From Candidatus Enterovibrio altilux (GTDB lineage Bacteria; Pseudomonadota; Gammaproteobacteria; Enterobacterales; Vibrionaceae): 64,000 nucleotides of DNA. Position 1 is the first letter of the stretch. Each line of letters begins with the position of its first letter. The stretch spans positions 1,302,001 through 1,366,000 of the forward strand of contig NZ_CP020660.1 of assembly GCF_002381345.1 (NCBI RefSeq). Reading direction: 5' to 3'. Positions 1 to 64,000 of the stretch are shown piece after piece. The position numbers and the translations under genes were made by a program. The notes beneath the pieces are model-generated. The model saw only the letters and a list, made by a program, of their open reading frames with translations. It did no database searches and was not told the DNA's origin.

Positions 1-152
1 TAGGAAAAGTGCTAGAGTTTTGGGCGGAGTACTTGGTGTCTGATGTAAAATTTGATCCAAATTTATTGTGGTCTGGTGTGCTTAATTTTTTATTGTGGCC
101 TTGGCTATTCTTTTTGCTACGTCGTGTTCGTCGTAAGTTTTCAATTAAGTAA
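1..152 (+). CDS. mreD: MreD C-terminal end (rod-shape protein), cut by window edge
   Basis: A frame is open from base 3 to a TAA at 150-152 and gives 49 residues. It ends in a hydrophobic segment followed by an arginine-rich tail (LLWPWLFFLLRRVRRKF), the usual C-terminus of MreD, an inner-membrane partner of MreB and MreC in cell elongation. The call also rests on order: mreD is followed by maf and rng in many gammaproteobacteria, and a maf remnant and rng follow here. Only the last part of the protein is visible, so its integrity cannot be judged. Confidence 0.7.
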   Translation, partial: GKVLEFWAEYLVSDVKFDPNLLWSGVLNFLLWPWLFFLLRRVRRKFSIK

Positions 153-164
153 TTTGGAGAGGTT

Positions 165-1465
165 ATGGTGATGCTTCAATTATATCTTGCGTCTGTTTCA
201 CTCCGAAGAAAAGAGCTTCTTTAATAATTTTTAATGTTATTTTGCGTGTTGATATGGTTTTATTTTTCTAAATGAAGGAACTAAATTATCAATTTACATG
301 ATAAACAGTTAAGGTCACTTAACTATTTAAGTCCATGATGAATTTCGCTACAAAACAACTAATTGAAAGCAGTATAATCAAGTTTTAATCAGTCGTGGCT
401 TACTAAAACTATGTATTGATCAAGGCGTCATTTAGCTATGGAATCAAATTAAGTAAGGTTATCAGGGAAAACCTCGTTTATTTAACGGTTTAACCATGAC
501 GACGGCCCTCATGGTTCAATGCGTACTTTCAATGCCATTGAGAGGTCTGCAAGGATTATTTAAACGTGCTCAACTGCCGTTGTCATATCCTCACTATTTA
601 TGCATTAGCAAGCGAGTCCAAACGGTTAACGTCACGTTTAAAACAAAACCATCCCCAGCACTTAGCCAATGATACTACGGGGCTCAAAGCCTACGGTGAA
701 GGCGAATGGAAAGTATAAAATGTATAATACTGGTGGACGATTGTGAGACTGGCGCAAGTTATATTTAATGGTAGATATACATGCGTATGAAATCATTGCT
801 GCTGAGTTAAGTGCAACCAATATGGCTGACGGTGGAGTGCTATCTAACTTGCTCAAACAGAGTCACCGCAAAGCTAATGGAATATTAGCTGATGGTGTTT
901 ATGACAGCAGACAATGTTACGAAACCGTTCGTATTAGGTGAGTGGTTCCACTTATTTCACTAAGAAAAAAGAGCAATTTTTTAGAAACGAGAGCACTCGT
1001 GCAATTTAGCGATCAATTATCAAAAATTATACGGTTCAAATAAGCATTGGGGAACAAAGTATAGTTACTATAAATGTGCCTTGCCAGAGAAGGTTATGTT
1101 TTTAGTCAAAAAAATGACTTAGGAGGGATATTGAGTCTAAAGAATCATAATACTCAGATTAGGTAAACCTACACAATAATAAAAGTGTTAGATAAATTGA
1201 CAAAGTCAGGTATGCCTAAAATAAAAGAAATCGTTTAATAGTCAAGCATATTAGAATTAGCTATTCAAACTTGTATTAAGAAACAAAGCCGTTTTTAAAC
1301 CATTGAACGATGAAAAATTAACGCTTACTGGGGTAGTAGTGAATCCGTCGATAACGTGGGCAGCTATAGTATTCAAAGGCGAAGAAGTTGGCTTGTAACA
1401 CGCATTGACTGTTGCTTGTCTGCTATTATTTAAGACAGTTGCTATGTTGACTGAATTCCAACGTG
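165..1465 (+). pseudogene. maf: maf (yhdE) nucleotide pyrophosphatase, split by an IS and decayed
   Basis: The 5' part (165-255) reads LYLASVSLRRKELL, close to the Maf start LYLASGSPRRQELL, and then meets a stop at 222-224. An IS copy fills 256-1290. Beyond it, at about 1308-1425, another frame reads SVDNVGSYSIQ, matching the Maf motif PLDKAGAYGIQG. Maf proteins hydrolyse non-canonical or modified nucleoside triphosphates. The whole middle of the gene is missing, so it is dead. Its place between mreD and rng is the standard one, which supports the assignment independently of the weak residual similarity. Confidence 0.8.
256..1290 (+). mobile_element. IS5-family (IS903-like) element, simple form, decayed
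   Basis: The element runs from a degraded GGCTTTGTTTCCTAA-type end at 256 to an inverted AAACAAAGCC end at 1290. IS903-group elements start with GGCTTTGTTGAATAAA, so the ends fit the IS5 family. Inside, the forward strand holds a transposase of about 300 codons broken by many stops and frameshifts; across the copies in the window the DDE neighbourhoods read as LAIDSTG, SADGAYD and SETAMFRVKKLL. It interrupts maf. I see no clear target-site duplication. Confidence 0.9.
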
Positions 1466-1475
1466 GTGAAAATTT

Positions 1476-2945
1476 ATGAATGCAGAATTATTGATTAACG
1501 TAACACCAACAGAAATACGCATTGCCATGGTTGAAGGTGGAAATCTTCAGGAAGTTCATATTGAGCGTGATGCAAAGCCAGGTATTGTCGGAAATATATA
1601 TAAAGGTAAAGTTAGTCGAGTGCTTCCTGGTATGCAGGCAGCGTTTGTTGATATTGGTTTAGACAAAGCTGCTTTTTTGCATGCGACAGACATTGTGTCG
1701 AACACTGAATGTGTTTCTGGAAACGAAAAACAGCAGTTTCAGGCTAGAGGTATCTCTGAGCTTGTCCGTCAAGGTCAAAATATTGTTGTTCAAGTGGTTA
1801 AAGACCCTCTTGGCACGAAGGGGGCACGTTTAACAACAGATATTACCTTGCCGTCCCGCTATTTGGTGTTTATGCCTGGAGCCTCACATGTGGGTGTCTC
1901 ACAGCGTATTGAATGTGATGCTGAACGTGAGCGTTTGAAGCGTATTGTAGCGGATTACTGCGATGATCTGGGTGGATTTATTGTTCGTACTGCTGCAGAA
2001 GGCGCATCAAACATTGAAATGGCACATGATGCTGCTTTTCTCAAGCGCCTTTGGAATAAAGTACTAGAGCGTCGTAGTAAACTTCCATCAAAATCCATGC
2101 TTTATGGTGAACTAGGCCTTGCTCAGCGTATTCTGCGCGACTTTGTTGGTACTGAACTGCAGTTAATCCGTGTGGATTCACGTGCAAGCTTGGATGCGCT
2201 AAGTGAATTCACCGAAGAGTTTGTGCCAGAGTTGAGTGATAAACTTGAGCTTTACACGGATGATAAACCTATTTTTGATATGTTCGACACTGAAAATGAA
2301 ATTCAGCGTTCTTTAAACCGTAAAGTTGAACTCAAATCTGGCGGCTATCTTATTATCGACCAGACGGAAGCCATGACTACTATTGATATTAATACAGGCG
2401 CGTTTGTGGGGCGTCGTAATCTTGAAGAGACGATTTTCAACACTAATATGGAAGCAACAGAAGCAATTGCTCGTCAGTTACGTCTTCGAAACTTGGGTGG
2501 TATTATTATTATCGACTTTATCGATATGATTGTTGAGGGGCATCGCCAACGCGTCTTGCAGTGCTTGGAGCAAGGTTTATCTAAAGATCGAGTAAAAACA
2601 AACATCAATGGATTTACGCAGCTCGGTTTGGTGGAAATGACGCGTAAACGCATACGAGAAAGTATTGAGCATGTGTTGTGTGGTCAATGTCCAACGTGCA
2701 TTGGGTGTGGTTCTGTGAAAACAGTCGAAACTGTGTGTTACGAAGTGCTACGCGAAATTACACGAGTAAATCGTTCTTACGATGCAGATAAGTTTGTGGT
2801 GTACGCATCAGCTGCCATAGGAGAAGCACTTGAAGGTGAAAAATCCCATTCCATTGCAGAGCTTGAAGTCTTTATTGGTAAGCAAGTCAAGGTCCATGTT
2901 GAGCCTCTGTATACCCAAGAACAGTTTGACGTCGTCATGATGTAA
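1476..2945 (+). CDS. rng: Ribonuclease G
   Basis: The product is a 489-residue endoribonuclease of the RNase E/G family, which processes the 5' end of 16S rRNA and turns over some mRNAs in the cytoplasm. The length equals that of E. coli RNase G. An S1 RNA-binding domain covers about residues 38-120. The metal-binding catalytic aspartates lie in TIDINTGAF (about 303) and IIIDFIDM (about 346), and the zinc-link cysteines in CPTCIGCG (about 404-410). It ends in EQFDVVMM, as the family does. The ATG is preceded by a GGTGAA ribosome site. The upstream neighbour maf is dead, and IS debris begins 11 bases after the stop. Confidence 0.97.
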   Translation: MNAELLINVTPTEIRIAMVEGGNLQEVHIERDAKPGIVGNIYKGKVSRVLPGMQAAFVDIGLDKAAFLHATDIVSNTECVSGNEKQQFQARGISELVRQGQNIVVQVVKDPLGTKGARLTTDITLPSRYLVFMPGASHVGVSQRIECDAERERLKRIVADYCDDLGGFIVRTAAEGASNIEMAHDAAFLKRLWNKVLERRSKLPSKSMLYGELGLAQRILRDFVGTELQLIRVDSRASLDALSEFTEEFVPELSDKLELYTDDKPIFDMFDTENEIQRSLNRKVELKSGGYLIIDQTEAMTTIDINTGAFVGRRNLEETIFNTNMEATEAIARQLRLRNLGGIIIIDFIDMIVEGHRQRVLQCLEQGLSKDRVKTNINGFTQLGLVEMTRKRIRESIEHVLCGQCPTCIGCGSVKTVETVCYEVLREITRVNRSYDADKFVVYASAAIGEALEGEKSHSIAELEVFIGKQVKVHVEPLYTQEQFDVVMM

Positions 2946-2955
2946 TGATAAGTAA

Positions 2956-3653
2956 GGTTTTGTCCCCCCCTAACTCGAGTGCAGATAGTAAACTTTAATA
3001 CGGTTAATTATTTTAGCTCGTTTGCGCTTTTGACAGACTTAGTCTGTTAGCATTATATAATGCTTCTATCATTGTGTAGGTTGCGCCAATTTGGGTATTC
3101 TCATTTCTTCAGTGCAATGTCCCTTCGAGAAATTTTTTGACTCAAAACATTGCCATCTTTGACAGGGAACGTTTATTGTAACCATACTTCGTTTTCCAAT
3201 GTTTATTTGAACCATATAACGGTTAGTAACTGATCACTAAATTACGTGGATGAGGACGTTCTTAAACAGTATACTTTTTCGGGGTGGGATGAAACTGACC
3301 GCTAGTTTCATACGAATAGTTGAATAGCACTGCTTGTTATCGTGGCCTTGTTTGTTAATTTAAGTTTAGATAACAAATTTCAACATGATTTACTATTAGA
3401 CAACTGCTTTTGTTTTAGGAATGTCTAGCCCTGTAAACTTATTTAACGCTTGTATCATTGCGTAGGATTTGTTATCTGAACTTGAATTAGGAAATAAAGC
3501 TACAATAATAGCTTCATAAAAAATGAGTATTTTACATTAAAGCCCAATTCGTTGAACACACGATCTGATTGAGGATAGACTTAAATATTTAAGTAACCTA
3601 GCTGTTTAGAATATAGCTTAATCATTTAGTCCCTTAATTTAGGAAATAAAATT
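2956..3653 (-). mobile_element. IS5-family mosaic (reverse copy with a nested mini-composite)
   Basis: Bases 2956-3340 match the transposase 3' half in reverse orientation, starting 11 bases after the rng stop. At 3343 a second outer end begins and runs about 120 bases, then joins directly to an inverted outer end finishing near 3498; this is a composite-type copy with almost all of its interior deleted. Bases 3570-3653 are the transposase 5' end in reverse. The stretch therefore holds at least two superimposed copies. Between 3499 and 3569 I recognise nothing. Confidence 0.75.
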
Positions 3654-3817
3654 TGGTAGTTTTTTTTAAAAATTATAGACTATTTGACGTTCCTAATAAA
3701 TAATAAGTTTCAGGTGCTTAAGCCTGCATCTTTACGTTGACTGAGTTTAATTTGAAGAAAGATTGAACTTTTTTAAACAATGCCCACTCTTACATCGTAC
3801 TGATACAGGGAGTATTT
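3654..3817. other. Leader region upstream of the DegQ-type protease gene
   Basis: This is AT-rich unique sequence between IS debris and the protease start. Apart from a candidate promoter near its 3' end and an AGGGAG ribosome-binding site just before the ATG at 3818, I see nothing in it. Confidence 0.4.
3765..3792 (+). promoter_or_regulatory. Candidate sigma-E promoter for the HtrA-type protease
   Basis: GAACTT at 3765-3770 is followed after 17 bases by TCTTA at 3788-3792. The sigma-E consensus is GAACTT, 16-17 bases, TCTGA. It lies 26 bases before the ATG of a periplasmic protease, a class often under sigma-E control. The spacing and -35 match are seen; the regulation is inferred. One mismatch in the -10 and the AT-rich background keep confidence low. 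Confidence 0.35.
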
Positions 3818-5185
3818 ATGAAAAAGATGCCTTTTCTTACTTTGAGTGCGCTAGCACTTATCATTAGTTCTACTATTGCTGTTTTACATGCGTCGATTAC
3901 TTTGCCCACAGCTATCGTCAGTGAAAATTTGCCTAGCTTAGCACCCATGCTTGAGACAGTCAGTCCTGCTGTTGTCAGTATTGCTGTTGAAGGCCGTCAT
4001 ATTTCCAAGCAGCGCATTCCTGAATCATTCCGCTTTTTCTTTGGTCCCGACTTTCCATCAGAACAAGTTCAAGAACGCCCTTTTCGTGGATTGGGTTCTG
4101 GTGTCATTATTGACGCCCAAAAAGGGTACATTGTTACTAATCACCATGTCATAGATGATGCCAATAAGATTCGTGTTCAACTTCATGGTGGGCGTGAATA
4201 CGATGCAGAACTCATTGGTAGTGATAGTATGTCAGACGTTGCATTGCTTAAATTAAAAAAAGCAAAAAATCTCACTGAAATTAAATTCGCCGATTCTGAT
4301 GCACTGCGTGTTGGTGACTTTACAATCGCGATCGGTAATCCATTTGGTCTTGGTCAGACTGTCACGTCTGGTATTATTTCAGCATTAGGTCGGAGCGGAT
4401 TAAACCTGGAGAACTTTGAAAATTTCATCCAAACGGATGCTGCTATTAATAGTGGCAACTCAGGTGGAGCACTCGTCAATCTGAACGGTGAATTAGTTGG
4501 TATTAATACCGCAATTATTGGACCTAACGGTGGCAATGTTGGTATTGGCTTTGCTATCCCAGTAAACATGGTTAAGAATTTGGTTGAACAAATTCTTGAG
4601 TATGGAGAAATACGTCGTGGTGTATTAGGTGTTCAAGGTGGCGAACTAACGTCTGAGCTTGCAGAAGTATTTGGTTATAAAATAAATCACGGTGCATTTG
4701 TAAGCCTAGTGGTTCCAAATTCTGCCGCAGACAAAGCCGGAATAAAAGCAGGTGACATCATCGTTTCAGTCAATGGTAAAGACATTCGTACGTTTGGTGA
4801 ACTAAGAGCTAAAGTTGCCACATTAGGGGCTGGAAAGGCAGTAAACTTTGGCCTAATCCGCGATAGCAAAGAACAAATCGTCACAGCTACGTTAAACGGA
4901 GCAAGCATGATGCAAGAAAAAGCTGAAACTTTGCACGAAGCTTTAGCTGGTGCCGAACTGGCAAATTATAGTGAAGACAATGTGAAAGGTGTACGCGTGA
5001 TTAGCGTAATAAAAGATTCAATCACCGCACATTATGGTTTCAAGCAAAGCGACATCATTGTTGGTTTAAACCGGAATGTCGTAAAAGATCTTGAAGACCT
5101 CCGTGAACTGCTTGAGAGTAAACCCAACGTACTTGTCTTTAATGTTGTGCGTGGAGAATCAACCATATATCTCCTTGTGCGCTAG
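3818..5185 (+). CDS. degQ: Periplasmic serine protease of the DegP/DegQ (HtrA) family
   Basis: The product is a 455-residue periplasmic quality-control protease and chaperone that degrades misfolded envelope proteins. It has an N-terminal signal peptide (about residues 1-26, LSALALIISSTIAVLHA), a trypsin-like domain with the triad His110 (TNHHVID), Asp140 (SDVALL) and Ser215 (GNSGGAL), and two PDZ domains (about 265-355 and 370-455). Two PDZ domains and this length fit DegQ/DegP rather than the single-PDZ DegS. DegQ is preferred over DegP by length and because the gene stands near rng; no degS follows. A terminator-like hairpin lies just after the stop. Confidence 0.92.
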   Translation: MKKMPFLTLSALALIISSTIAVLHASITLPTAIVSENLPSLAPMLETVSPAVVSIAVEGRHISKQRIPESFRFFFGPDFPSEQVQERPFRGLGSGVIIDAQKGYIVTNHHVIDDANKIRVQLHGGREYDAELIGSDSMSDVALLKLKKAKNLTEIKFADSDALRVGDFTIAIGNPFGLGQTVTSGIISALGRSGLNLENFENFIQTDAAINSGNSGGALVNLNGELVGINTAIIGPNGGNVGIGFAIPVNMVKNLVEQILEYGEIRRGVLGVQGGELTSELAEVFGYKINHGAFVSLVVPNSAADKAGIKAGDIIVSVNGKDIRTFGELRAKVATLGAGKAVNFGLIRDSKEQIVTATLNGASMMQEKAETLHEALAGAELANYSEDNVKGVRVISVIKDSITAHYGFKQSDIIVGLNRNVVKDLEDLRELLESKPNVLVFNVVRGESTIYLLVR

Positions 5186-5202
5186 CGTAAATTGCTTAAA
5201 TT

Positions 5203-5231
5203 AGAGTGGCTTAAATTTTTCAGGCCACTCT
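5203..5231 (+). terminator. Probable terminator after degQ
   Basis: AGAGTGGC at 5203-5210 pairs with GCCACTCT at 5224-5231, an 8-base stem with a 13-base loop. A T-rich stretch (TTGATTTTTC) follows after several bases. The stem is good and the T tract imperfect. It lies 18 bases after the degQ stop. Confidence 0.5.
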
Positions 5232-5351
5232 CAGTATTGATTTTTCTTTGCATGTTAATGTTATGCTCAACGTCCTGAAAATAACGTTAATATTGAAAAT
5301 ATATGCTAGCTTTTTGATATATTTGGTCATTTATGGTGGAGTCATTACTGC

Positions 5352-6343
5352 GACTTTATTGCTTAAATCAAGGAACTGAATTTTCAAGCCTATGAACAAG
5401 CTTAGCTACAAAACAACTAACTGGAAGTAGTATAATCAAATTGTTATTAATCGTGGCTCACTGACATTCTGGATTGATGCAGAAGTCATTCAGTTATGGA
5501 ATCAAACTGAGCAGAGTAATAATTGGAGGTTTCGTTTATTTAGTAACTTAGCCATGACGACTTTTTTCATGGTTACATTCATATTTTCAATGCTATTGAG
5601 AGGTCTGTAAAAATTCATTAATTTTATTTTTAAACTTGTTTAACTGCCATTGTCATGCCCTTACTAGTCCTACATTAGCAAATGATCCCAAATGGTTAAC
5701 ATTACGTTCAAGACGAAGAACAAAGGAACTATTCAGCACTTAGTCATTGATTCGACGGGGCTGAAAGTCTACGGTGAAAGTGAATGGAAAGTAAAAAACA
5801 TGATATGGGTGGCAAACGGTGAGTCTGGCGCAAATCATATTTAGCAGCAGATATAAATACGTGTGGAATCATTGCTACTGAATTAAGTGCATCAAATGTT
5901 ACTGATGGTGAAGTGCTATCTCATTTACTCAAACAGACCCGCCAGAAAATCAATGAAATATCAGCCAATAGTGCTTATGACACCAGACAATATTATGAAA
6001 CCGTTCGTATTACACGAGCGGTTCCACTCATACCACTAAAAAAAAGGAGCACTTTTGGGGACGAGGTCATCTGCGTAATTTAGTGGTTAGTTACCAGAAA
6101 TTATATGGTTCAAATCAGCATTGGGAAAAGAGGTATGATTGTTATAAACGGCAATGTTTCGCATTAAAAAATTTCTCGGCAGAATATTGAGTGAAAGGAT
6201 CACAAAGCTTAGATTAGAGAAACCTACGCAATGATAAAAAAGTGAAGTAATCTGATAGGGCTCAGTATGTCTCAACTGAAAGCGATCGTTTAACAGTTCA
6301 TAATGCTGGGGTTTACTATCTGACTTGCATTAGGAAGCAAAAT
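5352..6343 (+). mobile_element. IS5-family element, simple form, decayed
   Basis: A forward copy with a degraded left end at about 5352 and right end (TTAGGAAGCAAAATT) near 6343. The transposase frame is broken throughout. Its transposase 3' end meets the 3' end of aceK with no gap: the aceK stop codon (6344-6346 on the reverse strand) lies on the IS boundary. Confidence 0.88.
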
Positions 6344-8062
6344 TTAGAGAATGGTGAAACGAGATTTATCACTGTAAGGAAATACATCGTTAAATTGCCC
6401 TTGTTGAAGATTATTTTGTAGGTGTTTCCAATAGTCTGCATCGAATAAATCAGAATGTAGTTCATTAAATAGAAAGCGAATTTTTGGGTTAATTAACAAA
6501 AAAGTACGAAATTCTTCGGGAAATACATCATATTCTCCTACGCTATACCAAGGTTCTGCTGCCATTTCGTCTTCAAGGAACTTGGGTGATGGGATATGCC
6601 TAAAGTTAATTTCAGTGAGGTACATAATTTCATCATAATCATAAAAAATCACTCGACGGTGTCTTGATACACCAAAATTTTTAAACAGCATATCTCCCGC
6701 AAAAATATTGGCCGCCGCGAGTTGTTTTATGGCATTACCGTATTCCTGAATTGCTTCTCTGAGTTTGTTTTCATTGGCGTACTTAAGATAAATATTAAGT
6801 GGGATCATTCGTCGTTCCATATAAAGATGGCTGATGTGCACTTTTTTGTTGGTGAGTTTGATCAGTGAGGGTGCAACAGCGAGTAGTTCTTGAATGAGTT
6901 CTGTACTAAAACGATCTCTTGGGAAAATAAAGTTACGGTAATCCAATGTGTCAGCCATTCGACCAACGCGATCATGTTCTTTGACTAACTGGTACTTTTC
7001 TCTTACAACAGCATGGGTAATGTTTTTTTGTGGTGCAAACTTGTCTTTAATGATTTTAAAGACAAAGCCATATGAAGGAAGTGTAAACACCGACATGACC
7101 ATGCCTTTAATGCCAGGAGCGATAATAAATTTATCATCGGAGTTATTTATATGGTGTAAAAATTCACGGTATAGTTCTGTTTTTCCGTGCTTTTGGCAAC
7201 CAATAGCTGTGTAAAGTTGAGCTGGTGTCTTGTGAGGCATAAGTTGATTCAAAAAGTCGACTAGGGCTGCTGGTGCGGGGGTATATACCATAAAGTATGA
7301 CCTGGCAAAACCGAAGATCATGCTGACGTCATCAAAATCTGAAAGGCAGGCATCTGCAAATAACAGGCCTTCTTTATTATTAATTAAAATAGGGATAACC
7401 AAAGGTCGTGTTTGGTTAGCGATTTCGATTCGGCCAATTAAATAAGCTGCTTTGTTTCTGTAGAATGGCTCTCGCACCATATCTATGGTGATTTTGCGAG
7501 TAAGTTGTGGGCCTAATTTGCTTTGAAGAGCTTCAACGATGCGGTAAATATCTCGAGCCTTATCCTCCCATTCAAGCGAAAAAGGTGTATCATCCAGTAT
7601 TCTTTCAACCGTATAGATTAAATTTTTGCTATTGGTGTAGTGCTTTAACAGTGGAGTAGGGTACTTGGGAATTCGTCCACCTTGGGAGCTATTTACAAAT
7701 AATTTGTCACGGCTAATATTACGATGGTCGAAAATTTTACAGTAAACAGAATTAAAAAAACTTTCGGCGATGTCATAGCGAGGGTAGTCGTAAAGGAGTT
7801 GACTGTATGCATCTTTGACTCCCATCAGAAACGAACGGGCTGTATGTTGCTTATCGAGCATGGTTTTTAGTTGTTGTGACACAATACCTACATGAAGATC
7901 GTAAAAATTAATTCGCTTTTTTAGTGCATATTGAACATTTTTCCAGTCTTGTTGCTCAAAACGCTCTTGCGCGCCAGCAGTAACATCAAGAAAACGGCCA
8001 TACATGGCATCTGCGCCTTGTAATATTGTTGCTGCTACTAGTTGCTCTGTTACCTCAGTCAC
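6344..8062 (-). CDS. aceK: Isocitrate dehydrogenase kinase/phosphatase
   Basis: The product is a 572-residue bifunctional enzyme (E. coli: 578) that phosphorylates and dephosphorylates isocitrate dehydrogenase to divide carbon between the TCA cycle and the glyoxylate shunt. The ATP-binding segment [17 protein letters not shown] and the following [13 protein letters not shown] are recognisable, as is the conserved C-terminal block [15 protein letters not shown]. The ATG is preceded by a strong AGGAGG. It stands alone, without aceA or aceB, as in several marine gammaproteobacteria. An IS abuts the stop codon, so the last codons may have been altered, but the length is close to normal. Confidence 0.95.
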
Positions 8063-8345
8063 GGTTCCTCCTTTATTTTATGCTTTTTTGACTAACTTTC
8101 AATTTACTATGTCTGACTAAAGATTGGGCGTAAAACATAAGTAATGAAAAATTATATTTTCTCATTTTTTGAAATTATTAACATAAACTGCGCATAAGAA
8201 AAGCCTTTCCTTTCGGTGAATGGGGTCAGATCAAAGTGGAATCAGAACACCATGCATGAGCTTGAGCATTCGCATGTATCTGATGAATTTCAGTGATTCG
8301 GTAGTGAAGTAGTGGTAAACGCAGCGAATATTATAGAATTTGAAG
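8063..8345. other. aceK-hemB intergenic region, part unrecognised
   Basis: This divergent spacer should carry the aceK promoter. Bases 8221-8335 look unlike the AT-rich surroundings and unlike the IS5-family element; they begin with TGGGGTCAGATCAAAGTGGA. I could not assign them. They might be a remnant of a different insertion sequence or of a lost gene. Confidence 0.3.
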
Positions 8346-8470
8346 GGTTCTGTTATCTTAATTAAAGTTCAGATCGAAAATACTCACATGATTAACGATT
8401 AGATTATTACTTTTGTTTTAGGCATATCAAGACTTTATTTTCTGAATCATGGAACTAAAGTTTCATATAA
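8346..8470 (+). mobile_element. Short IS5-family composite remnant
   Basis: Bases 8346-8432 match the outer end and subterminal sequence of the element in reverse (ACATGATTAACGATTAGA, TTTTGTTTTAGGCATA). They are followed directly by the transposase 5' end in forward orientation (TCTGAATCATGGAACTAAA). This is the composite architecture seen elsewhere, reduced to about 125 bases by deletion on both sides of the junction. Confidence 0.65.
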
Positions 8471-8583
8471 CCACTTTGATTACAGAATTACATCAACAGA
8501 ACATTGAGTATTTGATCACGCAATAACCATCGATTCTTCAAAATATAAACGCTATCATACATTCAATGTAATTGAATTTTTAA

Positions 8584-9663
<1,080 letters not shown>

Positions 9664-9682
9664 GGCTATTTTTCATTAAAAT

Positions 9683-10642
9683 GGCCTTATTCCTTAATTC
9701 AAGTTTGGATAACACGTCCCAACATGGTCAACGATTAAAGAATAATTTTTGTTTTAGGCATACCTAGCCCAGTCAGCTTATTTAACGCTTCTATCATGGT
9801 GTAAATTTCGTTAATCTGAGCATTATGTGTTCTTAAGTTCAATGTCTCTCCGCGTAGTGCTTTGGCTCTAAACATTGTTCCTTTTCTTGGGGGATGAGTG
9901 AAACCGCTCATTTAATACAAAGGATGCTGTAATATTGTTTGGTGTTGTAAGCACCAATGACTGATATTCCATTAATTTTTGAAGGTCTGTTTGAGCGAGT
10001 TAGGTAGCACTCACCTTAAGTTATATTTTATGCATTTAACTCAGCAGGAATTATTTCATGCGTATTGATATCTACCACTAAATGTAACTTGCATCAAACT
10101 AGCCGCTTCTTCATAAGGGCCATGCTTTTTTTGCTTGCCATTCGCCTTCACCGTGGACTTTGAGACCAGTAAAATTAATGGCTAAGTCGCTAAATAAACA
10201 GGTCTCGCATTATTACCCTGCTTAGCTTGATTTCATAACTGAATAGCTTCTTCATCAATCCAAAATATTAGTGAGCCATGATTGATTAAAGCTTGCTTAT
10301 ATTGTTCCTGGTGAGTTGTTTTGTAGCTTAGCTTATCCATAGACCTGAATATTTAAGTGATCCTAGCTGTTTAGAGTGTGGATTGAAAATTTAGCTCCCG
10401 GGTTTAGGAAACAAAGCCGGTTACCATAAACGTTTCTTAGCAAAGACAGCCGTGGCTTGAATAAAAATTACTGAGAAGGATATTGAGTCGAAGGGATTAT
10501 ACAACTTAGATTAGCTAAATCTACGCATGATAAAAGCGTCATATAAGCTGATAGAACTAGATATCCCTAACCCTAAAATTATTGTCTAATAGTGAATTAT
10601 GTTTGGGCTGTATTATCTGAACTTAAATTAGGAAACAGAACC
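9683..10642 (-). mobile_element. IS5-family composite element with inverted 3' arm
   Basis: Bases 9683-10418 are a reverse-oriented copy with an internal deletion (near 9880) and a good 5' end (TTTAGGAAACAAAGCC). At 10419 it joins exactly to GGTTACCATAAACG and the last ~225 bases of the element in forward orientation, ending at 10642. Both outer ends are therefore the transposase-3' end, and the terminal arms form an inverted repeat. It starts 19 bases after hemB. Bases 10643-10760, between it and gltD, show nothing I recognise. Confidence 0.88.
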
Positions 10643-10760
10643 TAATCATTCCGTAAAAATAGGGTAAATAATACTAGTTAGATTCAGTGAAACATGGCTA
10701 AAAATAATAAATTTTACGTGCACAAGCATACATTTTTAAGTTGATTAAGTATAGTAAGTG

Positions 10761-12176
10761 TCAGACTCTTAGGAAATCCATTATACCTTCAGCGGCCTTT
10801 CTCCCATCATCAATGGCGGTAACAACCAAATCAGATCCTCGTACGGCATCACCGCCAGCAAAAATTTGATAATGGGAGGTCTGGTAAGCGAAGGGGCCTT
10901 TTTGGGGTGCTTTAATGTGGCCCCATTGATCTAGGTTAACGTTGAACTGTTCGAGCCATGTCATTTGATGTGGTTGAAAACCAAAAGCCATAATCACAGC
11001 ATCGGCTGGCAGTTCATGTTCGCTGCCTTCAATAGGTGTAGGATGGCAATATCCTGTATCATCCGGCTCTCCAAGTTGAGTTCTGACTACTTTGATGCAG
11101 TAGACATTACCGCGACAGTCGAGCTCAAGGCCTAAAGGTTGAACATTGAACATAAAATTAACACCTTCTTCTTTAGCATTTTGCACTTCACGGCGAGAAC
11201 CAGGCATGTGGGCTTCATCACGGCGATAGGCACACACTACACTTTTTGCGTTATGGCGAATTGAAGTGCGCGCGCAGTCCATAGCAGTATCACCGCCACC
11301 AAGCACGATAACTTGTTTTCCCTTCATGTCGATGTATTCTGGTACATTGCCTTTCAACGCCATCAGATTATAGGCATTAGCAATGAGAAACGGAAGAGCA
11401 TCGTAAACGCCTGAGGAATTTTCATTTTTTAGATCTGCTCGTATGGACTGGTAAGTGCCAACCCCTAGGAAGATTGCATCATAGTCTTTCAATAGGGTCA
11501 CCATACCTACATCCGTGCCAATCTCAGTGTTTAGTTGGAATTCAACACCCATGTCGGAAAATATGCGGTGACGGTTTCGCATGATGTTTTTTTCAAGCTT
11601 GAATGCGGGAATACCAAAAGTGAGTAAACCGCCTATTTCTGGATAGCGATCGAAGACAACAGGTTGTACGCCTTTTCGAACCAGGACATCTGCACAGGCG
11701 AGCCCTGCTGGGCCAGCTCCAATAATGGCTACTTTTTTACCGGTCAATTCCACTCCAGACATGTTTGGTTTCCAGCCCATTTCGAATGCTTTATCGGTAA
11801 TGTATTTTTCGATATTTCCAATGGTTACTGCACCAAAATCTTCGTTTAGCGTACACGCATTCTCGCACAATCGATCTTGTGGACACACACGCCCGCATAC
11901 CTCTGGCAAACTGTTGGTTTGGTGCGCAAGCTCAACGGCTTCAATGATACGGCCTTCATTAGCCAGCTTTAGCCATTGAGGAATGTAATTGTGGACTGGG
12001 CATTTCCATTCGCAGTAAGGGTTGCCACAATCCAAGCATCTATCAGATTGCGCAGAAGCTTGTTTGTTAGTAAAGGATTCATAGATTTCAAAAAACTGCG
12101 TTTTTCGAGCTTTGAGCTGCTTCTTTCTCGGATCGATGCGTTGTACATCTATAAATTGGTATACGTTTTGATTCAT
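10761..12176 (-). CDS. gltD: Glutamate synthase [NADPH] small subunit
   Basis: The 471-residue product passes electrons from NADPH through FAD and iron-sulfur clusters to GltB. The N-terminal cysteine clusters (CLDCGNPYCEWKCP, then CGRVCPQDRLCENAC) bind 4Fe-4S centres. The FAD motif is GAGPAGLAC (about residues 152-160) and the NADPH motif GGGDTAMDCART (about 293-304). The length matches E. coli GltD (472). It lies 11 bases downstream of gltB on the same strand, so they form an operon, in the order gltB-gltD. Confidence 0.97.
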   Translation of the reverse strand: MNQNVYQFIDVQRIDPRKKQLKARKTQFFEIYESFTNKQASAQSDRCLDCGNPYCEWKCPVHNYIPQWLKLANEGRIIEAVELAHQTNSLPEVCGRVCPQDRLCENACTLNEDFGAVTIGNIEKYITDKAFEMGWKPNMSGVELTGKKVAIIGAGPAGLACADVLVRKGVQPVVFDRYPEIGGLLTFGIPAFKLEKNIMRNRHRIFSDMGVEFQLNTEIGTDVGMVTLLKDYDAIFLGVGTYQSIRADLKNENSSGVYDALPFLIANAYNLMALKGNVPEYIDMKGKQVIVLGGGDTAMDCARTSIRHNAKSVVCAYRRDEAHMPGSRREVQNAKEEGVNFMFNVQPLGLELDCRGNVYCIKVVRTQLGEPDDTGYCHPTPIEGSEHELPADAVIMAFGFQPHQMTWLEQFNVNLDQWGHIKAPQKGPFAYQTSHYQIFAGGDAVRGSDLVVTAIDDGRKAAEGIMDFLRV

Positions 12177-12187
12177 AATATTCTTCG

Positions 12188-15100
12188 TTATTGTGCCTGA
12201 ATACGAAGTTCAGCTGCGCTTCGGCTTTGGTGATTGAGTAGAGAGTGAATGTCAGTTGCTTTTGGCTTAATTAGATAGAATCTATTGATCCATTGTGCAA
12301 AATCGGCAAGAATTTCCTGCGCACGGCTGGAACCCGTGAGCTTAAAATGTTGATCAATCATATCACGGAGATATTTTTGATGAGTTGTGAGCTCATTAAG
12401 CGAGAGTATTTCAACCAGTTCAGGATTAACGTGCCCCACAAAATCCCCTGTTTCGTTGAGTACATAGGCAAACCCCCCAGTCATACCGGCACCAAAGTTA
12501 ACACCAGTATGCCCCAAAATTGCCACAACACCGGCTGTCATGTATTCACAAGCATTATCACCTGTGCCTTCAACAACGGTTAATGTGCCAGAGTTACGCA
12601 CCGCAAAACGCTCACCTGCCATACCTGCTGCAAAGAGTTTTCCACCTGTTGCGCCATATAAGCAGGTATTACCAATAATGGTAGATTCATGAGAGTTAAA
12701 AGTGGATCCCACGGGAGGCTTAATGACAATTATACCGCCTGTCATACCTTTACCAACATAGTCATTAGCATCACCTATTAACGTGATATGTACTCCACCT
12801 GCATTCCATACACCCAAAGATTGTCCTGCAGTACCTTGTAGGTGAATATTGAGCGGTGTACTTGCCATACCTTGGTTGCCATATTGTTTAGCAATTTTTC
12901 CTGATAAATTGGCACCAATTGAACGGTCAGTATTTTTTACATTGAGATAAATGCTTGCTGGTTGTCGCTTTTCGATGGAATCAGTAAATGCCCTTAATAA
13001 GGCCTGATTCATCAGGGCCTTATCAAATGGTGGGTTCGGTTCACTGCAATATACGGTTTTATCTATACCTGACGTTGGTCTTACTAGAATACTACTCAAA
13101 TCTAGTTTAAGTTGCTTTGCAGTAAAGCCTTCAGTTACATCCAATAGATCTGTTCTGCCGATAAGGTCTGTTAGCTTTTCTATGCCAAGTTGAGCCATTA
13201 GTTCACGTACTTCTTCGCAAAGACCTTTAAAAAAATTAATTACTTGTTCCGGTAGACCTTTGAAGCACTTTCGACGTAAAATGTCGTTTTGGGTTGCAAC
13301 GCCCGTTGCACAGTTATTCAGGTGGCAAATACGTAGATATTTACAACCTAAAGCCACCATTGGTGCAGTACCAAAGCCAAAACTTTCTGCGCCCAGAATG
13401 CTGCCTTTAATGATGTCTAAACCTGTTTTCAAACCGCCATCCACTTGGAGTCTAATTCTGTGGCGAAGACCATTAGCAACTAAAGCCTGCTGGGTTTCAG
13501 CAAGGCCAAGTTCCCAAGGGCTTCCCGCATACTTTATTGATGTTAGTGGGCTTGCGCCTGTGCCGCCGTCACAACCTGAAATTGTAATGAGGTCTGCATA
13601 GGCTTTTGCTACGCCAACTGCGATTGTACCTACGCCTGACCCTGATGCCAGTTTGACTGAAATCAGAGCTTGCGGATTAACCTGTTTGAGATCAAAAATT
13701 AGCTGTGCTAAATCTTCAATCGAATAGATGTCATGGTGTGGCGGCGGTGAAACCAGTGTTACACCTTGTACTGAATAACGTAAACGTGCGATTTCTGCGG
13801 TAACTTTATGGCCTGGTAACTGACCACCTTCACCCGGTTTTGCACCTTGAGCCACCTTGATCTGCAACACATCAGCATTGGTCAGATAATGGGGTGTTAC
13901 TCCGAACCGACCTGAAGCAATTTGTTTGATACGAGAGTTGCGTTCGGAATTGAATCGGCAAGGATCTTCACTACCTTCACCGGAGTTGGAGTTACCGCCA
14001 AGGCGATTCATTGCTATTGCTAATGCTTGGTGCGCTTCAGGACTCAGTGCGCCAATAGACATGGCTGCAGAATCAAAGCGTTTAAACAACTCACTCGCCG
14101 GTTCAACTTTGTCCAGCTTAATCGGTCTGTCAATGAACTTTAAGCTCATTAAATCACGAAGCATGGAAGCAGGGCGATTATTGACTGTTGCAGCGTATGC
14201 TTTGTAATCCATGACATCGCCGGATTTGACCGCTAACTGTAGGTTATTGACAACGTCTGGGTTGTAGGCATGATATTCGCCGCCATGGATATACTTGAAC
14301 AATCCACCTGGTTCGAGAGGTTTGCGTTTATGCCATGCACTACGCGATAAGTTAACGAGATCTTGCTGGAAGTCATCAAAATCAGCACCCTGAATGCGGC
14401 TAACTACTCCTGTAAAGCATAGATCCACCACATTATTATTTAGGCCAATTGCTTCGAATAGCTGAGAGCAGCGGTATGAAGCGATAGTTGAAACACCCAT
14501 TTTAGACATGATTTTGAACAATCCTTTGTGAATGCCATTGCGAAAATTCAGCAGTGCATCCGCCGTTGGTTTTGCAATGACATTACTTTCAACCATTTTG
14601 CTAATTGATTCATAAGCAAGGTATGGGTAAACTGCAGTTGCACCAAAACCAAGTAAAACGGCAAATTGGTGAGGGTCACGAGCTGATGCGGTTTCAATCA
14701 CGATATTGGTATCACAACGTAAGTTAGCCGTAACCAATCGTTGTTGAACTGCACCTACCGCCATTGCAGCTGGAATAGGCAGTGTATTTTTTGCGATGCT
14801 TCGGTCTGATAGAATAATTAAAATAGTTCCGTCCTGAACAACGTGTTCAACCTGATTGCACATATCAAAAATAGCTTGTTTCAGGTCTGTTTTTTTTGGA
14901 TTGAAATTTATATCAATGATGTTGTTGCGATAGTATGCGTTATCCAATTCAAGTAACTGAACCATATCGGAATACAGTAAGATGGGGCTACTGAAAGCAA
15001 CACGGTGTGCATGATCCTCAGTTTCTGAGAACACGTTCTTTTCACGGCCAATGAAAGTCACCAATGACATCACATGGTTTTCACGTAAAGGATCAATGGG

Positions 15101-16654
15101 AGGATTCGTAACTTGAGCAAACTTTTGGCGGAAATAGTCAGCTATATTACGCGTTTTTGATGATAAAACAGCCATTGGCGTATCGTCACCCATTGAACCC
15201 GTGGCTTCTTGACCAATATCACTCAATACACGTAACACTTGATCAAGTTCTTCGCTAGAAACTCCGAAGAGCTTTTGATAAGTTTGCAGTTTATCATCAT
15301 CAATGCTACGTTGGCTCACTCGCTGGGCGGGAGCTATCTCCTCAAAAGGTATCAAGCGAAAAACATTTTTATCAAGCCATGCTTTGTAGGGGTGACGATT
15401 TTTTAAATCGTGGTCAATGTCGGTAGAGTGCAAAATTTTTCCTTCGAAGGTGTCAATGACAAGCAATTCACCTGGGCCAACACGCCCTTTTTTAGTCACT
15501 TCATCAGGGGCGTAATTCCATATACCAACTTCAGATGCCAAGGTGATTAATTTATCTTTTGTCATAACATAGCGGGCAGGGCGCAAACCATTCCGGTCAA
15601 GGGTACATGCAGCATAGCGCCCGTCTGACATGACGATGCCGGCAGGACCATCCCACGGCTCCATGTGCATCGAGTTGAAATCATAAAAGGCTCGAAGATC
15701 ATCATCCATATCTGGATGATTTTGCCATGCTGGCGGAATTAGCATGCGTATCGCGCGGAATAAATCCATGCCTCCGGCGAGGAATACTTCCAACATGTTA
15801 TCGAGGCTCGAGCTATCAGAGCCGGTCTCATTTACAAAAGGAGAGGCTTCAGAAAGATCAGGTAATAATGGCGATTTAAATTTGTAAGCTCGTGCGCGCG
15901 CCCATTGACGGTTACCTTCTATGGTATTGATTTCGCCATTGTGTGCGAGATAACGGAATGGTTGTGCAAGTTGCCATCTGGGCATGGTATTTGTTGCGAA
16001 CCGTTGGTGAAATAGACAGATAGATGATTCAAGACGAAGATCGGCAAGATCTAAGTAAAATTTTGGAAGATTTGCTGGCATACACAAACCTTTATAGACG
16101 ATCGTACGGGTAGAAAGGCTTGCGACATAAAAGTCTTTATCGTCGTAAAGTATTTTTTCAGCGTGGCGTCGCGCAATATATAAACGGCGTTCTAAATCTC
16201 TAGCTCGCCATCCTGCGGGACCATTTATGAAGACCTGTTCAATGTTTGGTGCTGAGCTTAATGCGATTTTACCTAGTATGTCTAAATTTATTGGTACTTT
16301 ACGCCAACCAACAATAGATAAGGTTTCAGCTTCTATCTCGCGTGTAAACACTTCCTTTGCATGCTGTGCTTTTTTAAGGTTATTGCTTAAAAAAAACATC
16401 CCAACACTGTAGAGCTTACTAAGTGTCCAATGGTTCTCTTTGGCAATAATGCGAAAGAACGTGTCAGGTTTTTGGAGTAATAAACCACAGCCATCACCGG
16501 TTTTACCGTCAGCATTTATTGCGCCGCGGTGAGTCATCCGGGTCAGTGCAAAAATAGCGGTTTGCACAAGCTTGTGGCTTGATTCACCTTTAGTATGAGC
16601 TATGAGACCAAAGCCACAGTTGCTTTTTTCCAGCATTGGATCATACAGCGACAT
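12188..16654 (-). CDS. gltB: Glutamate synthase [NADPH] large subunit
   Basis: The 1488-residue product makes two glutamates from glutamine and 2-oxoglutarate. The class II amidotransferase nucleophile is Cys13 (NCGFGLIAH), so only a 12-residue propeptide would be removed, shorter than the 42 of E. coli. The FMN-binding synthase domain follows in the second half (GGNSNSGEGSEDP, SGCDGGTGASP), then the 3Fe-4S cysteines in CKYLRICHLNNC (about residues 1103-1114) and a C-terminal beta-helix domain. All regions are present and in frame across 4.4 kb, in strong contrast to the decayed spacers nearby. Confidence 0.97.
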   Translation of the reverse strand: MSLYDPMLEKSNCGFGLIAHTKGESSHKLVQTAIFALTRMTHRGAINADGKTGDGCGLLLQKPDTFFRIIAKENHWTLSKLYSVGMFFLSNNLKKAQHAKEVFTREIEAETLSIVGWRKVPINLDILGKIALSSAPNIEQVFINGPAGWRARDLERRLYIARRHAEKILYDDKDFYVASLSTRTIVYKGLCMPANLPKFYLDLADLRLESSICLFHQRFATNTMPRWQLAQPFRYLAHNGEINTIEGNRQWARARAYKFKSPLLPDLSEASPFVNETGSDSSSLDNMLEVFLAGGMDLFRAIRMLIPPAWQNHPDMDDDLRAFYDFNSMHMEPWDGPAGIVMSDGRYAACTLDRNGLRPARYVMTKDKLITLASEVGIWNYAPDEVTKKGRVGPGELLVIDTFEGKILHSTDIDHDLKNRHPYKAWLDKNVFRLIPFEEIAPAQRVSQRSIDDDKLQTYQKLFGVSSEELDQVLRVLSDIGQEATGSMGDDTPMAVLSSKTRNIADYFRQKFAQVTNPPIDPLRENHVMSLVTFIGREKNVFSETEDHAHRVAFSSPILLYSDMVQLLELDNAYYRNNIIDINFNPKKTDLKQAIFDMCNQVEHVVQDGTILIILSDRSIAKNTLPIPAAMAVGAVQQRLVTANLRCDTNIVIETASARDPHQFAVLLGFGATAVYPYLAYESISKMVESNVIAKPTADALLNFRNGIHKGLFKIMSKMGVSTIASYRCSQLFEAIGLNNNVVDLCFTGVVSRIQGADFDDFQQDLVNLSRSAWHKRKPLEPGGLFKYIHGGEYHAYNPDVVNNLQLAVKSGDVMDYKAYAATVNNRPASMLRDLMSLKFIDRPIKLDKVEPASELFKRFDSAAMSIGALSPEAHQALAIAMNRLGGNSNSGEGSEDPCRFNSERNSRIKQIASGRFGVTPHYLTNADVLQIKVAQGAKPGEGGQLPGHKVTAEIARLRYSVQGVTLVSPPPHHDIYSIEDLAQLIFDLKQVNPQALISVKLASGSGVGTIAVGVAKAYADLITISGCDGGTGASPLTSIKYAGSPWELGLAETQQALVANGLRHRIRLQVDGGLKTGLDIIKGSILGAESFGFGTAPMVALGCKYLRICHLNNCATGVATQNDILRRKCFKGLPEQVINFFKGLCEEVRELMAQLGIEKLTDLIGRTDLLDVTEGFTAKQLKLDLSSILVRPTSGIDKTVYCSEPNPPFDKALMNQALLRAFTDSIEKRQPASIYLNVKNTDRSIGANLSGKIAKQYGNQGMASTPLNIHLQGTAGQSLGVWNAGGVHITLIGDANDYVGKGMTGGIIVIKPPVGSTFNSHESTIIGNTCLYGATGGKLFAAGMAGERFAVRNSGTLTVVEGTGDNACEYMTAGVVAILGHTGVNFGAGMTGGFAYVLNETGDFVGHVNPELVEILSLNELTTHQKYLRDMIDQHFKLTGSSRAQEILADFAQWINRFYLIKPKATDIHSLLNHQSRSAAELRIQAQ

Positions 16655-16814
16655 TGTAATTCTTCCTTGCGACTGTTCGAGCAGTGATTGTAGTTCTTGA
16701 ATGTCTTCCTTCCGTCATCTGCTAAATAAAATGGAACTTAGCATTCTTCATTCTAGCCTAGTACGTTAGCGATTAATTATCATTAGGTTAAATTTTTTTA
16801 TTTATATTAAAATT
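16655..16814 (-). other. gltB upstream region
   Basis: About 160 bases of unique sequence precede gltB on the reverse strand, with a GGAAG ribosome-binding site just before the ATG. I see no convincing -35/-10 pair or operator. Beyond it begins IS debris, so any upstream control region longer than this has been lost. Confidence 0.4.
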
Positions 16815-17467
16815 GGCTTCGTTTCCTAATTTGAGCTCAGATAGTAAGTGGCTTTGTTTTTAGGCAATGAAACTAAATGCTCAATTTACGCTCTAAACAG
16901 CTAGGTTCATTTAAATACTCAGATATATGCATAAACTTGCTACACTACAATTAACTGCAAGCAGTATAATCAAGCTGCAATCAATCGTGGCTCACTAACA
17001 TTGTGAATTTATGAAAAAAGTCATTTCACTATGGACTCAAATTAAGCAGGGTAATTATAGGAGACTTCGTTTATTTAGTGACGTAACCATTGCAATGCTA
17101 TCATGATTAAACGCGTATTTTCAATACTATTGAGCGGTTTGCAAGGATTCATTAATTTTGCTTTTTAAATCTTTTCAACAGCTGTTATTACGCCCTCACT
17201 AGCTATGCATTAGCAAGCGAGCCAACATGGTTAACGTCGCGTTCAAAACGAAGACTAAAGGAAGCATCCAATACTTGTTTATTGATGCTATGGGGCTAAA
17301 AGCCTATGATGACAGCGAATAGTAAGTAAAAGATCATGGCATTAATGGAAAACATAAAGTTTAGCGTAAGCTACATATAGTGGTATTTAAAATGCGTATA
17401 AAATTATTGCAGTTGAGTTAAGTGTATAAGATATGCCGAATTATTCCAATCATTTCACCTGAAAGGA
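16815..17467 (+). mobile_element. IS5-family remnant, composite junction and truncated forward copy
   Basis: Bases 16815-16849 are an outer end in reverse orientation, cut down to about 35 bases. A forward copy begins at 16850 (GGCTTTGTTTTTAGGCAATG) and runs about 620 bases to near 17467, where the next reverse copy starts. The forward copy lacks its last 40 percent. The transposase reading is full of stops. Confidence 0.82.
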
Positions 17468-18502
17468 GGATTTTGTTTCTGAACTCTAGTTCAGATAGCC
17501 AATCCTATCATGATTAATCATTAAGTGATAATTTTTGTTTTAGGTATAATTAGCCCGATTAGCTTATTTAATACTTTTATTATGCGCAAATTTAACTAAC
17601 CTGATCATTGTGATCTCTTAAGCTCAATTTTCCTCCTAGTAATTTTTTAACTTGAACTATTGCTGCCTTTGATAGGGAACGTTTCTGGTAACTATACTTC
17701 GTTTTTTAATGCTGATTGGGACCGTATAACTTCTGGTAACTAACCGCTAAATTGCGCGGATAACCTCGTCCTAAAAAGTTGCTTTTTTGGGTGGGATGAG
17801 TGGAATAGCTCGTTTAATGCGAGCGGTTCCTTAATATTCTTTGGTGTTGTAAGCACCATCGGCTCATATTGCACTGATTTTTCAACAGGTTTGTTTGAGC
17901 AAGTTAGGTAGCACTTCATCGTCCGTCAAATGTGATGCACTTAACTCAGCAGCAATGATTTCACGCATATTTATATCTACCGCTAAATGTAACTTGCGCC
18001 AGACTCACTGTTTTCCATCAGTACTATGCTGTTCAATTTTTTCACTATAGACTGTGAACCCAGTAAAATCAATGGCTAAGTACGGAATAGTTCTTTTATT
18101 CTTTTTCTTGAACGTGACGTTAACCGTTTTGGCTCGCTTGCTAATGCATGAATAGTGAGGGTATGACAATGGCAGTTGAGCAAAGTTGAAAATAAAATTA
18201 AGGAGTTTTTGCAGACCTTACAATGGCATTGAAAATACGCATTTAACCATGAGGACTGTCGTAATGAATAAGTCGCTAAATAAACTAAGTCTTTCATGAT
18301 TGCCATGCTTTATTTGACTCCATAGCTGAATAGCTTTTTCATCCATCCAGAATGTTAGCTAGCCACCATTGATTAAAGCTTGATTATACTGTTTCCAGTT
18401 AGTTATTTTGTGGCGAAGATTCTTCATAGACCTGAATATTTGAGTGAGCCTAATTGTTTAGAGTATTGACTGAAAATTTAGTTTCTTGATTTAAGCAAAG
18501 AC
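17468..18502 (-). mobile_element. IS5-family element, reverse, whose end forms the 3' end of metL
   Basis: A reverse copy close to full length (about 1035 bases) starts at 17468 (GGATTTTGTTTCTGAACTC). It ends near 18502 with the transposase-5' terminal repeat in degraded form (TTGATTTAAGCAAAGAC). Those last 25 bases are read as metL codons. This is the one clear case here where the transposase 5' end, not the 3' end, faces a host gene's 3' end. Confidence 0.87.
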
Positions 18503-20931
18503 GCAATTTGGTTCACATCTAATAATAGGGTACCTGCAGTGGCGTTCTTATTAGCATCAGGTCCTCGAATAACCAATGGGTTTGCTTTGCACCAGTTACT
18601 TTCAATAACCAGAATATTGTCATATGGTAATGAATATGCTAACGGATGCTCCTTAGAAAGCATCTCTAAGCCTACACGTCCTTTACCATCTCTTGTTAAT
18701 CTGGCGACATAGCGTAATACTCCATGTTCTTTCTTATTCTCTCTTAGCCACTCGTCAAGTATTTCATCAAGCTTAGAGCTTTGTTCAAAGAAAGTATCAA
18801 GTGATAGTGACATCAATACCTCTGGAACGAGCGACTGCACACAAATATGTTTGGGTTCCAATGTAAGTCCAAATTTTTGTGCAAGAATCACAAGCTGATG
18901 CATCACATCTGTGCCATTAAGAGCTTCACGTGGGTCAGATTCTGTTAATCCTTGTTGCCATGCTCGTTCAAGTAAGACACTAAACCTAATGTCACCGTTA
19001 TATTGCTGAAATAAGCGAGACAAAGTGCTAGAAAAAATGCCTGATAATGCTAGAATGTGATCGTCACTTTCGCGCAGATGATGTACGGTGGTATTCACAG
19101 GTAACTCAGTGTCTACTGTGGCATTATACAACCAGTAGCGGCTCATCTTGGCAAATGCATCTTGGATAGCTCCGTAATCTGAACTGCTGGCAGATCTTGC
19201 TACCTTATTCGCTGACACTAAGTGAAATCCATGTTTCGCAAAATCAAAGTATTGTTTTGCCATGGGCGCGCTTGTAGTGACATCTAATACGATAACATCA
19301 TTGTACGGGTGATTAAGTAACCGATAAATCCATTCTGCACCTCTATAAATAATTGAATGCTTGAGGAATTCATCCATGGCTGTTTTGGGGTCAATACCAT
19401 TAAAATCTAACCATTGATTATCACTGTCTAATACTGAAATCAGCTCAAAATTCATACTATGGCATTTTTCCATCGCATCTTTTTGCTCAGCAAATAAACT
19501 CAACCAGTGGCACCCAATATTTCCTTTACCTAGCAGAACCAGACCAATACGGCGCTGTACCTGAAACAAAGCTCGGTGAATACCTGCCACAAGTACGTTC
19601 GTATCTGCTGTGCGCAGCAATGCCGCAATGCTTAAGCCATCTTTTGACTCACAAATAAATTCAATAGGTTGCTGACGAAGTTGCTGGTCAAAACCATGAC
19701 AATGTTTAGAATTTCCTGTGACACCAGCGCCCACAGCAGCAATAAGACAATATCCCTTTCGTAAATGCATCTCGGCTGGAATACCTGTATTTTGCAGTTG
19801 TTCCAACACACTATTTACGATTTCAGCGGTATAGGCCAATTGAATACAATGTTGCTCTTTACTTGATGATGTTGCCAATGGCTGAAGTTGATTACGTGTT
19901 AATAGACGCTCAATATCTAAATATACCGTATTAAAATCATGTGAACGAGGAATGTCTAATTGTAATATACATACATCATTAAGTGAGGTAATGATTTTTG
20001 CGCCACAGCCAGCAGTAAGCACACGTTCAATACGCGTTGAACCTGATTCTGCATCGTAACTACAACGCAAATTAAGATTAATGCAACTTTGGGCGACAGG
20101 TTGTAACGTTCTTGTGTGCAGCACTGGCGCAGCCAGACGTGCAAGTTCTGTTGCTTCATCAAGGCGAAGTAGTGGAAGTAAGCAAGCATCGCTCACGATA
20201 CGAGGATCTGCACTATACACGCCCGCAACATCACTCCAAATGGTTACGCAATTTACTTCTGCTAACGCGGCAATAACGGTGGCCGAATAATCTGATCCAT
20301 TGCGCCCAAGCAATACTGTTTCTCCAACATGGTTCTGAGCCATAAAACCGGTGATCACAATGCGACAATGCTTATGCTGAATTAACTGCTCATTTAACAA
20401 TGGCCACGAGCTCTCATGATCAACTTCAGGTTGCACTGCGCGCTCTGCGCGTAAAAATGAACGAGAATCTATTATAATTGCGGGTAAATCCATCTGGATG
20501 AGTAGTGCAGACAAAAGGCGCGCAGACCATACTTCGCCAAAACCTTGTGCCCAAGCATATTCGGCATCTGTGAATCCTGCTTCGGCTGCTAGCGCTAGCG
20601 CACTAAAATCTTGATACAGTGCATCCACCAGCGCCTGTTTTTTTTCGCCAGCAATGAGGTTTTCAATTAAGTCTTGCTGGTATTTACGCAGGCCCTGAAT
20701 ACTATCATTCGCCAAGCAACTGTCTTCGTTGAACAACATTAACCATTCAATTAAGGCATTAGTGGTTTTACCTGCTGCAGAGACTACTACTAAATCGTTT
20801 TCTCCACCGTATTGCTTAAGAATATGAGCAACGCGCCGAAAACAAGCAGGATCGGCAAGGCTACTACCACCAAATTTATGTAACTGGCGGGACAGCGAAT
20901 GCTGTGGAGATGCAATTTCTACCGCGCTCAT
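18478..20931 (-). CDS. metL: Bifunctional aspartokinase / homoserine dehydrogenase II
   Basis: The 817-residue product does the first and third steps from aspartate toward lysine, threonine and methionine. The aspartokinase domain starts with KFGGSSLAD (about residues 18-26), ACT-like segments occupy about 310-450, and the homoserine dehydrogenase domain has the nucleotide motif GKGNIG (about 470). Resemblance in order and context is to MetL (metJ-metB-metL). I take the ATG at 20931, which overlaps the metB stop as TGATG; a GTG one codon earlier is possible. The final residues LLKSRN and the TAA lie in the adjoining IS end, so the natural C-terminus has been replaced. Confidence 0.94.
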   Translation of the reverse strand: MSAVEIASPQHSLSRQLHKFGGSSLADPACFRRVAHILKQYGGENDLVVVSAAGKTTNALIEWLMLFNEDSCLANDSIQGLRKYQQDLIENLIAGEKKQALVDALYQDFSALALAAEAGFTDAEYAWAQGFGEVWSARLLSALLIQMDLPAIIIDSRSFLRAERAVQPEVDHESSWPLLNEQLIQHKHCRIVITGFMAQNHVGETVLLGRNGSDYSATVIAALAEVNCVTIWSDVAGVYSADPRIVSDACLLPLLRLDEATELARLAAPVLHTRTLQPVAQSCINLNLRCSYDAESGSTRIERVLTAGCGAKIITSLNDVCILQLDIPRSHDFNTVYLDIERLLTRNQLQPLATSSSKEQHCIQLAYTAEIVNSVLEQLQNTGIPAEMHLRKGYCLIAAVGAGVTGNSKHCHGFDQQLRQQPIEFICESKDGLSIAALLRTADTNVLVAGIHRALFQVQRRIGLVLLGKGNIGCHWLSLFAEQKDAMEKCHSMNFELISVLDSDNQWLDFNGIDPKTAMDEFLKHSIIYRGAEWIYRLLNHPYNDVIVLDVTTSAPMAKQYFDFAKHGFHLVSANKVARSASSSDYGAIQDAFAKMSRYWLYNATVDTELPVNTTVHHLRESDDHILALSGIFSSTLSRLFQQYNGDIRFSVLLERAWQQGLTESDPREALNGTDVMHQLVILAQKFGLTLEPKHICVQSLVPEVLMSLSLDTFFEQSSKLDEILDEWLRENKKEHGVLRYVARLTRDGKGRVGLEMLSKEHPLAYSLPYDNILVIESNWCKANPLVIRGPDANKNATAGTLLLDVNQIASLLKSRN

Positions 20932-22023
20932 CACAGACTCTCTCTTACTGTGTCAAATGCATGTGCCAGATTAGCGACCAAGTCGTTATGATCCTCTAAA
21001 TCAATAGATAAGTGTAATAGGGTCTCGGCAATACTAACCTTCGCTTGTGTTTCATTAGGCATGTATTGGTGCATTATCGAATCAGGATGAGTCACCTAAC
21101 TTGTACGCCATTTCGGGCGGAACTTCATATGCCATCAAAACCTGCTGGCTGCTTTTTTGCAAATTTATAATCATGATTATTTGGTAGCGTCGAATGGTAT
21201 ATAATCAGTATCAAGGCTTTACTTCTTAGATGCGCCAATACTATGGCACTATTTGCTTCATGTTGACACATTCTAGCATTTAGTGCTCGCAATCCACGCG
21301 GCGTTAGATAGTTATCGAAGGCACTACCGGTGGTACCTATAAGATTACTCCGTCATATACAGTCATTAGACAAAGCTTGGTCTTTTGCGACCACCACACC
21401 ATTAGTGGCATCGGAATGTCCGTCGATGAATATTGTAGTGAAGTGCATCACAAAATCTGCGCTTAAATGCAGCGGTTTCTGCATAAAAGAAAACAGAAAA
21501 GTATTATTCATGCTTATCCAAGCATCTATATTATGTACTGTTTTAAAGACATATATGATATTATTGGCATGCAAAAGTGGATTTAATTGTGTTTCAATCC
21601 AGAATAACCTCAAATTTTTTGCAAAAATAGCCGTTAACATTTTTTCATCAAATTAATTAATAAACGCAAACTGCAAAATATTTTTTCTTTACTCGTGAAG
21701 CAAACAAGCAGTATGTACCGTTATGATAATTATATCTTGCAAAAATTAAATCATAAGGACTGAGCAATGAAAGTACTAAGTTTATGGTTGACCTGCCGTA
21801 ATTTGTCACTACAGGATTAGCTAGGTTTCTAGATCATGTCATAGTGTGTCCAGTTTGTTTGTGTTGGGTTGTTGTCATGTGTATAGTCATAGGTAAGCAC
21901 TTCATCAAATTCAGGGAATTCATAGTTAGTGGAGGGATGAATGGCAGGCACTACGGCCTGGTGTTGTGAGTTTCTGGTGATATCAGCGCGTACAGCTATG
22001 GTAGTTGATTTTTTGTCGTTCAT
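20931..22023 (-). pseudogene. metB: metB, cystathionine gamma-synthase, decayed
   Basis: On the reverse strand the start (22023) reads STTIAVRADITRNSQHQ and VVPAIHPSTNYEFPEFDE, the N-terminus of MetB. Later pieces read FIDGHSDATNGVVVAKDQ (E. coli YLNGHSDVVAGVVIAKDP), GTTGSAFDNYLTPRGLRAL and, at the C-terminus, ETLLHLSIDLEDHNDLVANL. The pieces are in different frames with stops between them, and the middle of the PLP domain is missing. MetB forms cystathionine from succinylhomoserine in methionine synthesis. The stop overlaps the metL start, preserving the metBL operon layout. Methionine synthesis by this route is lost. Confidence 0.93.
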
Positions 22024-22108
22024 AGAAGCCTCCCTGTAATAATGTATGCAGAATATATTCAGATTATCTTCAACCTTAACGACTCATAAATAGGCCGTCA
22101 ATGCCTCT

Positions 22109-22140
22109 AGACGTCGATATGCCGAGGCATATCGACGTAA
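22109..22140. promoter_or_regulatory. Perfect 13-bp palindrome in the metB-metJ spacer, candidate met-box array
   Basis: ACGTCGATATGCC (22111-22123) and GGCATATCGACGT (22126-22138) are exact inverted repeats around GA. The first 8-base unit AGACGTCG differs by one base from the MetJ met box AGACGTCT, and the site lies between the divergent metJ and metB starts, where MetJ operators lie in E. coli. It could alternatively be an RNA hairpin, but no T tract is adjacent on either strand. MetJ itself is dead here. Confidence 0.5.
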
Positions 22141-22227
22141 ATATTACTAAAAATGTATTTTACCGAACCTAGCCAAAATTTTCAAAGTTAACAACATTAA
22201 TAATTAAGATTACTTAGAAGATGGAAA

Positions 22228-22536
22228 ATGGTAGACTGGAATGGTAACTATATTAACCTGTACGCCGTACATGGTGAAAAAAGAGTAAGTAAAGAAAATT
22301 ACTGTCTCTATATCATTGAAAATCAGTAAAATTTTGATGGACGACGTATTCGTTATTAAGTAACTAATCTGCGTCATGCCACCAACAGTGAACTGCTATA
22401 TGAAGTATTTCTGCATGCTTATACCGGTCAACCATTGCCCACGGATGATGATCTTCGCAAGAATCAAAGTAATATCTTGCCTACAGTAATAGAATGCATT
22501 ATGAAAAAACTAAGTAGCACTCTTGATGAAAAATAA
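22228..22536 (+). pseudogene. metJ: metJ methionine repressor with two in-frame stops
   Basis: A single frame from ATG 22228 to TAA 22534-22536 covers 103 codons, the size of MetJ (105), but has TAA at codon 34 and another ten codons later. The residues after the stops, [20 protein letters not shown] and [12 protein letters not shown], match the E. coli MetJ operator-binding helix and tail almost exactly, while the N-terminal half is more diverged. MetJ represses the methionine regulon with S-adenosylmethionine. It is divergent from metB, the usual arrangement. The frame is otherwise intact, so inactivation seems fairly recent. Confidence 0.93.
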
Positions 22537-22596
22537 GATTAATTTCATTAAAAATAAAAATAAAATCAGCTGATTATGAAATGCTCTCCAATAGTT

Positions 22597-22618
22597 GGTA
22601 ATCAATTACCGGTTTTTT
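22597..22618 (+). terminator. Possible terminator after metJ
   Basis: GGTAA and TTACC (22597-22610) form a short 5-base stem with a 4-base loop, followed by GG and six T residues. The stem is weak, but its place 60 bases after the metJ stop is suitable. Confidence 0.35.
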
Positions 22619-22678
22619 ATGTTCCACATATAATTGAGGATTAACGTTCACTATTGGATTGTTTAACAACACTTTGAT

Positions 22679-23724
22679 GAGTTTGTTTCCTAAATCAAGA
22701 AACTAAATTCTTACTTTATGCTCTAAATAGCTAGTTTCACTTCAGTATTTAGGGCTATGGGTAAGCGTCGCCACAAAACAACCGACTGGAAGTAGTGTAA
22801 TCAAGCTGTAATTAATCGCGGTTCACTAACATTATGGATTTATGAAAAAGCTATTCACTATGGAATAAAACTAAGCAGAGGAATTATGGGAGGCCTCGTT
22901 TATTTAGTGGCTTAGCCATTACGACGACTCTTATGGTCTAATGAGTGTTTTCAATGCCGTTGAAAAGTTTGCAATAATTCATTAATTCTATTTTCAAGCT
23001 TTCTCAACTGTTGTTGTGACGTCCTCATTATTCATGCATTAGCCAGCTAACCAAAACGGTTAATGCCGCGTTCAAAACTAAGACTCAAGGAACCATCCCG
23101 TACTTACCCCATTGATTCCACGGGCTAAAAGTCTACAGCGACAGTGAATGGCAAGTGAAAAATCATGGACTGAGGGGGGAACTACGAGTCTGTCGCAGTG
23201 ATATTTAATGATAGATATAAATACGTTTGAAATCATTGCTGCTGAGTTAAGTGCATCAAAGGTGACTGGCGGTGCAGTGCTACTTAATTGACTCAAACAG
23301 ACCCGCCGAAGAATTAATAAAATATCCGACGATGGATCTTACGACACTTGATAATATTGCGAAACCTTTCGTATTAAACGAGCGGTTCTACTGATCCCAC
23401 CAAGAACAGGAGCAACTTTTGGAAACGAGGTCATCCGCGTAATTTAGCGGTTAATTACCAGAATTGATACGGTTCCAACTAGCATTAAAAACGAGATATG
23501 GTCACCATAAACGTTCCCTATCAGAGGTGATAATGTTTAGAGTCAAAAAACTCCTGGAAGGGACATTGCGCTCAAAAAATCATAATATTTAATTTAGCAA
23601 AATTTACAGTATAATAAAAGCGTTATATAAGCTTACCGGGCGAGGTATGTCTAAAACAAAAGCAATTATTTTATAGTGAATTATGTTGAGATTTGTTATC
23701 TGAACGCGAATGAGGAAACAAAGC
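22679..23724 (+). mobile_element. IS5-family element, simple form, decayed
   Basis: A forward copy of about 1045 bases with recognisable ends (GTTTGTTTCCTAAATCAAG at the left, GAGGAAACAAAGCT at the right). The transposase frame is broken many times. It fills most of the spacer between metJ and yfbR. Bases 23725-23872 after it hold the yfbR leader, where I see no distinct promoter. Confidence 0.9.
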
Positions 23725-23872
23725 TTATTTAAGTCTATAATTGCAATATCTTTCGTCAGTGAGTTTCTTTATCTTCAATTTACAATCAAATTTTATTGGC
23801 TAAGACCTTGTGGTATCGGTGATGTAACAACAAAATGGTATTAAAAAATATTTTACTGAGGCTAAGAATGTT

Positions 23873-24472
23873 ATGAATCAGAAGACAAGCCATTTTTTTG
23901 CTCATCTCGCAAGGATGAAACTTATCTATCGTTGGCCACTTATGCGTAATGTTGTTAATGAAAATATTTCAGAGCACAGTTTGCAAGTAGCTTTTGTGGC
24001 TCACGCACTAGCATTGATAGGAAATAAAAAATTTAACGCTAACATTATACCGGAGCGGGTGGCTCTGCTTGCTATGTTCCATGATTGCAGTGAAGTACTC
24101 ACTGGTGATTTACCTACCCCCATTAAATACTTCAATCCGGCGATTGCTGATGAATATAAAAAAATAGAGCGTATTGCGGAAGCCAAATTGGTGTCTATGT
24201 TGCCTGAAGAGTTTAGAGATGATTATCGACTACTCATTGATAGTAAAATTATTGATAAAGACTATTATCAAATAGTAAAACAAGCAGATGCAATTTGTGC
24301 TTATTTCAAATGTCTAGAAGAATTATCTGCGGGTAATCATGAGTTTAAACAAGCAAAACGCCGTCTTGAAAAAACGATGAGAGACCGCCGGAGTGCTGCC
24401 TCTGAATATTTTATGACAACGTTTGCAAGCAGCTTTATGCTGAGTCTTGATGAGATGAATGATGAGCAGTGA
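23873..24472 (+). CDS. yfbR: 5'-deoxynucleotidase YfbR
   Basis: The 199-residue product dephosphorylates deoxyribonucleoside 5'-monophosphates in the cytoplasm. It equals the E. coli YfbR length. The HD-domain metal ligands are His35 (SEHSLQV) and His70-Asp71 (FHDCSEV), followed by the family signature [11 protein letters not shown]. It overlaps dgt by 14 bases, so the two form a translationally coupled pair devoted to dNTP pool control. Confidence 0.95.
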
Positions 24473-25817
24473 ACCTTTGTCTTTAGCATGGGAAGACCGT
24501 TCAGCGTTTGAAAATAAGCAAAGAAAACATGATAAGCGTACGGTGTTCCAGCGAGACCGAGCTCGTATTCTGCATTCTGCGGCATTTAGACGGTTGCAAG
24601 CTAAGACTCAGGTGCTTGGTGCGGAACACAGCGAGTTTTATCGCACTCGATTAACGCATTCATTAGAAGTGTCTCAAATAGGTACGGGTATTCTTGCTCA
24701 GTTAAAAGATAAACAACCTGAATTTCGTCACATTCTTCCTCCGACTAGCTTAATGGAAAGCTTGTGTTTGGCGCATGATATCGGCCATCCTCCGTATGGA
24801 CATGGTGGCGAAATCGCGTTGAATTATCTCATGCGTAATGAGGATGGTTTTGAAGGCAATGCGCAGACTTTTCGTATTGTGAGTTTGTTAGAACCGTATA
24901 CTGAGTTTTACGGCATGAATTTGACACGAAGAACGTTGCTTGGATTATTGAAATATCCTGCGTTTCTTAGAGATACTTGCCGATTAAAACTGCCGCCAGC
25001 AGTGACATCATTTAGGCACTTGAAAGCCGCTGAATGGTACCCAGCAAAAGGTATTTATCATGATGATAGTGATAGATTTGATTGGGTGTTGAGTGGTATG
25101 TCTGCAACAGATGCTGTTTTATTTACAAGACTAAAGCGTTTACCTAATGAAGTTCACCATGGAAAAACAACGTTTAAGTCATTAGATTGTTCGATCATGG
25201 AATTGGCCGATGAAATAGCTTATGGAGTTCATGATTTAGAAGATGCAATTGTGATGGGTATTGTTCAACGTGAGCAATGGCAAGAAGCCGTTGCCAGTAA
25301 ATTAATAGAGTGTGGAGATCCATGGCTTGAAGCCAACATAAGCAATTTAAGTGAGCAGATGTTTGGTCCTCACTACAAGCGTAAAGATGCGATAGGTGCA
25401 TTGGTGAATACATTGTTAACATCTATTGCGATTGAACCCTCAGTCCAAGATAATATGAATACTTTTAATGATCCATTACTTCAATGGAATGCGTCCATGA
25501 CGGATGTTATGCATCATGTCTTGTCCGTTCTCAAAGCATTTGTCAGTAAGTACGTAGTACACAGTTCTGAGATACAAATTATTGAATATAAAGGGCAGCA
25601 GCTTGTTATGGGATTATTTGATGCGTTTGATGCAGATCCAAAGCGTTTGTTACCAGTTACAATCCGTGATCTTTGGTTACGAAAAGTGGCAGAAGGGAGG
25701 AGTGGTCGTCGCGTTATTGCCGACTATATCTCCGCAATGACGGATGGATATGCACAACGATTGCATGCAACAATGTTTACGGCTGATAGTCAAGGAACAA
25801 TGTATCATATTAGATAA
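24459..25817 (+). CDS. dgt: Deoxyguanosine triphosphate triphosphohydrolase-like protein
   Basis: The 452-residue HD-domain enzyme is expected to cleave dGTP or other dNTPs to the deoxynucleoside and triphosphate. The metal-binding motifs are [12 protein letters not shown] (about residues 66-77) and [15 protein letters not shown] (about 108-122), followed by [16 protein letters not shown]. It is shorter than E. coli Dgt (505) and fits the shorter Dgt-like class, whose substrate range is less certain. It starts inside the yfbR 3' end. Bases 25818-25944 after the stop hold nothing recognisable before IS DNA. Confidence 0.92.
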
Positions 25818-25944
25818 GGTAGAGCAAAAGGTGAGTGAGTGTAAAACTTAGAGTTTAGTAAGCGTAAAGCAGCAAAATGAACACGTACTCAAAGATTATT
25901 GCTAAATAACACTGTCACTGAATTTCACATCGTGAGTTTATTAT

Positions 25945-27137
25945 GGCTTTGTTCCCTAATTCAAGTTCAGATAGCAAATCCCAGCATGATTACGATTAAA
26001 CAGTCGCTTTTGCTTTAGGTATGCCTAGTCCGGTTAGCGCATTTAACGTTTTTGTCATGGTACAAGTTTGGCTAATCTTAGCATTGTGATCTCTTAAGTT
26101 CCATGTTACTCTTAGTAGTTTTTTGATTCAAAACATTAGTCGTTTTTGATAGGGAGTGTTTATGGTAACCATATCTTGCTTTCCAATGCTGATTAAAACC
26201 GTTCGTTTAATGCGAACGGTTTCGAAATATTGTCTGGTGTCGTGTCGTTAGCACCATCGGTTCATGTTTCATGGATTTTTCAGCGGGTCTGCTTGAGCAA
26301 GTTAAGTAGTACTGCACTGTCAGTTACATTTAGTGCATTTAGCTCAGTAGCAATGATTTCATACGTATTTATATTTACCGCTAAATGTAACTTGTGGCAG
26401 ACTCGCTGTTTCCCATTAGTATCATGTTTTTTTACTTTTTATTCGCCTTCACCGTAGACTTTGAGCTCCGTGGGCTCAATGGCTAAGTGCTGGACGCTTC
26501 CTTTATTCTTCGTCTTGAACGTGACGCTAACCGTTTTGGCGTGCTTGCTAATGCATGAATAGTAAGGGTATGACAATGTTAGTTAAGAAGTTTGAAAAGA
26601 GAATTAATGAATCCTTGCAGACCTTCCAATGGCATTGAAAATACGCATTTAACCATGAGGGCTGTCGTAATGACTAAGTCGTTAAATAAACGAGATCTTT
26701 CATGATGATTCTGCTTAGTTTAATTTCATAGCTGAATGGCTTCTTTATGAATCCAGAATGTTAGTAAGGCTGATTGATTAAAGCTTGATGATACTGCTTC
26801 CAGTTAGTTGTTTTGTGACGAAGATTATTTATAGACCTTAATATTTAAGTAAGCCTAACTGTTTAGAGTGTTGATTGAAAATTTAGTTCCTTGATTTAGG
26901 CAATAAAGCAGGTTGCTATAAACGTTCCCTAGCAGAGACAGCAATGGTTCAAATCAAAAAAATTATTGGGACTGACATTGAGCATAAGGAATCACAAAAC
27001 TTAGATTAGTGAAACCTTCGCCATGGTAAAAGTGTTAAATACGCTGACTGGGCTAGGTATGCCTAACACGTAAACGGTTATTTCATAGTGGATCATGTTG
27101 GAACTTGGTCTCTGAACTCGAATTAGAAAACCAAGCC
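25945..27137 (-). mobile_element. IS5-family composite element with inverted 3' arm
   Basis: It begins with a well-kept outer end (GGCTTTGTTCCCTAATTCAAG) at 25945. The reverse-oriented body has an internal deletion of about 150 bases near 26200 and ends at 26910. At 26911 it joins GGTTGCTATAAACG and the inverted last ~225 bases, ending at 27137. This is the same junction as at 10418/10419. Confidence 0.9.
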
Positions 27138-27383
27138 GTTTGATCGTGAAAATAGTTGTAGTGACTAAATCGCTAAATAAACGAAGTCTCCCACTATTAT
27201 TCGGTTTAGTTTAATTCTATAGCTGTATTGCTTCTTCATCAACTCAGAATGTTAGCGAGTCACGATTGCTTAAAGCTTGATGAGACTGCTGCCGGTTGGT
27301 TATTTTGTAGTGAAGCTGATTCATAGACCTAAATGTTGAGAGCACAGATTAATAATTAAGTTCCCTCATTTAGGAAACAAAGG
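27138..27383 (-). mobile_element. IS5-family 5'-end fragment
   Basis: About 245 bases match the transposase 5' end in reverse, from the GACTAAATCGCTAAATAAACG region to a terminal CATTTAGGAAACAAAGG. The rest of this copy is absent. It abuts the preceding composite element and lies 50 bases beyond the ruvX stop. Confidence 0.8.
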
Positions 27384-27434
27384 TCCTATGGAAGTAAGAT
27401 TTTCTGTGGACCGTTTTTTAATAAAAATGCGGTG

Positions 27435-27866
27435 TTATTTATAGCATTGTTTTTCAAACCAGCTTGTGACAATGATGACTGCTGATTGACAGTCTATTTC
27501 TCCTTTTTTAAGTGCGCGGTAATTTCTGTGCGCAAACAATAACGAACGTGCTTCTGTAGTTGTGAATCGCTCATCATGCAGTTCGACGGTAATGTAAAAG
27601 CGACCTTTAAGACGGTTTGCGAATTTACGAACGCGAGGTGTAATTACATCGAGCTCACCTCCATATAAATCAAGTGGCAAACCAACGACTACGAGGTCTG
27701 GCTTCCACTCTTTTAATAGCACCTCAATAGCATCCCAACTAGGAATGCCGCATTTGGCCTTCAGAGCTTTTAGTGGGCGTGCTGTCCTCGTGATGATTTG
27801 TCCAATTGCGACGCCTATGTTTTTGGTACCGTAGTCAAAACCCATTACGCTTTGAATATAGTCCAT
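27435..27866 (-). CDS. ruvX: RuvX/YqgF, Holliday-junction-resolvase-like nuclease for pre-16S rRNA
   Basis: The 143-residue RNase H-fold protein is linked to 16S rRNA 5'-end maturation in E. coli. Motifs are [15 protein letters not shown] near the N-terminus (first catalytic Asp about residue 10), [14 protein letters not shown], and [12 protein letters not shown]. coli YqgF is 138 residues. Its usual upstream partner yqgE remains only as a 3' fragment, in the expected position. Confidence 0.95.
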
Positions 27867-27868
27867 TA

Positions 27869-28080
27869 CTGTTTTTCCACGCGTATCCGTTATCTGGCGA
27901 GAGGTTTAATATATTGATACCACGTTGGCTCAACGCTTTTTTTCACGCTCACTGATTGATGTATCCAAAATAATTTTTGGATCTGATGTAATAGTTAGCC
28001 GATTGTTTCTTGTCCGCTCTTACCTCCATTCACCCGCATCTCAACTAGTATAGTTCAAAACTATGATAAATTAATTGGGT
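27869..28080 (-). pseudogene. yqgE: yqgE (DUF179) 3' remnant
   Basis: Directly upstream of ruvX, the reverse strand reads FIIVLNYTS, stop, DAGEWR, stop, ERTRNNRLTI and onward. This lines up with the YqgE C-terminal third ([20 protein letters not shown] and DNAWLT). Two stops fall in the aligned part, and the N-terminal two thirds are gone. In E. coli yqgE precedes yqgF (ruvX) directly, so position and residual similarity agree. Bases 28081-28143 upstream show nothing. Confidence 0.8.
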
Positions 28081-28143
28081 TTATTTTTTTGCTTAAAGTA
28101 CTTAAAATATCTTTTAAAATTATTACGGTCAAGTAGTTAGAAA

Positions 28144-29179
28144 GGGACTTTATCTCCTAACTTGAGTTCAGATAGTAAATTTTAACATGATTCATCATTA
28201 GAGAATTGCTTTTATTTTAGACATGCCTAGCTTTGTCAGCGTATTTAATGTTTTTATCATGGCGTATTTTTCGCTAATCTGACCATTGTGATCTCTTAAG
28301 CTCAATGTTCCTCCAAGGAGTTTTTTTGACTCGAACCATTGTCGTCTCTGATAGGGAATATTTATGGTGGCTATACTTCATCTTTTAATTTTTATTTGAA
28401 CCGTATAATTTCTGGCAACTGACAGCTAAATTACGTGAATAACCTCGTTTTCAAAATGTTGCTTCTTTTCTTGGTGGGATGAGTGAAATCACTCGCTTAA
28501 TACAAACAGTTGCGTAACATTATTTGGTGCCGTAAGCGCCATTGGCTGATATTTCATTGGTTTTTCAACGGGTCTGTTTGAGCAAGTTAGGTAGCATTAC
28601 ACTGTCAGTCACATTTGATGCATTTAGCTTAGCAGTAATGATTTCATGCGTATTTATATTTACGGCTGAATATCACTTATGCCCGATTCACTGTTTCCCA
28701 TCAGTGTTATGCTTTTTTACTTTTTATTCCCCTTCATCGTAAACTTTGAGCCTTATAGAATTCATGGCCAAGAGCTGAATGGCTTCTTTATCAGTCCAGA
28801 ATGTTAGTAAGTTACGATTGATTAAAGCTTGATTACACTGCTTCCAGTTAGTTGTTTTGCAGTTAAACTTGTTCATAAACCTGAATATTTAAGTGCTTCT
28901 AGCTATTAAAAGTCTCGATTAAAAATTTAGTTTCATGATTTTAAAAACAAAGCCGGTTACCATAAATGATCTTTACCAAAAATGGCAATGTTTTTAGTCA
29001 AAACATTACTCCGAGGAGCGTTGAATTTAAGGAATTCTAATGCTTAAATTGAATAAATTTACGCAATGATAAAAATATTAAAGAAGCTGACAGGGCTAGA
29101 TGTGCCTAAAATGAAGGCGATCGTTTAATAGTTACTCATGTAAAGATTTGCTATCTGAATTCAAATAGGAAACGAAGCC
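28144..29179 (-). mobile_element. IS5-family composite element with inverted 3' arm
   Basis: The outer end at 28144 is GGACTTTATCTCCTAACTTG. The reverse body runs to 28954 with a deletion of about 200 bases near 28780. AAAGCC at 28949-28954 is joined to GGTTACCATAAATG at 28955, and the inverted arm ends at 29179 (AGGAAACGAAGCC). The junction AAAGCC-GGTTACC is the ancestral-looking one. Confidence 0.9.
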
Positions 29180-29351
29180 TTCACGACAGCCAATTACATG
29201 AATAATGGTTTTCCCAAGCAACTGAATAAATTACTTTTTTATGTGATAACACATTTTATTATTAATTTGATCATGTTGATCAAAGAGACTTTCGCGACTC
29301 TGAGTTGCTAATGCATTAAGCATCTTCAATAATTACGAGTATATGCGCTTA
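29180..29351. other. Spacer downstream of pitA
   Basis: This is AT-rich unique sequence between IS DNA and the pitA stop, with a small palindrome GATCATGTTGATC. I see no gene and no convincing terminator for pitA. Confidence 0.3.
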
Positions 29352-30617
29352 TTATACACTGAAGATTGCTTGCATCATGTAGAAAAACACAACGGCTAAC
29401 AACGCGCCTGCAGGTAAGGTAATAATCCACGAAACAACAATGTTTCGCACAATACTAAGGTTCAATGCACCAATACCACGTGCAAAGCCAACACCCAAAA
29501 TCGCACCCACTAACGTTTGAGTGGTTGAGATTGGCAAGCCAGTGCCTGATGCTAATACTACGGTAGACGCTGTTGCTAGCTGTGCTGCAAAACCACGGCT
29601 AGGTGTGAGTTCTGTGATACCAGTACCTACAGTAGCCATTACTTTGTGACCCAGTGTTGCAAGACCTACAACAATACCGATACCACCTAATGGCAGAATC
29701 CACCATGCAATGTATGTTGTTTCGGTGATAGCACCCAAGTTGTCAACGGTTGATACAATAGCAGACAGTGGACCGATCGCATTCGCAACGTCATTTGAAC
29801 CATGTGCAAATGCCATGGCACATGCTGTAACAACCATTAATAAGCTAAATACACGTTCTACACTTCCGTAGCCATTCGTAGATTCTACGTTAACCGCATA
29901 CTTGCGGTTAATATAGACATAACCAAACAGCATGACAAATGCAGAAATGGTAACAGATACCAATACGGCTTCGTTAGTTGTCAAATGTATACTTATGTGT
30001 TTTAGTCCTTTTTGAATGGTGACCATTACGATGACAAGTGTAGCTAGGAACATATAAACAGGCACGAAACGCTTCGCATTAACCAACGGATTGTCCGTGT
30101 CAAAGATAAGGCGCTGAGCACTTATAAAAATGACATAGGAAGAGATACCAGAGATCAATGGTGTGATAATCCAACTTCCTAGAATGCCTTGCACTGATGT
30201 CCAGTCAACCGCTTCTACACCGACAGATACACAAGCAAAACCAATGATTGCACCAATGATGGAATGAGTGGTTGATACAGGCCAACCAAAAAATGATGCT
30301 AATAGTAACCAAGTGCCTGCTGCAAGCAGCGCTGACATCATACCGTAAATAAGTACTTCAGGTTGCTGTGAATATAGCGAGGATTCAATGACTCCATTTC
30401 GGATGGTGTCAGTGACTTCACCACCAGCTAAATATGCGCCAGCGAATTCAAAAATCATTGCAATGATAATGGCTTGTTTCACCGTTAGTGCTTTAGATCC
30501 TACTGACGTCCCCATTGCATTAGCGACGTCATTTGCACCAATGCCAATTGCCATCATGAAACCAAAAGTCGCGGCTACCATAGTGATGATAGTGTAGTAA
30601 TTCGTCAGGATTTCCAT
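29352..30617 (-). CDS. pitA: Low-affinity inorganic phosphate transporter, PiT family
   Basis: The 421-residue inner-membrane protein has about ten hydrophobic segments. The duplicated PiT signature is clear: GANDVANAMGTSVGSK near the N-terminus and AHGSNDVANAIGPLSA around residue 270. PiT carriers take up metal-phosphate using the ion gradient. The DUF47 protein next to it is its usual partner, but here an IS lies between them, so pitA is probably cut off from the upstream operon promoter. The gene itself is intact. Gene symbol by family; pit is equally suitable. Confidence 0.9.
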   Translation of the reverse strand: MEILTNYYTIITMVAATFGFMMAIGIGANDVANAMGTSVGSKALTVKQAIIIAMIFEFAGAYLAGGEVTDTIRNGVIESSLYSQQPEVLIYGMMSALLAAGTWLLLASFFGWPVSTTHSIIGAIIGFACVSVGVEAVDWTSVQGILGSWIITPLISGISSYVIFISAQRLIFDTDNPLVNAKRFVPVYMFLATLVIVMVTIQKGLKHISIHLTTNEAVLVSVTISAFVMLFGYVYINRKYAVNVESTNGYGSVERVFSLLMVVTACAMAFAHGSNDVANAIGPLSAIVSTVDNLGAITETTYIAWWILPLGGIGIVVGLATLGHKVMATVGTGITELTPSRGFAAQLATASTVVLASGTGLPISTTQTLVGAILGVGFARGIGALNLSIVRNIVVSWIITLPAGALLAVVFFYMMQAIFSV

Positions 30618-30660
30618 TATTATACCTTATTATTCATCAGTTGATCGTTGCATTCCGAAC

Positions 30661-31692
30661 GACTTCATTTCTTAGATAAGGGAATTAAATTATCAGTCTA
30701 CGCTCTAAACATCTAGGTTCACGTAAATATTTAGGTCTATGAATAAATTTCGCTACAAAACAACTAGCTGGAAAAAGTATACTTAAGCTTTTATTAATTG
30801 TGGTTCATTAACATTCTGGCTTGATAAAGTAACCATTTAATTCTGAAATGAAACTGGGCAGGATAATCATGGGTGATCTCGTTTACTTAGCAACTTAACT
30901 ATTACAACTGCTTTTTATGGTTAAATGAGTATTTTTTATGCGTTTGATCTGTCTGTAAGAACTTATTAATTCTATTTTTAAATTTGCTTAACTACCGTTG
31001 TCATGCTCTCATTATTCATGCATTGGCAAGTAAGTTATAATGGTTAGTATAGCGTTCCAGACTAAGCCTAAAGGGGATATCTAGCGTTTAGCCATTGATT
31101 CTATGGGGCTTCAGGTCTACGATGAAGGTAAATGGGAAGTAATAAAAGATGACACTGACGGAAAATATCTAGTCTGGCGTAAATTATATTTAGTGACAGA
31201 TATAAATATGATAAAATTATTTCCGCGGAGTTAAGTGTATCGCATGTAACTAGCAGTGAAATATTACCTGATTTGCTCAAATATGCCGCTTAAGAACCAG
31301 TGAAATATCAGGTGATGGTGCTTACGACATAAAATCGTTCAGGTTAAATGCGCTGTTCTACTTATCCACAAAGAAAAGGAGTAACTTTTGGGGAACAAAA
31401 TTATTTGCGTAATTTTGCGGTTAGTGTCCAACAGTTATACGGTTCAAATCAGCATGGGAAACTAGGTACGGTTACTATAAAAGTTCCTTATTAAAACGTC
31501 GATGTGTCGAGTTAAAAAATTATTTGGAGGAATATTGAACCTAAGGGATTATAATGCCCATATGGGGGGGTTAAGTCATAATAAAAGCGCTAAATAAGCT
31601 GTTAGGACTATATACGCCTAAAATGAAAGCGAGCGTTTAAGAGTCGATTATGTTGGGATTTGCTGTCGGAACTTTAGTCAGGAAATAAAGCC
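30661..31692 (+). mobile_element. IS5-family element inside the DUF47-pit operon
   Basis: A forward copy (ends GACTTCATTTCTTAGATAAG and CAGGAAATAAAGCC) fills the gap between the DUF47 gene and pitA, both on the reverse strand. Its right end is one base from the DUF47 stop codon and its left end 43 bases before the pitA start. The transposase frame is heavily broken. Confidence 0.9.
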
Positions 31693-31693
31693 A

Positions 31694-32374
31694 CTATGAA
31701 CGCGCAAGCATAAGTTCTAAACGTGAGCCGACACGTTGTGCTTGGTCCGCAATCCCACCAATCCATTCAAAGATTTGATACAGAAACATGACGTCAACTG
31801 GGTTGTATTGGTGTTCAATGGACATCAATTTTTGGCGAAGTTGGATTTGCATCAAATCTGTATCATCTTCGATAGTATCTAATTGGTTAATCATCTCTTC
31901 GACTAGGACAACTTCGCGTCCTCTAAAGCCTGTCTGAAGTAATTCATCCAGCTCGTTTATAACACGACGTGCTTGATCAGCAGCATCGAGGCATCTTTTT
32001 ACATATGCAACAAAATCAATGTCAATAGGAACTGGCATCTGTAGTCGACGACCAATAACACGGCCTGAGATGTCTTGAGCAAGGTTGGCGAGTTTGTCTT
32101 GTTGAGTAACTAAGTTCAGCATATCTGTGCGGTCTACAGGAAGGAAAAGACCACGAGGAAGTTTGAGGCGAATTTCACGTTTAAGGATATCCGCTTTTTT
32201 TTCAAGGTTGGAGATTTGCTGACGATATTCTGCTGCTTTGCTCCAATCCCCACCCTCACAGGCATCAAAAAAAGGTATTAGCAGTGAGCAACATTCGCTC
32301 ACGCGACTCATGTGCGTTTGCAAAGGTTTTAATGGGCTCTTTGCAAATAGCCCCATAATTGTATTGACTTGCAT
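31694..32374 (-). CDS. DUF47/TIGR00153 PhoU-like protein, phosphate-transport partner
   Basis: The 226-residue product belongs to the PhoU-like DUF47 family, typically encoded next to a PiT transporter and thought to control it. The N-terminus (MGLFAKSPLKPLQTHM), the middle VLKREIRLKLPRGLFLPVDR and DISGRVIGR, and the C-terminal WIGGIADQAQRVGSRLE are characteristic. It is predicted largely alpha-helical and soluble. The stop TAG lies one base from an IS end. I chose the first methionine (MQVNTIMG), because homologues carry a similar short leader. Confidence 0.88.
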   Translation of the reverse strand: MQVNTIMGLFAKSPLKPLQTHMSRVSECCSLLIPFFDACEGGDWSKAAEYRQQISNLEKKADILKREIRLKLPRGLFLPVDRTDMLNLVTQQDKLANLAQDISGRVIGRRLQMPVPIDIDFVAYVKRCLDAADQARRVINELDELLQTGFRGREVVLVEEMINQLDTIEDDTDLMQIQLRQKLMSIEHQYNPVDVMFLYQIFEWIGGIADQAQRVGSRLELMLARS

Positions 32375-32549
32375 AGTAGTATTTGCCTAAAAGAGCCTTC
32401 GTGAAGGCTAAATATTACACGATTATTTATTACGTGACGAATCTTAGCGCAATCACCATTATAATGAAACGGATTAAGATCAAGGAAGATTTTTGTTCAT
32501 CTAAGCCATTACTCATATCCTTACTCTGCCATGGATTATAGGTCTCTTA

Positions 32550-32690
32550 ATGAAGACTGAAGTAGAGATAAAATTTTTTGGTTCCTCTGATTTTTTTTAC
32601 ACCAAATTTGCAGATAAAGTTACTGATTTAAAAAGCGTTGCAGTAATGCCAGCGAAACCTCATCTTTCTTCCTGCTCCAATATGATATAG
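32550..32690 (+). pseudogene. Possible CYTH-domain (YgiF-like inorganic triphosphatase) 5' remnant
   Basis: An ATG at 32550 opens 46 codons, then TAG. The start MKTEVEIKFF contains the ExExK motif that defines CYTH phosphatases, and the spacing to a degenerate LSSC where homologues have a YFDTP-like segment is reasonable. It is divergent from the DUF47 gene. No other CYTH motif can be found downstream, so at best this is a truncated remnant. The assignment rests on one motif and position, and could be wrong. Bases 32691-33025 after it show nothing recognisable. Confidence 0.4.
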
Positions 32691-33025
32691 ATCTTTTAGT
32701 ACTATGTTATGGTGACATTTATGTGGGTCATGTGTTCAATTAGTTGATTGTTATTTATAGGTAGTACTCACATTCAATGAATATACTAATGCATGGCCAT
32801 ATATTTTAACCAATTTTAAATATCCGATCATTTGTCTATTGAGTCGTTTCAAGCAAATGCAGAGAATCAAATGCTTCCTTTTATGTGTTACGTATAAAGC
32901 TTGTCGACAATGTGTTTATTTTTGAAAAATATTTTATAAATTATGTTCGTTTGAATACCACATTGTAATTTTTGAATATGGATAAACGATTAATAAATAC
33001 ATTCAATGTTTTTCTGTCTACAGTT

Positions 33026-34010
33026 GGCTTTGTTTCTTACGTAAAGGAACTAAATTATTAAGCTATGCTCTAAACAGTTGGGTTCACTTCAATCTTTAAG
33101 TCTATGGACAAGTTTTACTACAAAGCAACCAACGGGAAATAGTATAATCAAGTTTTAATGAATTGTGGTTCACTAAAATTTCAGTTATGGAATCAAGCTA
33201 AGCATGGTAATTGTAAGAGACCTCGTTTATTTAGCACTTAGCTATTACGACGGACCTCATGGTTAAATGCGTATTTTCAATGCCATTGAAAGATTTTCAA
33301 GGATTGATTAATTCTGTTTTTTAACTTGCTCAACTGTCATTATCATGCCTTCACTATTCATGCATTAACAAGTGAGCCCAAACGGTTAACATCACGTTCA
33401 AAACGAAGAATAAAGAAAGCATCCAGTACTTAGCTATTGATTTTACGGGGCTAAACGTCTACGGTGAAGAAAAATGGAAATTTAAAAAGAATGGTACTGC
33501 TGGAAAATGGCGAGTCTGAGGCAAGTTACATTTAGCGATAGATATAAATGTGTATGAAATCATTGCTGCTGAGTTAAGTGCATTAAATGTGGCTGATGGT
33601 GACGTGTCACTTAGTTTACTCAAACGGACTTTCTGAAAAATCAATGAAATATCAGCCACTGGTGCTTACGACACCAAAATGTTACGAAACCGTACGTATT
33701 AAACGAGCGGTTTCACTCATATCGCCAAGAAAAGGAGCAATTTTTGGGGAACAAGATTATCCGTGTGATTTAGCGGTTAGTTACCTGAAGTTATATGGTT
33801 CCAATCAGCACTAAAAAACGAGATATTATTACCAAAAAGGTTATTTATCAGAGGCAACAGTGTTTTAAGTCAAGAAACTACTTGGAGGGACATTGAGCTT
33901 AAGAGATCAAAATATTCAAAGTAACGAAATTTACACCATGATAAAAGCGATTATTTAATCATTAATTATATTGAAATTGGCTAACTTAACTCGAGTTAAG
34001 AAATAAAGCC
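33026..34010 (+). mobile_element. IS5-family element abutting bamC
   Basis: A forward copy with left end GGCTTTGTTTCTTACGTAAAGG at 33026 and right end GTTAAGAAATAAAGCC at 34010, three bases from the bamC stop. A deletion removes part of the region around codons 30-40 of the transposase, and many stops are present. Confidence 0.9.
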
Positions 34011-34013
34011 TGC

Positions 34014-35036
34014 TTATTTAGTTAAATGTTCAACAGCTGCAATTAATACAAGACTAAAATTTGCCAATTGTTCTTCTTTAATTGGCTTACCCGTGCTGTC
34101 AGTCACATTAATTGAAGTACGGTTACCCAAATCACCTAGTTGAACGTTGTAGTTATCGCGATTAAATTGAAGCGGTTTAGTATTAATTCCTTTCCAGAAT
34201 GCATCATCTGGAACTTTATACTTAACCGTCAGCGTACCTTGTGAGTGATTACGTTCTTTAATTATAAAGCCACATTCACCCAACATGACAGATACATGCT
34301 CCCAAAATACATCATACGGTTCCCATGCGATAATCACAGGTAAACCGCTTCGATCTTTACCTAAGCTGATTGAAATATTTGTGATTAGTTTTTCGGCTTT
34401 AATATGGGCTTCTTTGCGAAGCTCGCGGTTATAATGTGCTATAAGTATATTCGTCATTTGAGCATTGTAGTTGTCACGCATACCTATGCTTACATCTTCG
34501 ATCTGTTCGTTGCGTTTCCATCTAATCATATCAATACGCAACCCAGTGCGCTTATGTTCAGAAACAAGGGTCACCGTATAAAGACTTTCGATCACTTCAT
34601 TGTTGTCTTCAATACTCCAAACCAACCAGTTCGTTTCAATGTCATTAACAAATGACGAATGCATGGAGATTTGCTTCTCATTAATCATTGATGTAATTGT
34701 ATGCCATAAACGTTTCGTATGCTCTTCATTTGGCATCCAAATTGTCACACCTTTGGTATCACGCTCATAGTGCGCTCCGGGGATTAATGCCAAAATTTGT
34801 TGAGGGGGACGAATATCAATACTGCGTCCTATTGGGCCAGCAACATTACTGTTAGGAATACTATAGATATTTGAAAATTCAGATTTCTGATTAGGTAATG
34901 TTTGCCATGTTGATAGCGGTGCTGATTTTAAATATGTGAAATCATTAGAAGCTTGGCGTAGCGTCTTCTCGCTTGAACAAGCTGCCAGAATGGTTATTAT
35001 GATGGCACTCAAACTGAGCTTAAATTTAAGTTGCAT
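34014..35036 (-). CDS. bamC: Outer-membrane assembly lipoprotein BamC
   Basis: The 340-residue lipoprotein is a non-essential accessory subunit of the BAM beta-barrel assembly machine. It has a lipoprotein signal peptide with lipobox ILAAC (Cys20), then the long flexible N-terminal stretch that contacts BamD (including IRPPQQILALIPGAH), and two helix-grip domains. It follows dapA by 17 bases, the standard dapA-bamC arrangement. The E. coli protein is 344 residues, so it looks complete although the IS starts three bases later. Confidence 0.93.
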   Translation of the reverse strand: MQLKFKLSLSAIIITILAACSSEKTLRQASNDFTYLKSAPLSTWQTLPNQKSEFSNIYSIPNSNVAGPIGRSIDIRPPQQILALIPGAHYERDTKGVTIWMPNEEHTKRLWHTITSMINEKQISMHSSFVNDIETNWLVWSIEDNNEVIESLYTVTLVSEHKRTGLRIDMIRWKRNEQIEDVSIGMRDNYNAQMTNILIAHYNRELRKEAHIKAEKLITNISISLGKDRSGLPVIIAWEPYDVFWEHVSVMLGECGFIIKERNHSQGTLTVKYKVPDDAFWKGINTKPLQFNRDNYNVQLGDLGNRTSINVTDSTGKPIKEEQLANFSLVLIAAVEHLTK

Positions 35037-35053
35037 TAATTTTCCAAAAAATA

Positions 35054-35932
35054 TTATAGTATACCAGCGTCAAGAAGTGCTTGTTTAACCGTCGGCTGAA
35101 ATGCAGTGTTCAAGGTAGTTAAAGGTAAACGTAGTGTACCATCCGCAATGAGTCCTATTTCATGCAAAGCCCATTTAATAGGAATTGGATTCGCCTCTAT
35201 AAATAAAGCGGTGTGCAGTGGCAACAGCTCTTGATTGATAAAACGTGCTTCATCTAATTCACCAGCCAGTGCCAACTTAATCATTTTAGCCATTTGTGCG
35301 GCTGCGATGTTATTAGTTACAGAAATGATACCGTGACCACCAGCAGCAATGAAATCTAACCCAATCATATCATCACCACCAAGAAGGATAAAATCTTCAC
35401 CACAATGTTCACGGTGAATACGAATACGGTCTAAATCACCCGTAGCATCTTTAATACCAACGATGTTTTTAAGTTTAGATAAATGGGCTACGGTTTCTGG
35501 AAGCATATCTGCTACCGTTCTGCCCGGTACATTGTAAAGAATTTGAGGCAGTTCAGTAGATTCTGAAATGGCTTTGAAATGTTGGAACAATCCTTCTTGG
35601 GAAGGCTTGTTGTAATAAGGCACAACACTTAGGCAGCCAGCAATGCCGGAATTCGCGAATATTTTACTGAAGATGATTGCTTCATGTGTTGCATTCGCTC
35701 CCGTACCTGCGATGACAGGAATACGATCATCAGCAAACTCTAGTGTCTTCAATACAATTTTGATATGCTCTTTCACGGTAACTGTGGCAGATTCACCTGT
35801 TGTGCCAACTGAGACTAGTGCATTTGTACCAGCATCAACATGGAAATCAACAAGATTTTTCAAACTAGTATAGTCGATTTCACCAGAGCTATCCATCGGT
35901 GTGACTAATGCCACGATACTTCCTGAAAACAT
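35054..35932 (-). CDS. dapA: 4-hydroxy-tetrahydrodipicolinate synthase
   Basis: The 292-residue enzyme condenses pyruvate with aspartate semialdehyde, the committed step to diaminopimelate and lysine. The active-site tyrosine lies in YNVPGRT (about residue 133) and the Schiff-base lysine in VGIKDATGD (about 161). I start at the ATG at 35932, which gives [13 protein letters not shown] as in E. coli and has GGAGAAGGG directly upstream; an upstream TTG would turn that ribosome site into coding sequence. Together with MetL it keeps the aspartate pathway to lysine and peptidoglycan. Confidence 0.96.
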
Positions 35933-36010
35933 TCCCTTCTCCAAAATGCATTTTATTCCATGGTACGTTTGGCGACTTGCAAAGGCAAGCGCATAGAAGG
36001 CGTATAAACG

Positions 36011-36355
36011 GGCTTTCTTTCCTAAACTAGGTAACTAACTTATTAATTTATGCTCCAAACAGCTAGGTTTACTTAAATATTCAGGTTCATGGACAAGCTT
36101 CGCTAGCAAACAACAACTGGAAGTCGTATAATTAAACTTTAATTAATCGTGATTTACTAATACTCTGGATGGATGCAGAAGCCATTCAGTTATGCAGTTA
36201 AATTAAGCCGAATAATCGTGGGGGCCCCGCTTATTTAACGACTTAGCCATTACGATTGCTCTCATGGTTAAACGCGTATTTTCAATGCTATTAATAAGTT
36301 AGCTAAAATTCATTAATTTTATTTTCAAATTTGCCCCCCACTGTCGTTATCATGT
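36011..36355 (+). mobile_element. IS5-family 5'-end fragment, forward
   Basis: About 345 bases from a left end GGCTTTCTTTCCTAAACTAGG match the transposase 5' third in forward orientation. The copy stops abruptly where the next, reverse composite element starts at 36356. It lies upstream of dapA, and about 78 bases separate it from the dapA ATG, so the dapA promoter must be in that short interval or within the IS. Confidence 0.85.
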
Positions 36356-37634
36356 GGCTTTGTTTTTTAATTTGGGTTCAGAATAGCAATTCTCTACATG
36401 ATTAATGATTAAACAATCGCTTTTGTTTTAAGGATAACTAGCTCGGTCAGCTTGTTTAACGCTTTTATTATGGCTATGGCATAAGTTTCGCCAATCTGAG
36501 CATTGTGATCTCTTAATCTCAATGGTTTCTTCAAGTAGTTTTTAGCTCGATCCATTGCTGTCTCTGACAGGCAACGTTTATGGTAAGCATGCCTCGTTTT
36601 CAGTGCTTATTTGAACCGTATAATTTCTGGTAATTGACAGTTAAATTATGCGGATGATTTCGTTTTAAAAAGTTGCTCCTGTTCTTGGTGAGATGAGTGG
36701 CATTGCTTATTTGATACGAGCGGTTGCGCAACATTAGCTGGTGTCGCAAGCGCCCTTGGCTAATATTGTAATGATTTTGCGGTGGGTCTGTTTGAGCAAG
36801 TGAGATAGCACTTCACCGTTAGTCACATTTGATGTACTTAACTAAACAGCAATGATTTTATGTGTACTGATACCTACCGTTAAATGTAACTTGCTCCAGA
36901 CTCTCTATTTTTCATCAGTACCATGCTTTTTTAATGACGATTCGCATTCATCATAGACTTTTAGCCCCGTATAACTAATGGCTCAGTGCGGGAGGGTTCT
37001 TTTATTCTTCGTTTTGAACGTGACATTAACCGTTTTGGATCACTTGAAAATGCATGAATAGTGAGGGTATGACAATGGCAGTTGAATACATTTGAAAACA
37101 TAATTCATGAATTCTTGCAGACCCTCAATGGCATTGAAAACACGCATTTAACCATGAGGGCCGTCGTAATGGTTAAGTGGCTAAATAAACGAGGTTTCTT
37201 ATCATTATCCTGCTTAGTTTCATTCCATAGCAGAATAACTGCTTCATCAATCCATAATGTTAGTGAGTCAGCATTGATTAAAGTTTGATTATACTGCTTT
37301 TAGTTAGTTTTTTTGTAGCGCAGCTTGTGCATAGACCTGAATATTTAAGTGAGACTAGGTGTGCAGAATGTGGATTAAAAATTCAGTTCCCTGATTTAGG
37401 AATAAGGCAGGTTACTATAAACATTCCCTATAAGAGATGGCAATCTTTTGAATCAAAAAAACTCCTTAGAGGGGCATTGAACTTAAGGGATAACAATGCT
37501 TAGATTAGCGGAATCCTCCGCAATGACACAAGCGTTAATCAGTTGACAGAGTTAGGTATGCCTCAAGCGGGCGCAATCGTTTAATCGTTAGTCATGTTGG
37601 GATTTGCTATCTGAACTAAAATTAGGAAACAAAA
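36356..37634 (-). mobile_element. IS5-family composite element, most complete example
   Basis: The outer end GGCTTTGTTTTTTAATTTGGG begins at 36356. The reverse body runs without large deletions to 37409, where it joins GGTTACTATAAACATTCC at 37410; the inverted arm ends at 37634 (AGGAAACAAAAC). Reading the right arm in reverse complement reproduces the left arm from the terminal repeat through TAACGATTAAAC to the TTTATAGTAACC boundary, about 225 bases. The arms have drifted independently. Bases 37635-37759, before murA, hold nothing recognisable. Confidence 0.92.
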
Positions 37635-37759
37635 CAGTGGTTTTAAAGAAGAAACGGAATACCAGACGAAAATAACAATCAATAACTCACTAATTTTTAA
37701 ATGAATAGCCTTAATGTAGAGATGGCTCTCCCGAAGTAATATACATTAAATTAAAAGTA

Positions 37760-39270
<1,511 letters not shown>

Positions 39271-39290
<20 letters not shown>

Positions 39291-39615
39291 GATTATTCTC
39301 CGTCAATTGATACATATCATCTACAAGTAAATTTTCCACGTTACTCAATTTTAACAATATACTTAACTGAATAGGTATATGACAAAGTGTCAATGTCTGA
39401 TTATTGTTTTTGAATTGTTGATGCAAATGAAGTAGCATTGCCATTCCAGCGGAATCTATACGCTTTACTTCAGCAAGATTAAGAGTGATAGCACTTTCTT
39501 TTGGGTACCAATAGGCAATGCGATCCCAGAATTGAGGAACGGTGTCACGATCAACTGTTCCTGACAAGCAGTAATGACCATTAGTGTTCTTGTCCCACGT
39601 TAATGCTTTGTTCAC
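39271..39615 (-). CDS. mlaB: MlaB, STAS-domain subunit of the phospholipid transporter
   Basis: The 114-residue cytoplasmic STAS protein binds MlaF and stabilises the MlaFEDB complex. The STAS core is visible as [17 protein letters not shown] and [15 protein letters not shown], with the conserved DSAG loop. It overlaps mlaC by 4 bases and ibaG by 20, consistent with translational coupling. Confidence 0.9.
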
Positions 39616-40265
39616 GATGTATTTTCATTTTTGTGGATAGGAATTTTTGAACGTGATATCAGCTTTTTTGCAACCGATGTAATGCTTTTTTTACGAAGTT
39701 GCTGATTCCATTCACTGGCTGTGGTGCTTAACATACTCACACCTTCAATCTGAAGGTCAAATCCTTGCCATTCTTGAGTTTTACTGTTTTTACGGAGTTT
39801 GAAATCAAGCCGAACGGGCGGACGAGAAGAATTATCATTCATATCAATACGTACAGATATCACCTTACTCTTAGCATCAATGGCTTTTGCTGGTTCAACA
39901 TTTATAATATTATTAGTATATATAGCCAAAATTTGAGCATAAGACGCAACCATATAGCTGTAAAATGCATCTGTAAATATATCGCGCTCTTTTTTTGTCG
40001 ATAGTTTCACTCGAGAACCTAACACATTCATTGCGGCATAGCGAACGTTGATATAAGGCATCAATTCTTCTTCAACAATAACACGCAGTAATTCAGGATT
40101 TGCCTCATACGCATCTTTGTCACTTTTGAGCCGAGAAAAGACATTATCTGCAACTGCATTGATTAAATGGTAAGGGTTACTCGCGTCGATAGCCGCTAAA
40201 CTCATTGATGACATCAACAGGTTGACAGCGAAAAAGAGGCTTATAAGCCATATTTTCATTTCCAC
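39612..40265 (-). CDS. mlaC: MlaC, periplasmic phospholipid shuttle
   Basis: The 217-residue protein carries phospholipids across the periplasm between the outer-membrane MlaA complex and inner-membrane MlaFEDB. A signal peptide covers about residues 1-25 (WLISLFFAVNLLMSSMSLAA). The MlaC/Ttg2D fold is supported by EEELMPYINVRYAAMNVLG and FDLQIEGVSMLSTTASEW. It is preceded by mlaD with a 9-base gap. Confidence 0.93.
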   Translation of the reverse strand: MEMKIWLISLFFAVNLLMSSMSLAAIDASNPYHLINAVADNVFSRLKSDKDAYEANPELLRVIVEEELMPYINVRYAAMNVLGSRVKLSTKKERDIFTDAFYSYMVASYAQILAIYTNNIINVEPAKAIDAKSKVISVRIDMNDNSSRPPVRLDFKLRKNSKTQEWQGFDLQIEGVSMLSTTASEWNQQLRKKSITSVAKKLISRSKIPIHKNENTS

Positions 40266-40274
40266 TTACTCCTT

Positions 40275-40742
40275 CTAATCACCACTAATGCCATAAAGAA
40301 ACTGGCCAATTAGGTCCTCTAGAACTATCGCTGAATGCGTATTTTCCAACAAGTCGCCGTCTTGTAATATGGTGATATCTTCATCTAAAAATCCAGGATT
40401 AATACCAATAAATTGCTCGCCGAGCAATCCAGAAGTTAGAATCGATACGGAACTTGATTCAGGCAAGAGATATTCCCGTTCAATTTTCATAGTGACACTG
40501 GGCAGATAATCAGGGGTAGTTAGGCTAATATTACTTACACGACCGACAATAACCCCACCTATTTTCACGGGTGAACGCACTTTTAAACCACCGATATTAT
40601 CAAAATATGCTGCTAGTGTATAATGGTCAGAATGAGAAAAACTTTTAACGTTAGCGACTTGGAATATAAGAAATAATACGGCAATAATGCCAGTCAACAC
40701 GAAAGTTCCTACCCAAAATTCCGTTTTGTAATTTTGTTGCAT
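40275..40742 (-). CDS. mlaD: MlaD, MCE-domain subunit of the phospholipid transporter
   Basis: The 155-residue inner-membrane protein has one N-terminal transmembrane helix (WVGTFVLTGIIAVLFLIF) and an MCE domain (FDNIGGLKVRSPVKIGGVIV, then TSGLLGEQFIGINPG). It forms the hexameric periplasmic ring of the Mla complex. I start at ATG 40742, four bases after the mlaE stop and with GGGAG upstream; an overlapping TTG further upstream is less likely. The tail ends at LIGQFLYGISGD, shorter than in E. coli. Confidence 0.94.
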   Translation of the reverse strand: MQQNYKTEFWVGTFVLTGIIAVLFLIFQVANVKSFSHSDHYTLAAYFDNIGGLKVRSPVKIGGVIVGRVSNISLTTPDYLPSVTMKIEREYLLPESSSVSILTSGLLGEQFIGINPGFLDEDITILQDGDLLENTHSAIVLEDLIGQFLYGISGD

Positions 40743-40746
40743 GTAA

Positions 40747-41529
40747 TTAGCTCCCAAACATTAGCGCGGTTAGGAGCAAGTCCAACCCCAGTACTATTAA
40801 AGACGAATGAACTACAGTACGTGTCGTGGCTCGACTAACCCCTTCTGCAGTCGGAGTCACATCATAACCGTTAAAGATGGCAATCCAAGTCACAGTGATG
40901 GCAAATACCACGCACTTAACAAAAGACTGACCGATGTCATAATTCAATTCGACAGAAGATTGCATTACGGACCAATAGCTACTGTATTCAATATTTTTCC
41001 ATTCAACACCTACGAGTTGCCCACCCCAGATGCCAATCACAATAAAGATCATTGTCAATAACGGCAGCGAAATAATACCCGCCCAAAATCGTGGTGCAAT
41101 TATGCGGCGTAATGGATCGACAGCCATCATTTCCAAGCTAGATAACTGCTCAGTTATTTTCATTAAGCCAATTTCAGCGGTTAACGCAGATCCGGCGCGA
41201 CCCGCAAAGAGTAGTGCCGTCACTACTGGACCTAATTCTCTAAGCAATGCAAGTGCAACCATTTGTCCTAAAGAACTTTCGGCTCCTAAATCTGTCAATA
41301 CTAGATATCCTTGAAAGCTTAGCACTATACCAATGAATAAACCTGAAACTATAATGATAGCTAGCGAACGAACACCCACGGAATAAAGTTGTACCAATAA
41401 AAGGGGAAGCATTTTTTTTGGCCTAGGTTTGCCAAATAGAGCGCCAAGCAACATAAACGTTGCTCTCCCCATTGTTCGTGAAACAGCCATAGTGCTTGCA
41501 CCTAGTTCTTGAACCATATTCACAATCAC
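40747..41529 (-). CDS. mlaE: MlaE, permease of the phospholipid ABC transporter
   Basis: The 260-residue integral membrane permease equals E. coli MlaE in length. Family motifs are [40 protein letters not shown] and [20 protein letters not shown]. The chosen GTG start overlaps the mlaF stop as GTGA; an in-frame ATG lies four codons further in. It works with MlaF, MlaD and MlaB to keep outer-membrane lipid asymmetry. Confidence 0.95.
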
Positions 41530-42323
41530 TTGAACAACTCCTGTATAATATTTTTAGCGGGGTATCGAAAAGGCACAGGGCCGTCCGCATCACCTTTAAG
41601 AAATTGACTCACATGCGGATCAGTATTGTCACTTAATGATTGCGGCGTACCTGATCCGACAATTTTCCCGTCGGTAAGTAAATATACATGATCCGCAATA
41701 CTCATTACCTCAGGCACATCATGTGAAACCACGATCGAGGTTAAACCAAGCGCTTGGTTTAAATTTCGTATCAAAGAAACCAAGACACCCATGGTAATAG
41801 GGTCTTGCCCTACGAATGGCTCATCAAACATGATCAAATCAGGGTCAAGAGCAATAGAACGAGCAAGTGCAGTGCGTCTTGCCATGCCGCCAGACAAGCT
41901 ATTTGGCATCAGTTTCGATGCACCTCGTAACCCAACTGCTTCAAGTTTAAGCAACACAATGGTTTTAATTAATGATTCAGGTAACTCTGTGTGTTCTCGA
42001 AGTGGGAACGCTACATTATCAAATACTGTCATGTCGGTAAAAAGCGCACCTGATTGAAAGAGCATGCCCATGCGTTTTCTTATATCAAACAACTGACGCC
42101 GTGAAAGCGTAGAAAGATTTTGACCAGTGAACTTAATGGAGCCACTTTCAGGTTGCAATTGGCCACCTATTAAACGTAGTAATGTTGTCTTACCAATCCC
42201 TGAAGGTCCTATTATTGCTGTGATCTTACCCACTGGCACTGTTAAACTTATATTATTAAAGATAATCCTGTCATCACGAAAAAAAGATAGATTACTGATC
42301 TCAACTAAATTTTTTTGGCTCAT
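41526..42323 (-). CDS. mlaF: MlaF, ATPase of the phospholipid ABC transporter
   Basis: The 265-residue ABC ATPase has Walker [14 protein letters not shown] (about 39-51), signature [14 protein letters not shown], Walker [14 protein letters not shown] and the H-loop VVSHDVPE. It powers MlaFEDB in the inner membrane. It is the first gene of the mlaFEDCB-ibaG-murA cluster and is divergent from caxA. A promoter with good sigma-70 spacing lies about 44 bases upstream. Confidence 0.96.
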
Positions 42324-42728
42324 TTTAGGGCCTACTGTGTTTATTTATCCATATTCTAAGTGACCGATCATAGAGTGTGAAGGTATTTAGGACAAGTCAT
42401 TGCACGGTATTTATATGTAATTTTTTGGTTAATTTTTTTATCATTTGTGTAAACGACTGCATATACTTTTGTCGATTTTTTAAACAAAAAATTTTCTATT
42501 ACTAAAAACATTAGCATTATGTTTAATATCTATCTTGTAATTTTTCACAATGGACTAAAAAACATTTCAACATCAAACGACATGATGATCTCTCACTGCA
42601 GACAGAAACATCGTTTTGTTGTTTCGTTATTGCTGCGTTGTTTCTCTTCACATTTTCTTAAATAGCGGTCAGAATTGCCAATATATATAATTCGTTTAAT
42701 CTACATCAAAAATAAGCAGGTATATGAA
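42324..42728. other. Divergent mlaF-caxA control region
   Basis: About 400 bases, very AT-rich and free of IS DNA, separate the two envelope operons. One sigma-70-like promoter faces mlaF. On the other strand I see AT-rich candidates before caxA (around 42630-42700) but none with a convincing -35/-10 pair. Confidence 0.5.
42367..42395 (-). promoter_or_regulatory. Sigma-70-like promoter for the mla-murA operon
   Basis: On the reverse strand TTGTCC (42395-42390) is followed after exactly 17 bases by TATGAT (42372-42367). The -10 is one base and the -35 two bases from consensus, and the site is 44 bases from the mlaF start codon. Confidence 0.55.
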
Positions 42729-43691
42729 ATGTTTGAAGCAAGTGCTATCTTCGCTGTTGGTCTGTGCCTGTTAATCTGGAGTGCTGACAGATTAGTCTAT
42801 GGTGCTGTTGCTATTGCCCGTAATCTTGGTATCTCTTCGCTTGTTATTGGCATGACTATTATTGCAATGGGAAGTTCTACTCCCGAGTTAATGGTTTCTG
42901 CTGCAGCTGCACTTAGCGGTAAAACAGATACCGCAGTGGGGAATGTACTGGGATCAAATATCACTAATATTACTCTTATTCTTGGTGTTACTGCGCTGAT
43001 AAAACCATTGTTTGTAAGCTCTGGTGTAATTCATCGTGAGTTGCTTCTCATGCTGACTGTGACCTTAATCTCAGGTGCTGTCCTATGGGACAACCGCTTA
43101 GATTACTATGAAGGTATTTTGCTTATGGTCTTATTCGTAGGTTTTTTACTTATTATGTTAAAGGCCGGTAAAAATAGTGGTGAATCAGACACGACGCTGG
43201 CTACGCAAAAGGCTGAAACTCGGCAAGATACCAGTAACCTTGCAGCCATTATGTGGGTTATTATTGGATTTTTTTTCCTTATTTTTAGTGCAGGTATAGT
43301 GGTTGATTCTGCGGTGGTTATCGCTACAGTCTTCGGTATGAGTGATCTAGTGATAGGCTTAACTATTGTAGCGGTAGGAACCAGTTTACCCGAGTTGGCA
43401 GCATCAATAGCTAGTGTCCTAAAAGGAGAAGACGATTTAGCCGTCGGTAATATTATTGGCTCAAATATTTTCAACATTCTTGCAGTGATGGGTATCCCAG
43501 CTATTTTAAACTCTTCAGTGATTAATCCGCTTGCTATGGGACGTGACTTTTTCGTAATGTTGGCGGTATCTGTATTATTATTTTTATTTGCTATAGGTAA
43601 GTCCCGTGTCATAAGTCGCTGGGAAGGTGTCGCACTACTCGTTTGTTTTGGCGGTTATCAAGGCTATTTGCTTACCAATATGACAACATAA
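42729..43691 (+). CDS. yrbG: CaxA/YrbG-type sodium/calcium exchanger family protein
   Basis: The 320-residue membrane protein has about ten hydrophobic segments and the duplicated alpha-repeats of the cation/Ca2+ exchanger superfamily: GMTIIAMGSSTPEL in the first half and GLTIVAVGTSLPELAAS in the second, each followed by AVGNVLGSNITNI or AVGNIIGSNIFNI. Its true physiological ion is uncertain. I start at ATG 42729, because upstream in-frame codons to 42675 have no family counterpart. It leads the kdsD-kdsC-lpt operon, as in E. coli. Confidence 0.9.
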   Translation: MFEASAIFAVGLCLLIWSADRLVYGAVAIARNLGISSLVIGMTIIAMGSSTPELMVSAAAALSGKTDTAVGNVLGSNITNITLILGVTALIKPLFVSSGVIHRELLLMLTVTLISGAVLWDNRLDYYEGILLMVLFVGFLLIMLKAGKNSGESDTTLATQKAETRQDTSNLAAIMWVIIGFFFLIFSAGIVVDSAVVIATVFGMSDLVIGLTIVAVGTSLPELAASIASVLKGEDDLAVGNIIGSNIFNILAVMGIPAILNSSVINPLAMGRDFFVMLAVSVLLFLFAIGKSRVISRWEGVALLVCFGGYQGYLLTNMTT

Positions 43692-43703
43692 TTTGGACTT
43701 ACT

Positions 43704-44672
43704 ATGACTGCTTTTAGTTTCCGCAAAGCGGGTGTGACAGTATTAAAAATTGAATTAAATGCTATCGCGCAATTGACGCAGTACATCAATGACGACTTTG
43801 TAAATGCATGTCAGCTCATATTGGCTGCATCGGGTAAAGTAGTTGTTATGGGGATGGGTAAATCTGGCCACATTGGCAATAAAATTGCAGCCACCCTGGC
43901 CAGCACAGGTACACCGTCTTTTTTCGTACATCCCGGAGAAGCCAGCCATGGTGACTTAGGCATGATAGAAAAAGGTGATGTCGTATTGGCAATTTCAAAT
44001 TCAGGCGAAGCATCGGAAATTTTAACGCTTTTACCAGTTGTAAAACGTCGTGGAATTACACTTATTTCTATGACGAGCAATCCCGCATCCACCATGGCTC
44101 GTTTAGCACAAATAAACCTGTGCATCAAAGTTCCTAAAGAGGCCTGTCCAATTGGCTTAGCACCAACATCCAGTACTACCGCTACATTGGTAATGGGAGA
44201 TGCACTTGCGGTTACTTTGATGCAAGCCAAAGGTTTTACTGTCGATGACTTTGCTCTTTCTCATCCAGGAGGAGCATTAGGAAGGAAACTATTACTACGC
44301 ATCTCTGATGTGATGCACACTGGTAATAAACTACCAATAGTATTAGCCAGTGACACTGTGCGTGACGCATTGCTAGAAGTGTCTGCGAAAGGATTAGGAA
44401 TGACGGCTATTGTAGACAACAGCGGTAAGATATGCGGTATATTCACCGACGGTGATTTACGACGTCTGTTAGACCAGAGGCTTGATTTGCATGAAACCAA
44501 CATCGGTGATGTAATGAGTGTGAATCCAACGTGTATTGATGCCGATTTACTGGCTGCGGAAGGCTTGAAATTGATGGAAGAGAGAAAAATCAACGGACTA
44601 TTAGTTATGAGGAACGACTCTCTTGTTGGTGCACTGAATATGCATGATCTTTTAAAAGCAGGAGTCATTTAA
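43704..44672 (+). CDS. kdsD: D-arabinose 5-phosphate isomerase
   Basis: The 322-residue enzyme converts ribulose 5-phosphate to arabinose 5-phosphate for the LPS sugar Kdo. A SIS domain (VVVMGMGKSGHIGNKIAATLAS, GEASHGDLGMI, ISNSGEASEI) is followed by LAPTSSTTATLVMGDA and two CBS domains (about residues 200-322). The TAA overlaps the kdsC ATG by one base. Confidence 0.96.
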   Translation: MTAFSFRKAGVTVLKIELNAIAQLTQYINDDFVNACQLILAASGKVVVMGMGKSGHIGNKIAATLASTGTPSFFVHPGEASHGDLGMIEKGDVVLAISNSGEASEILTLLPVVKRRGITLISMTSNPASTMARLAQINLCIKVPKEACPIGLAPTSSTTATLVMGDALAVTLMQAKGFTVDDFALSHPGGALGRKLLLRISDVMHTGNKLPIVLASDTVRDALLEVSAKGLGMTAIVDNSGKICGIFTDGDLRRLLDQRLDLHETNIGDVMSVNPTCIDADLLAAEGLKLMEERKINGLLVMRNDSLVGALNMHDLLKAGVI

Positions 44673-45235
44673 TGCAAAATATGAAAACCGTAGACAGCCT
44701 ATATGGTCCCGTTTCTGAAATTGTCTTTAATACCGCAGCAGGCATAAAGTTGCTCATTTGTGATGTTGATGGTGTTTTTTCTGACGGCCGTATTTATATG
44801 GGTAATAATGGAGAAGCACTCAAAACTTTTCATACTCGAGATAGCTATGGTATCAAAGCCTTAATGAACGCTGGGATTGAAGTTGCGATTATTACTGGCC
44901 GACACTCTGCTATTGTCGAACACAAAATGTTAGCGCTTGGTGTTACGCATATTTATCAAGGACAAAATGATAAGGTTAGTGCCTATCAAAACTTGGTTGC
45001 ACGCCTTAGTATCGCACCAGAAGCAACAGCGTATATTGGTGACGATTTGATCGATTGGGCTGTTATGTCTCTTGTTGGCTTGTCTGTTTGCGTGAAAGAT
45101 GGGCACATCTTACTTGCAAATCGTTCGGATTTAGTGACTCGCACACCAGGTGGATATGGTGCCGTACGTGAAGTTTGTGATTTAATTTTAGAAGCGCAAG
45201 ACGAATTAGATATAAATAAAAGATTAAGCATATGA
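44672..45235 (+). CDS. kdsC: Kdo-8-phosphate phosphatase
   Basis: The 187-residue HAD-superfamily enzyme dephosphorylates Kdo 8-phosphate. HAD motif I is CDVDGVFSDGRI (Asp about residue 31), with later motifs TGRHS and YIGDDLIDW. It overlaps kdsD by one base and lptC by four, so synthesis is coupled across the operon. Confidence 0.96.
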   Translation: MQNMKTVDSLYGPVSEIVFNTAAGIKLLICDVDGVFSDGRIYMGNNGEALKTFHTRDSYGIKALMNAGIEVAIITGRHSAIVEHKMLALGVTHIYQGQNDKVSAYQNLVARLSIAPEATAYIGDDLIDWAVMSLVGLSVCVKDGHILLANRSDLVTRTPGGYGAVREVCDLILEAQDELDINKRLSI

Positions 45236-45798
45236 CATTTCAGCATCTTGGCATCATTATATTGCTGGGGATTTGTGGAATGGCAGGTTACTATTTGTTA
45301 AATCAACACTACTTTGCAATTGAGGTGCAAGTGGCACCTGATACAGAAAAACCATTGTTTACCGCGGATAACGTCAAGTCTACTAGCTATAATGAACAAG
45401 GCATACGCAGCCATACATTGGATGCGAATCACATTGAGCATTATCAAAAGCTGGAAAAAACCCATTTTAATGCACCCGTCTTATGGACTTACAATTACGA
45501 TATGGCAGAAGAATGGCGAATTAGCTCTGCATTTGCCGTTTTAGAGAACAGCCGTTATTTGATGATGAAAGAAAATGTTAGGATCTTTAATCTGTTACCT
45601 AATGCACAGATTAAAGTTATCACAACGAAAGCATTGACTCTCGATCTTACTAGTCAGGATTTTTGGTCGGAGACTGAAACAAAAATTACTGGCGTAGGCT
45701 TTCAAACCCGTGGTCAACGGATAAAAGGCAACTTTGGTTCCCATCAAATGGAACTGATTGAACAAGTGAAAAGCAGGTATGAACCAGTTATTAAATAA
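45232..45798 (+). CDS. lptC: LptC, LPS export bitopic protein
   Basis: The 188-residue inner-membrane protein has one N-terminal helix (IIILLGICGMAGYYLL) and a periplasmic beta-jellyroll that passes LPS from LptBFG to LptA. The sequence is only moderately conserved, as usual for LptC; the call rests on size, topology and position between kdsC and lptA. It overlaps both neighbours. Confidence 0.92.
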   Translation: MTFQHLGIIILLGICGMAGYYLLNQHYFAIEVQVAPDTEKPLFTADNVKSTSYNEQGIRSHTLDANHIEHYQKLEKTHFNAPVLWTYNYDMAEEWRISSAFAVLENSRYLMMKENVRIFNLLPNAQIKVITTKALTLDLTSQDFWSETETKITGVGFQTRGQRIKGNFGSHQMELIEQVKSRYEPVIK

Positions 45799-46285
45799 AA
45801 TTTATGCCCTGTTATTAAATCTCGTTTCAAATAATGCATTAGCGTTATCCAGTGATGCTGAACAGCCGATTTATATTGACTCAGACACACAGAGTTTGGA
45901 CATGAAAGCTAATACCGTCATTTTTACTGGTAATGTTTACTTGCGCCAGGGCTCTATTCGCTTACATGCTGATAAAGTGATAGTTACTCGGCCTAGCGGC
46001 AATGAAGCTAGAGAAATCATTGATGCTTATGGCAACCCAGCCACCTTCAGTCAAACGTTGGATGATGGCAAAAAAATTAATGGAAAAGCCAATGACCTTC
46101 AATATGAAGTAGCAAAAAATTTTCTCAAAATGCATAATCACGCTGTATTAATCCAAGAAGGTGGCAACAAGGTAGAAGGTCAATTGATCACTTACCAAAT
46201 TGATAAACAACAATTGATTGCTGAAAGTGACTTAAATACGCGAGTCACAACCATTTTGCAACCGCAAATTAAACAAAAGAACTAG
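45779..46285 (+). CDS. lptA: LptA, periplasmic LPS transport protein
   Basis: The 168-residue product has a signal-like N-terminus (IYALLLNLVSNNALA) and the OstA/LptA repeat fold: DMKANTVIFTGNVYLRQGSI and LHADKVIVTRP are characteristic. It bridges inner and outer membranes for LPS transport. It starts 20 bases before the lptC stop and lies 6 bases before lptB. Confidence 0.93.
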   Translation: MNQLLNKIYALLLNLVSNNALALSSDAEQPIYIDSDTQSLDMKANTVIFTGNVYLRQGSIRLHADKVIVTRPSGNEAREIIDAYGNPATFSQTLDDGKKINGKANDLQYEVAKNFLKMHNHAVLIQEGGNKVEGQLITYQIDKQQLIAESDLNTRVTTILQPQIKQKN

Positions 46286-46291
46286 TATTAC

Positions 46292-47017
46292 ATGGCTATA
46301 CTTACCGCAACTAATCTCGCAAAAAGCTATAATGGACGTAAAGTTGTTACTGACGTGAGCCTCGAAGTTAAATCGGGAGAAATAGTTGGGCTTCTTGGTC
46401 CCAATGGTGCAGGTAAAACAACATCTTTTTATATGATTGTTGGTTTGGTTGCACGAGACAAAGGAGCTATTCATATTGATGACACGGATATCAGCATCCA
46501 ACCAATGCATAAACGTTCACGTATGGGCATTGGTTATTTACCGCAGGAAGCTTCTATTTTTAGAAAGCTTAGCGTTTATGATAATTTAATGGCAGTACTA
46601 CAAACACGCGCTGAACTGACCAAAAAACATTGTAAGGACAAAGCTGAGGATTTGCTCGAAGAATTTAATATTCAACATCTTCGATGCAGTATGGGTATGG
46701 CACTATCAGGTGGTGAGCGTCGTCGTGTTGAAATTGCACGCGCGCTCGCTGCGAATCCAAAATTTATTTTGCTTGATGAACCATTCGCTGGCGTCGATCC
46801 AATTTCTGTCATCGATATTAAAAAAATTATCGAACATCTCCGGGACCGCGGATTGGGTGTACTAATTACCGATCACAACGTGCGTGAGACGCTGAGTGTA
46901 TGTGAACACGCCTATATTGTAAGCCAGGGACACTTGATTGCTCATGGTACACCAGATGAAGTGCTTAATGACGAACACGTAAAACGCGTTTATCTTGGCG
47001 ACCAGTTCAGGCTATAG
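46292..47017 (+). CDS. lptB: LptB, ATPase of the LPS export system
   Basis: The 241-residue ABC ATPase equals E. coli LptB in length. Walker A is [13 protein letters not shown] (about 36-48), the signature [15 protein letters not shown], Walker [14 protein letters not shown], and the H-loop LITDHNVRE. It drives LptFG, which is not in this window. Confidence 0.97.
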
Positions 47018-47096
47018 TTAATGATAACGATGATAACGGGTGTGGCATTATTTTAAGTTTATGCCCGGATAGAATAGGAAAGGTGGCATAATTACT

Positions 47097-48608
47097 ATGA
47101 AACCCATGCTGCAGCTTAAACTTGGCCAGCAACTTGCAATGACACCTCAGCTGCAACAGGCAATACGCCTGCTTCAGCTGTCGGCGTTAGATCTGCAATT
47201 AGAAATTCAGGAAGCGCTTGAGGCAAATCCTCTCCTTGAAAAAGATGAGCAGGTTGATAACGAAGCTGAAAATAACGCGTCAGATAATTATGAACATAAA
47301 GAATATGTCAAAACCACTGCAGATAATAACAACAATCTCAGCCAAGAAGACAGTTTAGACAGCGCTGATGCCCTTGGTCAACAAGAGATACCGAAAGACC
47401 TTCCTGTTGACATCACGTGGGATGATATGTATAACGCCAGCACTGGTAGCACTGGTAGCACTGGTAGCACTGGTATTTTTCACAGTGACGACATTCCAAT
47501 TTATCAAGGTGAAACCATCGAAACACTCCAAGACTACCTCAATTGGCAAGTCCAGCTCACTCCGTTTTCTGAAGTTGATTTGGCGATTGCTACCGCGATC
47601 ATAGATGCAGTGGATGGTAAAGGATATTTGACTGTTCCAACAGAAGATATCCTTGAAAGTCTTGGTATTGAAAATGAAGAAGTTGATCTTGATGAAATTG
47701 AAGCGGTATTAAAACGCATTCAACAGTTCGACCCATTGGGTGTTGCATCTCGCTCGCTTCAAGAATGCTTATTAATTCAACTAGCTTCTTTTGCCAAAGA
47801 TACGCCGTGGCTTATGGAAGCGAAAGTCGTTTTAAACGCGCACATAAACCTGCTTGCTAACCGTAACTATCGTCAAATAATGAAGGAGAGTAGACTTCGA
47901 GAGTCCGAGCTCAAAGCAGTTATGAATCTCATTCATAGTCTTGAACCGCGCCCTGGGAACTTAATTGCGACTAATCAAGCTGAGTATATTATTCCTGATG
48001 TATCTGTGCTTAAAAATCACGGGATATTGGTCGTACACATTAATTCAGATAGTGTACCTAAGTTGAAGGTGAATCAAAAGTATGCTGCACTGATCAAAAG
48101 TGGTTGCAATGCTGTTGATAGTCAATTTATTCGTAGTCACCTGCAAGATGCCAAATGGTTAATTAAAAGCCTAGAAAGTCGAAACGAAACTTTATTGAAA
48201 GTAGCTAAGTGCATTGTAGAACATCAGCAAGATTTCTTCGAATATGGTGAAGAGGCAATGAAACCAATGGTTCTTAATGATATCGCTATGGCTGTAAACA
48301 TGCACGAATCCACCATTTCACGGGTTACTACCCAAAAATTCATGCATACTCCTCGGGGTATTTTTGAGCTAAAATACTTTTTTTCTAGTCATGTCAATAC
48401 TGATAACGGTGGTGAATGCAGCTCTACAGCAATACGTGCGCTGGTTAAAAAATTAGTTGCAGCCGAGAATCAGATTAAACCACTCAGCGACAGTAAAATG
48501 GCTACACTGCTGGCGGAACAAGGGATCCAGGTTGCACGACGAACGATTGCCAAATATCGTGAATCGTTAGGTATTGCTCCGTCTAATCAGCGCAAGCGCC
48601 TACTGTAG
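47097..48608 (+). CDS. rpoN: RNA polymerase sigma-54 factor
   Basis: The 503-residue sigma factor directs enhancer-dependent transcription. The glutamine-rich activator region is at the N-terminus ([19 protein letters not shown]), the acidic region II at about 50-135, core binding at about 130-330, and the RpoN box [14 protein letters not shown] near residue 480. Region II holds a pure 9-bp tandem repeat giving four Ser-Thr-Gly units. The position after lptB is standard. Confidence 0.97.
47439..47474 (+). repeat. 9-bp tandem repeat (AGCACTGGT x4) inside rpoN
   Basis: Four perfect units of AGCACTGGT encode (STG)4 in the acidic linker of RpoN. The units are identical at the DNA level, which points to recent slippage rather than old protein-level selection. 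Being a multiple of three, copy-number change keeps the frame. Confidence 0.95.
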
Positions 48609-48634
48609 GCGTTTTTAAAAGAAGGAAGATATTT

Positions 48635-48922
48635 ATGCAAATAAATTTCACCGGTCACCATGTCGAGATAACCAAGTCCCTCCGAGAGTATGTGATGCAA
48701 AAATTTAATAAACTCGACCGTTTTTTTGACCATATTAATAATGTTCATATAGTGCTTAACGTTGAAAAATTTCAGCAAATCGCCGAAGCAACACTTCATG
48801 TAAATAACGGTGAAATTCACGCTAAAGCGGACTCAGAAAACATGTATGCAGCCATTGATTCACTTATTGATAAGTTAGTTAAACAGTTAAATAAACACAA
48901 AGAAAAGATGAACAATCACTAA
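48635..48922 (+). CDS. hpf: Ribosome hibernation promoting factor
   Basis: The 95-residue protein has the short HPF/YfiA form: MQINFTGHHVEITKSLREYV at the N-terminus and LHVNNGEIHAKADSENMYAA in the middle. It binds the 30S decoding region and favours 100S dimers in stationary phase. It lies 26 bases after rpoN. Confidence 0.95.
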   Translation: MQINFTGHHVEITKSLREYVMQKFNKLDRFFDHINNVHIVLNVEKFQQIAEATLHVNNGEIHAKADSENMYAAIDSLIDKLVKQLNKHKEKMNNH

Positions 48923-48924
48923 AC

Positions 48925-49371
48925 ATGAAACTTACAAATGTGTTTAAATTGGACTGTGCTAAAAGTGCAGTCCTTTGTTCAAGTAAGAAGCGTGCACTTG
49001 AAATCATCAGTGAATTGGTTGCATGCCAATTAAAGCAAAATTTTTAACAATTATTTGAGTACATCTTAAGCAGAGAGAAGCTGGGAAGTACAGGTATAGG
49101 AAATGGAATGGCCATTCCCCATGGTCGTATATTTAACAGTGATCAGGCTGTGGGTGTATTAATCCAATGTGTAGAACCTATTAATTTTAATGTTATAGAT
49201 AATCAGTCAGTCAATCTCTTGTTTGTTTTGTTAGTGCCTGATGAGCAATGCAAGAAACATTTTAAAATGCTCTTACTTATTGCACAAACACTGGGTGACA
49301 GAAAATTATGTAAAAAGATGCGCATGGTATACTCTGGTCAAGAACTTTACGAAGTCATTACTGGTGAGTAA
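48925..49371 (+). pseudogene. ptsN: ptsN (EIIA-Ntr) with an in-frame stop
   Basis: A single frame of 149 codons is broken only by a TAA at codon 41 (49045-49047). Before it are SKKRALEIISELVACQL and after it LSREKLGSTGIGNGMAIPHG, which follow E. coli PtsN closely and include the phospho-acceptor His region. The C-terminus ELYEVITGE is complete. EIIA-Ntr ends the nitrogen PTS and regulates potassium and envelope functions. Re-initiation at ATG 49108 would give a fragment starting at the active site, unlikely to fold. Sequencing error is the main alternative, but ptsO nearby is also dead. Confidence 0.88.
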
Positions 49372-49393
49372 TGATACAAGGATTTCAAATAAG

Positions 49394-50245
49394 ATGCAGT
49401 TGAAAATCGTTAGTGGCCGTTCAGGTTCAGGAAAATCTGCCGCTCTTAAAGTCTTAGAAGATCTTGGTTATTACTGTGTGGACAATCTACCAGTAAATTT
49501 ACTATCGCAATTTGTGAGTGCTCAGACGAACAATGTTTCCAATATTGCTGTCAGCATTGATATTCGCAATATGCCTGCCGATCCAGATGAAATATCACAA
49601 GCACTTGCATCATTACCCAGTGACTTAGATATTGATATTTTTTTTCTTGATGCTGATGACAAAGAACTTGTAAAACGATTCAGTACAACCCGTCGATTAC
49701 ACCCTCTAAGCTGCAATCATTTGTCCCTCACACAAGCCATTGAAAAAGAAAAAAAGCTGCTCACACCGCTAAAAGAACGTGCAGACAAAGTGATTAATAC
49801 CTCCAGTCATTCAACCCATGATTTAAGTGATGCTATGCGCTCGTTGGTTCTAAGCAGAACTACTCGTGACTTGGTGATGGTATTTGAGTCTTTTGGTTTC
49901 AAGCACGGTCTACCGTCAGATGTAGACTATGTGTTCGATGTTCGTTTTTTACCAAACCCACATTGGCAGCCTTCATTGAGGCTCCTTACTGGACTAGATG
50001 AACCGGTCAAGATGTTCCTAGCAGCTGAGCAGGATGTTGTTATGTTCATTGCCCAAATCAAAGGTTTTTTGGAGTCTTGGTTGCCAGCACTTGAAAAAAA
50101 TTCTCGCAGTTATCTTACTGTTGCAATTGGCTGTACTGGCGGCCAACACCGTTCTGTGTATATAGCACAATTTTTAGCAGACTACTTTAAAGCCAATGGT
50201 CATCAGATACAAATAAGGCACCGTACACTTGAGGAGAGAAGATGA
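49394..50245 (+). CDS. rapZ: RapZ, RNase adapter and nucleotide-binding protein
   Basis: The 283-residue protein (E. coli 284) guides RNase E to the small RNA GlmZ and so controls GlmS. Walker A is GRSGSGKS (about residues 7-14); [27 protein letters not shown] and the C-terminal [20 protein letters not shown] are diagnostic. I start at ATG 49394; upstream in-frame codons run through ptsN and have no family counterpart. Confidence 0.96.
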
Positions 50246-50259
50246 CATAATGAAGTAAA

Positions 50260-50415
50260 AAAATTTTTTAATCCGTGATTGCTGCGGTTGATACGCTCGA
50301 GCAGCAGTGAAATTAATTGAATTAGCTTAAAAAGTTTGATGTTGAGCTAACCATAGCTAATAACAAGTAAGCTGTTGCTGTTAGCAGAGCCATGGTTATT
50401 TTGTTGCTGATTGTA
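50260..50415 (+). pseudogene. ptsO: ptsO (NPr) remnant
   Basis: After rapZ, fragments in shifting frames read YARAAVKLIELA, FDVELTIANNK and AVAVSRAMVILLLI. They line up in order with NPr: the phosphorylated-histidine region MHARPAMKLFELM, FDAEVLLRNDEG and EANSVIALLMLD. The active-site histidine position is now tyrosine, and several stops intervene. NPr passes phosphate to EIIA-Ntr, which is also dead. The place between rapZ and mgtE is standard for related genera. Confidence 0.8.
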
Positions 50416-50416
50416 G

Positions 50417-51686
50417 AGCTTCGTTTTCTGATTTGAGTGCAGATAGCAAGTTCCAACATGATTCATTGTTAGGTAATCGCTTTCGTGTTAGGCATATTTA
50501 GTCTTGTCAGTTTCTTTAATGCTTTTATCATTGTGTAGGCTTCTATAATCTGAGCATTGCGATCCCTTAGGCTCAATGTATCTCCGTGTGGTTTTTTGAC
50601 TCGAAACATTGTTGTTCCTGATAGACAACGTTTATGGTAACCATGCCTCGTTTTTTAATGTTTATTGAAACCGTATCATTTTTGATAACTTATCGCTAAA
50701 TTGCGCGAATGATCTCGTTTCCAAAAAGTTGCTCCTTTTCTTGATGGTCTGAGTGGAACTATTCATTTAATACGAATTATTTTGTAACATTGTCTGGTGT
50801 CGTAAGCACCATCGGTTGATATTTCCTTGACTTTAGGCTGGTCTGTTTCAGTAAGTTAGGTAGCACTGCGCCGTCAGTCACATTTGATGCACTTAACTTA
50901 GCAGCAATAATCTCATGCGTATTTATATCTACCGCTAAATGTAATTTGCGCCAGACTCGCCGTTTTCAATCAGTACCATGCTTTTTTATTTTTCATGTCC
51001 CTTCATTGTAAACTTTGAGTCCCATAGCATCAATGGCTAAGTGCTGGGTGCGTCCTTTATTCTTCGTCTTGAACGTGACGTTAACGATTTTGACTCGTTT
51101 GCTAATGCATGAAATAGTGAGGCATGACAATGACAGTTGGGCAAATTTGGAAATAGAATTAATTAATCCTTGCACACCTCTCCATGGGATTGAGAATACG
51201 CATTTAACCATGAAGGCCATCGTGATGGTTAAGTTGCGAAATAAACGAAATCTCTCATGATGATCCTGCTTAATTTAATTTCATAGCTGAATCGCTTCTT
51301 CATTAATCCATAATGCTAGTGAACCATGATTGATTACAACTTGATTATGCTTCTTTCAGTAGTTGTTTTGCAGCGAAGATTGTTCATAGGCTGAATATTT
51401 AAGTGGGCCTAACTGTTAGAATCTTGATTGAAAATTTAGTTCCCTTATTTAAAAATACAACCGATTATAATAAACGTTCCTTAGCAGAGACAGCAATGAT
51501 TGAGTCAAAAAATTACTTGGAGGGAAATGGAACATAAGGGAGCACATAACTCAGATTAGTTAAACCGACGCCATGATAAAAGCATTAAATCAGCTGACAG
51601 AGCTAAGTATACTGAAGATGCAAACAATTGTCTAATAGCGAATTATATTGAATTTACTATCTGAATGCGAGTTAGGAAACACAGTC
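50417..51686 (-). mobile_element. IS5-family composite element with inverted 3' arm
   Basis: It begins at about 50417 (GCTTCGTTTTCTGATTTGAG), directly after the ptsO remnant. The reverse body runs nearly full length to about 51462 (AAAAATACAACC). There the sequence GATTATAATAAACGTTCC starts the inverted arm, ending at 51686. The junction matches the other composites after point changes. Bases 51687-51919 upstream of mgtE are unique AT-rich sequence with no clear promoter or riboswitch. Confidence 0.9.
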
Positions 51687-51919
51687 TTATTCTAGCTAAA
51701 GTAAATAAATAATTATTTCATCTTAAGGTTCTTGAGCATATGGAACATTAGATACTGTCATCCAAGTGATTAAGATTTATTTTAATGAGGATAATAGACC
51801 TACTTTATCTATCTGAAACCTATATTCTTTTACGTCTTCGTTAGATTGGGAAAGACAACCTCTAGAGATTACGTTAGTATTCATGTTATTGCGTCAACTG
51901 ATGTTAACCGGACAATTCC

Positions 51920-53290
51920 ATGGCAGAAAATTATGAAGCAGAACAGTCTAACCAGCAAACACATCAAATGCTGCAGGAAGTTAGCGATGCGCTAGATAAT
52001 GGTATGTTCCTCCATGCACGACATCTGCTCAAAGACATGGAGCCAGAAGATATTGCTCACTTACTAGAAGCTTCCCCACCCAAAAGCCGCTTGGTTCTCT
52101 GGCAGTTAACTAATCCTGACGAACAAGGTAAAATACTTGAAGAGTTGTCGGAAGATGTAAAAGACGGCATCATGGTGCGCATGCACCCATCGCAACTGGC
52201 TGCTGCGACTGAAGGGATGGATACTGACGATGTTGCCTATCTTCTTAGAAGTCTACCGAATCAAGTTTCTCAAAACGTTCTGGCGCAAATGGATGCACAA
52301 GATCGTGCAAGAGTAGAACAAGCACTCTCTTACCCAGAAGATTCTGCTGGTGGCATGATGAATACTGACGTAGTGACGATACACTCAGATGTTACAATTG
52401 ATGTTGTACTTCGCTATCTACGTATGCGAGGTGGGTTGCCTAAAGCAACTGATGCTTTGTATGTGGTTGATGAAAACAGCCGTTTAGTTGGTTCTTTGCT
52501 TATTACCACGTTACTAACGACGCAACCTGATACTGAAGTACTTGTAATCATGGATAACTCGGATGAAGCGATTCCTGTAGAGATGGATGATAGTAGTATA
52601 GCCAGCTTATTTGAACGTCGCAACTGGATATCTGCGCCAGTCGTAGATAAACAACACCAACTTGTAGGTCGCATTACCATTGATGACGTGGTAGATATTA
52701 TTCGTGAAAATGCGGAGCATTCTATGATGAGTATGGCCGGCTTGGACGATGAAGAGGACACATTTGCCCCAGTTTTCAAATCTGCACGAAACCGCAGTAT
52801 TTGGCTTGGTGCTAATGTCCTGGCTGCATTAGCAACTGCTTCTGTGTCAAATCTGTTTGAGTGCACACTAAATCAAATGACAGCGATTGCTGTTTTAATG
52901 ACTATAGTGCCCTCCATGGGAGGGGTCGCTGGTAACCAAACAGTTGCACTGGTGATTCGCGGCCTTGCTGTTGGCCATATTGGTGATTCAAACACCCGCT
53001 GGCTATTAACCAAGGAAGCCCTTGTGGGTGTACTCAATGGTATTGTGTGGGCCTGTGTCATTGGTGGCATCGTCGTGCTATGGAAAGGTAACTGGATGCT
53101 CGGATGTATTATTGCATCCGCCATGATGGCGAACCTTATTATTGCGGGGATATTGGGTGTAACTGTGCCAATTATGTTTAAAAAAATAAAAATAGATCCT
53201 GCACTTGCAAGCGGTATGGCATTGACTTCGATCACCGACATGGTCGGTTTGTCCGTCTTTTTAGGGCTTGCAACACTGTTCTTAGTATAG
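51920..53290 (+). CDS. mgtE: Magnesium transporter MgtE
   Basis: The 456-residue Mg2+ channel has the cytoplasmic N domain (about 1-130, MEPEDIAHLLEASPP), tandem CBS domains (about 135-260), a plug helix and a C-terminal membrane domain with five helices (from about 285). SMGGVAGNQTVALVIRGLA and the MTSIT-type ion-pore segment ALTSITDMVGL are recognisable. The position after ptsO matches related genera. IS DNA follows the stop immediately. Confidence 0.95.
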   Translation: MAENYEAEQSNQQTHQMLQEVSDALDNGMFLHARHLLKDMEPEDIAHLLEASPPKSRLVLWQLTNPDEQGKILEELSEDVKDGIMVRMHPSQLAAATEGMDTDDVAYLLRSLPNQVSQNVLAQMDAQDRARVEQALSYPEDSAGGMMNTDVVTIHSDVTIDVVLRYLRMRGGLPKATDALYVVDENSRLVGSLLITTLLTTQPDTEVLVIMDNSDEAIPVEMDDSSIASLFERRNWISAPVVDKQHQLVGRITIDDVVDIIRENAEHSMMSMAGLDDEEDTFAPVFKSARNRSIWLGANVLAALATASVSNLFECTLNQMTAIAVLMTIVPSMGGVAGNQTVALVIRGLAVGHIGDSNTRWLLTKEALVGVLNGIVWACVIGGIVVLWKGNWMLGCIIASAMMANLIIAGILGVTVPIMFKKIKIDPALASGMALTSITDMVGLSVFLGLATLFLV

Positions 53291-54475
53291 AGATTTTATT
53301 TCTTAATTCTAGTTTAGATAACCAGTCTCAACGTGGCAGCTATGAGACGATAGCTTCCATTTTAGGCATATTTAACACTGTCAGCTTATTTAATGCTTTT
53401 ATCATTATGTAGGCTTCGCTGACCTAAACATCGTAATTCCTTAAGCTAAATGTGTTTTCTAGTAGTTTTTCGACTCGAACCATGGCCGTATCTAATAGGT
53501 GATTCAATTATCTATTTACGCTCTAAACAACTAGGTTCACTTAAATATTCAGGTCTATGGACAAGCTTCATTACAAAATAATTAACTGGAAGCAGTATAA
53601 TAAAGATTTAATTAATAGTGGCTCATTAATATTATTGATTAATGAACAAGCTATTCGCTATGGAATCAAACTAGGTAGAGTAATCGTGAAAGACTTTCGT
53701 GTATTGAATGACTTAGACATTACAATGGCTTTTATGGTCAAACGAGTATTTTCAATGTTGTTGAAAATTTTGCAAGGATTCATTGATTCTGTTCACCAAC
53801 CTGCTTAATAGCTATTGCTAGTCACATTTGATGCACTGAACTCAGCAGTAATGATTTCATGCGTATTTATGTCTACCGCTAAATGTAACTTACATCAAAC
53901 TCGCTGCTTCCTATCAGTGCCATACTTTTGTGCTTGCTGTTTGTGTTCACTGTAAATATTAAATCCTGTAAAATCAATGATTAAGAGATAAATAATTTTT
54001 TTATTTTTTGTTTTAAATGTGACGTTAACTGCTTAGCTCGCTTGTGAATGCATGAGATAGTGAGAAGATGACAATGGTAATTGAGCAAGTTTGCAAACAA
54101 AAGGAATCCTTGCAAACCTCTTAATGGCATTGAAAATACGCATTTAACCATGAGGCTCGTCATCATAGCTAAGTTACGAAGTAAACGAAGTCTTCCATGA
54201 TTATTTTGCTCAGCTTGATTCCATAGCTATATAGCTTCTTTATTAATCTAAAATATTAGTGAACCACCATTGGTTAAAGCTTGATTATATTGCATTCAAT
54301 TAGTTGTTTTGTAGCGAAGCTTGTTCATAGACCTGAATATTTAAGTGAGTCTAGCTGTTTAGAATGTTGAAAAATTTAATAAGTCTGGAAGACTAATCAT
54401 GCTTAAAATGAAGTAACCGTCTAATAATGAATCATGTTGAGATTTACTATCTGAAATTTAATTAGGCAACAAAGC
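53291..54475. mobile_element. IS5-family mosaic of at least two copies
   Basis: The order of pieces is: an outer end with about 200 bases of transposase 3' end in reverse (53291-53493); the transposase 5' third forward (about 53500-53818); the middle and 5' end in reverse (about 53819-54380); and the outer end forward (about 54383-54475). Both outermost ends are thus the transposase-3' end, as in composites, but the interior holds two opposed copies. Bases 54476-54679, before purC, hold nothing recognisable. Confidence 0.8.
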
Positions 54476-54679
54476 TTCAGCAATGCAGTATTCATTTTGC
54501 AGAGTCCAATCTCAATGCCATAGGATAATTTTAAAAAATGGTACGTATAAAGCTGAAGAGTAACATGTATTTCAAAAATTACTTAGAATTTAGAGATGCC
54601 ATAAAAATATTGTTTTACTGTGCTTTTTCCATAGATAGCAGGCTCATTGACGTTTTGAATTAACTATAATTTTTATACT

Positions 54680-55804
54680 TCAAACAGGTACATTTAAGTT
54701 AATTGGGTATAAGTTGTATTCTGTTTTGAGAATATCAATAATCTCTTGCTTGGGGTTGTCGCTAAGATGGATTGGCTGGCCAATGATTTTTTCAGCAATT
54801 TTAATATAAGTTTTGGAAATATTCATCAGTGCATCAACCGGTAATGTATTATTTAGCGCCAAAGATTTACGTTCAGACATTCGGTTTTTGTTGAGCAAAA
54901 TATCAGGGTCAGAAAAATAATTTAATAAAAATTGACGAAAATCCTCTTTTGAATTTTCAACGATATTGCCAACTTTATATTCTGCAGTATCCCAAATACG
55001 TGATGAATCAGGCGTGCCGACTTCATCGATATAGATTAGCTTTTCTTTACCGGACGTGTCAGTCACATAACCAAATTCAAACTTGGTGTCAACAAAAATT
55101 TGTTCCATTTCGGCTAATGCATTGCTGATTACGCTGAAGCCTTCTTTTAAGCACGTTTCGTATTGTGCGATGTCGTCAACTGTTGAAAAATTAAATGCTG
55201 CAAAATTATCTTCGATATTCTTGCGAGTAATATTCACATCATCAGTTTCAGGTACACCCGGAATGCCAGTCAAAATACCTTTGGTGGATGGTGTAATAAA
55301 CAATTCTGAGAGTGCACTGTCTTTTTTTAAACCTTCTGGTAAAGTGATGCCACAGAATTTACGTGCACCTTTTGCGTAGGCGCGCCACATTGATCCCGTA
55401 ATGTATTTTCGACAAATGGCTTCAATTTTTACGGGTTTGGCTTTTTGAACGATCCACACGTATGGATGGGGAATATCTAGTATGTGGCTATCAGTCAGAC
55501 TGTTTGCTTTGAAGAGTTTAAACCAGTAATTTGCAATTGCATTTAGTGCAGCCCCTTTGCCGGGGACACCATTGAGTCCTCCATCTGCTTTCCAAATGCA
55601 ATCGAATGCTGAGATACGATCACTAATAACCATAACGGCTAATAGCGCATCAGAGGCAACATCATAGTTTTTTTCTTTAGCTAGACGTTGACTGTCTTCT
55701 TTAGTCAGCCAGTAAACAGCACGTACTTTCCCTCTGTGTACAGGCTGGTGAGTACGAATGAAAAAATCATCGTTAATGGTGAGAATTTGATTCGCTAGGC
55801 TCAT
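54680..55804 (-). CDS. purC: Phosphoribosylaminoimidazole-succinocarboxamide synthase (long form)
   Basis: The 374-residue enzyme joins aspartate to CAIR to form SAICAR in purine synthesis. SGKVR-like [24 protein letters not shown] and KFEFGYVTD, plus [12 protein letters not shown], are the SAICAR synthetase core; the length fits the ~367-residue form found in Vibrio and Shewanella, not the 237-residue E. coli form. I start at ATG 55804 ([13 protein letters not shown]), with AGGAA upstream; eleven extra codons from a GTG or similar upstream lack family support. Confidence 0.95.
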
Positions 55805-56129
55805 GAATACATTCCTATCTGCTGTTGAACGGTACACCGAAAATAGTTGCTCGATGCGCTATGTGCTCTGATCACTGATTAAACTTGCATGATACCAAAA
55901 ACCCTTTTGTGCTGTTAAAAAAAAGCAAACATTTAGCTAAAAAGACAGATTGCTTTTTATACGCGAATGCGTTGAAAGTGTCGAACCTTATTCATAATTC
56001 AGGATCGTGCTATAAATTATAAAAATTTCTTTAACCAATAACTAAAAATAAAAATTTAAAATTTAGTATGATAGGATTCATGGTAGTCGAGTGTATGATC
56101 GCATCAAAGTGATTCTTTTCACATCCTAA
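55805..56129. other. purC upstream region
   Basis: This is about 325 bases of AT-rich unique sequence with a possible weak PurR-like site. I see no gene remnant. IS fragments begin at about 56130. Confidence 0.4.
55923..55938. promoter_or_regulatory. Weak PurR-operator-like sequence
   Basis: AAGCAAACATTTAGCT matches 11 of 16 positions of the PurR operator ACGCAAACGTTTGCGT, with the core GCAAAC kept. It lies about 120 bases upstream of purC, a PurR target in E. coli. In such AT-rich DNA a match of this quality could arise by chance. Confidence 0.22.
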
Positions 56130-56191
56130 TATTGCATTGATTTTTCGGCGGGTATGTTTAAGCAAGTTAAATTGCGCTTCACTATCCAGTC
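56130..56191 (-). mobile_element. IS5-family internal fragment
   Basis: About 60 bases (ATTGATTTTTCGGCGGGTAT onward) match the middle of the element in reverse. Nothing else of this copy remains; a forward copy follows at once. Confidence 0.7.
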
Positions 56192-57137
56192 GGCTCTGTC
56201 TCTTAAATCAAGGAACTAAATAATTGATCTACACTTTAAATCGCTAGGTTAACTTAAATATTTAGGTATGGAAAATAAATTTTATTACAAACAAACTAAC
56301 TGGAAGTAGTGTGATCAAGCTTGAATTAATCGTGGCTCACTAACATCCTAGAGTAAAATAGAGACTATTTAGCTATGGAATTCAGCTAAGTCGGGCAACC
56401 ATGGTAGACATCGTTTATTTAACAGCTTAGCCATTACAATAGCTTTTATGGTTAAACGCATATTTTCAATGCCATGCAGAGGTCTGAAAGGATTTATTAA
56501 CTCTGTTTTCAAACGTGTTCCACTGTCGTTATTATACCCTCACTATTCATGCATTAGCAAGCGAGTCAAAACGGTTAATATCACGTTCAATATGCAGACT
56601 AAAGGAGCTATTCAGCACGTATCCCTTGATTCTAAGGGGGCAGGCGACTGACAAGTAAAAAAAACATGGTACTGATGGTGAAGTGTTACCTGATTGGTTT
56701 GAATAGATTAACCGCAGAATCAATGCAATATCAGGTGGTGTTGCTTATGACACCAGACAATGTTATGCAACTGTTCGAATTAAACTTACGGTTCCTCTCA
56801 TCCCCACCAAGAAAAAGAGCAACCTCTGGGGGAACGATATCATCCGTGTAATTCAGCTGTTAGTTACCAGAAGTTGTATGGTTCAAATTAGCATCTAAAA
56901 ACTGCGTATGGCTGCCATAAGTGCTTCTCTATCAGAGGCAGCAATACTTCGAGTCAAAAAACGACTGAGAGGGATATTTGAGTCTAAAGAATCATAATGC
57001 TCAAGTTAGCGAAATTTACGGCATGATACAAGCGTTAAATAAGCTGACCAGGCTAGGTATGCTTAAAACTAAAGCACTTGTTTAAGAGTGAATCATGTTG
57101 AAATTTGTTATTTGAATTCGAATTAGGCAATAAAGCT
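56192..57137 (+). mobile_element. IS5-family element, simple form, decayed
   Basis: A forward copy from GGCTCTGTCTCTTAAATCAAG (56192) to ATTAGGCAATAAAGCT (57137). It has internal deletions near 56640-56680 and a broken transposase. Bases 57138-57321 after it are unique AT-rich sequence leading into the yheO pseudogene and show nothing else. Confidence 0.88.
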
Positions 57138-57321
57138 ATCCCTTCAAATAATTAGCATTAAGCTGTGCTGAGGTTTTTATATTTTTTTGAACTAAATTCG
57201 TTAGACTTATTGCCAGGTTATAAAGTGTATAGTTTTATTGATCTTTTAATCCGTGATAATTGAGAATGAATAAAAATAAGATGGCCTTGTGGTGTCAATC
57301 GACTGTTTTGGCGCGAATGTT

Positions 57322-57991
57322 ATGGTCACCAATAATTTTATCAAGGTCAATCCGTTTACAATATAAGATCACGTTATCCTTAAATTTTACGTAAATATTG
57401 TCGACGATTTGGCCGTATTAATTGGTCTGCACTACGAAATGGTATTACACTCGTTGGAAGATCTGAGTACTTTTTCAATTAAAATTACCCACGGTATAGA
57501 CACTAGTCTTCAAGTAGGCCCACTGATGGCCGATTTAGCTTTGCATACACTGCGTAATATTGAAGGTACTGAGTGTAACTTATTTCATGCTTACTTTAGT
57601 TAATAAAATTGTTGACGGTTGCTATACGCTATGAAGGTAGCCGCATGATTGGCCTGCTATATATCAACATCAATTTGAATGTGCCCTTTTCACAGGCGCT
57701 ACAGGCATTTATGCCGACGGAAGAAACGCATTAATCTAAGTTCTATGTAAATTTGCGCAAGTAATGTGGACAAGCGGATGGATTAAATTATTAAGCAAAT
57801 TATTTTAGATATTAATACGGATAAATCGGTTGCTAACAAAACCAAAAATTGTCAAATCATAATGGGACTATATGATAAAAATTTTTAACATCAAAGATGC
57901 AATTAATTACGTTGCTGATCGTCTGGATGTGTCTAAACATACTGTTTATTTCTACATTCGTCAGTATAAAGGTGAGGAAATAAAAAAATGA
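57322..57991 (+). pseudogene. yheO: yheO (DNA-binding PAS/HTH regulator), decayed
   Basis: From an ATG at 57322 one frame reads ILKFYVNIVDDLAVLIGLHY, EMVLHSLEDLSTFSIKITHG and MADLALHTLRNIEG, the YheO N-terminal domain. It has a TAA at codon 15 and another at 57601-57603. Further pieces in other frames read IGLLYININLNVPFSQALQA and, at the end, FNIKDAINYVADRLDVSKHT, the YheO helix-turn-helix. The final TGA overlaps the tusD ATG. E. coli has the same yheO-tusDCB-rpsL order. The gene is dead while its overlapping neighbour is intact. Confidence 0.92.
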
Positions 57992-58380
57992 ACCTTACTT
58001 ATGTGCTCGTTGTGAGTACGCCTGTTTATGGTAGACAAACATCGCTTACAGCATATCGTTTTGCTAACGCATTGGTGAAAACAGAACACACGTTAACACG
58101 CGTGTTTTTCTACCAAGATGGTGTCACTAATGCATCTTCTTTGACTGTGCCTGCCAATGATGAATTTGCTTTGGTAACAGCATGGCAAACACTGTCAAAA
58201 AAACATGGCGTTGAATTGGAAACGTGTGTTGCGGCGGCATTGCGCCGTGGGCAAGTAAGTAACGAAGAGGCAAAGCAGTATCAGCTATCATCGTCAAATA
58301 TGGCGAGTGGTTTTATGCAGACAGGACTAGGTGGATTGTCTGAATCATTGCTTACAGCCGATCGAATTGTGCAATTTTAG
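57988..58380 (+). CDS. tusD: TusD, sulfurtransferase subunit
   Basis: The 130-residue protein is the sulfur-carrying subunit of the TusBCD complex, which relays persulfide from TusA to TusE for 2-thiouridine at the tRNA wobble position. The active Cys80 lies in [11 protein letters not shown], and the C-terminus [18 protein letters not shown] is typical. The ATG overlaps the stop of the dead yheO. Confidence 0.95.
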
Positions 58381-58387
58381 GTGACTT

Positions 58388-58744
58388 ATGGATAAGCTAG
58401 GCTTTGTTTTTTCAACGGCTCCTCATGGCTCTGCGAGTGGGCGCGAAGGCCTCGATGCTGTGTTGGCAACATCAAATTATAATGAAAATCTCGCATTATT
58501 TTTCGTTGGTGATGGTGTGATGCAGCTCTTGTCCGATCAACACCCTAGTTTTGTGCTTTGTCGTGACTACATTGCAACTTTTAAAATGTTATCACTGTGT
58601 GATGTAAAAGAAATTTATGTTTGTCACGAATCGCTTATAGAAAGAGGGGTGTTTCAACAACCTCTGATTGTTAATTCTGATATTGTTACTTGCGAGGTGA
58701 TTGCCAAACAACTTAGCTGTTGTTTAAAAGTTCTTCAATTCTAG
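58388..58744 (+). CDS. tusC: TusC, sulfurtransferase complex subunit
   Basis: The 118-residue DsrF-like protein matches TusC in size. LGFVFSTAPHGSASGREGLD and ALFFVGDGVMQLL are the recognisable parts. It starts 7 bases after tusD and precedes tusB by 9 bases. Confidence 0.93.
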   Translation: MDKLGFVFSTAPHGSASGREGLDAVLATSNYNENLALFFVGDGVMQLLSDQHPSFVLCRDYIATFKMLSLCDVKEIYVCHESLIERGVFQQPLIVNSDIVTCEVIAKQLSCCLKVLQF

Positions 58745-58753
58745 GAATTCAAA

Positions 58754-59044
58754 ATGTTACATACCATCTATACTTCGCCATATGCGACGTCTTCTTTAGG
58801 CCTTTGTCTTAACTATGCGCAAAAAAATAGTGAAATTTTATTAGCTGAAGATGCTGTGATTGCTGCAGTGGAGCAAGGTTATTGGTATCCGCGCTTAATA
58901 TCTTCAGGTTATCGAGTGTATGCTCTTGTGGATGATTTAAATGCACGAGGACTAACTACAAAGATTGGTGATGGAATTGAACTGGTTGATATAAAAGGAT
59001 TTATTAATCTTACTGAAAATCATTTTTCACAAATTAAGTGGTAA
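58754..59044 (+). CDS. tusB: TusB, sulfurtransferase complex subunit
   Basis: The 96-residue DsrH-like protein completes TusBCD. EILLAEDAVIAAVEQG and the C-terminal DIKGFINLTENH fit the family (E. coli TusB is 95). Bases 59045-59223 after it contain the rpsL promoter. Confidence 0.92.
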   Translation: MLHTIYTSPYATSSLGLCLNYAQKNSEILLAEDAVIAAVEQGYWYPRLISSGYRVYALVDDLNARGLTTKIGDGIELVDIKGFINLTENHFSQIKW

Positions 59045-59124
59045 ATTTAACGTTTGTAGGTACATGCAAAGACTTAAGAGTTCAGTGTTTACAAAATGTG
59101 CTAACATTGATCGCTGTATAAATC

Positions 59125-59153
59125 TTGACACCTAAATAGACGCCGCATAAAAT
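59125..59153 (+). promoter_or_regulatory. Strong sigma-70 promoter of the str operon
   Basis: TTGACA (59125-59130), exactly 17 bases, then TAAAAT (59148-59153), about 70 bases before rpsL. The -35 is perfect and the -10 differs from TATAAT by one base. AGACGC and GCGTCT (59138-59162) also pair across the -10, so the 5' end of the message may form a hairpin; its meaning is unknown. Confidence 0.75.
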
Positions 59154-59181
59154 TTTGCGTCTCTACTTTTGTGGAGCATAG

Positions 59182-59598
<417 letters not shown>

Positions 59599-59695
59599 TG
59601 AAATCCGTTATGTAAGGCTAAACACTAATAAATCTATAATTATGAAAAAACTGAGAAGTTTTAGATAAAACCTGAAGAAAACAACGGAGAATTCC

Positions 59696-60166
59696 ATGCC
59701 ACGTCGTCGCGTAATTAGTCAACGCAAAATCCTTCCGGATCCTAAGTTCGGATCAGATTTGCTTGCAAAATTTATAAATATCGTAATGGTTGACGGTAAA
59801 AAGTCAATTGCTGAAAAAATTGTTTATGGTGCATTGGATCTCATAGCTGAGCGTTCTGGTAAAGATCACCTAGCCCTATTTGAACTAGCTCTTGATAACG
59901 TGCGTCCATCGGTAGAGGTTAAATCTCGCCGTGTTGGTGGTTCGACTTACCAGGTGCCTGTAGAAGTTCGCCCGGTTCGCCGTAACGCACTTGCTATGCG
60001 TTGGTTGGTTGAAACCGCACGTAAGCGTGGTGAAAAATCTATGGCTCAACGTCTAGCAAACGAAATGCTAGATGCATCTGAGAACAAAGGCACTTCGGTT
60101 AAGAAACGTGAAGAAGTTCATCGTATGGCGGATGCTAATAAAGCGTTTGCTCATTATCGTTGGTAA
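59696..60166 (+). CDS. rpsG: 30S ribosomal protein S7
   Basis: The 156-residue primary 16S-binding protein of the 30S head. [20 protein letters not shown] at the N-terminus and [16 protein letters not shown] are the family signatures. It lies between rpsL and fusA in the str operon. Confidence 0.99.
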
Positions 60167-60224
60167 TACCTTTTTAGACGCAGTTTTTGCTACGCTTAAA
60201 TCACATTTTAAGGTTAACTATTGT

Positions 60225-60240
60225 CTAAGGTTAACCTTAG
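60225..60240. promoter_or_regulatory. 16-bp perfect palindrome in the fusA leader
   Basis: CTAAGGTTAACCTTAG is self-complementary over 16 bases and ends two bases before the AAAGGAG ribosome site of fusA. A related AAGGTTAAC lies just upstream at 60210-60218. It could be an RNA hairpin affecting fusA translation or a protein site; I cannot assign it. Confidence 0.4.
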
Positions 60241-60255
60241 TTAAAGGAGACTATT

Positions 60256-62352
60256 GTGGCTCGTAAGACTCCGATTGAACGCTACCGTAACATCGGTATC
60301 TGTGCTCACATAGACGCCGGTAAAACTACAACAACAGAGCGTATCCTATTTTATACTGGTCTATCTCATAAAATTGGTGAAGTGCACGATGGCACTGCAA
60401 CTATGGACTGGATGGAACAGGAACAAGAGCGTGGTATCACGATTACTTCTGCTGCTACTACGACTTTTTGGCATGGAATGAACGCACAATTTCCTGAGCA
60501 TCGTATTAATATTATCGATACTCCGGGACACGTTGACTTCACGATTGAAGTTGAGCGTTCATTGCGTGTATTAGATGGTGCGGTTATTGTATTCTGTGGT
60601 GTTTCTGGTGTAGAACCTCAGTCTGAGACTGTTTGGCGTCAAGCCGATAAATACAATGTTCCTCGAATGGTTTTCATTAACAAAATGGATCGCATAGGCG
60701 CAGATTTTTTACGTGTGGTTGATCAAATTAAAGACCGGTTAAACACAACACTTATCCCAATTTATTTGAATATTGGAGCAGAAGAAGAGTTTCGCGGTGT
60801 CATTGACCTTATCAAAATGAAGGCAATTGACTGGAATCAAGTTGATCAGGGCATGACTTTTAACTATGAAGATATTCCTGCTGACATGCAAGAGCTGGCG
60901 GAAAAGTGGCATCAAAATTTAGTAGAAACTGCTGCTGAAGCGAACGAAGTATTGATGGACAAATACCTCAATAATGTGGAATTGACCGAATTCGAGCTTA
61001 AACAAGCTCTTCGTGAGCGTACACTGAATAATGAAATAGTACTGGCAACGTGTGGTTCTGCATTTAAGAACAAAGGTGTTCAGACCATATTGGATGCAAT
61101 AGTTGAATTCCTCCCTTCTCCGGTTGACGTGAAAGTGATCAAAGGAGAAGGCGAAGATGGCAATGCCAGTGACTGCCATTCCGACGATAATGAACCATTT
61201 GCAGCGTTGGCATTCAAAATTGCTATAGACCCATTTGTAGGGACATTAACCTTCCTGCGTGTTTATTCAGGCGTGGTGAAGACGGGTGACACTGTTTATA
61301 ACTCTGTAAAACAAAAACGTGAGCGATTCGGTCGGATTGTGCAAATGTATTCAAATAAGCGTGAAGAAATCAAAGAGATCCGCGCTGGTGATATTGCAGC
61401 AGCTATTGGTTTGAAAGACGTGACGACAGGGGATACTTTGTGTGCACTAGAATCTACAGTAGTTCTTGAATGTATGGAGTTCCCAGAACCTGTCATTCAG
61501 ATTGCTGTTGAGCCGCGTTCTCAAGCGGATCAAGATAAAATGGGTGTTGCACTAAGCAAATTGGCGGCAGAAGATCCATCATTCATTGTTGAAATCAACA
61601 ATGAATCAGGGCAAACCCTAATTTCGGGTATGGGTGAATTACACCTTGACATCATTGTCGATCGCATGCGTCGGGAATTCAACGTGGAATGTAACGTAGG
61701 TAAGCCACAGGTGGCATACCGTGAAACCATTCGTGGTAAAGCTGAAGTTGAAGGTAAATTCATTAAGCAGTCTGGTGGTCGCGGTCAATATGGTCATGTA
61801 TGGATTAAGCTGGAGCCGTCTGCACTCGGCGAGGGCTATGTGTTTATTAATGGAATCGTCGGTGGTTCAATAACGAAAGAATACATCAGTGCGGTTGGTA
61901 AGGGTATTGAAGAGCAGATGAGTAACGGCGTACTTGCTGGCTACCCAGTGCTTGACATTAAAGCGACATTGTTCGATGGTTCTTATCATGATGTTGACTC
62001 TAACGAAATGGCATTTAAAATTGCTGCATCTATGGCTTTCAAAAAGGGTGCCCTTGAAGCGCAGCCTGTCATTCTTGAGCCTATGATGAAAGTAGAAATT
62101 ACTACTCCAGAAAACTGGATGGGTGATGTAGTGGGTGATTTAAATAGTCGTCGTGGTTTAATTTCTGGTATGGACGATGGTCCTGCTGGTTTGAGAATTA
62201 TTCGTGCACAGGTACCGTTGGCTGAAATGTTTGGTTACTCAACTGACTTGCGTTCAGCGACTCAGGGCCGCGCATCTTATTCTATGGAATTCAGTGAATA
62301 TACTGACGTTCCAAAGAGTGTTGCTGATTCAATCATCGCAGAACGTTGTTGA
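60256..62352 (+). CDS. fusA: Elongation factor G
   Basis: The 698-residue GTPase drives ribosomal translocation. The G motifs are [21 protein letters not shown] and NKMD, followed by domains II-V including [10 protein letters not shown] and the C-terminal [13 protein letters not shown]. The start is GTG with AAAGGAG upstream. A short insert around residues 295-312 ([14 protein letters not shown]) is typical of the variable part of this domain. Confidence 0.99.
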
Positions 62353-62452
62353 TTAGTAACTTTAATGTTGGCATTGTTCGTCAGCATTGATAAAAACTTC
62401 TGATCGCACTTACGACGGTAGGTGCGGCTCATAACTAGGAAGGAACACGATC

Positions 62453-63637
62453 GTGTCTAAAGAAAAATTTAAACGTATAAAACCGCACATTAATGTTGGC
62501 ACTATTGGCCACGTTGATCACGGTAAAACTACTTTAACTGCAGCTATCTGTACAGTATTGTCTAAAATATACGGGGGTTCAGCACGAGACTTCGCATCAA
62601 TCGATAATGCTCCAGAAGAGCGCGAGCGCGGTATCACTATTTCTACATCACATGTAGAATACGATACTTCTGTGCGTCACTACGCTCATGTAGATTGTCC
62701 AGGACACGCTGATTATATTAAAAATATGATTACGGGTGCTGCACAAATGGACGGTGGTATTTTAGTTGTTGCGGCAACTGATGGCCCAATGCCACAAACA
62801 CGTGAACACATTCTTCTTGGTCGTCAGGTTGGTATTCCATACATACTTGTTTTCATGAATAAGTGTGACATGGTAGATGACGAAGAGTTGCTAGAGCTGG
62901 TTGAGATGGAAGTGCGTGAACTTCTTACTGAGTACGACTTTCCAGGTGATGATTGCCCAGTAATTCAAGGTTCTGCACTAGGTGCATTGAATGGGGAAAA
63001 GCAGTGGGAAGAAAAAATCGTTGAACTAGCAGAAGCACTGGATTCTTACATTCCAGAGCCCAAGCGTGCTATTGATAAGCCGTTCATCCTACCAATAGAA
63101 GATGTATTTTCAATCCAAGGTCGTGGTACTGTTGTAACGGGTCGTGTCGAGCAAGGCGTTATTCGCGTAGGAGAAGAAGTTGCAATTATAGGTATCAAAG
63201 ATACTATTACTACGACTTGTACTGGTGTTGAAATGTTTCGTAAACTTCTTGATGAAGGCCGTGCAGGCGAGAACATTGGTGTTCTTCTACGTGGTACTAA
63301 GCGTGATGAAGTTGAGCGGGGACAAGTGCTTGCTAAGCCAGGTTCAATCACTCCACATACGACTTTTACTTCAGAAATATATGTTTTGTCGAAAGATGAA
63401 GGCGGCCGTCATACTCCATTCTTCAAAGGTTATCGTCCACAGTTCTACTTCCGTACAACTGATGTGACGGGTATTATTGAATTGCCAGAAGGCGTTGAGA
63501 TGGTAATGCCCGGTGATAATATATCTATGACGGTTACTCTGATCGCACCAATTGCGATGGAGGAAGGTTTACGTTTTGCTATTCGTGAAGGTGGACGTAC
63601 TGTAGGTGCTGGTGTTGTTGCTAAAATTATTGCTTAA
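62453..63637 (+). CDS. tuf: Elongation factor Tu
   Basis: The 394-residue GTPase delivers aminoacyl-tRNA to the ribosome. G motifs are [23 protein letters not shown] and NKCDMVDD; the switch I region keeps RGITI. The start is GTG preceded by AGGAAGGA. The sequence is fully conserved in the domains II and III. A strong terminator follows, ending the str operon. Confidence 0.99.
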
Positions 63638-63662
63638 TTTGAAGCATGGATAGAACAATGCT

Positions 63663-63690
63663 AAAAAAGGATGCTTTAGCATCCTTTTTT
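63663..63690 (+). terminator. Rho-independent terminator after tuf
   Basis: GGATGC and GCATCC flank a TTTA loop, with six A before and six T after the stem, so the whole is nearly symmetrical and could act in both directions. It lies 25 bases after the tuf stop. Confidence 0.92.
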
Positions 63691-63717
63691 AGTTATGTAT
63701 TCATCCCTGTTTTAAAA

Positions 63718-64000
63718 GGCTTTGTTTCTTAATTCGAGTTCGAATAGCAAAGTCCTAGATGATTAACTATTAGACAATCGTTTTCGTATTAAGCATACCT
63801 AGTGATGTCTGCTTATTTAACGCTTTTATTATTGTGTAGGTTTCGTTAATCTGAGTTGTATGATCCCTTAGGTTCAATCTCCCTCCCCGTCATTTTTTGA
63901 CTTGAATCATTGCTGTCTCTGTTAGGTAATGCTTATGGTAATCGATTTTATTTTTTGAATCAGGGAACTAAATTTTCAATCAACATTCTAAATCATTAAG
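63718..64000 (+). mobile_element. IS5-family composite element, mirrored, running off the window
   Basis: An outer end GGCTTTGTTTCTTAATTCGAG begins at 63718, and the ~225-base arm in reverse runs to about 63943 (GGTAATC). There it joins a forward copy that starts GATTTTATTTTTTGAATCAG and continues past the window edge. This is the same composite junction in mirror orientation. Confidence 0.88.

Follow-up and report, generated by a model that had tools for sequence, protein, structure and literature searches.

A composite transposon consists of two insertion sequence (IS) copies around cargo, and foldback elements carry long inverted arms, built of short repeats, around a unique centre. MITEs, repeats that descend from an IS, may be moved by a transposase acting in trans (PMC10969869). 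According to excerpts of its genome account, Ca. Enterovibrio luxaltus CC26, the symbiont of the anglerfish Cryptopsaras couesii, holds 672 IS5-family transposase genes, the published count of complete ones being zero; all of its transposases are described as truncated or lacking inverted repeats, and its IS history as expansion followed by decay (PMC6020299). These excerpts make no mention of a composite form, and we recognised no described equivalent in the literature, judged by titles and the openings of abstracts.

The element described here recurs in the window, the whole 64,000-nucleotide stretch of DNA that was analysed, and in further stretches of the same genome. Of the 80 loci kept for comparison, those of Enterovibrio and Photobacterium are closest to the sigma-54 gene of the window. 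The element resembles each of the known architectures in part. Like MITEs it is an IS-derived repeat; however, it is larger than its parent and keeps the transposase gene region, present in 66 tip-to-tip composites although gapped in some, whereas MITEs are short and have no transposase gene. With composite transposons it shares the outward tips of two copies, in inverted order, as the bounds of a moving unit, but one partner is a 227-bp fragment, the content is the IS itself rather than unrelated cargo, and one tip is buried. Its long inverted arms recall foldback elements; in five window units they measure 224-227 bp, with 70-75% identity over the aligned part. They are, however, a duplicated plain IS 3' end instead of short repeats, and nothing in them points to a folding mechanism.

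The parent is an IS5-family, IS903-like insertion sequence of ~1051 bp, related to ISVa2. A 222-aa piece of its consensus is a DDE transposase (NF033579, E 2e-85; also PF13737 and PF01609), and tips like GGCTTTGTT, in inverted order, are present in the window units and in relatives. The IS903-like relatives of ISVa2 (Vibrio) share the NF033579 transposase and the tips GGCTTTGTTTCC with the composite and include simple elements of ~1051 bp, but none of 30 loci of relatives, about 12 of them close enough for a full profile match, carries the extra reversed 3' arm. Nine of the 15 plasmid matches listed are annotated as ISVa2 family, and identity to the consensus piece ranges from 81 to 87% across the 15. 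Plasmid records matching the composite unit number 140, none across 80% of it; no plasmid match crosses the junction, the two records that did match doing so only from the junction onward. A protein search found transposase relatives in 11 of 18 genomes of the genus, and in the sister symbiont genome no such arms were seen at four loci inspected, out of at least 150 matches. Among the own-genome transposase matches listed, all contain stops except one partial match (residues 52-222), so that the open transposase gene of the IS5 family is absent from these present-day copies.

Results

The first-pass annotation of the window had reported six loci at which an IS copy is joined at one fixed point to its own reversed end. 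All six junctions are present, at 10418/10419, 26910/26911, 28954/28955, 37409/37410, 51462/51463 and, mirrored, at 63943; a pattern search allowing up to three mismatches recovers three of the six, against a chance expectation of 0, and misses the others because they are more decayed. In consensus the junction reads AAAGCC followed by GGTTACC, flush with the last base of the 5' tip. We refer to the element's own 3' end as the A arm, to the extra reversed 3' end as the D arm, and to the 5' tip as the C tip. The reversed arm opens with GGTTACCATAAACG, corresponding by eye in the alignment to codons G-Y-H-K-R in the C-terminal part of the transposase.

The five complete window units share one plan: a 3' tip, the body, the 5' tip, and then 224-227 bp of the 3' end in reverse. 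Their lengths are 960, 1193, 1034, 1281 and 1270 bp. Unit 1 has a decayed body at 9683..10418 (+ strand, transposase encoded on the minus strand), with its 3' (A) tip at 9683 and its 5' (C) tip at 10418, and two internal losses (model 195-308 and 627-808); its D arm, the final ~224 bp of the element reversed and beginning with GGTTACCATAAACG, occupies 10419..10642 (-). The body of unit 2 (25945..26910, +) is followed by a D arm at 26911..27137 (-), whose outer tip adjoins a fragment of another copy (27137-27382), and that of unit 3 (28146..28954, +) by a D arm at 28955..29179 (-). Units 4 and 5 are near full length, with bodies at 36356..37409 and 50417..51462 (both +) and D arms at 37410..37636 and 51463..51686 (both -); beside unit 4 lies the 5' part of another copy (36012..36354, -, model 1050 to 708), the remainder of which is absent. 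Unit 6 is mirrored, its D arm at 63718..63943 (+) adjoining the 5' tip of a body (63944..64000, -) that is cut by the window end and runs beyond it. The two arms of a unit have ceased to be identical: the best arm alignments within the five units reach 70-75% across 132-233 columns. A related mirrored arrangement at 53291-54471 is without a demonstrable fixed junction, and the window also holds eight tip-to-tip elements without a D arm, one of them mostly deleted.

To place these loci in the genome (2,143,356 bases in four contigs, one of 1,604,691), we examined 864 kb, comprising the window and 40 stretches of 20 kb. Sample 1 (the window and stretches L111-L130, 464 kb) served to build the profile iteratively; sample 2 (L181-L200, 400 kb) was held out, with no role in profile building, and provides the unbiased figure, because the window in which the finding was made sits in sample 1. 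Contig 4 is absent from both samples. In sample 1 the profile hits chain into 237 elements; a 5' end is present in 125 of these, and 47 of the 125 carry the fixed junction (46 and 45 at earlier profile stages). The corresponding figures for sample 2 are 210, 113 and 44. The composite is no rarity: the junction is found at 91 of 238 sampled 5' ends (~38%), which extrapolates to ~225 in the whole genome. These 91 have partners ending at model 205-245; a stricter rule gives 88 at 215-247 and four at 207-209. Where a 5' tip meets another copy elsewhere, the positions are scattered and none is seen more than about four times. Profile hits sum to ~27% of sample 1 and ~29% of sample 2, overlaps included. 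Elements spanning the profile from tip to tip number 78 (35 composite) in sample 1 and 67 (31 composite) in sample 2; these 145 sit oddly beside the statement on missing inverted repeats or truncation in the excerpted genome account (PMC6020299).

Copies of the junction carry shared alleles on both of its sides. In sample 1 composite and other 5' ends differ at model sites 1010, 1013, 1020 and 1045 (p 1e-6 to 3e-18), and D and A arms at 140, 141, 190, 197, 205 and others. The diagnostic sites replicate in the held-out sample 2, 149 and 170 weakly (p 0.01 and 0.002). On the 5' side, 1013 T occurs in 36/43 composite against 10/65 other ends (p 9e-13) and 1045 T in 38/44 against 21/60 (p 1e-7); on the D side, 205 C occurs in 34/44 D against 8/65 A arms (p 5e-12) and 140 T in 24/44 against 4/65 (p 2e-8). 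None of nine related simple elements has 1010T, 1045T, 71G, 139T, 140T, 141G, 190C or 205C, although 71G and 139T are fairly frequent in A arms too; 1020A (two of the nine) and 197T do occur among them and are not clearly derived.

The first-pass annotation had asked whether the junction copies form a single group, and most of the checks that it proposed were carried out within the 864 kb examined. On trees, D arms separate from other 3' arms, requiring 17 changes against 39.9 when labels are shuffled (0/300 shuffles), as do composite from simple 5' ends (18 against 40.4, 0/300; 15 in another draw). The separation is slighter for body positions 301-900 (25 against 30.3, 4/300), and composite and simple A arms are indistinguishable (26 against 27.2, 113/300). 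These trees were drawn from random subsets: 50 of 84 D arms, 40 of 60 and 40 of 75 A arms, 60 of 79 and 60 of 112 5' ends, and 45 of 61 and 45 of 74 bodies. The mean allele distance between the two forms peaks at 0.105 in the 50 bases leading up to the junction, with 0.087 in bin 751-800, 0.080 in 951-1000 and 0.05-0.07 elsewhere (shuffled means were ~0.05 in the two bins tried), a gradient that would fit recombination with simple copies over the remaining element. These comparisons of alleles and trees demonstrate, on sequence grounds, that most copies of the junction share common ancestry.

Whether that ancestry goes back to one founder is a narrower question. The junction could have arisen two or more times, with each founder amplified as a unit: no D allele is fixed, six of them standing at ~41-77% of D arms, and some D arms are A-like. 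In sample 1, six of 45 D arms hold at most one of the six D alleles and two of 34 composite A arms hold three or more, patterns that could reflect arm-to-arm exchange or a separate origin of some few units. However, the clustering is joint on both sides of the junction, and decay of 15-20% per copy together with exchange between neighbouring arms can explain the spread of alleles, such that several founders appear improbable, if the most credible of the alternatives. The comparison of arm divergence, likewise proposed in the first-pass annotation, gave 0.304 within units and 0.304 between them (permutation p 0.40, 34 units); the arms thus diverged before amplification and were not homogenised, and this test gave no signal of conversion.

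A fixed junction might also be produced by repeated nested insertion, were simple copies drawn time and again to the palindromic TATGGTTACCATA within other copies, the other half of the target being lost each time. The site is a 13-bp palindrome, and 3' tips do recur at certain positions within other copies (model 651/652, four times; 706-708, four; 792-794, five; 883/884, three; 938, three). One-sided contact is also common, 42 of 142 complete elements touching another copy on one side and six on both. Simple copies inserting at the junction site should, however, bring their 3' tips against it as well. The expected counterpart, a 3' tip abutting ...ATGGTTACC at position ~228, is absent: of the 55 places where a 3' tip (an A tip in 40, a D tip in 15) meets another copy, none lies in the range 215-247, against 88 of 112 5'-tip junctions in that range. 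The left flank resembles the D start slightly more than shuffled flanks do at 10 bp (173 matches against 160, p 0.04), but not at 9 bp (p 0.70), the length that the family duplicates, and copies share alleles, partly derived ones, on both sides of the junction. The absent counterpart and the common alleles led us to discard hotspot insertion, a very unlikely cause of the fixed junction. As to the excess of one-sided contacts, PMC11708052 describes adjacent deletions as common with IS903 and reports IS movements with large deletions that lacked duplications; such deletions could explain it. The recurrent 3'-tip positions are possibly preferred targets or further small families. At two distant loci (L122 3972-5430 and L181 2894-4181) the same junction pair is seen, with the 3' tip at 793/794 and the 5' tip at 156/157 of the target; this may be another nested unit, less common than the first, that moved in one piece.

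In stretch L195 (14375-16536) a complete composite (14752-16008) splits a third copy of which both halves are retained, at 14375-14751 (model 651-1045) and 16014-16536 (model 3-655). Its flanks are placed as a 9-bp duplication would have them; each agrees with the target consensus at 6/9 positions and with the other flank at 5/9. A second composite lies within a third copy at L182 15198-17330, with ~124 bp of the target lost. A candidate for the founding nested insertion, L114 6194-8223, was rejected, as its target half stops ~34 bases before the junction site; it appears to be a composite beside or inside another copy whose other half was lost. Recombination or segmental duplication, rather than transposition, is the least probable source of the many junction copies: recombination among copies is likely here and the differences between the forms are strongest beside the junction, yet by eye none is shared among the outer flanks listed for 35 complete sample 1 composites, crossing-over moves a junction without multiplying it, and the composite inside a third copy retains both target halves.

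Target duplications were dropped as the main test of unit movement, being mostly lost and their signal too weak. Five lengths were tried on three sets with p uncorrected, and with so many comparisons none of the following values is strong: at 9 bp the outer tips of composites gave 160 matches against 143 expected (p 0.04), with three pairs at 6/9 or better against 1.2 (p 0.13), and simple copies 201 against 188 (p 0.13), with five such pairs against 1.5 (p 0.018). By eye, 9-bp duplications flank 14 of 19 copies of more distant relatives and none of nine single intact copies of closer ones (L131-L136, L139, L141 and L161).

Composite bodies lie closer to their own consensus than other bodies do (mean divergence 15.4%, n=78, against 17.7%, n=97; p 3e-7), a difference that holds in each sample apart (p 3e-4). 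The four best-scoring own-genome protein matches (L140, L211, L214 and L217) all have the reversed 3' arm at their 5' end. Both observations fit a later spread of the composite, though part of the gap could stem from more mixed origins among the simple copies. Separately, internal deletions with near-identical ends (463/551 and 627/808) recur in both forms, e.g. at window positions 9870-10187 / 10176-10417. We rejected these as proof of descent, since 627/808 is bounded in the consensus by 11-bp direct repeats, AATGGCTAAGT, and neither form is free of it. At site 239, just before the duplicated segment, the two samples together have T in 114 copies, C in 43 and A in 24, and T would turn a tryptophan codon into a stop; it is the commonest base in both forms and exceeds the usual decay (median 23%), with alignment made uncertain by an adjoining run of T. 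The source may have included copies both with and without a truncated transposase.

Discussion

These data are best explained by a ~1.28-kb composite that arose from an IS903-like founder, was amplified by transposition and then decayed, a reading to which we assign a probability of roughly 0.87. Most likely, a single founder composite was mobilised whole, a little later than the simple copies were. The first-pass annotation had held that the composite itself moved, and this is supported by the absence of the counterpart junction (0/55), the alleles, several of them derived, on both sides and the composite inside a third copy. Its further suggestion, that intact copies drove the movement in trans, is possible and not implied, because the unit includes a full transposase gene region.

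In the proposed origin, the 5' tip of a ~1051-bp IS would have been joined flush to position ~228 of another copy's 3' part, in the opposite orientation, probably by the transposase itself through strand transfer, with the neighbour's other half being lost. The product, of ~1.28 kb, would comprise a 3' tip, the transposase gene, the buried 5' tip, 227 bp of reversed 3' end and a second 3' tip. As its two outer tips are of the same kind and in inverted order, a transposase could mobilise the whole unit, the two outward 3' tips presumably acting as its active ends. The driving transposase may have come from the unit itself or from simple copies; the two are indistinguishable, because the body consensus is much alike in both forms and T is commonest at site 239 in each. 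Amplification by transposition would have carried the founder to ~38% of the sampled 5' ends, slightly after the simple form, and all sampled copies would have decayed afterwards. The common C-to-T change at 1045 may have helped to silence the buried tip, albeit that T also occurs in 21/60 other ends of sample 2. In a bolder reading, with the odds somewhat against it, the IS would have gained a new outer end from a reversed piece of a sibling, the shared change at 1045 (C to T) would have weakened its buried end, and the resulting element, bounded by two right ends, would have done most of the moving during the symbiont's last wave of expansion.

As the composites caution, inverted pairs of an IS that always meet at one point are not necessarily the product of separate nesting events. 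Among the 672 IS5 transposases counted there are two or more structural subfamilies, which differ slightly in age, and the fixed junction with its alleles provides a marker within an IS expansion that ranks among the largest reported in bacteria. In the light-producing host of this family, a bacterium of deep-sea anglerfish, the composite copies are now decayed relics. They form a fossil record of how a new element architecture arose and spread, in which an IS was enlarged by duplicating one of its own ends.
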